Shown: piece after piece, positions 1 through 45,161 of the stretch
Position numbering within the stretch: position 1 is the stretch's first letter
Layout: the number at the start of each line of letters is the position of its first letter
Virus record (IMG/VR): IMGVR_UViG_3300034108_000410
Coordinates: 1 to 45,161 of that record
Reading direction: 5' to 3' (one strand)
DNA from: a virus
Length of the DNA stretch: 45,161 bases
Made by a program: the position numbers and the translations under genes
The notes under the pieces: generated by a model
Seen by the model: the letters and a program-made list of their open reading frames with translations, nothing else
What the model was told of the DNA's origin: nothing
The model's database searches: none

Positions 1-151
1 CTTCTTGGAACCGGCGATGTCCTTCGGGTTCACACCCTCAGCAACCCACTCAGCGCATCGATCATATTTCATCATCATCCAGTGTCTCATCCTTGAAGGA
101 CGAACCGCCCTCTTCAGGGAGGGGAACCTCATACATGAGGCCGGTGTCGCG
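1..151. repeat. Terminal overlap of a circular contig, copy 1
   Basis: Bases 1-151 recur at 45011-45161 with a single difference (C at 25, T at 45035). The overlap falls inside the junction of the primase-helicase and DUF5664-like genes, so it is best read as the redundant end of a circular assembly. A virion terminal repeat of a T7-like phage would be expected between the large terminase and the early genes instead. Confidence 0.9.
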
Positions 152-1732
152 GTTGTATTTGAGGGCGATGAAAGGCCCGACAGCATCTCCAGTGAGGCGG
201 TCCTTAAGACCCCGCACAACGGTCGGGCATTCCTTGTCTTGCTTGTCTCGCTCGAGGCCGATCAGGTAGTGAGACCAGAAGGCCACAGCACGGGAGCCTC
301 GGAAGTGCTTCTCCTGTACCCGGCCACCGTCTTCGTGGGATTTCCCATCAGGTGTTGCCAAGTGGAAAACGAGGTGGATTGTGATGTCCAACTCTTCAGC
401 CAGCTCGGCCAGCTCCGACATGATCAGGTCAAGTGACTGACGCTCATTCTCGTCCCCGGCTGTGAGTGCCGTCATGGGATCGATGATGTAGTCCTTCACG
501 TTCTCTGAGGCATGGAGGTATCGGATCGTGTTCTTGACTGTCTCCCAGTTCCGAGCGCCTTTCAGGCTTACGGAAAACAACTGAGGACGGAACGATTGGA
601 TCGCAGCACGTAGCTCTTCCTTGTCGTACACAGTGCCGGGTACGTGGACACGCTTGCCGATAGCCATACCGCCCAAGGTCTTGAGCGTCATGCGGGCAGG
701 CTCCTCATAGAGGATCGTTGCCACAGGGCGGGGCGCAGGCATCGGGAGGAAGTCACTGTGATCCTCACCGAGGTCAGGCCGCATTGCCGTGAGGGCAAGC
801 TGCTTGACGAGGGTCGTCTTACCTGACCCTGTGCCCGCGCCCCACGTATATAGTGCGGAGCGGCGGATGCCGTACGTTGTCTTGGTCATGGTGCGCCACG
901 GCCAAGGGAGGCCCCAAGCCATCTCAGCGCAGGCCTCTTCGATCAGCTCGTCGAGATCGTTGAGCACCTCAGGCACCCACTTACGGGCACCCCAGATAGC
1001 ATCAACGAGTTCCTTCGAGCGACCGGCCTTGACCATGTCGTTCGCGTCCTTGAGCGGAAGCGTTGCGATGTAGGCCTTGCCGGGGGTGAGAAGCGGTACG
1101 CATTCAGCGACTGCCTCGCGTCCCGGTTCATCCTCATCGAACAGGAAGACCACCTTCTCGAAACTCTCAAGCCAAGCCAGTGCCTTTGCGACTGCCTTCT
1201 TCGCACCTGAGGCACCGCTGGGGACAGACACAGCAGGCCAGCTAAGGCCCATTGCCTGAGTGACGGACATGGCGTCGATCTCACCTTCGGTGATCACGAT
1301 CATCTTGCCGCCATCACGGCAGAGTTGCTGGCCGAAGAACGGCATGGCCTTCTTGAGGTTACCAAGGACCGTGAAGTCCTTGCCGGGTAGTCTGATCTTC
1401 TGAGCGACGACAGCTCCAGTGTCGTCATAGTAGGGAGCGATGTGGCACTTCTTGCCGCTGAACTCGCCGACCCTGTAGTTGTACTTAGCACATACTCGGT
1501 CATCGAGACCGCGCTTGGGTAGAGGTTCGATTTCGCCCCCGCCGAGCAGGGCCTTGTCAGCCTTGATCATGCGAGGGTTACTCTCGCCCATACCCCCATC
1601 TGCTTGGCGAGTAGCCTTGCAGGAGAAACAGTGAGTGTGCCCGTCGGAGTACCGAGCGCAGGCGTCAGAGGAACCGCAGTCGTCGCAGGGTCCCTTGTAC
1701 AGCAGTTCGCTGTCGCTTTCGTGATCGCTCAT
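62..1732 (-). CDS. DNA primase-helicase (T7 gp4-like)
   Basis: Bifunctional replication protein of 556 aa that makes RNA primers and unwinds DNA ahead of the T7-type polymerase. The N-terminal zinc-binding domain has cysteines at 16, 19, 35 and 38, almost the T7 gp4 spacing. A TOPRIM primase core follows, with VITEGEID around 146-152 and an acidic FDEDEPG motif around 198-204. The RecA-like helicase has a Walker A motif, GAGTGSGKTT, with its lysine near 305. The ATG overlaps the stop of the preceding 59-aa gene (ATGA), so translation is coupled. The stop lies inside the start region of the DUF5664-like gene, seen in full only at the other contig end. Length is close to T7 gp4A (566 aa). Confidence 0.95.
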   Translation of the reverse strand: MSDHESDSELLYKGPCDDCGSSDACARYSDGHTHCFSCKATRQADGGMGESNPRMIKADKALLGGGEIEPLPKRGLDDRVCAKYNYRVGEFSGKKCHIAPYYDDTGAVVAQKIRLPGKDFTVLGNLKKAMPFFGQQLCRDGGKMIVITEGEIDAMSVTQAMGLSWPAVSVPSGASGAKKAVAKALAWLESFEKVVFLFDEDEPGREAVAECVPLLTPGKAYIATLPLKDANDMVKAGRSKELVDAIWGARKWVPEVLNDLDELIEEACAEMAWGLPWPWRTMTKTTYGIRRSALYTWGAGTGSGKTTLVKQLALTAMRPDLGEDHSDFLPMPAPRPVATILYEEPARMTLKTLGGMAIGKRVHVPGTVYDKEELRAAIQSFRPQLFSVSLKGARNWETVKNTIRYLHASENVKDYIIDPMTALTAGDENERQSLDLIMSELAELAEELDITIHLVFHLATPDGKSHEDGGRVQEKHFRGSRAVAFWSHYLIGLERDKQDKECPTVVRGLKDRLTGDAVGPFIALKYNRDTGLMYEVPLPEEGGSSFKDETLDDDEI

Positions 1733-1908
1733 TTGCGTCCTTTCTTCTCACGGCGGGTGACCCGCCAGTTCGGTTCGCGCTTCGTCGGCAGGCGGTGCCC
1801 CGCGTCTGCGGCCATCTTGGGCAGGTCGATGCCACGATCTGCAAAGGCGCTGATCAGGGCGTCACCAACTGCGGTGGTGCGGCGGATGTAGTTGAACTGG
1901 CGGGTCAT
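1729..1908 (-). CDS. Small basic hypothetical protein
   Basis: A 59-aa basic protein with a lysine/arginine-rich C-terminus. The start is chosen because GGAGACC lies four bases before the ATG; longer in-frame starts upstream lack a ribosome site. It sits between the amidase and primase genes and its stop overlaps the primase ATG. I recognise no family; the charge would fit nucleic-acid binding, which is inference only. Confidence 0.7.
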   Translation of the reverse strand: MTRQFNYIRRTTAVGDALISAFADRGIDLPKMAADAGHRLPTKREPNWRVTRREKKGRK

Positions 1909-1918
1909 TGATGGTCTC

Positions 1919-2374
1919 CTAGTCTTTGACGGAAGCCCACCACGACTTAACGTCGAATGATGGGCAGGCTTTGGCGACCCCCGGTACGTCACGGTGGCCG
2001 ATCACCTCAGCATCAGGATGCTTGGCGGTGAGTTCCGTGACGAGCTTCTCAAGCGAAGCCATCTGTTCGGGGGTGAAGTTGTTCTCCCCAAGGCCCTTGC
2101 GGTGGGCGGGGGAGCCGATGGGCGGTGAGCCGCCGATCAGGCAGATCGCGATGGACCGGCGGTTGATCTTGGGTTCGTGTGCGCCCGGTTGATTGTCAGG
2201 ACGTCCCTTCTGGACAGGACCTGAGCGGGTAATGATGTAGTGATATCCGACGTCACGGAAGCCGCGTTGGCGGTGTGAACGTCGCACATCCTCCACATCC
2301 CAGTCCAGTGTTGCCGGTGTGGCAGAGCAGTGGACCGCGATGAAGTCGATGCGGTTCATTGGTTGGAATTTCAC
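1919..2374 (-). CDS. N-acetylmuramoyl-L-alanine amidase (T7 lysozyme, gp3.5-like)
   Basis: A 151-aa amidase_2-type zinc amidase that cuts the peptidoglycan amide bond; its T7 homologue also binds and inhibits the phage RNA polymerase. The expected zinc ligands are visible: H15 in AVHCSAT, H127 in GHRD and C137 in KACPSFD. Y44 (DVGYHY) and K135 match T7 Y46 and K128. Length matches T7 gp3.5 (151 aa). The chosen GTG start overlaps the RusA-like stop as GTGA, the coupling used throughout this genome; an ATG five codons in is the alternative. It has no signal peptide, so it would need a holin to reach the wall. It lies in the replication operon, as in T7. Confidence 0.95.
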   Translation of the reverse strand: MKFQPMNRIDFIAVHCSATPATLDWDVEDVRRSHRQRGFRDVGYHYIITRSGPVQKGRPDNQPGAHEPKINRRSIAICLIGGSPPIGSPAHRKGLGENNFTPEQMASLEKLVTELTAKHPDAEVIGHRDVPGVAKACPSFDVKSWWASVKD

Positions 2375-2715
2375 AGTACCTTAATGTGGATGTCGATGTT
2401 GTTGATCTCTCCCCACACCTTCTCGACCGTCAGCTTCTGCACCTGCGTGTCATCAGCCCACAGACCAGCGTCTGTCATGGCGTCCATCACGCTCTTGGCG
2501 TAGTTGTCGACGTCGGGTTTTGGGAAGGGGAGCTTAGATGTCTTCGGCTTCTGCGCCATGCAGGTGATCGACAGGGTAACGGGTGCGTCACCGATGTCGA
2601 TACACCAGTCCTTGATGAGTGCAGCGGCCTGTTCTTTCCAGACCTTGTACTCTTTGGGCATATAAGCAGAGGCGAACTTCCCGATCACCCTGAACCGTGG
2701 CCTAGGCGACGGCAT
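2371..2715 (-). CDS. RusA-like Holliday junction resolvase
   Basis: Endonuclease of the RusA family that resolves branched DNA. The signature is KPDVDNYAKSVMDAM followed by LWADDTQV, giving acidic residues D68, D70, D88 and D89 in the positions of the RusA catalytic aspartates. It occupies the slot where T7 carries endonuclease I (gp3), between SSB and lysozyme, so it probably does the same debranching and host-DNA breakdown job. The coordinates use the first ATG (114 aa), which has no ribosome site. An in-frame CTG at 2751 overlaps the SSB stop as CTGA, has GAGGA upstream, and adds the TSYRFDLPVAP strand typical of RusA N-termini, so the real protein is probably 126 aa. Confidence 0.88.
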   Translation of the reverse strand: MPSPRPRFRVIGKFASAYMPKEYKVWKEQAAALIKDWCIDIGDAPVTLSITCMAQKPKTSKLPFPKPDVDNYAKSVMDAMTDAGLWADDTQVQKLTVEKVWGEINNIDIHIKVL

Positions 2716-2747
2716 GGGGGCGACCGGGAGGTCAAACCTGTAGGATG

Positions 2748-3437
2748 TCAGATGTCATCCTCTTCGTCTTCAGCGGTATCGACGTTGTCTTCCATGTCCT
2801 CGGCGAGATCGATGGCATCACCATCTTCTTCAGCACCGAAGCCATAACCGGAAGCATCACGCGATCCGTAGGACACCAGCTTGATGATCTGAACGCCGTT
2901 CAGGTACACCGAGCAGCCAACTTCCTTGTCCTTGGCGATGTAGTAGCCACGCAGCTCGACGTTCATCTTCATGATCGAACCACCACCGATGCTCGGCAGC
3001 TTGCTCTCGTCAAACTTGCGGTCGTTGCCACCGATCTGGACACCACGGGCGTCGAAGATGTCGGGCTTCTGACGCCACGGCTTGTTGGTCTTCTTCGAGA
3101 TACCCGAGGCCTTCTTCTTGGCCTTGATGGTGACGTAGCCAGTCTCTTCGCCGGTTGCGTCATCTTCCTCGACGGTGACCGGGGGGTTCGCCTTGGTGAT
3201 CTTGTCAGCGACACCCTTCTTGCCGTCCTTGATCAGCTCGGCGGTGACCTCGTCATACTTCGCATCGATCACAGCCTGTGCCTTGGCACGGAATGTATCG
3301 ACGAAGGCATCGTCAGCGTCGAAGCGGAGCTTGCACTCGTACACGCCATCGCTGTCGAATTTGGTCGAGGGTTTGTTGAGGAACGGGAACACGGCAACAC
3401 CACGCGCAGTGGTCAATTCAGTCTTTGCTTGGGTCAT
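2748..3437 (-). CDS. Single-stranded DNA-binding protein (T7 gp2.5-like)
   Basis: A 229-aa protein of the T7 gp2.5 type: an OB-fold-sized body starting with GVAVFPFLNKPSTKFDSDG and a very acidic C-terminal tail (about 20 residues, mostly D/E, ending EDDI). In T7 that tail docks onto polymerase and helicase. T7 gp2.5 is 232 aa and holds the same map position, after the RNA polymerase and before the endonuclease and lysozyme. The ATG overlaps the preceding stop (ATGA). The assignment rests on length, tail and context more than on a catalytic motif. Confidence 0.85.
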   Translation of the reverse strand: MTQAKTELTTARGVAVFPFLNKPSTKFDSDGVYECKLRFDADDAFVDTFRAKAQAVIDAKYDEVTAELIKDGKKGVADKITKANPPVTVEEDDATGEETGYVTIKAKKKASGISKKTNKPWRQKPDIFDARGVQIGGNDRKFDESKLPSIGGGSIMKMNVELRGYYIAKDKEVGCSVYLNGVQIIKLVSYGSRDASGYGFGAEEDGDAIDLAEDMEDNVDTAEDEEDDI

Positions 3438-3637
3438 GCGAAACCTTTCGTAGGGTAGATAGTGCGGTACCGCTCTGCATCGGCGGTCAGTGTTTGAATG
3501 GTGAAACCCTCGGCGTCTGCGAGGGCGGCGGTCTCAAGGTCCACCATCCCGTAAGTGTCGAGGCCATGCGCGGCCTCAACGACGAACGAGAAATACAGTG
3601 GGTCCATCCGCTCAAAAGCGGTGGGGCTAAACGTCAT
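3434..3637 (-). CDS. Hypothetical protein, 67 aa
   Basis: Small acidic protein coupled at both ends: its ATG overlaps the stop of the 89-aa gene and its stop overlaps the SSB start (both ATGA). It is therefore part of the operon that begins at the promoter at 4068-4091. I see no transmembrane segment and recognise no domain. The coupling makes it very likely translated. Confidence 0.7.
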   Translation of the reverse strand: MTFSPTAFERMDPLYFSFVVEAAHGLDTYGMVDLETAALADAEGFTIQTLTADAERYRTIYPTKGFA

Positions 3638-3903
3638 CTCATTTCTCCAACCCCAAACTCTCGAATGGCTTCGAGGTGTGGGTTCTTTGTGGCGTCTGCG
3701 TCAGCGATCTGTCGCTTCGCCCGGACGATCAGGTCATGTGGATCGATGCCCGCTCCGAGGGCAACGAGGGTGGCTGTTAGGAACAGGGCGTCGATCTGGA
3801 TCGCCGCGTCCTTGGTCATCTGCATGGCGTCGAGGATGGTGAACGCTGGCACCTTGAGCGGGACCAGCGAACTATTAGCCATGACACGTTCGCGCAGGCT
3901 CAT
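3634..3903 (-). CDS. Hypothetical protein, 89 aa
   Basis: Unrecognised protein with a moderately hydrophobic middle (DALFLTATLVALGAG, about residues 38-52) that could be a buried helix or a weak membrane segment, and a basic/acidic C-terminal half. The ATG overlaps the stop of the 43-aa gene and the stop overlaps the next ATG. It belongs to the middle operon between RNA polymerase and SSB. Confidence 0.72.
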   Translation of the reverse strand: MSLRERVMANSSLVPLKVPAFTILDAMQMTKDAAIQIDALFLTATLVALGAGIDPHDLIVRAKRQIADADATKNPHLEAIREFGVGEMR

Positions 3904-4031
3904 CCGTCCATCTTCTCCTTCTCACCGATGGCGCGGCTCTTCACACCAGCCACGCTCACAGCGAAGCCGGGGTTGTTCTCAGCCATCTGGCGGGCCAGAC
4001 GGGCAGCAAGTTCAGGGGAAATCTTCTTCAT
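3900..4031 (-). CDS. Small hypothetical protein, 43 aa
   Basis: Short basic protein beginning MKKISPELAARLARQMAENN with a GGAGA ribosome site seven bases before the ATG. It is the first gene after the phage promoter at 4068-4091, and its stop is shared with the next ATG (ATGA). The first half looks like an amphipathic helix. No family is recognised; the strong ribosome site and coupling are the evidence that it is real. Confidence 0.65.
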   Translation of the reverse strand: MKKISPELAARLARQMAENNPGFAVSVAGVKSRAIGEKEKMDG

Positions 4032-4067
4032 GTATTGGTCTCCAGAAATTGAAAAATGCTTCCATCA

Positions 4068-4091
4068 CCAATGGTCTGCACTAATGGGCAC
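4068..4091 (-). promoter_or_regulatory. Phage RNA polymerase promoter (middle operon)
   Basis: On the minus strand this reads GTGCCCATTAGTGCAGACC then ATTGG, the same core found at four other places and always outside or at the edge of genes. Initiation is expected at the GG (about 4069). It lies between the RNA polymerase stop and the 43-aa gene and would drive the replication operon. A perfect 14-bp palindrome, TTCCGTTAACGGAA, sits directly upstream. Confidence 0.85.
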
Positions 4092-4095
4092 TTCC

Positions 4096-4115
4096 GTTAA
4101 CGGAACTATCAGGCA
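4096..4115 (-). repeat. Shared gene-end element, copy A
   Basis: A 20-base stretch covering the end of the RNA polymerase gene (from its final GCC-TGA) is identical to 10768-10787, the end of the 247-aa early gene. In both copies GTTAAC follows the stop. See the early-leader finding. Confidence 0.8.
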
Positions 4116-6550
4116 AAGGTGTATTCAGCGTCGGCAATGTCGCTGAGGTTCATGCTTCCAAGTGACGGCGGCGGGGGCAGTTGAGCCGCAGCATCAGCAC
4201 TCAACTGCTGTTTGATTTCCTCATGGAAATCTCCGAGCACGTTGCCGCTGTACTGTTCGACGAAGGTCTCACGCAGGATACGCGAGAGCTTGCCGGTGTT
4301 GGCTGCGTGGGTACCGAAGCTGTCGTGAATAACAGCGAGACTGTTGATCCCGTTCCTTTTGGCCCGCAGCGCGACTGCTCTTAAGTGAGCGGCGTCGAGA
4401 CTGTGGACAAAGTTGGGAGCCACGCCATTGACCTGTGATCGTGAGCAGATGTTGCTGGTCTCAGTCTGAAGCGTCATCGTAACCCGGCGACCACCCCAGA
4501 AGGCGTTCACGATAACACCGCTCTGCTTCTTGTACTCTTGCAGGATCGGCAGGCCATCCGGTGTTGTCCACCAGAGAGGCAGGCCGTCCGTAGCCGCCAC
4601 CTTGGCAACCTCACGCAACCATTCCATCGCCACAGCCGCTGCCGAAACAGTTCCGCTGATGGAACTAAATAGTACGTGAGACAGCCATGTCGCAGCGTGG
4701 TAGTTGTCCACGCCACCGAGGTAAGGCTCCTCGCCACGCGCCTCTGCTTCCTTATCGAGACCGCGAAGGGTCTCAAGGATCATCCCACCCATCCCGAAGC
4801 GGGTGGCTGAGTAACAGAAGGTCATCGTCGGACGCTTTGCGATGGCACGGGTGATCTTACCACCGGCCCAGCACTGACCGTACTCTTCCGTCGAGGCATC
4901 CGCCGCTGCCTGAGCAGCCTTGGCGACCGCCGTATAGACGTCCTGCGGTCGATCTGCGGGGAGCAGGTTAACCGCACGTCCACCTTGCTCGTCACGGAGC
5001 ATGGCAGAGAAGTGCTGCAAGCCTGAGCATGACCCGTCCAGCGCCACAGGGATCGAGGACACGAACGAGTTTCCCTCACGTACCCATCCAGCCAGCTCAT
5101 AGCAGGCCGCAAGTGCACAGTAGGGGCTGTCTGCCGTGGTCCAGAACCGCTGGCCGTCCAGAGGATCGTTCGCGCTGTCCAGAAGGGCACTGAGGTTATC
5201 CCTCACCCACCTGTGGCGCTCCTCGAAGCTCACCTTATCGACACCGAAGAGATTTGCGACGTGGACGAACAACCAGAACGCACCCTCATCACCGAGCGGC
5301 TTGCCGTCGGCGAACTGGATGAGAGCCTTCTGCCAGTCGCTGCCCTGCGGAGAGGGGCCGAACTGCGTGATCGGGTAGACCCGTCCACGGAAGTCCATCT
5401 CATGCGGGAAATAGATGGCTTCTTCGTCAGCGAACTTACGGGCAACCCACAGGCCTTGTTGAAGGGCGATGCGGGCGGACACGCGGTCAGCGTTGGCGGC
5501 GTAGACGGTTGCTGCTTCACGCTTCCATTCGAGCTTGGCTTCCTCGTTGGTGTCAATGTCGAGGGGCTTGGCTGGTACTGGATCGTCATGCCGTGGCGGT
5601 AGACCGCCGAGGCTGCCGCCTTCATCCCATACCGAAGCCATCACTTCGAGGACGCGGGTGTTGATCTTCCAGCGTGTCTCTTGGATGTGGTTCACGCTCT
5701 CGTAAACGTCAGGCATATCCACGTTGCGAAGCTCCATGTGATACGCAGGGTTCCGCTGCTTGACCAATCGGTTGCCGTGACGGGGTGTCAGGAAGCCACC
5801 GTAGGTCGGGCTGCGCCACCGACGGGGGCGACAGAGCATCGGCATGGTGATCGGCGAGAGCAGCTCACAGCGGGCGTGTTGTTTATCGAACCAGTCCGTC
5901 AGGGTTTCTGTGGGGCGGACAGCGTAGGCTGATCCCCTGCCCTTCGAGACAGTGTCGATCTTGAACAGGCCGGTGCTGTCGACCAGAAGCTCGATGCACT
6001 TGGTGCCGACCGAGACCTTCTCGGCATTCGACATACCAATGGCAACGCCTTCGGTAGTGAACAGCTTCTTGATGGCCGACCGACGCTGACGGCTGTAGCC
6101 GAGCTTCGCTTGCTTCTTCATGAAGCCCTTAAAGCCCACGCGGTTGACCTCACGGAATGCGTAGAACTCTGCATTCTCGATCAGTGCCTCAGCCACCTTC
6201 AGTGCTGCTGTCTGGAGCAGGCTGCCAGCGATGGCGATGTTCACGACCACACGACAGGTCAGATAGGCGATCTCCAGTGGGTCGGAGATCAGGAGAAGGT
6301 CTGCCGCAGCGTGGCGACGACCAGCCTTCCCTTCATTGACGTACTTCACGAACTGGGAAACTGCTTCCGACATCGGAAGTGTTGCTGTTTTGAGTAGCAG
6401 GTGACCCGGCGGGAGGTTGGCTTCCTCCTCTGCCGAGCCGACCATTTCTTTCCACGGCAGTAGGCGACTGCGGTAACGTGAAGCACCGAGTGCACGTTGA
6501 TCGTCTTCCAGTTCCAACTGGCGTCGGATCGTTGCTTTGAAATCTTTCAT
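4109..6550 (-). CDS. Phage DNA-directed RNA polymerase (T7 gp1-like)
   Basis: Single-subunit polymerase of 813 aa that transcribes the middle and late genes from its own promoters. Landmarks of the T7 family: DFRGRVYP around 386-393; motif A ALDGSCSGLQHFSAML with the catalytic Asp near 505; motif B KRPTMTFCY with Lys near 572 and Tyr near 580; and motif C VIHDSFGT with His-Asp near 742-743. The protein ends in FA like T7 RNAP, whose C-terminal -FA is functional. The chosen ATG has AAGGAAGG upstream; a TTG 18 codons earlier would put coding sequence inside the leader hairpin and has no ribosome site. Two tandem phage promoters lie upstream, so expression is autocatalytic after host RNA polymerase starts it. 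T7 RNAP is 883 aa, so this is a shorter member. Confidence 0.98.
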   Translation of the reverse strand: MKDFKATIRRQLELEDDQRALGASRYRSRLLPWKEMVGSAEEEANLPPGHLLLKTATLPMSEAVSQFVKYVNEGKAGRRHAAADLLLISDPLEIAYLTCRVVVNIAIAGSLLQTAALKVAEALIENAEFYAFREVNRVGFKGFMKKQAKLGYSRQRRSAIKKLFTTEGVAIGMSNAEKVSVGTKCIELLVDSTGLFKIDTVSKGRGSAYAVRPTETLTDWFDKQHARCELLSPITMPMLCRPRRWRSPTYGGFLTPRHGNRLVKQRNPAYHMELRNVDMPDVYESVNHIQETRWKINTRVLEVMASVWDEGGSLGGLPPRHDDPVPAKPLDIDTNEEAKLEWKREAATVYAANADRVSARIALQQGLWVARKFADEEAIYFPHEMDFRGRVYPITQFGPSPQGSDWQKALIQFADGKPLGDEGAFWLFVHVANLFGVDKVSFEERHRWVRDNLSALLDSANDPLDGQRFWTTADSPYCALAACYELAGWVREGNSFVSSIPVALDGSCSGLQHFSAMLRDEQGGRAVNLLPADRPQDVYTAVAKAAQAAADASTEEYGQCWAGGKITRAIAKRPTMTFCYSATRFGMGGMILETLRGLDKEAEARGEEPYLGGVDNYHAATWLSHVLFSSISGTVSAAAVAMEWLREVAKVAATDGLPLWWTTPDGLPILQEYKKQSGVIVNAFWGGRRVTMTLQTETSNICSRSQVNGVAPNFVHSLDAAHLRAVALRAKRNGINSLAVIHDSFGTHAANTGKLSRILRETFVEQYSGNVLGDFHEEIKQQLSADAAAQLPPPPSLGSMNLSDIADAEYTFA

Positions 6551-6607
6551 ATGTTGTCCTTCCTTTTCAGGGATCAGCCCGTTCGAACGACGGGCGAGGT
6601 TCAATCA

Positions 6608-6631
6608 CCAATGGTCTGCACTAATGGGCAC
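6608..6631 (-). promoter_or_regulatory. Phage promoter upstream of RNA polymerase, proximal
   Basis: Minus-strand GTGCCCATTAGTGCAGACC then ATTGG, identical over the core to the copy at 4068-4091. Transcription would start about 60 bases before the RNA polymerase ATG. The leader contains a six-bp hairpin (GCCCGT/ACGGGC) before the ribosome site. Confidence 0.85.
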
Positions 6632-6677
6632 CGAGGGTTCACCTTAGGATCACCTAAATGATGACCTTCCTTCACCC

Positions 6678-6701
6678 CCAAGGGTCTGCACTAATGCGGT
6701 G
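6678..6701 (-). promoter_or_regulatory. Phage promoter upstream of RNA polymerase, distal
   Basis: Minus-strand ATTAGTGCAGACC then CTTGGGGG, matching the core of the other copies but with a divergent upstream half (ACACCGC in place of GTGCCC). It lies 70 bp upstream of the proximal copy in the same orientation. The divergence may make it weaker or a sequence variant. Confidence 0.75.
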
Positions 6702-6744
6702 TTTATTGGTTCCGTTGGCACGATCATCGATCTTACGGAAGTAA

Positions 6745-6956
6745 TGTGCCAGATCGTGCCGATTCGTGGCACAGAAGATCGTGACAGGTGGCACACCCCT
6801 GTGCCACGCTGTAACTTATTGATTTTATAGGAGGTAGTGGCGCACCCAGAACGAACCTTGCGTTCATTATCAACTACTTAGTTGACCGCAGGTGCGCCAT
6901 AGGGGTGACCAATAGTTCCATCAGGTTGACTAAACCGTAAGGTTGATAATGTGCCA
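6745..6956. other. Candidate attP region: TGTGCCA repeat array
   Basis: Five copies of TGTGCCA occur in both orientations: 6745-6751, 6767-6773 (inverted), 6789-6795 (inverted), 6800-6806 and 6950-6956. The third and fourth form a perfect eight-bp hairpin GTGGCACA-CCCC-TGTGCCAC. The array flanks the integrase 3' end. Tyrosine integrases bind short repeated arm sites beside a core, and attP commonly adjoins int; that this array is such a site is inference. No bacterial tRNA fragment was recognised. Confidence 0.45.
6838..6899 (-). other. Three-way-junction dyad across the integrase stop codon
   Basis: A nine-bp inverted repeat, TGGCGCACC (6838-6846) and GGTGCGCCA (6891-6899), encloses two smaller hairpins. 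One is CAACTA/TAGTTG at 6871-6884, containing the integrase stop. The other is GAACG/CGTTC with a seven-base loop at 6849-6865. As RNA or as extruded DNA this would fold into a three-way junction ending in CCA. It is not a canonical tRNA because the second loop lacks TTCRA and there is no D arm. Confidence 0.6.
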
Positions 6957-8152
6957 TCTTGATTGCCAAGTTGCTCACTGAAACCTTTCGTGCCAGCATC
7001 GAGTATGCGGGCACCTCGGTGTAGATGGTTTGCCATCAGGTGTACATAGCGACCAGCGGTGATGCTGATATCGCTGTGCCCCAACCAGTCACGCAGGGAG
7101 ACCAGATCGAGACCGCCCTCGGCCAAGCGGGTGGCGCAGGTGTGACGGAAGGTGTGCTGCTTGACGTCATCAACGTCATAGCCCTTGGCCTTCATGTCCC
7201 TGCGGATCACCTCCCACATCGTCCAAGGTACGCTGCTCTTGACCGGCCAAGGATACCAGCGGCCAGCCTTCGCCATGCTGTTGAGCTGTGGGATCAGAGC
7301 TTCGACGCGGCGCGTGACAGGCACGTCACGGCTGCGCTGTGACTTGGTGCCGACAGCATCGAGGCCGAGGAAGGTCTCGCTGAATGCCTCGCCGGTCACC
7401 GGATCAACCCAAGTCTTCCGGCGGACACTGCGTGGGCCGCACGATAGGCACTCGCCAAGGCGGAAGCCCATGTCGAGCTGTTGGATGACCAGCGCCTTGA
7501 ACCACCACCACGGACGAGCATCCTCGCTGTGGTGGCGGGCATCGATACACTCGAGGATCGCTGCCTCTTCATCGCGAGAGACCACACGGTCCTGCACGTT
7601 CCTGACGGTGACCTTAGGCATCTTCGGGACCGCTGCGAGATACGTGCGTCCGGTTGCAGGGTTCTCGGTCTCGGTTGCGTGACGCATGGCTGCGCCGACC
7701 GCTGTGATGCGCCGGCGGATCGTCCCCTCGGCCAGACCCTCGGCCCTCATGTGCTCGACAAGCTGTGCTAGGTGCGTTGAGCGCACCTCGGCAAGCAACA
7801 GGTCATCAGGGATCGCCGAGGACAGCCGCTTCACGATGGAGTAGGCCGACTTGGTATCGCGGATGGTGTGCTCGGCCCAGATGGTGCGGGTGCACTGTCC
7901 AAGCCACTGCTTGAGCGTCATGTCGGATGATGAAACCGGCTCCGGTCTCGGTGCCTTGCCCTTCGCTGCAATCACCCCGCCCTGCGATGGATGCTTGGGG
8001 TGCGTACCGCGCAACCAGTCAGCCAGTTGCAGTCGAGCGTTGCCTTCGTCGCGTGTCTCAAAGCTCACCCGTACCCGTGACAAAGCCCCATTGTCATCGG
8101 GTAGACGGGCGTCAATGAAGTACACGCCGTTAGTCTTGCGCTTCAGCTTCAT
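6878..8152 (-). CDS. int: Tyrosine recombinase / phage integrase
   Basis: A 424-aa integrase that would insert the phage genome by recombination at attP. The catalytic residues are visible in order: R231 (MGFRLGE), K270 (GTKSQRSR), H333 and R336 (HTFRHTCATRL), H359 (LGHSD) and the nucleophile Y369 (AGRYVHL). A SAM-like core-binding domain lies around 75-180 and an N-terminal arm-binding region before it. About 50 residues follow the active tyrosine, a little longer than usual. The ATG lies inside the end of the MarR-like gene (23-bp overlap), so the two are co-expressed. Position upstream of RNA polymerase matches temperate T7-like pelagiphages and P-SSP7. Confidence 0.96.
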   Translation of the reverse strand: MKLKRKTNGVYFIDARLPDDNGALSRVRVSFETRDEGNARLQLADWLRGTHPKHPSQGGVIAAKGKAPRPEPVSSSDMTLKQWLGQCTRTIWAEHTIRDTKSAYSIVKRLSSAIPDDLLLAEVRSTHLAQLVEHMRAEGLAEGTIRRRITAVGAAMRHATETENPATGRTYLAAVPKMPKVTVRNVQDRVVSRDEEAAILECIDARHHSEDARPWWWFKALVIQQLDMGFRLGECLSCGPRSVRRKTWVDPVTGEAFSETFLGLDAVGTKSQRSRDVPVTRRVEALIPQLNSMAKAGRWYPWPVKSSVPWTMWEVIRRDMKAKGYDVDDVKQHTFRHTCATRLAEGGLDLVSLRDWLGHSDISITAGRYVHLMANHLHRGARILDAGTKGFSEQLGNQDGTLSTLRFSQPDGTIGHPYGAPAVN

Positions 8153-8540
8153 GTGCTGTGCCTTTCATTTCAAGGATCAACGCGGCGAATATCTCGCGAC
8201 CCTTGGGGGTCAGCTTCAAGATTTTCTGCCGGTTGTCATAAGGGTTTTCCTGACGTTCAAGGAGACCCGCGCCATACGGTACGGTTCGCGAGGGCGTCAG
8301 TAGTGCCCTGTAGGTGGAGTGGAGTGACCGATTGATCGCCGGTCCCAGAGCTTCTTTCAGCTCGGTGAATGTAGGCTGCTTGCCTGCAATGTCAGCGGCT
8401 CCCGCCAGTAGGAAGAACGACGCCTGCGACAGGCTCGTACGTTCCGGCAGCATACTCGTCAGCGTTATCAGCGCCGAAGAGAAGTCGGCCAACGCGCCAA
8501 CGTGGAGATGCAGATTTTCTCTGGTGTTTTTGTTCTTCAT
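8130..8540 (-). CDS. MarR-like winged-helix regulator
   Basis: A 136-aa protein with a winged helix-turn-helix pattern: helices around 37-85 and a wing-like LLERQENPYDNRQKILKLTPKGREI around 93-117. The D-x-R ... LT-x-KGRE ending is typical of MarR-type folds. An AAGGAG ribosome site lies seven bases before the ATG. It overlaps the start of integrase, so it is the best candidate for a lysogeny or early-gene regulator; no CI-like or Cro-like repressor is seen elsewhere. A six-bp dyad just upstream (8562-8580) could be its own operator. The fold call is by eye, and its role as repressor is inference. Confidence 0.7.
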   Translation of the reverse strand: MKNKNTRENLHLHVGALADFSSALITLTSMLPERTSLSQASFFLLAGAADIAGKQPTFTELKEALGPAINRSLHSTYRALLTPSRTVPYGAGLLERQENPYDNRQKILKLTPKGREIFAALILEMKGTAHEAEAQD

Positions 8541-8561
8541 GATGCGACTCCTTCTTATCCC

Positions 8562-8580
8562 CTAAAATAACATCTTTTAG
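8562..8580. promoter_or_regulatory. Candidate operator dyad upstream of the MarR-like gene
   Basis: CTAAAA (8562-8567) and TTTTAG (8575-8580) form an inverted repeat with a seven-base spacer, about 20 bases before the MarR-like ATG and close to its ribosome site. MarR proteins bind such short dyads and often repress themselves. The surrounding 8541-8697 gap holds no gene I can support and is locally AT-rich. Confidence 0.35.
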
Positions 8581-8697
8581 ATCGATTGATCCGTTTAGTC
8601 GAGCTTTTGCATTCATCTGTTTATGTCTTTCCATTGCCCTGTCCCTACCCATGTACGAGGTTGATGGTTTGTTGTTAAGATGCTCGGGGTTGCAAAA

Positions 8698-8874
8698 TTA
8701 TGTTGTGTTGTTGAAATAAAATATCAAACCTTTCGCGAAGAGTTGATCGAGTAAATGTGGGCCGGTTTCCGGTTCAGACCCGCGCTTTTCGTAGAGAAAA
8801 CGGATCGGCGGAAGGCGGTTAGCACGGCGGGTGTATGCCCCTATGCGAGATGCATTGGGCGTGATGGATGTCAC
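8698..8874 (-). CDS. Hypothetical early protein, 58 aa
   Basis: The start is taken at a GTG preceded by GGAGGATACAAACC; an ATG 20 codons further upstream has no ribosome site. The protein is basic in its first half and hydrophobic near its end. It is the last small early gene before the MarR-like regulator. No family is recognised. Confidence 0.55.
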   Translation of the reverse strand: MTSITPNASRIGAYTRRANRLPPIRFLYEKRGSEPETGPHLLDQLFAKGLIFYFNNTT

Positions 8875-8930
8875 GGTTTGTATCCTCCGGTAAAAATTAG
8901 TTTTAAACAGCAGCGACTGTAGCGGATGGG

Positions 8931-9137
8931 TCATAACACCCCTGCGATCAGGCCGTCACGCAAGGTGACCTCGGCGAAGAACTCGCGGCCATTTATGCCG
9001 GTGATCGACGGTCGGTTGCTGCCGATCACCTTTCCGTTCCGATGGTATTCCGCGTCGAACAGCGAGGTCTCGTACGCCAGAGGACGGCCTATAGCTTCCT
9101 TCAGTTCCTTCTTCGATGCGTAGTGTAGTATCAACAT
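8931..9137 (-). CDS. Conserved phage early protein, 68 aa
   Basis: Small protein with the pattern KKELKEAIGRPLAYETSLF then EYHRNGKVIG, NRPSITG, REFFAEV and ending DGLIAGV. This pattern resembles a short protein I associate with other podovirus early regions, but I know no function for it. GAAGGGA lies upstream of the ATG. There is no transmembrane segment and it appears to be all-beta. Confidence 0.65.
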   Translation of the reverse strand: MLILHYASKKELKEAIGRPLAYETSLFDAEYHRNGKVIGSNRPSITGINGREFFAEVTLRDGLIAGVL

Positions 9138-9149
9138 AATACAGTCCCT

Positions 9150-9305
9150 TCAATTCTGGGCGGAGCCGGACATCCGGCTGATAACGATGTGGATTGCGGC
9201 TTCAGGGGTCATCCCCTGCTTGATCAGCGCCTGCGCTTTGGTTTCGATCAGATCGGCAAGGTGGTAGGCCTTGGCCTTGATCTCGCGTTCAGTCAGACGG
9301 TCCAT
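9150..9305 (-). CDS. Hypothetical early protein, 51 aa
   Basis: Starts MDRLTEREIKAKAYHLADLI, probably largely helical. The chosen ATG lies two bases after the stop of the 85-aa gene, implying coupled translation; the longer in-frame extension would run back into that gene. Function unknown. Confidence 0.6.
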   Translation of the reverse strand: MDRLTEREIKAKAYHLADLIETKAQALIKQGMTPEAAIHIVISRMSGSAQN

Positions 9306-9306
9306 G

Positions 9307-9564
9307 TCATTCGTCCTCCGACAGACGGGTGAAGCCGAGGACGTAGCAAACCGTCCGGCAGCAATGATGCTCGTCCATACCGGCCTCAAGGGCTATGTTG
9401 AGCAGCTCCAGCAGGGCAGGCTCGAGTGCCCTCAACGCCTGTAGGTTTGCTACGCTGTCAGCGTACAGGCTCCCGTCGAGCATCACCGCGTCCCCTTGGG
9501 TTACGCAGTCGCTGCTATCGAGCAGTTCACGGACGGTGCGAAAGACGTTTTTGTGCGTGTACAT
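9307..9564 (-). CDS. Hypothetical early protein, 85 aa
   Basis: A GGAGG ribosome site sits inside the end of the 43-aa gene just before this ATG. The protein is acidic and helical (LQALRALEPALLELLNIALEAG), with a histidine/cysteine cluster DEHHCCRTVC near residues 64-73 that might bind a metal. No family is recognised. Confidence 0.65.
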   Translation of the reverse strand: MYTHKNVFRTVRELLDSSDCVTQGDAVMLDGSLYADSVANLQALRALEPALLELLNIALEAGMDEHHCCRTVCYVLGFTRLSEDE

Positions 9565-9565
9565 T

Positions 9566-9697
9566 TTAGAAACCTCCGGTCAATTCGATGGTGTAAGTCT
9601 GGTCAGATGTGGCGACTGCGCGGAAGGTGATCCCCTCCCGCACAAGCCCTGCAATGACCGCTGTAAATTCGGTGCGATTAAAACAGGTGATGATCAC
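9566..9697 (-). CDS. Small hypothetical early protein, 43 aa, GTG start
   Basis: Encodes (M)IITCFNRTEFTAVIAGLVRE and then a short beta-rich tail. The GTG start overlaps the stop of the 38-aa gene as GTGA, the same coupling used elsewhere in this genome, and its own end carries the ribosome site for the 85-aa gene. Too short for a family call. Confidence 0.55.
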   Translation of the reverse strand: MIITCFNRTEFTAVIAGLVREGITFRAVATSDQTYTIELTGGF

Positions 9698-9810
9698 AGC
9701 CCGTACTCCCCGAGGGTGATCTCGTCGGAGTACTCGAGGGCATATTCGGTGGCTTCCTGAAGCTCTTCGAGGAACAGTTCAGGGGCGTGGCATTCAAAAG
9801 CGTCAAACAT
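9694..9810 (-). CDS. Small acidic early protein, 38 aa
   Basis: Very acidic peptide (MFDAFECHAPELFLEELQEA then an acidic tail). AAAGG in the conserved early leader precedes the ATG, and its stop overlaps the next GTG. Small acidic early proteins in T7-like phages are often inhibitors of host enzymes, but nothing here identifies a target. Confidence 0.55.
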   Translation of the reverse strand: MFDAFECHAPELFLEELQEATEYALEYSDEITLGEYGL

Positions 9811-9815
9811 TTTAC

Positions 9816-9847
9816 GGACCTTTCAGGTTAACGGTAGTTTTGGTTGG
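9816..9847. repeat. Early-leader direct repeat, copy 1
   Basis: A 32-bp stretch identical to 10070-10101. On the minus strand it carries CCAACCAAAACTACCGTTAA followed by CCTGAAAGGTCC, ending with the AAAGG ribosome site of the downstream gene. Related shorter versions precede the genes starting at 10751 and 11524. Confidence 0.9.
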
Positions 9848-9849
9848 TT

Positions 9850-10062
9850 TCAGCGGTAGTAACGCAGGCCGTCATCCGCAGCGGTAAACCACTGCTTAGG
9901 GATGCGCGTCCCTGCATGGCAGCACTCATCCGGCGAGAAATCTCGGTAGTGCGTAGCGCCGTGGCCGAAACGGATTTCGGATTGTGTCGGCGGTCGGTGA
10001 TATGGAACACGCTCCACGTCATCACGTAGCGGCAGGCGACCAGATAGCTTTTCGATGTTCAT
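9850..10062 (-). CDS. Hypothetical early protein, 70 aa
   Basis: Preceded by the conserved leader with AAAGG. It contains FGHGATHYRDFSPDECC and ends KQWFTAADDGLRYYR, suggesting a compact fold with several aromatic residues. The pattern looks like a conserved phage protein but I cannot name a family or role. Confidence 0.65.
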   Translation of the reverse strand: MNIEKLSGRLPLRDDVERVPYHRPPTQSEIRFGHGATHYRDFSPDECCHAGTRIPKQWFTAADDGLRYYR

Positions 10063-10069
10063 GTTGGTT

Positions 10070-10101
10070 GGACCTTTCAGGTTAACGGTAGTTTTGGTTG
10101 G
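10070..10101. repeat. Early-leader direct repeat, copy 2
   Basis: Identical over 32 bp to 9816-9847. Each copy sits between one early gene's stop and the next gene's ATG. The two genes behind the copies (70 aa and 38 aa) are not similar, so the repeat is a leader cassette and not a gene duplication. Confidence 0.9.
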
Positions 10102-10103
10102 GG

Positions 10104-10343
10104 TTACTTTTCGGAGGCTTGTTCGATTGCGGCCCGTTCGATTGCCCGCAACGGGCCGCTGAATGCGAGGCGCAGGTCCTGATACTCACGCAGCTTCTTG
10201 GTCAGCTCGGTAGCTCGGTCAAAGTTACCTTCTTCGACGTTCGTCACGACGTAGTTTTTATAGGCGAAGATTTCACCGTCGATCAGCTCGACAAGGGTGC
10301 GAAGCTCCGAGGGAAAGAGCGGGATTGATGCTTTAGCGTACAT
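10104..10343 (-). CDS. Hypothetical early protein, 79 aa
   Basis: Helical, coiled-coil-like protein (TELTKKLREYQDLRLAFSG around residues 45-63). GAAAGGA precedes the ATG. It lies in the early cluster, transcribed before the phage polymerase. No recognised domain. Confidence 0.65.
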   Translation of the reverse strand: MYAKASIPLFPSELRTLVELIDGEIFAYKNYVVTNVEEGNFDRATELTKKLREYQDLRLAFSGPLRAIERAAIEQASEK

Positions 10344-10362
10344 GATGGATTTTCCTTTCAGA

Positions 10363-10476
10363 TTAAACGGCGGGGGCAGCGTGAAGCGCCGCCCCGTAAA
10401 TGATTGCGAGTACCCAAGCGGCGGAGCCGATGGAGCATCCTGCGATTGACAGTAGGGTGAAGAGCGTTTTTGCCAT
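10363..10476 (-). CDS. Small membrane protein, 37 aa
   Basis: MAKTLFTLLSIAGCSIGSAA followed by WVLAIIYGAAL: essentially one transmembrane helix with a basic start and a short tail. GGGGCGGGAAC precedes the ATG, just after the stop of the 87-aa gene. It could be an early inner-membrane peptide such as an exclusion or holin-like factor; the sequence shows only the membrane segment. Confidence 0.5.
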   Translation of the reverse strand: MAKTLFTLLSIAGCSIGSAAWVLAIIYGAALHAAPAV

Positions 10477-10487
10477 GTTCCCGCCCC

Positions 10488-10751
10488 TCACAATTCAATG
10501 CCATGTTCACGGGCAAGGGCCTTGCCTAGCGTGGTGAAATAGAGCCAAGTGCAACCTTCATCGACGTCGGTTGTGATCAGACCGGCCCGTTTCAGTTGCG
10601 TGAGGTTTCCTCGGTCTTCTTTCGACCCACCGATGTTGCCGCCGACTAGTGGGCACCCGTTCCAGTTGTCCGCGTCCCAAGCATAAGCGAGAAACAGGCG
10701 GAGGCTTTTCTGGGTGATCTGTCCTTCGAAGCTCTTAGTTACATACTGCAT
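10488..10751 (-). CDS. Hypothetical early protein, possible winged helix, 87 aa
   Basis: The second half, GNLTQLKRAGLITTDVDEG then TWLYFTTLGKALAREHGIEL, has the helix-turn-strand-strand pattern of a small winged helix. The first half is helical (KSLRLFLAYAWDADNW). An AAAGG leader precedes the ATG. A DNA-binding role would fit an early regulator but is inference. Confidence 0.6.
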   Translation of the reverse strand: MQYVTKSFEGQITQKSLRLFLAYAWDADNWNGCPLVGGNIGGSKEDRGNLTQLKRAGLITTDVDEGCTWLYFTTLGKALAREHGIEL

Positions 10752-10767
10752 TTTAACGTCCTTTCAT

Positions 10768-10787
10768 GTTAACGGAACTATCAGGCA
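10768..10787 (-). repeat. Shared gene-end element, copy B
   Basis: Twenty bases identical to 4096-4115, spanning the stop of the 247-aa gene and the following GTTAAC. Confidence 0.8.
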
Positions 10788-11524
10788 GCAAGACGCTGCC
10801 CGACATACTTTTTCGAACCGCCATGTGCGGCGATTTGGATGGAGACCTTAGCGCGGCCCGTGGTGCCCATGCAGGCCTTGCAGGTGGCGCAATCGGTGAC
10901 TTTGCCCTTTTCCTCAGATGCAGGGCAGATGACTTCAAGGCCCTTGATGTTCTGGAAGGGTTCGGCGGTGACGCGGAATGTGCGATAGCCTAGGGCGTGG
11001 GCGGCTTGCATATCGGCCAAGGTATCGGCGGAGGCCATAACCAGCTCGGCCCACTGTGCAGGGACATTGCGCCATTGATGCGTGTATCCGGTCCAGCCGG
11101 ACGCTTGACCTAGGGCGACTTTCCACATTGCAAACGGTGCAGCAGCAGGATCACCATAGGTGCCAAGCCGGACAATCCGCCCTGCAAACAATTGGGCCGC
11201 TTCGAAGGCACTAGCCTTGACGTAAACGCCGCGCTTGTACGCTTCATAGACCATGCGCGGCCCGTGGATCAGGGTGACGTAGCACGAACGGCCCTTGCCG
11301 GTGCCGTCGCCGCGATGGACGCAATCGCCACAGATGGAGCTATCGGCCCCTGTCTGTACCGCCTCAACAGGGTGCATATCAGACCGGATGATGTAGGTCT
11401 GGATCATTGCGCCTGTCTTTGCGTTGCGGCTGGCAGTCTTAAGGCCGGTGGCGATAACGACAATCGGTGCGCCGTCCAGCTTGGAGGGGCCTTCGTATAG
11501 GATAATGCCTGATGGTGCTTTCAT
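10781..11524 (-). CDS. Cysteine-rich early protein, 247 aa
   Basis: The first and largest early gene. Cysteines are grouped as CGDCVHR (65, 68) with C81, and at the end as C200 with CATCKAC (212, 215, 218), a spacing that suggests a metal site (zinc or iron-sulfur). The rest looks like a compact alpha/beta protein without membrane segments. I do not recognise the enzyme class. It is preceded by the AAAGG leader and by the 1.25 kb gene-free region carrying a possible host promoter, so it should be among the first genes expressed. Its stop region is shared with the RNA polymerase gene. Confidence 0.75.
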   Translation of the reverse strand: MKAPSGIILYEGPSKLDGAPIVVIATGLKTASRNAKTGAMIQTYIIRSDMHPVEAVQTGADSSICGDCVHRGDGTGKGRSCYVTLIHGPRMVYEAYKRGVYVKASAFEAAQLFAGRIVRLGTYGDPAAAPFAMWKVALGQASGWTGYTHQWRNVPAQWAELVMASADTLADMQAAHALGYRTFRVTAEPFQNIKGLEVICPASEEKGKVTDCATCKACMGTTGRAKVSIQIAAHGGSKKYVGQRLAA

Positions 11525-11596
11525 TTTATCGGACCTTTCATGTTAACGGTACTATTTATGGTTGATAGACGGGCGGGACATAGCCCCGCCGGTCAT

Positions 11597-11836
11597 CCAA
11601 CCCTAGGCCGACCGGAGCCAGCCTAAAGTGTTCGGGGGGCTTGCCGGTATCCGTCCGGTTCCCCCTTGTTTCAGGGCCTCTCTCATCCCGTCGACAAGGG
11701 CCGTAGGCCTTGCCAGCGACGTCGAATGAGCGCCAATCCCGACCACGCCCCCCTGCCAGTCACGTCTGAAACAAGGGCTTGTGCGCCGTCCCTAGCTTGC
11801 GGGTTGTGAGCCGCTATGCTTGGCCCCTAGGGTTGG
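11597..11836. repeat. Nested long-range inverted repeats
   Basis: The outer arms CCAACCCTAGG (11597-11607) and CCTAGGGTTGG (11826-11836) are perfect over 11 bp. The inner arms CCCTTGTTTCAG (11663-11674) and CTGAAACAAGGG (11766-11777) are perfect over 12 bp. Both pairs are properly nested, so the leader of the first early transcript can fold on itself. Confidence 0.75.
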
Positions 11837-11888
11837 GCCGTACCGGAAGGCGTTGGTGCCGTCCGGTGAAACAACAGATAGGCTTACG

Positions 11889-11916
11889 GTTTTATTCGTT
11901 CAACAGTTATTTTCAA
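11889..11916 (-). promoter_or_regulatory. Possible host sigma70 early promoter
   Basis: On the minus strand TTGAAA (11911-11916) is followed after 16 bases by TAAAAC (11889-11894), inside the only AT-rich patch of the gene-free region and upstream of all early genes. The -10 match is poor, so this is a position-based suggestion. Confidence 0.3.
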
Positions 11917-12080
11917 GAAAGTTGAAAAAGATTGATAGGACACTGAAAAACAACGGAATTAATTTCACTCTGCCCTGCCCTTTTGACGCTTTCCGGTGCT
12001 TTTCCGGTGCACCGATAGGGCGAATCAGGGCGCTAAATGCGAATCAGTTGAGCCTTTCCGATTCGGGATAGGATCATGCC

Positions 12081-12112
12081 TAGGCCCACAGAGGCCCACA
12101 GAGGCCCACAGA
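12081..12112. repeat. Tandem 10-bp repeat GAGGCCCACA
   Basis: Three consecutive 10-bp units (the first begins TAGG). A 14-bp perfect inverted partner, GGCCTCTGTGGGCC, lies at 12171-12184. T7 has comparable short repeat arrays flanking its terminal repeat. Confidence 0.85.
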
Positions 12113-12204
12113 GCACCGATAGGCCTTAGGTGCCCCTCATATAGCCCTAGTGCTCTATCGTGCCTGTACGGGCCTCTGTGGGCCTTACAGGGCATGGTGC
12201 GCCA

Positions 12205-12256
12205 TTGGTGCCTTGCCGGTGCCCCGTTGGTGCCTTGCCGGTGCCCCGTTGGTGCC
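12205..12256. repeat. Tandem 22-bp repeat
   Basis: Two full units and a partial third, each beginning TTGGTGCCTTGCCGGTG and then CCCCG, at 12205-12226, 12227-12248 and 12249-12256. Confidence 0.85.
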
Positions 12257-12287
12257 GAACGAAAAAAGCAGGGCAGAGCACCCGAAC

Positions 12288-12430
12288 GCGCCCACGGTTG
12301 ACCTAGGGCGCACCCGCCATGCCCTATCGTGCCACCAATGGCCCGCCTTGCACTATTGCGCCCACGGTTTCCCTAGGGGTTGCGTCAATCGTGCCACCAT
12401 ATCGCGCCATAGGGTACCGCTTGGCACCTA
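12288..12430. repeat. Imperfect ~71-bp direct repeat
   Basis: GCGCCCACGGTT followed shortly by CCTAGGG, then later ATCGTGCCACCA, occurs in the same order in two consecutive blocks (starting 12288 and 12359). Only these landmarks match well, so the units have diverged. Confidence 0.5.
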
Positions 12431-12560
12431 GGGAAACGCTGGAAAGCCTAGGGATTCCGTCACTATGCCAGCCACCCCGCCCCTACGGGGGGTACCCGTC
12501 GACGGTCGCTGCGTTATCCCCCTTCGTAATTTTGCACCAAAACCAACGGGTTACCAAAAA

Positions 12561-12584
12561 GTGCCAATTAGTGCAGACCTTTGG
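12561..12584 (+). promoter_or_regulatory. Phage promoter in inverted orientation
   Basis: Plus-strand GTGCCAATTAGTGCAGACC then TTTGG matches the minus-strand promoter at 40340-40363 in all but one core base. It points toward the 3' end of the large terminase, antisense to every gene in the genome. Confidence 0.8.
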
Positions 12585-12691
12585 GGGGATGGAGATAAGA
12601 GAGAGGAAGGTGATCCTTAGGTGTACCTCAAGTGCTCCCTAGGATTACCGCAGGTGCACCTCAGTCCCTCATGGGTGTCTATGAGGATGGT

Positions 12692-12766
12692 GGAGTGTGT
12701 ATGCCCCTAGGAGCCTCTCAGGAGCCACTACAGGGCCTATGAGGTTCACTGGGGTACACACACTCC
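12692..12766. other. Large stem-loop after the large terminase gene
   Basis: GGAGTGTGTATGCCCC (12692-12707) pairs with GGGGTACACACACTCC (12751-12766) over 16 positions, with one mismatch and one wobble. It begins just after the terminase stop in transcription order. There is no T-run on either strand, so it is not a classical intrinsic terminator. Confidence 0.6.
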
Positions 12767-12771
12767 TTATC

Positions 12772-14502
12772 CTACCTTCTATGCTTCACAGGCCTCCCAC
12801 GGCCTCTGGAGGCAGACACACCACCCTTGGTCTTAGCGACAAAGGGATTGGCACCGAAGATGTGGGTGATCCTCCGTGCTTCTATCTCCGCCTCGATCTT
12901 CTTGATCCTGTCTTCCTCTGCCTTCTTGGCATCAGCGTTCAGGTACTCAGTCCAGTAGGAGACTGCCATTGCAAGGACGTCGATCTTGTCGTCATGCTTG
13001 ATGGCACCCCGGACGGGGGACATATGTGTGAGCTGGTACAGACCTCGGTGCACCTGAGGGTCCTTGAGGTCCTCCTCTATGACCTTGCGGTCCATCACCA
13101 GTCTGTGTTGGCGGAGGACGGGCTGTAGAGTACGGACTATCCGCTCCTCCTTCATCCCGGACACGCGGTGACCTTCGATGTTGCAGTTGCGTACGCGGGC
13201 TACGTGAGGCTCTAGTAGCTTACCAAACATACCGTCACCGAAGTTGTCCTCGGGTACGATTAGGTTGACCTCATGTTCCTTACTGATCTCCGCTAAGGCA
13301 CGTAGGGTCCCGTCTCCGTAACCATCTTGGTACCCACCCCACGCCAACAGGAAGACGTAACCATTTAGGAACTTCGTCACTGCGTATGTGGTGCGATCTC
13401 GTCCACGACCTGAGGGGTCGATGTGAAGGACAGCGCCTTGGTAGGGAATGAAGTCCTGAGACATGAATACCGGACGGTGGAAGCGGTCTCCATCGAACCC
13501 CACGTTGGGGAGGTCCTTGATGACCTGATCTGGTCCTGAACCCCACACCAGTCGACCTGGTGCTACCTTGCGGTCTACGTCGGTGACGATGAGGTCTCTG
13601 GTCTTCAGTGGGTAGCGTTCAGCATCTGACAGGGTAGTGTCGAGCTGGAACTGGAGCAGGAAGCCTGCCTCACGATACTCCTGCTCACGCTCCATGAGAT
13701 CGAGGTCGTTAAACCGTGCAGGGTCCGTAGGTGCACCGCCGAGCGTTGAGGAGACCGGCTTGGTGAGCGTAGGATCAGCCTCAATGTCTGCAAGGAGCAT
13801 AGGTGCAAGGAAGGCACCATAGTTCCCCAGCTTCTCACTTGTGGGATACCGGCAGGGCCAGACACGGACATCGTAGCCTTTGTCAGGTAGCTGGCGGTAG
13901 ATCGATTGTTCAGACTGAGGTGTACCGAGGTAGACGATCTCACCACCGGGCTTGGTGATGGCCGCATACTCCTTGGTCTTCTCGTTGAGCTTCTCCCGCA
14001 TTGTCTCGGTCTCGGAGTTCTTCGGGACCTCGACGTCGTCGGAGATCGTCAGGTCGGCACGGGAACCCGTGAGCTGACCGACAATCGACATGGCTTTGAC
14101 CGACGGGGACTTGTCAGGCTTGGCAGCACCGACATCGAAAGCGAGTGTCGAGTTGCGTTGGCCGGGTTTGGGGCGAAGCTCTGTCCATAGCTCATCGCCC
14201 GCTTCGGCTTCGATGATCTGTTTGATGAACCCGCTGATCTCCACAGCGAGCTGTTCGTTGGCTGATACGATAGCGACCTTGAGGTCTGGGTTCTTCCAGA
14301 GCCTCCAGACCACATACGTAGCCGTGATGAACGTCTTACCGACCCCACGGAACGCCTGAATAAAGCGTCGTCGGGGGCCGGTAGAGAGGTAGACTGCAAC
14401 GTCCTTCTGTACACGGGTCGGCTCGGGGAGAGCCAACACGTACTTCCAGACGTACCAAAGGAACTTGATGAAGCTCCCTTGGAGTTGTTCTTTGGCTGTC
14501 AA
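12772..14502 (-). CDS. Terminase large subunit (T7 gp19-like)
   Basis: A 576-aa DNA-packaging motor and nuclease (T7 gp19 is 586 aa). The ATPase Walker A is FRGVGKT at 51-57, Walker B LTISDD at 151-156, and a coupling-like YLGTPQSE follows around 191-198. The RNase H-like nuclease half has HIDPSGRGRDRT with a catalytic Asp near 362. The start is a TTG with AGGAG five bases upstream; no ATG fits. It is the last gene before the gene-free end region, the same place as in T7. Three fibre-like genes separate it from the small subunit, which is unusual. Confidence 0.96.
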   Translation of the reverse strand: MTAKEQLQGSFIKFLWYVWKYVLALPEPTRVQKDVAVYLSTGPRRRFIQAFRGVGKTFITATYVVWRLWKNPDLKVAIVSANEQLAVEISGFIKQIIEAEAGDELWTELRPKPGQRNSTLAFDVGAAKPDKSPSVKAMSIVGQLTGSRADLTISDDVEVPKNSETETMREKLNEKTKEYAAITKPGGEIVYLGTPQSEQSIYRQLPDKGYDVRVWPCRYPTSEKLGNYGAFLAPMLLADIEADPTLTKPVSSTLGGAPTDPARFNDLDLMEREQEYREAGFLLQFQLDTTLSDAERYPLKTRDLIVTDVDRKVAPGRLVWGSGPDQVIKDLPNVGFDGDRFHRPVFMSQDFIPYQGAVLHIDPSGRGRDRTTYAVTKFLNGYVFLLAWGGYQDGYGDGTLRALAEISKEHEVNLIVPEDNFGDGMFGKLLEPHVARVRNCNIEGHRVSGMKEERIVRTLQPVLRQHRLVMDRKVIEEDLKDPQVHRGLYQLTHMSPVRGAIKHDDKIDVLAMAVSYWTEYLNADAKKAEEDRIKKIEAEIEARRITHIFGANPFVAKTKGGVSASRGRGRPVKHRR

Positions 14503-14510
14503 GGATGCTC

Positions 14511-15248
14511 CTATGCAGATACGCGGAGGCGTACGTGAGGTGCCGTTGCGGATGTCAGTGTGGTTGCCGGGGCAGTTGCCGGGAGTGACGCAAAGGTGAA
14601 CGTGGCGCGACGTAGGGTGTACATAGCGTTGGCCGTTGCGTTACCCTCAAGAGGCAACAGAGCACCGACAGCGAGGCCGCGATACGTCTGGTTGTTTGAG
14701 GACGCCACAGCGATCCAGTAGAGCGTACCGGCGCTCAGGACGGTGGACGAAATGGTCGCTGTCTTATTGCCCGTTGATGTACAGTCGATGGTCGCGCCAC
14801 CCTGCACAACAAGTGTTGTAGGCAGGCCATCAGTACCTGAGGCATAGATTCCAAGACGACCTGAGGCACCACTGCCAGCCGATGTGGAGACTTCGAGTTC
14901 CAACTGGTTGACCGTGATCGTCCGAGCTGGAATGAAAGGCATGAAGTCCAGACGGTTGGATGCGGCAGCGATGGTCGTCAGTGCCAGACCGTTCACGGCT
15001 AGGTGAGCGTAGCTGTTGATAGGAACCGGAACACGAACCTGACAACCGGCGTTGTTGCCGGGAGGTCCTGCGGGTCCCTGAGGCCCCGCTAAGGGTGCCT
15101 GCCAGCCAACTGCGAAGTTACCCGCCCCTGTCTTCGCTAGGACTTCATTCACTGCGCCGCCCGTAGGAATCAGCCGGGGCATCATCAGGTTGATCTTGTC
15201 CCGGATGGCCCCTGCAAGCAGCGTCAGGCGCTGCTCTAGGGTAGCCAT
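14511..15248 (-). CDS. Collagen-like / beta-rich appendage protein
   Basis: A 245-aa protein. The N-terminus, MATLEQRLTLLAGAIRDKIN, is a short coiled coil almost identical in pattern to the neighbouring 173-aa protein's start. A short collagen-like run (GPQGPAGPPG, about residues 55-65) follows, then a serine/threonine-rich beta domain of about 170 residues without a recognised family. The pattern is that of a trimeric fibre: coiled coil, triple helix, globular tip. It lies between the two terminase genes, so it is an accessory virion or host-range gene by inference. Confidence 0.65.
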   Translation of the reverse strand: MATLEQRLTLLAGAIRDKINLMMPRLIPTGGAVNEVLAKTGAGNFAVGWQAPLAGPQGPAGPPGNNAGCQVRVPVPINSYAHLAVNGLALTTIAAASNRLDFMPFIPARTITVNQLELEVSTSAGSGASGRLGIYASGTDGLPTTLVVQGGATIDCTSTGNKTATISSTVLSAGTLYWIAVASSNNQTYRGLAVGALLPLEGNATANAMYTLRRATFTFASLPATAPATTLTSATAPHVRLRVSA

Positions 15249-15251
15249 GAC

Positions 15252-15773
15252 TTACACCAGACCAGTGTTGAAGGTAGCCACCAGATCAGCGTCGGGGTTA
15301 CCGATCTCCACAGAGCCGTAAGCATCGATGTTGGTACGAGCGTTCTGCTTCTGGGTAAGCGTCAGGCCCTGCGTGTTGTTATCGACACGTACGCGGTTAC
15401 CGAGGGCTGTCGTTACAGTAGAACCAAAGTTCGCATCATCGCCAAGTGCTGCGGCAAGCTCATCAAGCGTATTGAGAGCAGCCGGTGCGCCCGTGGTGAG
15501 TACGTTAATAGCGGCGGTAATCTCCGAGCTGATCTTCGTGATCGACCACGTCTGCGTTGTCGACGACGACAGCGAGTCGTTGATACCGGCACCGCCGCTG
15601 ACCGCGTTGATCTCTGATTGCAGCTCGTTGAGGGCAGCAACAAGGCTGGTCTTTGCAGTGGTAGTAAGCGCCGACAGGTCTGCGGTGTTACCGTTGACGA
15701 GGTTGCGGAGCGATTTACATTCTGTAGCGACACGGGTCGCGAGGTTATTCAATCGGGTTTCGAGGGTTGCCAT
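15252..15773 (-). CDS. Fibre-like structural protein, 173 aa
   Basis: Begins MATLETRLNNLATRVATECK, a heptad-patterned helix. It then has the phage tail-fibre phrase ALNTLDELAAALGDDANFGSTV and LTQKQNARTNIDAYGS, common in repetitive fibre shafts. AGGAGCCTGT precedes the ATG. It shares its N-terminal pattern with the 245-aa protein downstream, suggesting duplicated attachment helices. Function is probably an appendage or tail-tip part; exact role unknown. Confidence 0.65.
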   Translation of the reverse strand: MATLETRLNNLATRVATECKSLRNLVNGNTADLSALTTTAKTSLVAALNELQSEINAVSGGAGINDSLSSSTTQTWSITKISSEITAAINVLTTGAPAALNTLDELAAALGDDANFGSTVTTALGNRVRVDNNTQGLTLTQKQNARTNIDAYGSVEIGNPDADLVATFNTGLV

Positions 15774-15781
15774 ACAGGCTC

Positions 15782-15979
15782 CTAAATTAGTGCGTTGTCA
15801 AAGGCGACTGTTAGGTCGCCGGGATCGATGATGGGTCCCGGAGGACCCTGCGGGCCAGCACCACCGGGAACCCCCGGCGGACCTCTAAGCCCCTGCGGTC
15901 CCTCAGGACCCGGCGGGCCAGCAGCTTCGCCCACCTCAGCATCGACCAGATTGGCGATGTAGGTGCGGAGCGTCGTCAC
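15782..15979 (-). CDS. Collagen-like small protein, 65 aa
   Basis: Short N-terminal helix followed by about ten G-X-Y triplets (GPPGPEGPQGLRGPPG onward, residues 21-49), then PGDLTVAFDNALI. The GTG start overlaps the terminase small subunit stop as GTGA. The C-terminal VAFDNAL resembles the VATFNTGLV end of the next gene's product. Probably a trimeric virion filament segment. Confidence 0.65.
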   Translation of the reverse strand: MTTLRTYIANLVDAEVGEAAGPPGPEGPQGLRGPPGVPGGAGPQGPPGPIIDPGDLTVAFDNALI

Positions 15980-16245
15980 TGGAGTACCCGACCAGCCGCT
16001 TCGTTGAGGTCTACGTCAAGACCTGCCAATTCATTGGCGAGGTTGTTGAGGGGCTTGTTGGTTGCTGGCGCTGTAATGTTGTTGTCCTTAAGCATTTTCA
16101 GTGCCTTATCGATCAACTGTGGGTTCACGGGGAGGGGATTTCCATCCTCATCCTTGGCCGACACAGCCGTCTTAATCTCATCCAGAAGGGTCTTTGCAGT
16201 GAGCTGGTGGAGCATATCCATCAGCTCTTCAGTTGCTCTGCTCAC
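15976..16245 (-). CDS. Terminase small subunit (T7 gp18-like)
   Basis: An 89-aa helical protein, the same length as T7 gp18, with the order helix, linker (PVNPQLIDKALKMLKDNNI), and acidic C-terminus. It lies directly after the 75-aa membrane protein that occupies the T7 gp17.5 position. The start is a GTG overlapping the previous stop (GTGA). It recognises concatemer DNA and hands it to the large subunit in T7. The call rests on size, pattern and position. Confidence 0.75.
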   Translation of the reverse strand: MSRATEELMDMLHQLTAKTLLDEIKTAVSAKDEDGNPLPVNPQLIDKALKMLKDNNITAPATNKPLNNLANELAGLDVDLNEAAGRVLQ

Positions 16246-16469
16246 TTCGCTACCTCCAGCTTACCTTCGATGCGCTCCAGTCGACCGCTGATGGCAGCCT
16301 GACTGTCAATGATCTTGTCGAGCTTAGGCTCGAGACTTTGGACACGCTCGATCTCAGCGTCCTGTCGTGCGTTTGTTGCTACTCCGGTGACCGTCGCGGT
16401 GCCCATGCCAAGTATGGCGGCTCCTGCAACGACCTCGAAGATATGGTCCCTAAGTGATTGCCATGTCAT
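16242..16469 (-). CDS. Holin-like membrane protein, T7 gp17.5 position
   Basis: A 75-aa protein with one membrane helix (FEVVAGAAILGMGTATVTGV, about residues 11-30) and a C-terminal coiled coil (DKIIDSQAAISGRLERIEGK). Position between the fibre genes and the small terminase equals T7 gp17.5, a class II holin. A hairpin-forming GGGGG/CCCCC palindrome at 16483-16496 lies just upstream. The ATG has little room for a ribosome site after AAAAGG. Holin function is a positional inference; another candidate lies at 41739-41984. Confidence 0.55.
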   Translation of the reverse strand: MTWQSLRDHIFEVVAGAAILGMGTATVTGVATNARQDAEIERVQSLEPKLDKIIDSQAAISGRLERIEGKLEVAK

Positions 16470-16501
16470 CCTTTTGTGCTTTCGGGGGAACCCCCGGCGA
16501 G

Positions 16502-16924
16502 TTAATCGCCGAGGGCTGTTAGGTTGATATTGAAGGTGGACGATTGTCCATTTGAGGTCGCCGTGAGGTTCACAGTGCGTACGCGGGTGACGTACACTCC
16601 GTTCTCGAAATCCACGGGAGGCTCGGCTGGTAGGTAGAAGGTGACCGAAGTCCCCGAGGTTCCCGATGACCGACTAGCGGTGACGTTCGGGGGCAGGGAG
16701 AATGTCCATGTGACTGCCTCGGATGCCGACACGGTGTACTCAACGGTGTAGTTACCGGATGCGCTGTAGTTGCCGGGAGGAGGTGTGTAGGTGAGTACGG
16801 CAGCGCCGAGCTTCCATACACCGCCTTGACGGACCCACAGCTCCCCACGTTTCCATGAGGAGCTGTGCTTGATCCATACTTCGCCGTCCTTGTGTACCCC
16901 GCCGTGTTTAACGGAGAGAGGCAT
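16502..16924 (-). CDS. Fibre-associated beta protein, 140 aa
   Basis: The start overlaps the stop of the 1694-aa fibre gene (TAATG). The N-terminus repeats a VKHGGV / VWIKHSS / LWVRQGGVWK motif three times, a pattern I associate with proteins encoded beside phage fibres. The remainder (from about residue 45) looks like an Ig-like beta sandwich rich in Ser/Thr. Probably a fibre tip, adhesin or assembly partner of the upstream fibre. Confidence 0.6.
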   Translation of the reverse strand: MPLSVKHGGVHKDGEVWIKHSSSWKRGELWVRQGGVWKLGAAVLTYTPPPGNYSASGNYTVEYTVSASEAVTWTFSLPPNVTASRSSGTSGTSVTFYLPAEPPVDFENGVYVTRVRTVNLTATSNGQSSTFNINLTALGD

Positions 16925-19900
16925 TAGGACGCCACCTTGATCCAGATGTCACCGTCAGAGCCACCCGAGGGTGAAGCTGTGGAGACGGTGATGACACCAG
17001 AACCTAGTGAGCTACTGCCGTGGTGCAGCACTGCACCTTGGTTGTATCGCATAGGCGCTCCGTCAAAGTGGACCGCCTGCCCAAAGTAGAATGCGGGCCG
17101 GTCGGTGTTGAAGTGACACCACCCAGAGTTCAACGGACCAAGCTCGAGATGACCAGAGGTCGTGCTGATGCGGGTGTTTAGACCGCCATTGCTACTAATC
17201 AGGGTCCGCTCGCCTGCGACCAGAACATCACCGATGCTGTTGTTGACGCGCATACGGGAGGAACCCTCACCGTAGCCGACCCATCCACGTTCAGCGCCTA
17301 GGTTGTTCCGGTAGCTGACGTAGGCACCCATGGCGGAGTCGCCCCCGCCAGAGTTGATACGGAGGTTACCACCTACTACATCAACATTACTCAGGAACGA
17401 TGCCGTTGAGTCGAACCTAGCGGCGTTCTCAGCGACGATGATCGAACCACCTAAGCGGAGTGGGCCATAGGTCGACGCATTCCGGTTATAGGAGTAGACG
17501 TAGCCGTTACCGCTGGTAGCACCTATCTCGACGCCCAGCCCCGTGGCAGAACCGCCGTTGCTGTTCCACCAACCAGTCGCTCTGATTTGATAAGAGCTGT
17601 TGGTCTGGCCGTACAGCCACGAAGTCCCGTTGGCCGTGAGACCGCCAAGGATGTTCATGTCCCCGGCCATTGTCAGCGATAATAGGTTGGACGGAGCCGA
17701 CCAGCCGCCGATGCGGAACACATTGTTGCTGTCGAGGCCCATGTTGATGGCGTAGAGGCCGGGCCTATGGAATGCCATCCAAGCGCCACTGGAGGTGTTA
17801 CCTGCGTATGCTTGGAGCGATGGTCCGCTATCAGACTGCGGGTTCCCGTAGCTGTAGAACTGATTGACCCCGACGTGGTTGTTCACATTCGACGAGGCGT
17901 TGAACGTGGTACCGCCTAGCTCAACCTTAGAGTTGAACTTGAAACCCCAGCCAGCTTCCGCTTGGTAGACAATGTTCGATCCCCCGTCGGACCATCCCAT
18001 GTAGCCCAATCTGGTGCCATTGGGGTGATACCAAGAGAGATAGCCGGGGTTCCCTGTGGTACCCGCGTTCATTATCGTGAAGCCGATGCCAGAGGTATTA
18101 CCAGCACGGACGTTGCCTACGCTTGAGATATCGCTGGCCGTGAAAGCGCCGCCTGATGACAGGGACGCAAGGCCGTTACCCTCACCCGTGCGGAAGTTGA
18201 GGTCACCATCGAAGTCGACGTAACCGCTTCCACCGTTGTGGTGCAGACGCAAACCAGCGCCAGCGCCTGAGGGGTTCTCGCGTATGAACAGGTTACCGCT
18301 TAGGGCGTAGAAGTCCTTATATGCAAACAACGCCCCGGTTTCGAGGGTTAGGAGTTGGTTTGCCGAGGCATCTCGGAAATAATGACCACTGGCGTCGTAG
18401 AAGTTGGATGCAGCGCCATTGAAGCCCACACGAAGGCCACTACCTCCTGCGCCAAGAACGCGGAAAGAGCTGTCCGACGTGTTGCCCGTCCCGATGCCCA
18501 CAACGCCATTCCCGATGAACATCCGGGTGTTCTCACCCTGCGTCTGGAACATCAGGTCCCCGCTGTTGTGCAGGATGTTGGCCGACCAGTTCGTGTCTGC
18601 GAACTGAAGTCGAGACCCTAGACCACCGTCGTTGAACAGGTTCAGCAACAGTGAGTAGGGGCGTTGGATATTAGCGGCACCGCCAGGTGCAGTCTGGATC
18701 GACCGATGGAGACTGATGGTCACCTTCTTGGATGACGAAGGCTCCGCCGAGTTTGTGATCGCGGTAACCCGGTTACGAGTAATCGTTCCGTTCGTCGCCT
18801 GCATCGAGCTGACGACATTGACACGGAAGCTATTCCAGTAGGAGATGCGCGGCCACCAGAAGCATAACACACCGTTGCGTTCGAACACCTTTATGCTGTC
18901 AGAGAACTGACCACCGTAGGAGATACCCGAGGCAGAGATGATGGTGTTGCTGTATAGGTAGCCCTGAGCGATCACCTTGTATGGTGGCTTGGAAGCGTCG
19001 TAGCTTTTACCGGTGATCTCGATCTCAAAGCTATCGCCGTCTTGGACGTTAGCCGTGATGTCTGTCTCAACGAGGGTCCCGTCGACGAAGTCCGAGGTTG
19101 ACTGGAAGTCATTGGTCCACGAACTGCGGTAGACAGGTGACCCACCGTCTATCGTTAGACCACCGGTCGCACCGATGTTCCCGTTGGCATACACACTGCC
19201 GCCTGCGTTCAAGCCAGCGTTGGCAAGGTAGTAGGACGACCCATCATAGTAGAGCCAGCGACCGCCGCCGCTTTGGTTGCCGAAGTATATCACGCCAGTC
19301 GTGTCACCACGTGAGGCGTATATATCCACAGCCGCTAGGTTACCCGTGAGGGTTCCCCCGGTTAGCGGAAGGTAGGCGTGGGTGTGGCCCACGTTGGCCT
19401 TAGTGGTCGGGTCGAAGTTCCCAGCGTTCCAGATGGAGTAGTAGCTGTTCCCAACTTGTACGTAGGCTTGGTTGACGTCACCGACCCCGAGGATCGTCTG
19501 ACCGGCAGCTCCACCTCGGATGAACTTTGTGGAGTCCCCTAGGTTGATTGTTGAGGCCGTGAGGGTACCACTCAGGGTACCGCCACCAAGGGGTAGGTAA
19601 TCGTGGGTGTGACTTGCGTTGGCCTTAGCGTCTGGGTTGAAGTTACCGCTGTGCCAGATTGTGTTGTTGTTACTCTTGAGAACATTGTTCTCGTCGTAGC
19701 CAAAGAGGTTGGCGTACTTGTTGACCACATGGAATGTGATCGCCGAGAAACCATTCTCATTCATGTTCAAGACTTCAGCGGGCTGCTCCCAAGGGGCTGC
19801 CGCCCGGCTGGCCCATGTTGCACCCGAGCTGTATCTGACCAACAGGTCACCAGACTCGAGCGTCCCTCCGACAATGCCACCAGACAGCGGTAGGTAGTCG

Positions 19901-22008
19901 TGGGAGTGGACTGCGGGGGCGTAGCTCCCTGCGGCCTGCTTGCCGTCTAGGGCAGACTGTAGTCCAGTAACTTCGCCAATCGAGTGGGTGTGCCCTACGT
20001 TGGCTTTGGTACTCGGGTCGAAGTTAGAGCTGTGCCACAGAGATATCCAGCTTCCGTTCACACCGCCCTGCTTGCGGCGCACCTTGATGGCGTCCGAGAA
20101 GAAGTCGAATGCCATGGTTGCGCTGTAGTAGTTCTCAGCCGAGCCGTGGCTCATGCGGAGTGAATACCACCAGCTTGCGTCTGGGTTAATATCGGAGCGG
20201 TTCTGCGCCTGCCAGTACTGGAGGGCGCTGATGTAATCTGAAGTGTCTGAGCCTATGGAACCATGACCATGCCCATTAAGGGACACGTCCACGCCGTTAA
20301 CCTGTACGCCTGTGGTGAACAACCTAGCAAAGTTGTTGTCTTGGAACAGGGTAGCGTATTGGCTGTGAGTATGGCTTGAGGCTGCCTTACCGTCGAGCGC
20401 GGTCTGTAAACCTGAGATGTCCGAGATGACATGGCCGTGGCCTACGTCTGACTTCGAACTCGGTGAGAAGTTCCCGCCATGCCAAACGGTGTTGTTGTTC
20501 CACACCATCCCACTTGTGGTAATGCACAGAGCGTTGCTCTGGGTATACCCACTATCAGCCGTGCCGACGCCGATGCGTACTTCGGCTGCTTGGTTGTTAA
20601 GGCCATACACAGCAAAGAAGCCCGCGTGGCTGTCTAGTTGCCCACCCTTAATCGAGAAGTGCCTAGCCCAGCCACCGATCCCAGCCCCAGTGACCCCGTC
20701 CATTGCCCACGCTGCCGCGCCATACGTTTGAACACCGAAGCTGGTCTCACCGGTTCTCCGGGTGACTTTGCTGGTCAGCTCGGTAGCGAGGCCGGTGACA
20801 TCACCGATAGCATGGGTGTGAGCCGAGGGCGTGAAGGTGGAGGGCTTGCCTGATAGGTTTGCCCAAGTGAAGTTCGTGGTGGTTACATACGATCCAGCGG
20901 CTTGCTTACCATCCAGCGCAGTCTGTAGACCGGAGATGTCAGCAATGACGTGGCCGTGGCCGACGAGGCTGTAGTTACCCGCAGCCTGCTTCCCATCAAG
21001 GGCCGTCTGTAGGCCGGTCACATCAGAGATGATATGAGTGTGAGCCGACGGTGTAAACGTGGAGGGCTTGCCTGAAAGGTTGGTCCACGTGAAGTTCGTC
21101 GTGGTTACGTAGGAGCCAGCGGCTTGCTTTCCATCGAGCGCAGTCTGTAGGCCAGTCACGTCGGCAATCACATGGGTGTGGCCTGTCAGAGCGTAGCTGC
21201 CTGCCGCCTGCTTTCCATCCAACGCTGTCTGTAACCCAGTGATGTCAGAGATTACGTGGCCGTGCCCAGTGAGCGCGTAGCTCCCAGCCGCTTGTTTACT
21301 ATCGAGAGCCGTCTGCAATCCGGTAACGTCGGAGATGACATGGCTGTGGGCAGAAGGCGTAAACGTGGTCGGCTTGTTGGCAAGCGAGGACCAGTTGAAG
21401 TTTGTCTGGAGAAGGAAGCGGCCGTCAGCCGCAATCTTCGTGTAGAAATCGTTTGGGTTGAAGGTCTGTGCCAGAGCCGCTGCCGCTTCTGCGGCATCCT
21501 TAGCTGCAATGGCTTCGTCCTTGAAAGAGATCGTCTCGTTGACGAGAGCCTCGACCAGTGCGGCGTTATCAGCGACCTCAAGACCCTTAAGGTTCACCTG
21601 AGCTGCTGTAGCGTTCACCGCAGGAACCATCGCCGCGATCTCGTCGCGGTATAGCTTGGCTAGGTCCTTATGATCCTGAGCTGCAAGCCGGTGGTTGTTG
21701 GCGAGGGATTTATCTATCGACGCCGCGTTCGCTGCTGCCTCCGCTGTGTCCTTGTAGGAGAGCGCAAGGTTCTTTGCGGACACTGCGGTTGCTGCCGGTC
21801 CATTGAGGAGGTCGGCGAGTTTCGCTGGGCTGTCGATGAGGGACGCATCCCCCGATCCGTTGGACAGGGGATAGCGGCCATCGTTGTTGGGGCCACCAGT
21901 TGCCGACCCGGAGACCCACGCATATTGCTGGGCTTCCCGAGCGTTCCACTTAGCGAGAGCGTCGTTGATGAGCTGCGCGAGTTGCGCGTTGGTCACCGGG
22001 TTGGTCAT
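16924..22008 (-). CDS. Very large HxH-repeat tail fibre
   Basis: A 1694-aa fibre. The N-terminal region has GGPNNDGRYPL (about 38-48) and SPAKLADLLNG, as in known tail-collar or fibre N-domains, then an alanine-rich coiled coil (about 70-190). Residues about 215-905 contain 13 HxH motifs (GHTH, GHGH, SHTH and similar), most within a repeated DVTGLQTALDGKQAAGSY unit; in T4 gp37 such histidines line the fibre axis and bind iron. The C-terminal 700 residues are glycine/asparagine-rich beta structure, probably receptor-binding. I see no S74 chaperone motif. It lacks the T7 fibre N-domain, so it may attach through the 1186-aa fibre encoded upstream. Confidence 0.88.
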   Translation of the reverse strand: MTNPVTNAQLAQLINDALAKWNAREAQQYAWVSGSATGGPNNDGRYPLSNGSGDASLIDSPAKLADLLNGPAATAVSAKNLALSYKDTAEAAANAASIDKSLANNHRLAAQDHKDLAKLYRDEIAAMVPAVNATAAQVNLKGLEVADNAALVEALVNETISFKDEAIAAKDAAEAAAALAQTFNPNDFYTKIAADGRFLLQTNFNWSSLANKPTTFTPSAHSHVISDVTGLQTALDSKQAAGSYALTGHGHVISDITGLQTALDGKQAAGSYALTGHTHVIADVTGLQTALDGKQAAGSYVTTTNFTWTNLSGKPSTFTPSAHTHIISDVTGLQTALDGKQAAGNYSLVGHGHVIADISGLQTALDGKQAAGSYVTTTNFTWANLSGKPSTFTPSAHTHAIGDVTGLATELTSKVTRRTGETSFGVQTYGAAAWAMDGVTGAGIGGWARHFSIKGGQLDSHAGFFAVYGLNNQAAEVRIGVGTADSGYTQSNALCITTSGMVWNNNTVWHGGNFSPSSKSDVGHGHVISDISGLQTALDGKAASSHTHSQYATLFQDNNFARLFTTGVQVNGVDVSLNGHGHGSIGSDTSDYISALQYWQAQNRSDINPDASWWYSLRMSHGSAENYYSATMAFDFFSDAIKVRRKQGGVNGSWISLWHSSNFDPSTKANVGHTHSIGEVTGLQSALDGKQAAGSYAPAVHSHDYLPLSGGIVGGTLESGDLLVRYSSGATWASRAAAPWEQPAEVLNMNENGFSAITFHVVNKYANLFGYDENNVLKSNNNTIWHSGNFNPDAKANASHTHDYLPLGGGTLSGTLTASTINLGDSTKFIRGGAAGQTILGVGDVNQAYVQVGNSYYSIWNAGNFDPTTKANVGHTHAYLPLTGGTLTGNLAAVDIYASRGDTTGVIYFGNQSGGGRWLYYDGSSYYLANAGLNAGGSVYANGNIGATGGLTIDGGSPVYRSSWTNDFQSTSDFVDGTLVETDITANVQDGDSFEIEITGKSYDASKPPYKVIAQGYLYSNTIISASGISYGGQFSDSIKVFERNGVLCFWWPRISYWNSFRVNVVSSMQATNGTITRNRVTAITNSAEPSSSKKVTISLHRSIQTAPGGAANIQRPYSLLLNLFNDGGLGSRLQFADTNWSANILHNSGDLMFQTQGENTRMFIGNGVVGIGTGNTSDSSFRVLGAGGSGLRVGFNGAASNFYDASGHYFRDASANQLLTLETGALFAYKDFYALSGNLFIRENPSGAGAGLRLHHNGGSGYVDFDGDLNFRTGEGNGLASLSSGGAFTASDISSVGNVRAGNTSGIGFTIMNAGTTGNPGYLSWYHPNGTRLGYMGWSDGGSNIVYQAEAGWGFKFNSKVELGGTTFNASSNVNNHVGVNQFYSYGNPQSDSGPSLQAYAGNTSSGAWMAFHRPGLYAINMGLDSNNVFRIGGWSAPSNLLSLTMAGDMNILGGLTANGTSWLYGQTNSSYQIRATGWWNSNGGSATGLGVEIGATSGNGYVYSYNRNASTYGPLRLGGSIIVAENAARFDSTASFLSNVDVVGGNLRINSGGGDSAMGAYVSYRNNLGAERGWVGYGEGSSRMRVNNSIGDVLVAGERTLISSNGGLNTRISTTSGHLELGPLNSGWCHFNTDRPAFYFGQAVHFDGAPMRYNQGAVLHHGSSSLGSGVITVSTASPSGGSDGDIWIKVAS
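19370..21370 (-). repeat. HxH / GLQTALDGKQAAGSY coding repeats
   Basis: Within the 1694-aa fibre gene, seven to eight copies of the GLQTALDGKQ unit with adjoining HxH motifs. The units are much alike at the protein level but have diverged in DNA, so recent slippage is not obvious. Confidence 0.8.
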
Positions 22009-22017
22009 ACTGGTTCC

Positions 22018-22185
22018 TTATTCGGGCTGTGCTGGACCTTCGGGGTCCTTGGGAGCGGACTGCTCGGTGAACTGGATGATGGCAGCAAACTGACCGAGGG
22101 CCGTCTCGATGCTCTTCAGCTCATCCTGAAGGAGGGCCTTACGGGCGAGGAGGTTCACCTGCTGCTGTTTCACTTGTTCAATCAT
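22018..22185 (-). CDS. Small coiled-coil protein between fibre genes
   Basis: A 55-aa protein, MIEQVKQQQVNLLARKALLQ onward, almost wholly a heptad-patterned helix with an acidic/proline tail. AAGGA precedes the ATG, and the start overlaps the previous stop by eight bases. Size, coiled coil and position suggest a fibre assembly chaperone or trimerisation partner; that is inference. Confidence 0.6.
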   Translation of the reverse strand: MIEQVKQQQVNLLARKALLQDELKSIETALGQFAAIIQFTEQSAPKDPEGPAQPE

Positions 22186-22354
22186 TTGGTTTTCCTTCTG
22201 ATACTTCACCACCGCGACCACGACGGGGGGTCGGGCGGGGGCCGGTCACCGGAGGCCACACAAAGGGTGGCTGCGGTTTGGGCTTACGGGCGATGGCGAA
22301 AATGGATGCAGCCAACGCCGTGAGGGCGATGACCGCGATTACTTCGAGGATCAT
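22178..22354 (-). CDS. Small single-TM protein, 58 aa
   Basis: One clear membrane helix (MILEVIAVIALTALAASIFA, residues 1-20) followed by a cytoplasmic-type tail rich in proline, arginine and glycine. AAGGA precedes the ATG. It lies between two fibre genes. It might act in lysis (holin or antiholin) or membrane association; the sequence shows only the topology. Confidence 0.6.
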   Translation of the reverse strand: MILEVIAVIALTALAASIFAIARKPKPQPPFVWPPVTGPRPTPRRGRGGEVSEGKPND

Positions 22355-22364
22355 GTGGGTTTCC

Positions 22365-25300
22365 TTATCTGCGGAATTCAGTGACAACGATCTGTCTGTG
22401 GGCAGCCTCGGCATAGTCGAAATTGACGCTGCCCATTTTAAGCTGGACTGTGTAGGTAACTGAGCCGGTCGCCCCTGCGGTATCTACCAGAAATATAGGG
22501 AACGAGCCGGATACCGGCGTCGTGATCTCTATCGGGTTCTCACTCACCTGACCGTTGTAGAACGTCACAGCTCCCGGCAGGATCGACAAACTACTTTCCC
22601 TTATCACGGTACCGTTCCGAAGAAGCCGGACCTGTATGGGAGCGCCGTTAGTTGAGGACCTGCCGCTTATCAGGGCGCAGAAGTCCACGCGGGCCGCACC
22701 GCCTGTCATGGTAAGTGTAGCCGAGGCCGCGTCCTGCCAAGAGGTAGTGATGTTGAAGGACGCCTCAGTGTATCCGCTTGTCCCTGCGGTAGCTGCGTTT
22801 GCCGCTAGACCGCCTGTTGAGACCGTCCCGTTAATCAGCAGTCCGCCATTTATCTTCACGTTGCCGTTCATGGTGACGCCGTCGGCGTCCACATCGAACA
22901 CAGTCCGAGGTGTGTTGCCGGGGGTGACCACCTTGAAGTTACTAGCGAGGATCGTGAAGTCGCCGCTGGTGCCGTTGTTGTTCTGGACGAAGCCAGTTAC
23001 GTAACCGTTGACGTTCAGCGAGACGCCATAGGCAGCCGAGATACCATTGACGGATGTCGAGAGGGCACTGACGGTGGATGTGAGACCGTTTAGCGAGGTA
23101 GAGACCGTATTGATCTGAGTGGAAAGCGCCGACGTCTGGGTTGCTCGGGTTGAGCTTTCAGTCGCGATGGTAGCTGACACAGTCCCTATCTGGTTCTCTA
23201 GGTCTAGCTCCAGCGCAGCGATCTGCGTAGTCCTCGCTGTGGTCTCTGCGGAGATCGCGGTTGACCTTGCGGACGTTTCAGAGGCTATGGCGGAGTAGAC
23301 ACCTGCAATCTGCTGATCGAGGTATAGGTCCAGAGCTGCGATCTGAGATGACCGAGTAGAAGCCTCAGCGGAGATCGCGTTGGCCCTAGTGGTCGCCTCG
23401 TTGGCAATCGCTGAGGAGTTACTGTTGATCTGAGCCTGTAGTCCCGTAAGCCGGGTGGCTAGGGTCTCACCGCCAGTAAGCTGTACTGTGCTATCGCTCA
23501 GGATGAAGGCAGTGCCTGCACCATTCTTCGCTCCGATCAAGGAGATCGTAGAAGCCAGCGCGGCGTCACCGCTTATACGGGCGTTACTCTCGTTGGTCAC
23601 CGTAGCTGACAGAGACGATACCGAACCTTCGACACTATCGATCTCAGCACCGAGCGCAGCCGCGAGGCTTTGTCGAGCAGAGGCTTCTGCCGCAATGGCA
23701 GTCGAACGGGTCGACTGTTCAGTGACGATAGCAGCACCGACGAGATCAATCTCAGCCTCTAGGTCTCCCCTGAGGGTCGACAGAAGAGAGTTACGAGTAG
23801 CTGCTTCAGAAGACAGGGCGTTGGCTCTGGTAGTGGCTTCGTTCAAGATAGCCGCAGAGACGTCGCTTATGTCACCGAGGAGTTCGTCACGCACTGAGGA
23901 CACCTGAGTGTTCCTTGCGGTGGTCTCAGCAGCGATGGCAGTTGACCTTGCAGACTGCTCCGCCGTGATCGCCGCCGAGATTGCAGACGCTCTGGCCGTT
24001 GTCTCGTTATCGATCTTAGTGTTGAGCGTAGCGCCTAGCTGTTGTCGTGCGGTTGCTTCCGATGCGATCTGGGATGCTCTTGTAGAGGACTCACTGGTGA
24101 TAGCAGCCGACAGAGCGTCGATGTCACCTTCCAGTGCTCCCTGAAGAGTAGAGACCTGAGCGTTACGTGCGGAAGTCTCCGCCGCGATAGCTGTTGACCG
24201 GGCCGTCTGCTCCGCCGTGATCGCAGCCGTAATCGCCGCAGTTCGTGCGGAGGTTTCGCCATCAATCTTGGTGTCGAGCGTGGTGCCTAGAAGCTGTCTT
24301 GCGGTTGCCTCCGCTGCGACCTGAGAGGCCCTAGTGGAGGACTCGCTTGTGATCGCAGCCGTGAGGCTGTCTATGTCACCTTCAAGATCACCACGTAGCC
24401 CCGCGATCTGCGAAGTACGTGCTGAGGTCTCAGCAGAGATTGCAGTTGACCTCGCGGCTTGCTCCGCCGTGATCGCCGCTGTTCTCGCTGCTGTCTCATC
24501 GTCTATCTTCGTATTGAGTGTTGTACCCAACGTCTGACGTGCAGACGCCTCAGCGGCTATCTGAGTAGCTCTGGTTGAGGACTCGTTTGTTATCGCTGCT
24601 GCGACTGCGTCAATATCACCCTCGAGATCACCGCGAAGCCCCGCGATCTGCGAAGTACGTGCGGTAGTCTCTGCTGAGATTGCCGAGGCTCTTGCAGATT
24701 GCTCTGCCGTGATCGCTGCTTGTCTAGCTGCTGTCTCGCCGTTGATCAGCGTAGTCAGAGAAGCGCCTAGCTGGGTGCGTTCGGTAGCCTCGGCTTCAAG
24801 AGCCGTGGTCCGCGCAGCTTGTTCTGCCGTGATGGCAGCAGCCCGTGTGGATGCTTCGTTGTTAATGGCGGTTGTGAGAGCGGCACCTAGCTGGGATCGT
24901 TGAGTAGCCTCGGCTGCAATGGCGGTTGCCCGCGTGGTCGCTTCGTTGTTAATCGCTGCCGCGTTACCTGAAATACCAGACGATAGAGTCGTTAGGCGGG
25001 TAGCGAGGGTCTCAGTGGGTGTCACCCGTATCCGGGAAAGATCGAGGATGAAGGCCGTGCTGTCCCCGTTCTTCGCACCCAGTAGGGCGATGTCAGAGGC
25101 AAGAGCTGCGTCCCCAGCTATCCGTGCGTTGGTTTCGTTCAAGACAAGCGTAGCAATGCCCTGCCCGTCACCGAGGTCTGTAAGAGCGTCCACGACAGCC
25201 GTCAGGCCGTCTTGGTCGACCCTTAGGGCGTCTAGGGCTGCTTTGAGGGCGGTGTTGCCTAGCGCCGGGTTCTGTACCGTCGCATTGACTTGAGCAAGCT

Positions 25301-25925
25301 CTGTGCCCAGACCATCTATCTCACCCAAGAGGGAAGCATTGATCTGATCAAGCTCTGTTCCCAACCCGTTGATCTCACTGGTCAGGGTTGAACCGAGTTG
25401 ATCCAACTCCGTGCCTAGCCCGTCGAGCTGAACCGAGAGTACGGTTGTCAGGGCCGCATTGTTATCGAGATCATTGATGCGTTGCTGGAGGGTACCCAGT
25501 AGGGCATCCCCGAGGACGACAGTAGCCAACTGATCAGCAACCTCGTCAGGTGTAAGGACAAGACCGTTAGCCTCTCCGATGCGGACTAAGGCGGTATCGA
25601 GCTTGGCCTCGTAAAATGCTGTGATCTCCTGCTGCTTGTACAGGAGCTGGAGGACTGCGGTGTTCAGGTCCTCTTCTGTGAGGACCGCGCCGTTCTGGAA
25701 ATCAACCAGTGCGGCCAGAATAGGGGTGTTACGGCGAACCTCAACAATCGCCCCGGTGCCCGGAGGGGTAGACAACCGCAGACGCGATTGGTTTACCCAC
25801 TCCAGTACCGAGGTGAGGGAGCCATTAACACGCACCTCTACGTGGGTGTTGGACAGGTACGGAAAGGGGACATCGAAGTCCGCCTGACCGCCAGTCGCCA
25901 CGTAGGTGACGAGGGGTTGTGTCAA
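22365..25925 (-). CDS. T7-type tail fibre with lambda J-like C-terminal module
   Basis: A 1186-aa fibre. Residues 1-150 match the T7 gp17 N-terminal attachment domain (VTYVATGGQADFDVPFPYL, then LTEEDLNTAVLQLLYKQQE). A long trimeric coiled coil follows, including four copies of an 80-84-residue unit starting near residues 419, 499, 583 and 667. A separate module, NARI-x-GDAALAS ... GAKNG-xx-TAFIL, occurs twice (about 265-310 and 780-826). Residues about 963-1035 (YGVSLNVNGYVTGFVQNNNG, then ILASNFKVV and VFDVDADGVTMNG) resemble the DUF1983 part of lambda-type host-specificity protein J. The start is TTG with GGAGAG upstream. Confidence 0.9.
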   Translation of the reverse strand: MTQPLVTYVATGGQADFDVPFPYLSNTHVEVRVNGSLTSVLEWVNQSRLRLSTPPGTGAIVEVRRNTPILAALVDFQNGAVLTEEDLNTAVLQLLYKQQEITAFYEAKLDTALVRIGEANGLVLTPDEVADQLATVVLGDALLGTLQQRINDLDNNAALTTVLSVQLDGLGTELDQLGSTLTSEINGLGTELDQINASLLGEIDGLGTELAQVNATVQNPALGNTALKAALDALRVDQDGLTAVVDALTDLGDGQGIATLVLNETNARIAGDAALASDIALLGAKNGDSTAFILDLSRIRVTPTETLATRLTTLSSGISGNAAAINNEATTRATAIAAEATQRSQLGAALTTAINNEASTRAAAITAEQAARTTALEAEATERTQLGASLTTLINGETAARQAAITAEQSARASAISAETTARTSQIAGLRGDLEGDIDAVAAAITNESSTRATQIAAEASARQTLGTTLNTKIDDETAARTAAITAEQAARSTAISAETSARTSQIAGLRGDLEGDIDSLTAAITSESSTRASQVAAEATARQLLGTTLDTKIDGETSARTAAITAAITAEQTARSTAIAAETSARNAQVSTLQGALEGDIDALSAAITSESSTRASQIASEATARQQLGATLNTKIDNETTARASAISAAITAEQSARSTAIAAETTARNTQVSSVRDELLGDISDVSAAILNEATTRANALSSEAATRNSLLSTLRGDLEAEIDLVGAAIVTEQSTRSTAIAAEASARQSLAAALGAEIDSVEGSVSSLSATVTNESNARISGDAALASTISLIGAKNGAGTAFILSDSTVQLTGGETLATRLTGLQAQINSNSSAIANEATTRANAISAEASTRSSQIAALDLYLDQQIAGVYSAIASETSARSTAISAETTARTTQIAALELDLENQIGTVSATIATESSTRATQTSALSTQINTVSTSLNGLTSTVSALSTSVNGISAAYGVSLNVNGYVTGFVQNNNGTSGDFTILASNFKVVTPGNTPRTVFDVDADGVTMNGNVKINGGLLINGTVSTGGLAANAATAGTSGYTEASFNITTSWQDAASATLTMTGGAARVDFCALISGRSSTNGAPIQVRLLRNGTVIRESSLSILPGAVTFYNGQVSENPIEITTPVSGSFPIFLVDTAGATGSVTYTVQLKMGSVNFDYAEAAHRQIVVTEFRR
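23675..24671 (-). repeat. Four ~84-residue coiled-coil repeats in the fibre gene
   Basis: Coding repeats of 240-252 bp beginning at about 24671, 24431, 24179 and 23927 on the minus strand. Each encodes ET-x-AR-x-Q, then a G-x-LEGDID-like segment, SSTRA-x-Q, KID-x-ET and SARSTAI. The last copy is degenerate. Confidence 0.75.
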
Positions 25926-25934
25926 TATCTCTCC

Positions 25935-28900
25935 TTATTGAACGGGCAGGCCCATCAGTTCAGTGTCCCTCTTCGCCAAGGCTTCTGCCTGACGGGTTTC
26001 GAGGTTCATTGCGATGTAGTCCTGCAACGACTTTGTGTACGCCTTCTTGCCCGCGTAGGACGGGCTTCGTTGCTCTAGGATATCCCAAGCAGGCTTGTTG
26101 AACTCAGCCATCGTTTCGACGATAGCCTTACGCTTATCTTCTTTCCGGCGGAGCGTCTGGAACCAAGGGTCCTCGAAGAGAGAACCTAGCGCCTGCTCCA
26201 TCGTGAGGCCGTCCTCGTTGATGGCTTCCTTGCCACGGATACGACGGACCTCAGCCAGCTCATCGCTGTTGAGATCGAAGCCGTCCGGGTCGGACTTGCG
26301 TAGGGTATTGATATCGATCCCGAGTTCACGGAGCTGCCGCTTCACAGGACTGATAGCTTCCCCTTCAGTCAACTCGGAGGAACCGAAGGTGAGACCGACG
26401 GTACGAGCTTTGACTTCATCACCGAATGGATCGATGCGAGGGGCAAGACCCCAACCGGCACCGGGAATGGTCCTCAGGAGCGTATCGGTCCAACCAACGG
26501 TCTCTATCGCGCTGTCGCGGAAGGTATCGTTGATCTGCCGAGAGATGCCGCTGAACGGGATCATACGGGTGGTAGCGTTCTGGAGTATCTTCTCGATACC
26601 AGTCCAGCTCCCATTCTGGGGACCGCTAAGGGCTTCGAGTGCGTCCGAGAGTGACTTCATGTAGCTCTTACTCAGGATCGCATCAAACGTCCCAGCAACA
26701 ACCGTAGCGCCCACGCCCCGGATAACTTCCTGCATCTCGTAGTCCGCGCTTTCAGACCAACCCTGCTTGAGAGCTTGGCCGATCACAGCGCCCATACCTA
26801 CGGTGAAGGAGAACGGGTCAAGACGACCGATTTCGATGAAGCCTCCGCCGATCAGGTTCAGACGCATCGGAGGACCGGCGTCGAGATTGGCGGAGTTCTG
26901 GAAGCCCCCGTTGGTGGCTGTGACGGCACCGGCAAGCCCTGCGGCGATACCGATGTTAAACATCATGCTACCAGCTTCGACCCGAGCCTTTGCAAGCTCT
27001 GCGTCTGGGCCACCCTTCTCGATGATCTTCTTGATCTCAGGAGCGTACTTCCCGAACGGGCCATAGTTCACCACGCCCTGCTCGAAGAGCCGGATCGGAG
27101 TGCGGACATACGGGAACACCAGACCGACACGGTCGATGGCGTTGATGAAGTTCGCGCTGGTCTTACCGAGAGTGGTCTGAGGTCCGTCCATGAACAGGAC
27201 TTGGTCAGCCTCATCGTCCACGATCTTTGCCAGATCGCGAAGGAAGCTGGCCTCAGCATTCAGCTCGGTCGGGTTCGTCAGTAGAGCCTCTTCCACGCGG
27301 TCGAGGATTTCCGAAGGAGGTAGTTCAGCAAGGTCCTTGGCCCTAGCTTCCACATACTTACCCATCTGGTCCATGTTCAGTCCCATCTCCTGCGCCTCGC
27401 GGACAGCGAAGCGAGTTGCTTGGGCGTAGGTCTCTTTGACCCGGATGAACTCACGACCCCAGTCATCCAGTGAGGCCGTGAAGAGCTTCATGGATGCACC
27501 GCTGGTTGCGTCGATGGTGTTTGCAGTGACTGCGCGGGCTTTCTCTAGGTGATAGATCAGGTTCCCGAGAGCACCACCACCTGCCTTGTATCCATCAACC
27601 CGCTGGTTGAATGCTTCAAGGTCAGTGACAGCCAGTCGGCCCTTCTCATCAAACTCACGCATAGCGTTCGGAGCGTAGCCAGACTTCAACATGGTCTCAC
27701 GCTGGAGCCGTGCCTTAGTCGCTACCTTTCCGGTGCCCCAGCCAACGGCTGCAACACGCTCTACGTCAGTCCAGAACTCCCACTTCACGCGCTTGGCTAG
27801 GGCCTTGAGGCCTTCGCGGTGCGCCTTCCAGTAGACAGCCTTCGATGCTTCACGCTCAAACCGCATGGCTTGAGCTTCAGTCATCTTACCGGCCTTTTCG
27901 AGGTTCTTGATGGCCTTGCCACGGGCGATGTTGTTTCTGAATAGGTCGTTGAGGACCAGAGAGATACCGTTGAATAAACCAGTGGCCGGTGTCAGGGCGT
28001 TGGAGCGTAGGAACAGTGACACGCTGTTGATTGCGCGGTCCCATACACCGAACGCTTTGGCTTCCTTAGGATCGAGGAGGGTGTCAATGACTTCCTCAGT
28101 CTGATCCATGCGACCAATACGGCTCATGAGTGCCTTGAGGTTGGTATCTCCCAGCTCGGCGATGCTCTCAGCGATCCTCGCTTTGATCTCTTCCTTTGAA
28201 AGCTGGTTGGTGATCTCAAGGTTACGAGCCTTGGTGCCGTGTGAAAGGACACCGAGGGTACGGCCTGCGTTTGACAGGACACCCCGTGATAGAGTGAATT
28301 GATACGCTGCCTCAGCGATGGCGTCAGCAACACGTTCCCGTGCACCTTCTTCGCCTGCAATGATCTTGGGCAGCTCTACCTCACGCAGCTTCAGTAGACG
28401 ACCGGCTGCGAGAAACATGGTGTGCTGTTCGATACGTGCATCAATGTAGCCAGTACGTGAAGCCTCATATCGAGCCTCGGAGTCCGCGATGGACAGGCCC
28501 TTGCGAAGCTCCTTGGTGACATCGCGCTCCATTCCTTCGAGTGTGCGCTTACCGATGCCAGCTTTCTTAGCCAGCTTCTGTGTGGCTTCTTCGAACAGCT
28601 CGGCAGCCATAGCCGCCCGCTCTGCACTGTACTCTCCCTCAGCGGTTGTGACGCGAAGGAGTGAGCGATAATGCGGATCTTGAGCTACCGTACCGTTGGC
28701 CTCAGCGTCATCGATGCGCTTCAGGAGGGCAACAGCCTCTTCCTGCGTCATCTTACCGAGGCGCTGCTCCACGGCCCTCAGGGCTATTGCAGGATCACCG
28801 ATGAGTTCCCGAGCGGTGATCAATGCACCATCATCGAGCTTGTCGAGGGTTGCGTCAGCCAGCTCGTCGGTTGCCCCTGAGGGATTACGGGTAACTGAGG

Positions 28901-29549
28901 TCTTCTTCCCGAGCGGGGAAGGGTTCGCTGTAGTCTCAGCGTTGAATGTCAGATCGTCATCGAAGCGAACATCATCAGCTCCGATGGATACTGGCTTGCC
29001 ACGCTTGAGCAGCGAGACAGCCTTACGTCCACCTGCGGATACTGCGGGGACAATCAGGGCGGACAGCAGGTAACCACCGGCTGCACCGAAGGCCGCGCCG
29101 CCGAGTGCGCCGTCGAGACGCTCCCCGAAGCTACCTTCGTCTGAGCCTAGCCCATAGACACCGCCATAGACGCCGCCTGCTACCGTGGCTGATCGAACAG
29201 AGCGTCCGCCCCATCCGAGGAATGGAACGAAACCACCTGCCACCTGACCACTTAGCGTTGACCAGAAGTTCTGCTCCTGCGTGACTTCCATGAACGCCCG
29301 GTTCTCATCGAGAGCCGTGTCGTAGTCTTTACCGAGGAAGAAGGAATCCAGCCCAGCGCCGATCTCGTCCATGAAGCCGAGCGTAAGTGTGTCGGCGGCA
29401 CCGAGGACGGCTGCGTCCACGGCATTAACGACCGACCAACGCTCTGCGCGTTCCTTGCGGACGCGATCCCTGATCACTGACTTCCGCTCTTCGGGATTGT
29501 CAGTAGGACCGAGGGCCTCCATTTTGGATTGATATGCTGCGCTGGGCAT
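25935..29549 (-). CDS. Internal virion / ejectosome protein (T7 gp16-like)
   Basis: A 1204-aa protein in the T7 gp16 position, between the gp15-like protein and the T7-type fibre (T7 gp16 is 1318 aa). In T7 it forms part of the internal core ejected into the cell envelope. It is helical throughout, with glycine/alanine-rich hydrophobic stretches around 105-170 and 905-945 that could cross or insert into membranes. I do not find the N-terminal transglycosylase domain that T7 gp16 carries; a muralytic domain sits in the gp15-like protein instead. AAGGAAACCCC precedes the ATG. Confidence 0.82.
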   Translation of the reverse strand: MPSAAYQSKMEALGPTDNPEERKSVIRDRVRKERAERWSVVNAVDAAVLGAADTLTLGFMDEIGAGLDSFFLGKDYDTALDENRAFMEVTQEQNFWSTLSGQVAGGFVPFLGWGGRSVRSATVAGGVYGGVYGLGSDEGSFGERLDGALGGAAFGAAGGYLLSALIVPAVSAGGRKAVSLLKRGKPVSIGADDVRFDDDLTFNAETTANPSPLGKKTSVTRNPSGATDELADATLDKLDDGALITARELIGDPAIALRAVEQRLGKMTQEEAVALLKRIDDAEANGTVAQDPHYRSLLRVTTAEGEYSAERAAMAAELFEEATQKLAKKAGIGKRTLEGMERDVTKELRKGLSIADSEARYEASRTGYIDARIEQHTMFLAAGRLLKLREVELPKIIAGEEGARERVADAIAEAAYQFTLSRGVLSNAGRTLGVLSHGTKARNLEITNQLSKEEIKARIAESIAELGDTNLKALMSRIGRMDQTEEVIDTLLDPKEAKAFGVWDRAINSVSLFLRSNALTPATGLFNGISLVLNDLFRNNIARGKAIKNLEKAGKMTEAQAMRFEREASKAVYWKAHREGLKALAKRVKWEFWTDVERVAAVGWGTGKVATKARLQRETMLKSGYAPNAMREFDEKGRLAVTDLEAFNQRVDGYKAGGGALGNLIYHLEKARAVTANTIDATSGASMKLFTASLDDWGREFIRVKETYAQATRFAVREAQEMGLNMDQMGKYVEARAKDLAELPPSEILDRVEEALLTNPTELNAEASFLRDLAKIVDDEADQVLFMDGPQTTLGKTSANFINAIDRVGLVFPYVRTPIRLFEQGVVNYGPFGKYAPEIKKIIEKGGPDAELAKARVEAGSMMFNIGIAAGLAGAVTATNGGFQNSANLDAGPPMRLNLIGGGFIEIGRLDPFSFTVGMGAVIGQALKQGWSESADYEMQEVIRGVGATVVAGTFDAILSKSYMKSLSDALEALSGPQNGSWTGIEKILQNATTRMIPFSGISRQINDTFRDSAIETVGWTDTLLRTIPGAGWGLAPRIDPFGDEVKARTVGLTFGSSELTEGEAISPVKRQLRELGIDINTLRKSDPDGFDLNSDELAEVRRIRGKEAINEDGLTMEQALGSLFEDPWFQTLRRKEDKRKAIVETMAEFNKPAWDILEQRSPSYAGKKAYTKSLQDYIAMNLETRQAEALAKRDTELMGLPVQ

Positions 29550-29561
29550 GGGGTTTCCTTG

Positions 29562-31862
29562 TTACTTGGGTTTCGGCTTGGTCGGCTTTCGGCCAGCAAT
29601 GTACCGGGGGATTTGAGCGTCGAGGTAATCCTCAGATTTCTTGAGGTAGTCTTCGACACGATCCGGTGTGACTTGGCCTTCTGCAAACTGAGCAACCCGG
29701 ATGTTGATCTGCTCATCGAGCCACCTCTCCGCCTCTTTGTGTAAGGGCGGTGGGAGCTGACGCTTGATGTCTGCAAGATAGATCGCCCGCCAGCTTGTGA
29801 CCGTCGCGGCACCTTTACGTACCTGAGGGTTATCTGCGGTGAGCTTGGCGATCTTATTGATCTGCTCAGTGGTCTGAAGGATTTCTGCACGGACCAGTGG
29901 GTCTGTCTCCTTCGCTGCCATCTCTAGGACCTTCTTACGGGCCGCAGCAGGTGACATCGCACCGGATACAACCGGAGCCACGATGGCGTTCACAGAGTTC
30001 TCTGCGCGGTCCCTGCGGGCCGTGTTGAGTGACTGTTCGTCCTCAGCTTCCGACTGGCGGAACTCGCTCTCTGCCTGACGCTCGTCCTGTTCAATGATGC
30101 TGATGAGTGACCGACCTTCGTCGATACCGATCTCACCGCTCTGCATTGCCGTGCGGACTTCCGTGATCGTAGCTGGGCTACCGATACCAGACAGACGGGC
30201 TGCGTAGCCAAGGGCTGCTTCAGTCTGCTTCTCTTTACGGGCTGCTTCATAGGCGGTGTTGAACCGCTGATCAGACACCCGCAGTGCACTGCTGTACTTT
30301 GCCCGCTCTTCCGGGTTCAGAGAGTAAGCTCCTGAGGGTCCAGTAAGATTGGCCGAGTTCGGCATACGGTCGAGGAGTGATGTAGCAGATGCCGGGTTGA
30401 TCACTGAAGGATCGATGGCGTCGAGGGAGGCTTCCCCTGCTCCACCTTCGAGGCCCTGTGAGGCGAACCGACGAGCTGCACTTGCCCGAGCCTTGCGTGA
30501 CTTACCGTTCGACCGTTCATAGAACCGATCGATCAGCTCCGCTGCTTGCTCAGGGGTCTTGGCTGCGAGGATTTGATCCCGCTGCTCAACAGTCATCCCT
30601 GCCTTGCCGGGGTTCTTCATCTCCCATGCAACAAAGCGGACCTGCTCTTCGAGGGTCGCGTTGCGTGGGTGCTTGCCGATGACCTGCTTGAAGTTATCGA
30701 CGCGGTCGAACCGCCACTGTGCTAGGCCGTGAGCTGTACCGCCGTCACCAGAGTTCTTGTTCTTACCGAGGGCGCTTTCGTGTTCGAAGTTCCCAAGGAA
30801 ACCAGCGATCACCGCATCCGACATACCGGAGGACCGGAGGCCCGTGGTGATAGTACCGGCAGGTCCTTTGGGGACAAACGGTGCCTTAGCGGGTTCTGCG
30901 GCGGCTGCGTTGGTGGAAGCCGGGACAGGAACCTCACCGACCACAGGGGCCTGATCAGGGTTCTGGCGGGATGCCACAAGTGACCGGCGGATGCTGCGGG
31001 CCTTGTTCTGGAGTTCAAGAGCCTTTGTGGGATCAGTCTCTAGGGCTTCGATTGCCTGAGCTTCAAGCTCTGCGATCTCTCCATCGAACACAGCCAGCAT
31101 CGCCTCTTTACGGCGGGCAGGTGGGACGAAGGACGGGAATGCCTTGAAGCGGGCTTCGAAGTCCACTGGCTCACCCATACGGATTGCCGAGCGGAGAACT
31201 TCAGTCTCGTTAGCGACTGCCTCGTTCACGAACTCCTGCTCGATCTCTCCGTTGATGACAGAGACGATACGGGCACGGGTGGCTTCCATCTGATCGGCCA
31301 CCCAGTACGCGGACTGCGGTGAACCGAAGTCACGGACTTTCGTGTCATCTTCAGGATCGAGACCGAACTGGCGGAGCTTGGCGTCAACCGCCTGCTCAAT
31401 AATAGCTAGGCGCTCTTCCGGTGTATCGGCTTCGAGATACTCAGGGCTACCACGGGCTGCCTTCGTGACATCATCGAGTTCCTCTTGGGTCTTCGACCAG
31501 TCACGGCGGGTGCGGCTCATGGATACGGACTCGCGGTAGGCGAGGCTCTTCTTGAATTTCTCTGGATCAACCACCCCTGCTGCAAAGTCAGCAGAGCCAG
31601 CGGCTGTGTCCTGTATTCTGTTCTTGTTGTCGAGTGCGTCCTGCCGCTCCACGAAGGAGCCAGCAGCTCCGTTGACCCGGCGGGCGAAGTCCATCAGGGC
31701 TTCAGCTCCGCCAACGTCACCTCGGGTGCCACTGCGGATGTCATTCGATGCACGGCGGTCGACCTGATCGACCATACGCCGTGACGAGATAATGCTGTCT
31801 CGGCGGGCTGTCGGGCGGTCAGCTACCGGGGTGCGGTTCTGGTTCCTTGATAGGTCAGCCAT
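29562..31862 (-). CDS. Internal virion protein (gp15-like) with tail-lysozyme domain
   Basis: A 766-aa protein (T7 gp15 is 747 aa) in the gp15 position. The ends are helical and coiled-coil-like. Residues about 335-467 form a phage tail-lysozyme/transglycosylase-like domain: IAGFLGNFEHESALGKN with candidate catalytic Glu 360 or 362, followed by GTAHGLAQWRFDRV, then FVAWEM and AAELIDRFYERSNGK. Such a domain would open the peptidoglycan locally for DNA entry. A low-complexity alanine/proline linker (about 300-330) precedes it. GGGGGTAAC before the ATG is the ribosome site. Confidence 0.88.
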   Translation of the reverse strand: MADLSRNQNRTPVADRPTARRDSIISSRRMVDQVDRRASNDIRSGTRGDVGGAEALMDFARRVNGAAGSFVERQDALDNKNRIQDTAAGSADFAAGVVDPEKFKKSLAYRESVSMSRTRRDWSKTQEELDDVTKAARGSPEYLEADTPEERLAIIEQAVDAKLRQFGLDPEDDTKVRDFGSPQSAYWVADQMEATRARIVSVINGEIEQEFVNEAVANETEVLRSAIRMGEPVDFEARFKAFPSFVPPARRKEAMLAVFDGEIAELEAQAIEALETDPTKALELQNKARSIRRSLVASRQNPDQAPVVGEVPVPASTNAAAAEPAKAPFVPKGPAGTITTGLRSSGMSDAVIAGFLGNFEHESALGKNKNSGDGGTAHGLAQWRFDRVDNFKQVIGKHPRNATLEEQVRFVAWEMKNPGKAGMTVEQRDQILAAKTPEQAAELIDRFYERSNGKSRKARASAARRFASQGLEGGAGEASLDAIDPSVINPASATSLLDRMPNSANLTGPSGAYSLNPEERAKYSSALRVSDQRFNTAYEAARKEKQTEAALGYAARLSGIGSPATITEVRTAMQSGEIGIDEGRSLISIIEQDERQAESEFRQSEAEDEQSLNTARRDRAENSVNAIVAPVVSGAMSPAAARKKVLEMAAKETDPLVRAEILQTTEQINKIAKLTADNPQVRKGAATVTSWRAIYLADIKRQLPPPLHKEAERWLDEQINIRVAQFAEGQVTPDRVEDYLKKSEDYLDAQIPRYIAGRKPTKPKPK

Positions 31863-31865
31863 TGG

Positions 31866-32351
31866 TTACCCCCTAGGTGCTGATGGTGTGCTCTTCTTGA
31901 TCGCCGCTGCGTCCAGCTTGGCCCAACCGTCCGCTGCTGCGGATGCGATGTTGAGGCCTGCGCCGAGTGCTGTCGGCTTCTGGATGCGTGAAAGGGCTGA
32001 TGCGGTTTCGGCCTGAGCTGCCGTGTTGCGGCTCTCTAGGTTCGCGAGGATACGATCTCGGTTCAATTCACCCTGCATCGCGCTGTCGCGGAGGAGAGCT
32101 TCAACCGAACCGGATGATAGCGATAGGCCAGCCTCACCGGCTGCTGTACGGATACGCGCCTGTTCACGGCGGGCTGCCCGCATGGCATCGAAGGTTTCTG
32201 CGGTGGCAACCTGACGGTTCTCCTCGCGGACAACCATAGCTTGCTCATTCAGAGCCTTAGTCTGCGACTTGGCGGACTTGATCTGGGCGACAGTAGATGT
32301 CGCAGCGGTAGCCACTGAAAGGACCACCGAGGCTGTTAATGGGTCACACAC
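31866..32351 (-). CDS. Internal virion protein (T7 gp14-like)
   Basis: A 161-aa helical protein starting (M)CDPLTASVVLSVATAATST, in the gp14 slot before the gp15-like gene. T7 gp14 (196 aa) inserts in the outer membrane during ejection. The N-terminal 20 residues are hydrophobic and the centre is a long charged helix (REENRQVATAETFDAMRAAR). The start is a GTG, with AAGG nine bases upstream. Confidence 0.78.
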   Translation of the reverse strand: MCDPLTASVVLSVATAATSTVAQIKSAKSQTKALNEQAMVVREENRQVATAETFDAMRAARREQARIRTAAGEAGLSLSSGSVEALLRDSAMQGELNRDRILANLESRNTAAQAETASALSRIQKPTALGAGLNIASAAADGWAKLDAAAIKKSTPSAPRG

Positions 32352-32352
32352 G

Positions 32353-32541
32353 TCATAGTACCTTACGGATTAACTTCACCGGGCTGGTCTTGGGCATGAC
32401 GCGCATCAGGCCACTCATCCCGAGGCGGGTGAGCAGCTCTTGCTGTCGCTTCTTGTCCTCCTCAGGGGAGCCTCGGTAAACTGTGGTTGGTGCCGGGTTC
32501 TCGTAGTTGACGAGTACCGACCTAGGATCAGGTACGCACAT
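32353..32541 (-). CDS. Small virion-region protein, 62 aa
   Basis: Begins MCVPDPRSVLVNYENPAPTT, with a basic C-terminus. The start overlaps the end of the gp13-like gene by 14 bases and the stop precedes the gp14-like GTG. The opening MCVPDP resembles the MCDP of the gp14-like protein and the MCIV of the protein at 39742. Function unknown, probably structural or assembly. Confidence 0.55.
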   Translation of the reverse strand: MCVPDPRSVLVNYENPAPTTVYRGSPEEDKKRQQELLTRLGMSGLMRVMPKTSPVKLIRKVL

Positions 32542-33022
32542 TTGCTGCTGTCCTTGCGAAGATGGTGAAGGGGAGGCCTTCAGGCCCCATTGGTTGCTTA
32601 CCGATCTCACGGAACCCGCCCCATGCCAGCCAGCGGCGTGACAAGTGGTTCCGGTCGTCGATGAAATTCCATAGGGCAATCGGGTAGGCTTCGTTCAGTA
32701 GATCGAAGGCGGGCCGTGAGGCTCTCGCGATCCCGATTGCTTCCCGGTCAATGCCGGGGGTTCCCACCATCCACACTACACCGACACCGGGCAGAGGATG
32801 AGGGGCTGCGCCGAACACGACACAGGGGTTGTTATGCCGATCCGTGGCCACAAAGCAGTGGCTGGAGATTTCGGCAGATACGCGGATAGCTTCGTGGGGG
32901 CTTACCCCCGACATGGCCGCGATTTCTTCAATATCAGTTGGCCGCAGATGTTCTGCGATATGATCCAGCCACGCCTCCGCCACAGCGGGATCGGTGTGAC
33001 GAAGGTCGTGGATGGTTATCAT
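32528..33022 (-). CDS. Internal virion protein A (T7 gp13-like), GNAT-like fold
   Basis: A 164-aa protein in the T7 gp13 position, right after tail tube B (TAATG overlap). The pattern, helix then VATDRHNNPCVVFGAAPHPL, VGVVWMVGT and FDLLNEAYPIALWNFIDDRN, LAWGGFREIG, resembles an N-acetyltransferase-like fold also suggested for gp13-type proteins. An acetyl-CoA P-loop is not obvious, so it may be a structural relic. The role in core assembly is inferred from position. Confidence 0.68.
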   Translation of the reverse strand: MITIHDLRHTDPAVAEAWLDHIAEHLRPTDIEEIAAMSGVSPHEAIRVSAEISSHCFVATDRHNNPCVVFGAAPHPLPGVGVVWMVGTPGIDREAIGIARASRPAFDLLNEAYPIALWNFIDDRNHLSRRWLAWGGFREIGKQPMGPEGLPFTIFARTAANVRT

Positions 33023-35202
33023 TAGTTGGCCCTAGAGAAATAAAATGCTTCCCATTCCGCCGAGACCAATGTCGAAGCGACATGGGTATCGTTAGTGACT
33101 GCGATCTCGCATTGAGCTGCATCACCATAGACTTGGAAGCTGTAGCTACCTGTCTGGAACGAGGGCTTGTTAAGTGTCAGATCGATGGACCCGACCACCT
33201 TACCAGTGAAGTTCGACATCTTTGCAGGCACCACCTCCTCGACATTAGCGGGGGCGGCGCTGCCGTAGGGCTTCACTTCCGTGCGGAAGAAGCCGGTGTT
33301 GCTATAGTAGATGGTGAACGTGCGGAGCTGTAACCTTCCGGTCGACACAGGACGCCCTTGGTAGTCCATTGCGAACTGTCGGGAGAACTGGAACCGCATC
33401 GAATAGGACTCACCCACTGTAACAGGGACAGGTTCCTGCCCAAGCACCGTAAGGACCGATCCGCCAACCCACTGGTACGTTGCGGGGTTCACTAGGGAAC
33501 CGGGGGCTGTCGGGTGTGTCTTGCTACGGATCAGGCGAACCTTGCTTTGGTTCGGAACATACGGGAATGTGTACGACGTCCGGTTCGTAACCGGATTGTA
33601 CGTTCCTGACAGAGTGACCCGTCGATCCAGATATACCTGATTGTCCTGCTCAACCGGCTTTGCGGTGGGCTGGAGTGACAGGCGCTCTAGGTGGAGCACT
33701 GACTGGCGATTGATCAGAAGATACAGGTGACCGTCGATGAACTCAGCACCGACTACAGGATCGCCCATGTCCCACTTCCGCCAAGCACTGACGATCTTTT
33801 CGTTACCGTCCCAGTAGTACTGGTAGACGTAGATCAGCCTTCCGCCGGTCAGGGCGAACACAGCCTTGTGGTTCGTGGCACCAACCATCTTGATCAGGCC
33901 AGATGGGAGGAATTTAGGGCAATGAGCAGTGACCTCAGCGGACGCGAGTGTGTCGCTATCGTCCTGACGTGTGTACTCCCAGACGACCGAATGATCGCTC
34001 TGGTCGCCGCAGTAGTAGACCTCAGTGCCCATAGTCACTGGGCGGACCTTCGTGTTGACCTGATAGGACGTCACTGGTCGTATAGCGATGCTCTCAGGGG
34101 TTAGCCCCTCCTCACTGTTCGTGATTGAGAACTGTGTCTGATCCGCAAAGGCCATGATGCCGTTGTTGAACGCGAGGGCGTAGTTCAGGATGGCGACATT
34201 TGAGGTAGTGACCGCCACATCGATAACGTCCGATGCGACATAGTCGAGGACCGTGGTGCGCCAGTAGTTTCCGAAGTCACCGGCACATGACAGGATCACA
34301 TTCTCATCGACAAGGAACCCCATACGGTTCTGGTTGAAGAACACGTCGTTGATTGTCCGACCGATGAACGACGGAGGCGGGTTGCTGTCCTCATCGCCGA
34401 CCGTGCGGTTGGCCCAAGAGAAGGGTGCGAACGTAAATGTACCGTCAGGCTCCCGCACAAGCGCGTGGGGCATGGTTGTCGCGTCAATGGCGTTACGGAG
34501 GCCAACAGCAACTGTTTCGTCCCACACGGCCCCGTTGCGGCGCACATAGTAGGAACTGAAGCCTGTCTCTGCCGAGCCGACGATCTTGTACATGGTGCCG
34601 TTGGCGGCTGTTTCAGGGAGCTTCTCGATGCTCGGAAGTTCACCCGCGTAGGAACCATCGGAAAGGTTCGGGAGATACTGGAGAGGAGCGCCGCTCACTG
34701 CGCCGCCCCATACGGCGTCATACGCTAGATCGCCTGCGGTGTTCACCGGGCGGCTATTAAGCCACCGAAAGTAGTCGGGATCATAAGCAGCGTCGGTGCC
34801 GAGAGCGGCAAGCTGGCACTGCTTGTTCGTGTTGACGATGAAGGTGTAGTCAGCGACCGTGACAGCGCGGAAGGAACCGCCGGTCAGATAGCTGTAGCCT
34901 CCGGGTGCGTTTACGGTCTTCTCAACGCCTGTCTCATGATCGAAGACGCGGACCCCACTCTGGGTGACGATCACAATGTATCGCTCGTTCGTGTCTCGGT
35001 TAATATGGTGGACAAAGGCGTTGGTCAGGTTGACGCCTGAGAGGACCGCGAGGTGCTCCGTCGGGGGACGCTTGCCCACACCCTCTGCCATGATGGCCCA
35101 AGTGTTGACTTCGTCTTCCGTCTGGTCGCTGGCGCGGAGGATCGGGGGCTGCTGAGAGACCCCGTTATGGATTGCTGAGAGAACCCGGCGGCGCAAGCTC
35201 AT
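33022..35202 (-). CDS. Tail tubular protein B (T7 gp12-like nozzle)
   Basis: A 726-aa tail nozzle protein (T7 gp12 is 794 aa). The N-terminus has the family pattern SAIHNGVSQQPPILRASDQT and then EVNTWAIMAEGVGKRPPTE. The rest is beta-rich, as expected for a nozzle. The ATG overlaps the tail tube A stop (TAATG). In the virion it forms the tube end to which fibres attach. Confidence 0.93.
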   Translation of the reverse strand: MSLRRRVLSAIHNGVSQQPPILRASDQTEDEVNTWAIMAEGVGKRPPTEHLAVLSGVNLTNAFVHHINRDTNERYIVIVTQSGVRVFDHETGVEKTVNAPGGYSYLTGGSFRAVTVADYTFIVNTNKQCQLAALGTDAAYDPDYFRWLNSRPVNTAGDLAYDAVWGGAVSGAPLQYLPNLSDGSYAGELPSIEKLPETAANGTMYKIVGSAETGFSSYYVRRNGAVWDETVAVGLRNAIDATTMPHALVREPDGTFTFAPFSWANRTVGDEDSNPPPSFIGRTINDVFFNQNRMGFLVDENVILSCAGDFGNYWRTTVLDYVASDVIDVAVTTSNVAILNYALAFNNGIMAFADQTQFSITNSEEGLTPESIAIRPVTSYQVNTKVRPVTMGTEVYYCGDQSDHSVVWEYTRQDDSDTLASAEVTAHCPKFLPSGLIKMVGATNHKAVFALTGGRLIYVYQYYWDGNEKIVSAWRKWDMGDPVVGAEFIDGHLYLLINRQSVLHLERLSLQPTAKPVEQDNQVYLDRRVTLSGTYNPVTNRTSYTFPYVPNQSKVRLIRSKTHPTAPGSLVNPATYQWVGGSVLTVLGQEPVPVTVGESYSMRFQFSRQFAMDYQGRPVSTGRLQLRTFTIYYSNTGFFRTEVKPYGSAAPANVEEVVPAKMSNFTGKVVGSIDLTLNKPSFQTGSYSFQVYGDAAQCEIAVTNDTHVASTLVSAEWEAFYFSRAN

Positions 35203-35798
35203 TAGTAGCTCCTGTCACCGAAGGATTGCAGGAAGGGACTACGGCGGAACATATTGGTATCTGCCGAGCGGCGCTCTTCCGTCTGAAGGAGGACCCACGC
35301 ATACCGCTCATCCTCTTCCTCGAATCGATCAAGGATTTGGCTGCCGATCACGCGGCTCTGAAAGCGGCGTCCTGCGTAGGTGGCGATGTAGTTCCGCGCT
35401 ACCTCGGGGAGGTCTTCGAAGGCGAAGCCCCAGATCACCTTAACGGTGATGGATGCGTTGAACAGGAAACTCTGGGCGTCCTTGCTGTAAAAGCACATGG
35501 AGCCGTTGGGTGCCCGACGCTGCACAAGGTTCTCGCTGGTGTTTGAGGAGTCCACTGAGAGGGCACCTGAGGGGACCAGACAGAAACCATTGGCGTCAGG
35601 GGTGATGACATAGTCGTCATCGGTGTTGAAATTCCAACCCTTCGCAAGGCACCGACGAGCGGCGGTCTCTAACAGTTTACGGGCGATGTTAACGTCCGTG
35701 ATACCGGAGACAGAGAGGGTGGAAACGGGGGCCTGCCCGATGGAGAGCAGCATCGCGTTGACGGCGTCCAGCTCCGTCTGGGCTTCAATCATGGGCAT
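35202..35798 (-). CDS. Tail tubular protein A (T7 gp11-like)
   Basis: A 198-aa adaptor (T7 gp11 is 196 aa) that links portal and nozzle. It has the family opening EAQTELDAVNAMLLSIGQAP and the central KGWNFNTDDDYVITPD pattern. AAGGATT lies upstream of the ATG, next to the terminator after the capsid gene. The stop is coupled to tail tube B. Confidence 0.93.
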   Translation of the reverse strand: MPMIEAQTELDAVNAMLLSIGQAPVSTLSVSGITDVNIARKLLETAARRCLAKGWNFNTDDDYVITPDANGFCLVPSGALSVDSSNTSENLVQRRAPNGSMCFYSKDAQSFLFNASITVKVIWGFAFEDLPEVARNYIATYAGRRFQSRVIGSQILDRFEEEDERYAWVLLQTEERRSADTNMFRRSPFLQSFGDRSY

Positions 35799-35813
35799 GG
35801 GAAAATCCTTAGG

Positions 35814-35847
35814 AAAAAATAGGGGAGCCTCCCGAAAGAGACTCCCC
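35814..35847 (-). terminator. Intrinsic terminator after the capsid gene
   Basis: On the minus strand an 11-bp stem, GGGGAGTCTCT paired with GGAGGCTCCCC around a short loop, is followed by TATTTTTT. Position after the major capsid gene equals T-phi of T7, which lets high capsid transcription drop before the tail genes. Confidence 0.85.
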
Positions 35848-35856
35848 CAAAACGGC

Positions 35857-36843
35857 TTAAGCCGGGATCGCGCCGGTACGCAGCTCGACAGCGCACTTGC
35901 TGCGGAGCGTACGAGTGCCGACGGTCAGCGCAGCAATCAACAGGGTACCCTGCTTGCGCGGCTGATCTTCCATCTGGAATTTGACGTCCTCGACGAGAGC
36001 CGAGCAGGCTGCCATCGGGGTCCAGACGGTACCAACGGTCGTACCGAACTTCGCACGGTAGTACGACGGAATGAACTTCTCGTCGCCGCCAGTGCTGTAC
36101 GGTGCTGCGGTGTTATCCACACCGAAGACTTCGTTGGCGATGTTGGTCTTCAGGACCTGAATGTCATCGACCGTGGTGAGCTGCATCGAGCGGATGCTGG
36201 CGCTGCTACCGTTGGTGTCGCGGTTCAGGTTCTTGTCGGTGCGGGCCATCAGGTACCACTGAGCGGCCTTGAAGGCTGCGTAAACAGGCATCGAGCCGAC
36301 CGGAACGTCCTTCTCGTCCATCGCCTGCTTAGAAGCAGCTACGGCGTCGATCAGTGCGTTACCGTCGGTTGCCAGCGAGGCGTTAACGACAGCCGAACCA
36401 CCAGTGTCACCGCTGAACAGGGCACCCGAGCGGGCCGCCTTCAGGATCGTGCGGAGTACGTTGGCGTCGTAGTGACGTGCGAGGAACTCACCCATCTCCT
36501 TCATGTACGGCTGACGCACATCGAAGTGGTTGAGGATTTCGTCAATGTCTGACAGGAAGACGTCCGAGACGAGCTTGTCGTCGGGCGTGACCAGCACTTC
36601 AGTGTGCGTGATCTTACGACCAGTCAGTTCGGTACCTGCGGTGTGGTAGCCGCCGCCTGCCCGCCAGATGGCCGGGAAGCGGAACGACTTACCCTTGGCA
36701 AGCGTCTTCGACTGATGCTTGTCGCGGAACAGGGTTGCGGTTTCAAAAGCGCCGATGATTTCGCCGCTGTAAAGGTCGAGGTTAAGAGCGCGGATATCAC
36801 CCGTGCCCAGATTCTGACCGGGTGAGCTAGGAATGGAAGTCAT
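35857..36843 (-). CDS. Major capsid protein (T7 gp10A-like)
   Basis: A 328-aa HK97-fold capsid protein (T7 gp10A is 345 aa). The opening NLDLYSGEIIGAFETATLF, then KGKSFRFPAIWRAGG and TPDDKLVSDVFLSDIDEILN, are family landmarks. An AGGAAACC ribosome site precedes the ATG. It is flanked by terminator hairpins upstream (36963-36997) and downstream (35814-35847), so its message may be a separate stable unit. I see no slippery site for a gp10B-type frameshift at its end. Confidence 0.95.
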   Translation of the reverse strand: MTSIPSSPGQNLGTGDIRALNLDLYSGEIIGAFETATLFRDKHQSKTLAKGKSFRFPAIWRAGGGYHTAGTELTGRKITHTEVLVTPDDKLVSDVFLSDIDEILNHFDVRQPYMKEMGEFLARHYDANVLRTILKAARSGALFSGDTGGSAVVNASLATDGNALIDAVAASKQAMDEKDVPVGSMPVYAAFKAAQWYLMARTDKNLNRDTNGSSASIRSMQLTTVDDIQVLKTNIANEVFGVDNTAAPYSTGGDEKFIPSYYRAKFGTTVGTVWTPMAACSALVEDVKFQMEDQPRKQGTLLIAALTVGTRTLRSKCAVELRTGAIPA

Positions 36844-37122
36844 GGTTTCCTACTGTGTTTTTGGGTTGAGGTTTTGGGTTGCAACCATCTCCTCAAGGCC
36901 ACTTCCGGTCCCTCGGTTGTCCCCGCAGGGGCCGAGCGAAAGGGTTATCTCTTGGTTCAGGTAAAAAACCCCCGGACCTCAATGAAGTCGCGGGGGTGTT
37001 ACAGGCGGGAAGACCCAGTGCCTGCGGGCTGTAGCTGATCCCCGTCGGGATCGTGTTGCTAACCGTAGTGCGCTTGCAGTGCCCCCGTCAGGGCACCGTA
37101 GAGGCGTCGGTGGTTCTATTCA
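36844..37122 (-). other. Hairpin-rich leader between scaffold and capsid genes
   Basis: This 279-bp gap has no gene and no copy of the phage promoter core. It contains GTGCCC/GGGCAC (37079-37096), GATCCC/GGGATC (37037-37052), the terminator below, and CTCGG-CCCC/GGGG-CCGAG (36912-36936). T7 has a promoter and an RNase III site at this point. Confidence 0.6.
36963..36997 (-). terminator. Intrinsic terminator between scaffold and capsid
   Basis: Minus-strand ACCCCCG paired with CGGGGGT, with an inner GAC/GTC helix, followed by six T. It lies upstream of the capsid ATG and should attenuate readthrough from scaffold into capsid unless the phage polymerase ignores it. Confidence 0.75.
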
Positions 37123-37980
37123 TTAACGAGTGGAAAACACTCGCTGTTGAAGGGAGGGTTCGGTAACCCGGAAGCCCTGCTTCTGGGACCGGGCCAGCTT
37201 GGCTTCCACTTCCGAACGGAAGCGGGAGTCTGAGCTGTAACGCGGGTCCTTCACATCAGCGAGGAAGTCCGCACGGCTCTCGTAAGTATCACCGCCAGTG
37301 GCTGCACCACTGTTGGGGGTGATGAGCTTTCCTTCCGAAGGTACCGCCGTCGCGTAACGCGCCGCCAGACCCCGAACAGCATTCTCACGCAAGGCCGGGT
37401 TGTCGAGTGATTGGTTGTAAGCCTCCAGCTCCGCGTCGGTTAGGTTCGATGCAGCCCAAGTCGAGATACGACCGTACTGCTCTTCACTGCCTGCGTAGCT
37501 GTAGATTTGACCGAGAGCTTCCTGCTGAACAGCCTTCACGCCCGCGATGTAGAGGTTGAACACCTCACGGGGAATGCCTGCTTCTTCGAGCGCAGCAATG
37601 GCTTCGTCCGAGACTTCACCTTTATCTGCCCACTCACCCTTAGCCAGCTCCATCGCTGTGGTTAATGGTGTGGGTTCAGCCTCGCTCTCTCCTGCGGGCT
37701 TTTCAATCTTGCCGTCAGGCGCAACCGGAGGCGGTGCTTCCTGTACCGGGACTTGCTCCTTTACCTCTCCACTGTCCATCTTGGAGCGGAGGGCTGAGTA
37801 ACTCTTCGCAAGGCCTTCGAGATCAGCCTGACCGTCTTTCCAGAACTGCTCAGGGATATACTCAGGGCGCTGCGGACCATCTGCGGGGATACCAGCGGGA
37901 TCAACCTGCGAGAGCTTAGGTGCTCCGGTATCCTCCGCCGGGGTACCTTCTTCGGTACCCACGGCGTTGGGATCAGTCAT
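37123..37980 (-). CDS. Capsid assembly scaffolding protein (T7 gp9-like)
   Basis: A 285-aa acidic, largely disordered or helical protein between portal and capsid. It has the scaffold pattern RPEYIPEQFWKDGQADLEGL at about 38-57, found in many T7-like scaffolds, and a basic C-terminus (SEVEAKLARSQKQGF) of the kind that binds capsid. The ATG overlaps the previous stop (TAATG). Confidence 0.92.
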   Translation of the reverse strand: MTDPNAVGTEEGTPAEDTGAPKLSQVDPAGIPADGPQRPEYIPEQFWKDGQADLEGLAKSYSALRSKMDSGEVKEQVPVQEAPPPVAPDGKIEKPAGESEAEPTPLTTAMELAKGEWADKGEVSDEAIAALEEAGIPREVFNLYIAGVKAVQQEALGQIYSYAGSEEQYGRISTWAASNLTDAELEAYNQSLDNPALRENAVRGLAARYATAVPSEGKLITPNSGAATGGDTYESRADFLADVKDPRYSSDSRFRSEVEAKLARSQKQGFRVTEPSLQQRVFSTR

Positions 37981-38159
37981 TAGAGGTAGTTAACCTGCGT
38001 GAAGCCGTTCATGAGTTCGACTTCCTGCACCTCAACCGGGCGCTCTTCAGCGGACGGTGCGGTGGTGTTATCCTCAACGATGAAGTTGGTCTCGACTTCT
38101 GTCGTAACCGTTGCTTCGACAGGGGCGGCTTCAGCCACCGGGGTATTAATCTTTGCCAT
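37980..38159 (-). CDS. Small acidic protein between portal and scaffold, 59 aa
   Basis: Begins MAKINTPVAEAAPVEATVTT, strongly acidic and probably unstructured until the end (NGFTQVNYL). AAGGAG precedes the ATG and the stop is shared with the scaffold start. Position suggests a head-assembly helper; no family is recognised. Confidence 0.65.
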   Translation of the reverse strand: MAKINTPVAEAAPVEATVTTEVETNFIVEDNTTAPSAEERPVEVQEVELMNGFTQVNYL

Positions 38160-38170
38160 TCATTTGCTCC

Positions 38171-39730
38171 TTATACAGGGGGCGCGGCTGCATCATCGGG
38201 TGCGGCGATTACGTCCGACATTCCCTTCGCAAGCTGCGGTACTGCGCTCATCGCAGCGTTGTTCATCATTCCGGCCTGCTGTTCTTCTTGAACCATCTCG
38301 GCTGTCTTGATGAGTTGATCCACGGCCTCGATGCCGTAGCTTTCAGCGAACCTGCGGCCCACTTCGGTCGCCTCAGTGATCGTGCTGATCACCTCAGGCC
38401 CGTACATGGATACCATGTCCTGTGCCCACATCCGCAACTTGTTAGCGGAGTGGTTCCGGCCCATTGCTTCGAAGCCCGTGACAATCGTCGGCTGGACGCT
38501 GTCAGGGATCGCAGGTGCTTGGTTGTCTCTTTCGAGGATGTAGAGGATGCGCTTGATGAGAGGCAACTGCCACTCAGCGGACAGGACTGTGTAGACGCCG
38601 CCTAGGACGTTCTCCAGCTCCTGAGCCATAGCTCGGATTTCCTCAGCCGTGACACGCTCTGCATTGCGGACAGTACCGCTCTGAAGCATGAAGGCGTGGG
38701 ACAGGCGAAGCTCAAGGCGTTCTGCCACAGCGTTGACGATCTGGAAGTCCTGCGTCTTTTCAAGTTGCAGGGTCTTGATCTTCTCACCGTAGCCCGAGAG
38801 GAACTCTCCGGTGTCCGCAGCGGCGAGATCATCGACCTCAACCATCGCCATCGGTTCAACAATGTGAACGATCCGGCTGGCAACCGCAGCGAACTGAATG
38901 ATCGCCTTCGAGATGTCCTCAAGGGACACTAGGTCACCGATGTATTCCGACACATGAGCGCGGCCATAATCGCTGCCGGGGACTGCCTGCCAACGAAGTG
39001 CCATCCATCCGGTAGCGTCAGAGTTGGACTGACCTTCTGATCCGGGGACTACGATATCGTTGATCTGCTGGTAGTGGCGCACCGTATCACCCTCACGGAT
39101 GATGTGGGTGTAAACGTCGGTCATCTTTGAGGACGGCTTAGTCGGGTCCCACTCAACCTTACAGGCTGTACGGGTGGCCTCATCAAGGGCGGCTGGGTTG
39201 ATCTTTTCGTGGACCACACCCTCGATCAGCTTGCCGTATTCGTCACGGACGACGACATACTGGTCAAGGCGATACATCCGGGGCGACGAGCGGTCGACCG
39301 GGAAGTAGATCAGGGCGTTACCAGAGATGATCAGGTGGCGGAGGGCTTCCATGAATATCGGGCGGCAAGCCATCGTCTCGACCAAGAGCATTGCCTTGGT
39401 GGAGATGCGGGCCAGCGCCTCACGAACAACAGATAGCTGCTCACCGAGTTCGGCGGCTGCATCCTCATGGACGCTCAGACGAGCGAAAGCCTGATCCGGC
39501 GGGAAAAGCGTGACAAGAAGCCACGCAGCCAAGTTGTTAACGCAGCGGGCACCGAGTGACTGGTACGGCTGTGAGAACGCGGTGTTCGCGTCCTGACCGT
39601 CCAGCGGGATCAGACCGGGGATGGTCAGCTCCGAGTTGGTTCGGGCGCGTTCCAGCACGGTGTTACGCGGCTGCTGTAGTTGGGCGTATCGCAGCTTTGC
39701 GTTGATCGCCGTTTTTGTTTCTTCTGCCAA
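38171..39730 (-). CDS. Portal / head-tail connector (T7 gp8-like)
   Basis: A 519-aa portal protein (T7 gp8 is 536 aa), the DNA channel at the capsid vertex. Landmarks are PYQSLGARCVNNLAAWLLVT and LFPPDQAFARL near the start, GNALIYFPVD, and YVVVRDEYGKLIEGV. The start is a TTG with AAAGGA seven bases upstream; no ATG is available nearby. It follows the gp7.3-like gene. Confidence 0.95.
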   Translation of the reverse strand: MAEETKTAINAKLRYAQLQQPRNTVLERARTNSELTIPGLIPLDGQDANTAFSQPYQSLGARCVNNLAAWLLVTLFPPDQAFARLSVHEDAAAELGEQLSVVREALARISTKAMLLVETMACRPIFMEALRHLIISGNALIYFPVDRSSPRMYRLDQYVVVRDEYGKLIEGVVHEKINPAALDEATRTACKVEWDPTKPSSKMTDVYTHIIREGDTVRHYQQINDIVVPGSEGQSNSDATGWMALRWQAVPGSDYGRAHVSEYIGDLVSLEDISKAIIQFAAVASRIVHIVEPMAMVEVDDLAAADTGEFLSGYGEKIKTLQLEKTQDFQIVNAVAERLELRLSHAFMLQSGTVRNAERVTAEEIRAMAQELENVLGGVYTVLSAEWQLPLIKRILYILERDNQAPAIPDSVQPTIVTGFEAMGRNHSANKLRMWAQDMVSMYGPEVISTITEATEVGRRFAESYGIEAVDQLIKTAEMVQEEQQAGMMNNAAMSAVPQLAKGMSDVIAAPDDAAAPPV

Positions 39731-39741
39731 TGGTCGTTCCT

Positions 39742-40029
39742 TTAACGGGCCATTTCACGGGTGATCCGGCCCGCTCCAAACCCTCCGCCCATAACTGGCG
39801 ATGTGGGCAGCCCGCTCATTACCGGCGCGGGGGCAGCACTAGGGTTCACTGGGGCGACTGGGGAGACAGGGCGTTGCCCCATCCCCCCGCGCTCGATCCG
39901 CAGGCTGGAGCGGCCTTTGCGGAGAGCCTTTGTCGATGGATCACCATCGAGATAGGAATTTCGGACCACGGTCGGCTCAGGCGGTTTATTGTTCGCCGGG
40001 TTGACCTTGGGTGTTTTTACTATGCACAT
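39742..40029 (-). CDS. Tail assembly protein, T7 gp7.3-like
   Basis: A 95-aa glycine/proline-rich basic protein. RKGRSSLRIERGG in the middle and the GGGFGAG end resemble the lysine/serine and glycine motifs of gp7.3-type proteins, which occupy this slot before the portal. The start is coupled to the preceding stop (TAATG). The call rests mainly on position and composition. Confidence 0.55.
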   Translation of the reverse strand: MCIVKTPKVNPANNKPPEPTVVRNSYLDGDPSTKALRKGRSSLRIERGGMGQRPVSPVAPVNPSAAPAPVMSGLPTSPVMGGGFGAGRITREMAR

Positions 40030-40223
40030 TATCGACGGCTCCGTTGCTCAGATGGTGACCGCCTTGCGGTCGCTGCCCAGTGTTTCAGGAACAGGACCAC
40101 TTCTCGCTTCCCTGCGTGACGCTGGATGCTCTCGAGGCTCTCGTTGGGTTCGGGGAGCTTCTCGGGGAAGATGCGGTCCAGCTCGTCGATCAGCGCGTAA
40201 GAGCTGTCGGGAAGAAGCTGCAT
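40029..40223 (-). CDS. Small hypothetical protein, 64 aa
   Basis: First gene after the late promoter and its hairpin. MQLLPDSSYALIDELDRIFP opens the protein, and the C-terminus is basic. I chose this ATG because an in-frame ATG at 40256 lies inside the terminator stem. AAGAGA is a weak ribosome site. Position corresponds to T7 genes 6.5-7. Confidence 0.6.
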   Translation of the reverse strand: MQLLPDSSYALIDELDRIFPEKLPEPNESLESIQRHAGKREVVLFLKHWAATARRSPSEQRSRR

Positions 40224-40236
40224 GATGAATCTCTTG

Positions 40237-40284
40237 AAAAAATAGGGGCCACCCAATCCATATTGCGGACTGAGCGACCCCTAT
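40237..40284 (-). terminator. Strong hairpin terminator just after the late promoter
   Basis: An 18-bp stem (40242-40259 with 40267-40284, several G-T pairs) around a seven-base loop, followed by six T on the minus strand. It begins about 57 bases downstream of the predicted start of the late promoter and ends before the first gene. Confidence 0.8.
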
Positions 40285-40339
40285 GAGGAATGAAAGGACC
40301 TACAATGAAGATAACGGGAACCTAAAAAGGCTCCTCTCT

Positions 40340-40363
40340 CCAAGGGTCTGCACTAATTGGCAC
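40340..40363 (-). promoter_or_regulatory. Phage promoter for the virion operon
   Basis: Minus-strand GTGCCAATTAGTGCAGACC then CTTGG. The exonuclease stop codon TAG is part of the promoter core, so promoter and gene end are fused. The start is expected near 40341. Confidence 0.88.
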
Positions 40364-41120
40364 TTTCTGGATCGTACGGAGGAACCCACGGAATTACGCG
40401 GTTTCCTGCATACTCACCATGCTTCAAAATGCGGGCAAGATTGACCTGAATAACAGCGTCACGCTCCGTCAAACCCGCCTTGGCATAGGCCATAAGCACT
40501 TCATCCCATGCCTCGATCTCGTCCTCTGCCTCGAGAACATCGATTGCGTACTCGGATGCTTTGCCGACGCCCTTGGCACCCGGATAGCCATCCGTCTGGT
40601 CACCAACGATTGCCTGCCAGAACAGGAAGCGGGTGGCCTCCAGTGGTGTAGGCCGGAACACTCCGATCTGCGGCTGGTTCGGTCGGTACAACAGCGCCGG
40701 TACAGTCATCATGTCCTTGTCGTCTGACACCATGATGCGGTCTTCGGTGCTGGGCTGGGTAGCCATGATCCCCATTACATCGTCAGCCTCGAGATGTGGC
40801 ATGATGACTGATGGATACGTCTGGGCCAGCCAGTCCTTCAGATCGTACAGAACTTCAGGCCGTTTGGTCTTTGCCCGGTGGCTCTTGTACGCAGGGAACA
40901 GGACCTTGCGGAAGTTGGCGACTTCATCGGACAGGCAGATGGTCAGCGTGTCAGCTTCGAGTTCAGCCATGAGTTCATCAACAGCGTCCTTCGCGCCCTG
41001 CTTGGCGGCAGTGAAATCCGTAGCAACGGTCTCGACGCCCTCACCCCAATCGTATCGCTTCTCCGTGGCGGAGGAGTGGCGATAGGCGAGGATGTCAGCG
41101 TCAATGAGGAGGTGCCTCAC
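40353..41120 (-). CDS. 5'-3' exonuclease (T7 gp6-like)
   Basis: A 255-aa FEN-type nuclease that removes primers and degrades host DNA. Metal-binding acids are visible: D7/D9 (LLIDADI), LEADD (110-114) and SDDKD (132-136). The helix-hairpin GDQTDGYPGAKGVGKA (173-188) binds DNA. Slightly shorter than T7 gp6 (300 aa). The GTG start overlaps the outer spanin stop (GTGA). Confidence 0.95.
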   Translation of the reverse strand: MRHLLIDADILAYRHSSATEKRYDWGEGVETVATDFTAAKQGAKDAVDELMAELEADTLTICLSDEVANFRKVLFPAYKSHRAKTKRPEVLYDLKDWLAQTYPSVIMPHLEADDVMGIMATQPSTEDRIMVSDDKDMMTVPALLYRPNQPQIGVFRPTPLEATRFLFWQAIVGDQTDGYPGAKGVGKASEYAIDVLEAEDEIEAWDEVLMAYAKAGLTERDAVIQVNLARILKHGEYAGNRVIPWVPPYDPESAN

Positions 41121-41383
41121 TTCGGATCACCGCAGGGTTCGTTGTTGGCTGCGCGGAGGCGGATGTTCTCCGCAATGATCAGATTGATCTGGGCCATGCG
41201 GACCTGAGCAGCCTCGAAGACGTTCATGTCATCACGAACCTTGGGCAACTCAGTTGGCTCAACCTTCTCGATCTCGCAGGGCACCGGCACCGGCACCTTG
41301 ACTACCTTGGGTAGCTCAGGTGTGGTGGTGCAGGACACAAGGGCCATCGCAGTGATGGCGATAATGATCTCACGCTTCATCAG
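41117..41383 (-). CDS. Outer-membrane spanin lipoprotein (Rz1-like)
   Basis: An 88-aa lipoprotein with a signal peptide and lipobox (MALVSC; the cysteine at about 17 is lipidated), then a proline-rich stretch (PKVVKVPVPVPCEIE) typical of Rz1, and a short helix. The ATG overlaps the inner spanin stop. It would pair with the inner spanin across the periplasm to fuse the membranes at lysis. Rz1 is often nested in Rz; here the two are consecutive. Confidence 0.82.
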   Translation of the reverse strand: MMKREIIIAITAMALVSCTTTPELPKVVKVPVPVPCEIEKVEPTELPKVRDDMNVFEAAQVRMAQINLIIAENIRLRAANNEPCGDPK

Positions 41384-41742
41384 ATGTTCTCCAACAGTAA
41401 GGCACGGGCTGCTTCGCATTGTTCGTCCTTGGTTGTGGGTGACGGCAGGGACAGGATGTCCTCTGCTTTGACTTCGAGGCGGACTGCCCTGCGGTTTGCC
41501 GCAGCGAGACCTGCGAGGTAGACCTCACGGTTCTCCTTGGCCTGCTCTGCCATGCGGTCGATGGCTTCATTCTGTGCCAAGAGCTTACCGGAGAGATCGG
41601 CAGTGATTACCTTCTCGGCCCGGAGGTCAGCGCGGGCTGCATCTCGCTGGGCGACAACGACTTGAAAGGCGATGGCCATGAGCAGGGTCACCGCAACTAG
41701 GCTGTAGGACAGGGCCGTGCGTACGCTTGTGGGTATGATCAT
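41380..41742 (-). CDS. Inner-membrane spanin (Rz-like)
   Basis: A 120-aa type II membrane protein: one N-terminal helix (ALSYSLVAVTLLMAIAFQVV, about 9-28) and a long periplasmic coiled coil (about 30-95). The start is coupled to the holin candidate (ATGA). Topology plus the adjacent lipoprotein gives the Rz call. Confidence 0.82.
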   Translation of the reverse strand: MIIPTSVRTALSYSLVAVTLLMAIAFQVVVAQRDAARADLRAEKVITADLSGKLLAQNEAIDRMAEQAKENREVYLAGLAAANRRAVRLEVKAEDILSLPSPTTKDEQCEAARALLLENI

Positions 41743-41984
41743 TGTTCAGGTTCATCCTTTCGTTTGGCCCAAAGGGCAGCGCCGGTTGCCGCGAGGATTG
41801 CCGCAGCTCCGGTTCCGTAATTGGAGGGATCGAATGGGTTCCCGCTTTTGGCTACATCCCAGCCAGCGAGTACAAGGAACTGTACTCCGATCAGGATTGC
41901 ACCGATGCGGATAACGTCAGGGGTTTGGTTGTCTTTGCTTGTGGTCAACTGCCGGACCCACTGGAGGATTGCTCGTATAATCAC
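41739..41984 (-). CDS. Holin candidate
   Basis: An 81-aa protein with two likely membrane helices (VIRIGAILIGVQFLVLAGWD around 24-43 and GTGAAAILAATGAALW around 57-72) and a charged C-terminus (KRKDEPEQ), a class II holin-like topology. It is immediately upstream of the spanins, which makes it the best holin in the genome. The GTG start overlaps the HNH-like stop. Confidence 0.7.
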   Translation of the reverse strand: MIIRAILQWVRQLTTSKDNQTPDVIRIGAILIGVQFLVLAGWDVAKSGNPFDPSNYGTGAAAILAATGAALWAKRKDEPEQ

Positions 41985-42319
41985 CGTGCGTTGTTCCTGT
42001 AGAAATCAGCCAGTGCCACCAGCTCATCCACAGTGAGGTCTGACTTGGCTCTGTTGGCTTTGTTGGAGATCACGACCACGTTGCCCGGTACGTATCCGTC
42101 CGCAGGCACCCGCCGGTCGAGCGAGGGGGAGTTTGGCCCCGGTCCTTTCGAACCGAGGGCCTGCTCCAATCGTACCCCGAACACGGGGCAGTAGCGTGGG
42201 ATGATGATGTCCGCCTCGGATAGACCGAAGGGGACCCCCGCCTTTTTCGCACGTTCCTTCGCGGCCCTGATCATCATCTTTCGGATGTCGAGGGGCTTGT
42301 AAACGCGCCGCCGTTTCAC
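41981..42319 (-). CDS. HNH-type endonuclease-like protein
   Basis: A 112-aa basic protein with YCPVFGVRLE, then SPSLDRRVPADGYVPGNVVV and ISNKANRAKSDLT, a pattern common in small phage HNH / endonuclease-VII-like proteins. Only one cysteine of a possible zinc site is visible. The GTG at 42319 lacks a ribosome site. An ATT at 42343 with AGGAG five bases upstream would add MPVKPNPPV and fits better, so a rare start codon is possible. It sits after DNA polymerase and may act in recombination or junction cleavage. Confidence 0.68.
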   Translation of the reverse strand: MKRRRVYKPLDIRKMMIRAAKERAKKAGVPFGLSEADIIIPRYCPVFGVRLEQALGSKGPGPNSPSLDRRVPADGYVPGNVVVISNKANRAKSDLTVDELVALADFYRNNAR

Positions 42320-42351
42320 TGGCGGGTTGGGCTTTACTGGAATATTTTCTC

Positions 42352-44301
42352 CTAGTGACTGTCGGCCCAGCTATCACCGATCTGGAATGCACCAGCCAAG
42401 GGGCACCGGAGGTTGAACGCTTCACCAGCGAGGCGTATTGCCCGTGCTGCGGCTTCCCCGATCTCGTTGGATAAATGGGCCGGAACTTCTAACTGATATT
42501 CGTCATGGATGTTTGCGACGAAGCCGAGGCGGTCTTCCCCGCGATGCAACCAGCCGGTCACCCAGTTGGGTTCCCATCCGGTAGACATGAGGTCGTCCAA
42601 CAGGATCACCGCAGCCTTCTTCATGACCACCGCACCACCGCCCTGAAGGAGCGTGTTAAGTGCGGCGTGGGCTGAACGAACGCGAAGGCGTCCGCCGTCC
42701 ACTGTCTTGAGGTACTTGCGGGCTGCTAAGGTCTTGACCTTGGCTTGTAGCTTACCGAGTGCAGGCAGGCCTTCCTCGACTGAGCGACGGGCCTTGGTGC
42801 CCAGACGGACCAATGCTCGGTCACGCAGGTCACCCGGCGGGTACTTGCCGTGGAAGCCTTCACGCTGACGGTCGGAGTAGTCATCATAAATGATCGAGCC
42901 GAGCTTCAGGTTACCAGCACCATACAGGTAGGCGTATATCCATGTCTTCGCGCTGTCCCGGCTGTTGAGGCCGATGAAGCGTTGGTTGACTGTGTGGACG
43001 TCTGTGCCGTCGTCCTTCGATCCTTCAACGACCGTCTTGACGTAGGCACCGGCATCGAACCGAGCCATGTAGTGAGCCAGCATACGCAGCTCTAGGCCCT
43101 CAGCATCGCAGCCAACCAGCTTGAAGCCATCAGCTACACGGAACAAAGACCGGCAGTCCTTGCCGTAAGGGGCGCGGACAGCAGGCACCTGTGCCATGTT
43201 GGGGTAGCTGTGGGTCATCCGTCGGGTGACAGCGCCGAGTGTGTTGACGCGACCATGGATGCGGTCGTCGCTGCCCACACGCTTGAGCCACGCTTGACTG
43301 CCTTCGGCCAACTGACCGAGCCGCTTATCGACAGTGAGGTACTCCACCAGCAGCTTGGCTTCTGGGAAGTCCAGACCACCAAGTGTGGTTTCGTCGATCT
43401 TCGGTTTGCCAGTCTCAGTGAACTCGACAGGCTTCCAGTCGTAGAGTGCTTGGAGCCGGTTCGCGATATGGTCACGGCTGCCGGGATTGAATGATACCGT
43501 CTTGAACTTGGGCACACCAACACCGGCCTTGTAGCCGAGCTTGGCGTTGTCACGCTTGGGCATGAACACGTAGGGCTTGCCGCCCTTGCGGATCGGCTCT
43601 TCCCACGGCGGGAACACGGCACGGAGGCGATCCTCCAGTTCAGCCTTACGGCCCCGCAGGATACGTTCCAGATCATGCGCCCGTTCCCTGTCGAACAGGA
43701 AGCCACAGCGTTCCTGCAAGTGGATCAGGAAGGCGGTGTCATGTTCAAGTCGAACAGCGTCTTCGCTGTATTCCTTAGCAGACAGGAACTCCCACAGGCG
43801 TCGGGTAACGACGATGTCCTGATAGGCGTAGTCTTCCATGTCCTGCGTGAACAAGGCCCAGCCGCCGGTATAGTCACCCTTGTGTTCACCGAGGCGGATG
43901 CCCCATGACTTAAGGTTGTGTGAGCCGATCAGCTTACCGAAGTCACGGGGACGTCGGCCAGCGCGGACACCTTCCATGTCAACGTCTGTCATGTGCGGGT
44001 AAAGATACCGCGAGTAGATCAGCGTGTCGTGGAGGACGCCCTTCGGGTGAAAGGATGGGTTCAGCTTCTTGATCGCGGGGACGTCGAAGTTGATGATGTT
44101 GTGACCGCAGATGGCGTCGGCTTCACCGAGGAGTTTAATGCCGTCCTCGATAGAACCATCGCGGGGAGCCGAAGCGCCATCTGCGAAGAAACCGTCGTTG
44201 AACCGCAGGAACTTTCCGGTCTCGGTGTCGTACATATGGAGAGTGTGGATCACGGTCAGCTCATCGAGCAGTCCGTCACTCTCAAGATCGAATAGCAGCA
44301 C
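42352..44301 (-). CDS. T7-type DNA polymerase (family A)
   Basis: A 649-aa replicative polymerase with proofreading (T7 gp5 is 704 aa). Exonuclease: D5 and E7 (LLFDLESDG), GHNIINFD, and EDYAYQD. Polymerase: motif A VGCDAEGLELRM (catalytic Asp near 399), motif B DSAKTWIYAYLYG (Lys near 452), motif C NIHDEYQLE (His-Asp near 599-600). I use the GTG at 44301 because GGAG lies upstream and because it places the exonuclease acids at D5/E7 exactly as in T7; a TTG four codons earlier has no ribosome site. A terminator hairpin precedes the gene. The host processivity factor in T7 is thioredoxin; its loop region was not identified by eye here. Confidence 0.97.
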   Translation of the reverse strand: MLLFDLESDGLLDELTVIHTLHMYDTETGKFLRFNDGFFADGASAPRDGSIEDGIKLLGEADAICGHNIINFDVPAIKKLNPSFHPKGVLHDTLIYSRYLYPHMTDVDMEGVRAGRRPRDFGKLIGSHNLKSWGIRLGEHKGDYTGGWALFTQDMEDYAYQDIVVTRRLWEFLSAKEYSEDAVRLEHDTAFLIHLQERCGFLFDRERAHDLERILRGRKAELEDRLRAVFPPWEEPIRKGGKPYVFMPKRDNAKLGYKAGVGVPKFKTVSFNPGSRDHIANRLQALYDWKPVEFTETGKPKIDETTLGGLDFPEAKLLVEYLTVDKRLGQLAEGSQAWLKRVGSDDRIHGRVNTLGAVTRRMTHSYPNMAQVPAVRAPYGKDCRSLFRVADGFKLVGCDAEGLELRMLAHYMARFDAGAYVKTVVEGSKDDGTDVHTVNQRFIGLNSRDSAKTWIYAYLYGAGNLKLGSIIYDDYSDRQREGFHGKYPPGDLRDRALVRLGTKARRSVEEGLPALGKLQAKVKTLAARKYLKTVDGGRLRVRSAHAALNTLLQGGGAVVMKKAAVILLDDLMSTGWEPNWVTGWLHRGEDRLGFVANIHDEYQLEVPAHLSNEIGEAAARAIRLAGEAFNLRCPLAGAFQIGDSWADSH

Positions 44302-44310
44302 TGGGTTCTC

Positions 44311-44343
44311 CAAAAGAAAAAGGGCCAGCCCGAAGGCCAGCCC
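44311..44343 (-). terminator. Intrinsic terminator upstream of DNA polymerase
   Basis: On the minus strand GGGCTGGCC-TTCG-GGCTGGCCC forms a nine-bp stem with a stable TTCG loop, followed by TTTTTCTTTT. It sits between the 93-aa gene and the DNA polymerase start, inside the replication operon. Confidence 0.85.
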
Positions 44344-44373
44344 TGAGTTGTGTCCAACTGTATTGGGTAGTGA

Positions 44374-44655
44374 TCAGTCGAGGACCTTGCGGACCTTGCG
44401 GACCTTGCTGAGTAGTTTCGATGCCTTGATTGCGCGAAGCTCGGCCTCACCGGCAGCGTCCGACAGGTTTGCGACGGTGTCGTTAAACCGGGCACGGGCG
44501 TCTGCGAGTGCCTTATCGGTCAGAACAACGACGTCATTCTGGCGGTCGATGTAGGCTTCGAGCTGACGCTCGATCTTCTGGAACTTGGCGATCAGTCCAT
44601 CGATGCCCCGGTCAAGGACACGGGCGATGAACAGAGAGATGATACGTGTGATCAT
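44374..44655 (-). CDS. Hypothetical amphipathic/coiled-coil protein, 93 aa
   Basis: Starts MITRIISLFIARVLDRGIDG, an amphipathic or weakly membrane-associated helix, followed by a coiled coil (KIERQLEAYIDRQ, then ADARARFNDTVANLS) and a basic tail with a repeated KVRK. It is coupled to the DUF5664-like gene (stop and ATG two bases apart). I recognise no function; membrane association is suggested only by the first 15 residues. Confidence 0.7.
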   Translation of the reverse strand: MITRIISLFIARVLDRGIDGLIAKFQKIERQLEAYIDRQNDVVVLTDKALADARARFNDTVANLSDAAGEAELRAIKASKLLSKVRKVRKVLD

Positions 44656-44656
44656 G

Positions 44657-45088
44657 TCAGTCAGCTTTCTTTGGCAGGGGATTGGATTTCAGGAGTGCCT
44701 CGAGATCATCGAGTGTCTTGCGGGCAAGGCCGATCTTCTGTCGATCATCGTGGAGCTTTCCGGTGGCCTGAGCATCAAGCAGCAGGGCACAGGAAGCGAT
44801 TGCATGGGCGAGGTGTGAGACACCGCTTTCGGGGTCAGTGTCTTCACCATCGAACCAGAGTTGAAGGTGACGCTCGAGTGCATCTTGGTAGACCGAAGCG
44901 GATATGCGGGTCTCCCGATAGTTGAACGCGCCGTACTTAGCGGCACCGACAGACATCACGCGGCCCACCAGCAGCATCACCCAGCGTGGCATTACGGACC
45001 ACGTTGATGGCTTCTTGGAACCGGCGATGTCCTTTGGGTTCACACCCTCAGCAACCCACTCAGCGCATCGATCATATTTCATCATCAT
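44657..45088 (-). CDS. dATP/dGTP diphosphohydrolase-like protein (DUF5664-like)
   Basis: A 143-aa protein. Landmarks are SVGAAKYGAFNYRE, then ISASVYQDALERHLQLWFDG and VSHLAHAIASCALLLDAQ, the pattern of the DUF5664 family annotated as dATP/dGTP diphosphohydrolase N-terminal. It would hydrolyse or bind nucleotides during replication. The start is the first of three ATG codons, embedded in the end of the primase-helicase frame (overlap seen at 62-78 and again at 45072-45088). An ATG 18 codons earlier would lie well inside primase and is less likely. Confidence 0.8.
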   Translation of the reverse strand: MMMKYDRCAEWVAEGVNPKDIAGSKKPSTWSVMPRWVMLLVGRVMSVGAAKYGAFNYRETRISASVYQDALERHLQLWFDGEDTDPESGVSHLAHAIASCALLLDAQATGKLHDDRQKIGLARKTLDDLEALLKSNPLPKKAD

Positions 45089-45161
45089 CCAGTGTCTCAT
45101 CCTTGAAGGACGAACCGCCCTCTTCAGGGAGGGGAACCTCATACATGAGGCCGGTGTCGCG
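45011..45161. repeat. Terminal overlap of a circular contig, copy 2
   Basis: The second copy of bases 1-151. It carries the primase C-terminus and the DUF5664-like start and differs from copy 1 only at 45035. Confidence 0.9.

Follow-up and report, generated by a model that had tools for sequence, protein, structure and literature searches.

Does the cluster of TGTGCCA repeats at the 3' end of an integrase gene mark the site (attP) at which a temperate T7-like phage recombines with its host, or do these repeats bind a regulator, act in RNA or reflect chance? The question was addressed for a stretch of viral DNA of 45,161 nucleotides (the window), in which a preliminary description had proposed a probable attP with arm sites around a core or, alternatively, operators of a MarR-like protein. 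The ends of the window overlap by 151 bases, 150 of which are identical (one mismatch), so the window represents the closed circular map of an unintegrated genome. All of the large genes are on the minus strand, and the following features surround the repeats:

12772-14502, T7-type terminase.
11524 down to 8540, minus strand, small early genes, followed by the regulator, the integrase, the RNA polymerase and primase/helicase.
8130-8540, minus strand, predicted MarR-fold winged-helix regulator (AF2 pLDDT 85), overlapping the integrase start.
6878-8152, minus strand, tyrosine integrase of 424 aa (PHROG 1 integrase, E=2.8e-38; PF00589, E=8.6e-13).
6683-6696, minus strand, putative phage-polymerase promoter CATTAGTGCAGACC(C)TTGGGG, a genome repeat.
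6613-6626, minus strand, second putative phage-polymerase promoter, the same repeat.
4109-6604, minus strand, T7-type single-subunit RNA polymerase (PHROG 414, E=7.2e-244; PF00940, E=7.8e-109).

The integrase, with its Arg, Lys, HxxR, GHS and Tyr residues conserved, directly precedes the RNA polymerase on the same strand; the start codon of the latter is likely the ATG at 6550. When the predicted model of the regulator was used in a structure search, MarR-family regulators dominated the top PDB matches, and the regulator gene is kept upstream of the integrase in relatives. The repeat CATTAGTGCAGACC, probably a phage promoter, is present at five places in the genome (besides 6683-6696, at 4073(-), 6613(-), 40345(-) and 12566(+)), and the relatives carry T3-promoter-like repeats. 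The copy at 12566-12579 (+) points opposite to every large gene. A scan for sigma-70 promoters in the early region yielded no excess of hits over shuffles, and host promoters of the early genes were thus not located.

The repeats themselves were recovered exactly as first described: five copies of TGTGCCA (6745-6751 (+), 6767-6773 (-), 6789-6795 (-), 6800-6806 (+) and 6950-6956 (+)), a perfect hairpin CGTGGCACAG/CTGTGCCACG at 6765-6774/6799-6808, and a 10-bp inverted repeat, CATTATCAAC (6865-6874)/GTTGATAATG (6942-6951). The right-hand repeats (6894-6994) lie inside the integrase 3' end and the others between the integrase and the RNA polymerase. Counted over the window as a whole, TGTGCCA shows no excess (10 found vs. 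6.9 expected), and the signal is therefore one of local clustering; only two 7-mers in the window have five copies inside 215 bp. Since 12 of 100 second-order Markov simulations contained at least one cluster of such size, comparison with relatives was needed, and the cluster in one genome alone provides moderate evidence.

The core had been predicted to lie between 6700 and 6960 and was located within that interval:

6838-6854, minus strand, attP core of 17 bp, TCGTTCTGGGTGCGCCA, identical to the 3' end of tRNA-Arg(ACG).

It covers the T-stem, the acceptor and the CCA of this tRNA. Exact matches were found in 2 of 401 Sphingomonadaceae genomes (ca. 0.3 random matches expected in 401) and in five of 45 genomes from a single Sphingomonadaceae genus, each of the five being among tRNA-Arg(ACG) 3' ends; none was found in 240 genomes sampled across the class. 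As the five matches in that genus are at tRNA-Arg(ACG) and the class sample has none, a fair guess is that the host belongs to the genus holding the matching tRNA. Among the genomes searched, no attL or attR of exactly this phage was found, and 0 of the 45 genomes of the genus with the matching tRNA carried a near relative of the integrase; for these reasons we infer the phage's own attB. The tRNA and Rfam scans of the window returned nothing at the attP site, because it holds just a tRNA 3' end.

Relatives were collected by alignment-based scans of many viral contigs and of prophages in named genomes; alignments were required, a single-protein integrase search of the viral contigs having given no match. 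For six relative prophages both ends were read. All of them are integrated (temperate Autographiviridae), and the core appears at attL and attR as a direct repeat of 13-20 bp, mostly a tRNA 3' end:

Caulobacter sp. D5, 19-bp repeat AATCCCACCCTCTCCGCCA, tRNA-Ser(CGA); RNA polymerase at 4363 and integrase at 47217-48290 of one 48.9-kb contig.
Novosphingobium umbonatum, direct repeat of 20 bp, tRNA-Ser(CGA).
N. lindaniclasticum, 13-bp repeat, tRNA-Pro(GGG).
N. meiothermophilum, tRNA-Ser(CGA), located on the integrase side.
Sphingopyxis flava, 13-bp repeat TGACACATATAGT, not a tRNA.
Sphingomonadaceae genome G037, 14-bp repeat, tRNA-Gly(CCC); RNA polymerase and integrase ca. 41 kb apart on one contig.

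All six crossovers took place between the integrase and the RNA polymerase, and these two genes are at opposite ends of the prophage beside host DNA. Junctions mapping elsewhere had been named as the result that would speak against an attP here; those of the relatives fall in the same integrase-polymerase gap. Both ends are on a single contig in Caulobacter sp. D5, N. meiothermophilum, S. flava and G037, and in these four prophages the RNA polymerase gene begins just past the host junction, ca. 40 kb from the early genes; in the free genome it comes after the early genes, the regulator and the integrase. The best integrase match in Brevundimonas sp. ASV9 (L163, G005 C733:13376-14272) contains an in-frame TGA, and this locus is probably a decaying prophage.

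The integrase-polymerase gap of the relatives was then compared with respect to the repeats, the lack of which in related integrase phages had also been named as an argument against attP. The relatives do carry them, and the spacing to the core is fixed. Over 18 loci, no 6-mer is more enriched in the gap than GTGCCA (73 copies in 9.3 kb vs. 110 in 272 kb, 19-fold), an enrichment with a P value that is not to be taken literally, as the loci are related. When positions are counted from the last core base, sites recur at +45, +54, +79, +89 and +118, within ca. 1 bp, and the same spacing is found in phages with three different tRNA cores (Arg, Gly and Pro). For the seven loci with a core that is a recognisable tRNA end, the register score was 212, as against 3000 shuffles that averaged 19 and did not exceed 66; when each tRNA type (Arg, Pro, Gly) was represented by a single locus, 6 or 2 of 3000 shuffles reached the score. 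The integrase side has a register of its own (GGAA at -84, sites at -72 and -60), with a score of 40 vs. a null maximum of 26 (reached by 0 of 3000 shuffles), in DNA that also codes for the poorly conserved integrase tail. Taken across relatives, the evidence from the repeats is very strong. In the window, the corresponding elements are as follows:

6950-6956, plus strand, integrase-side repeat at -117, also at -117/-118 in the relatives L011 and L025.
6891-6927, minus strand, candidate integrase-side arm in the integrase 3' end, with GGAA at -83 and sites at -71 and -60.
6865-6880, minus strand, left half of the core-flanking inverted repeat, TAAGTAGTTGATAATG (includes CATTATCAAC).
6812-6831, plus strand, right half of the core-flanking inverted repeat, TAACTTATTGATTTTATAGG, in which ATCAATnACTTA is conserved in relatives.
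6800-6806, plus strand, repeat copy at +33 from the core end, hairpin partner of 6767-6773, position not conserved.
6789-6795, minus strand, candidate arm site at +44, in register in 7/7 loci with a tRNA-verified core.
6777-6785, minus strand, candidate arm site at +53 (GTCACGATC), palindromic pair with +44, strict motif in register in 5/7 loci.
6767-6773, minus strand, repeat copy at +66, position varying from +66 to +72 in relatives.
6717-6760, minus strand, outer polymerase-side element GGCACGATC-TGGCACATTACTTCC...GATCGTGCC, with sites at +78, +88 and +117.

Two parts of the original account were modified by this comparison. The motif TGTGCCA holds and is better written as (AT)CGTGCCA/TGTGCCA, and extra copies lie at 6717-6760 and at 6891-6909. 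The inverted repeat of 10 bp is real and belongs in part to the core-flanking pair 6812-6831/6865-6880. The midpoint of this pair coincides with that of the core, and TAAGTnATTGA-like halves recur in relatives. The +44/+53 palindrome is centred at +51.5 in most relatives. The outer polymerase-side sites are in register at +79 in 6/7, at +89 in 7/7 and at +118 in 6/7 loci. The integrase-side arm at 6891-6927 is an inverted copy of the outer element, the outer elements of the two sides being inverted copies of one pattern, GGCACGAT-n-TTCC; its GGAA is kept in most rows of an alignment of 14 loci. The GTGCCA array was absent from other T7-like prophage groups (Rhodanobacter, Xanthobacter, Bradyrhizobium and others), and the motif is thus a feature of this lineage and not of T7-like prophages in general. 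In a sister contig that is 99.97% identical (L008, 1-420), the integrase stop codon TAA is TAC, and the frame would extend by 76 codons through the core and the polymerase-side repeats; the TAC is 113 bases from the contig end and could be an assembly error.

The explanation that best accommodates these results is that a temperate T7-like (Autographiviridae-type) phage, with a Sphingomonadaceae host, has its attP at 6716-6957, consisting of a tRNA-Arg(ACG) core and arm sites; we assign a probability of roughly 0.87 to this explanation as a whole. The proposal of a probable attP is thereby supported by the junctions of the relatives, by the tRNA core, which is identical to the presumed host attB, and by the register of the repeated sites on both sides. 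The tyrosine integrase of the neighbouring gene would recombine the 17-bp core, a copy of the tRNA 3' end, with the host tRNA-Arg(ACG) gene, which would stay intact because the phage brings the same 3' end. The core is flanked by the inverted pair of core-proximal repeats, and the GTGCCA-type arrays at set distances from the crossover would most likely be arm sites for a recombination complex, which the integrase would build alone or together with an accessory protein; a constant spacing to the crossover, found on both sides and with different cores, is the behaviour expected of arm sites. The integrase would be the likeliest protein to bind the GTGCCA sites. Recombination would open the phage map between the integrase and the RNA polymerase, place these genes at opposite ends of the prophage and disconnect the polymerase gene from the early operon located ahead of it in the free genome, a separation that may help to keep the prophage silent. 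A further observation counts against this explanation: ATCGTGCCA is also present at 12326 and 12388, in the non-coding left-end region, where no integrase arm is expected. This second cluster had no counterpart among the other records searched. It lies in a long non-coding gap between the terminase and the first early gene (12150-12570), which also contains short tandem repeats; five copies of CCCTAGG are found in 12302-12447.

The alternatives differ in how they deal with the same sites. Dual use, in which the integrase and the MarR-fold protein share the sites and the regulator, besides repressing the polymerase, guides recombination, is compatible with the evidence for both binding readings and with the palindromic pair in most relatives. 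We regard it as possible but rather improbable; as a second use, the palindromic pair towards the polymerase may also be bound by the MarR-fold regulator.

That the repeats are simply operators, with which the regulator encoded at 8130-8540 represses the polymerase promoter while attP merely adjoins them, is unlikely. The predicted MarR fold of this protein is in its favour, and the +44/+53 pair resembles a MarR-type operator and would suit a MarR dimer; the +45/+54 pair is palindromic in relatives as well, for example ATCGTGCCAGTTGGCACGAT in L009 and AGTGTGCCATGGCACACT in phage jiawei. The reading also matches what has been proposed for LUZ100 and other temperate T7-like phages, a hypothesis reported by the LUZ100 authors being that MarR binds sites flanking a promoter upstream of the RNA polymerase (PMC10134795). 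However, the sites are in register with the core (score 206) and not with the promoter (64) in a set of nine loci that includes L038 and L041, the core ends of which were placed by alignment. Furthermore, sites are found beyond the core, within the integrase coding sequence, and upstream of the regulator the motif is at background (one copy in 5.1 kb, 17 loci). Taken by itself, a palindrome score did not set the sites apart from background. The regulator and integrase phylogenies do not distinguish between the binding readings, since the two genes co-vary and travel together.

Action of the inverted repeats in RNA, as an attenuator between the integrase and the RNA polymerase, is very unlikely: the 179-nt transcript folds somewhat better than shuffles (z=-2.3) through two hairpins, but a terminator scan of the minus strand in the integrase-polymerase gap gave no site, the strongest hairpin of the window is formed by the +33/+66 sites, with positions that are not conserved in relatives, and the order of the sites suits a register in DNA. 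Chance clustering of a common 7-mer, with which the absence of a window-wide excess and the 12 simulations with a similar cluster would agree, is refuted by the comparison of 18 loci, in which this motif is the top enriched word at an equivalent position, and by the core register, and its probability is negligible.

The attP reading can be placed beside known systems. The closest gene order (regulator, integrase, gap, RNA polymerase) is that of Caulobacter phage S2B (MN857473) and phage jiawei (OR464703), with RNA polymerases that are 53-54% identical to that of the window and integrases that are merely 30-33% identical. Their gap carries GGCACA/TGTGCC repeats (motif variant TGTGCC/GGCACAC) and, unlike that of the window, an additional small ORF; attP is not named in the annotation of the stretches compared. 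Phage jiawei (L007), recorded as "Mycobacterium phage jiawei", groups by sequence with T7-like phages of Alphaproteobacteria, and its Mycolicibacterium host label looks doubtful. The comparison set also comprised LUZ100, Pasto, HTVC019P-type pelagiphages and T7-like cyanophages (P-SSP7, S-TIP37). According to two papers (PMC8776855, PMC10134795), temperate T7-like phages with an integrase before the RNA polymerase and a tRNA-related attP downstream of the integrase gene are known, the latter being the arrangement of the T7-like cyanophages. LUZ100 and Pasto share with the window a tyrosine integrase before the RNA polymerase, and LUZ100 also has a MarR-like gene before the integrase, which is ca. 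24% identical to that of the window. The cyanophage core is 39 bp long and taken from the first half of tRNA-Leu, as compared with 13-20 bp of a 3' end here. The available portions of the literature on the attP of LUZ100, Pasto, the pelagiphages and the cyanophages contained no description of arm sites. A GTGTCG/CGACAC array is present between the integrase and the RNA polymerase of Pseudomonas phage LUZ100 (L185, record 3800-4048), together with a TCAATAAAATCAACCACTTA element that resembles the core-flanking repeats of the window. Rhizobium phage Pasto (L187, 8491-8914) has a TGTGCCA array beside a full tRNA-Leu, just before the RNA polymerase and ca. 2 kb from the integrase.

In attP sites of the lambda type, a bivalent integrase binds arm and core sites, the repeated sites being at fixed distances on both sides of the core. 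The attP of the window would work in the same way, with a core and repeated sites at set distances on both sides; the sequence of the sites is different, and IHF or Xis sites were not identified in the window. No prior description of the in-register arm array or of the repeat layout was found in the freely accessible literature searched. What is added here is the exact core, the likely tRNA and host group, and the in-register array of a Sphingomonadales/Caulobacter lineage.

The crossover has been narrowed to 17 bp, and the positions of the arm sites are listed, so that they can be mutated individually. Since the early genes are on one side of attP and the polymerase gene on the other, recombination would cut the polymerase off from host-driven transcription. 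Integration might then itself be the lysogeny switch, with the MarR-fold regulator acting on the same palindromic sites to control both polymerase read-through and the direction of recombination, a speculative model that we consider improbable as a whole. Natural prophages show that integration parts the polymerase gene from the early operon, and a model of integration as a switch thereby becomes testable. The finding bears on how T7-like phages, long considered strictly lytic, hold a prophage silent.
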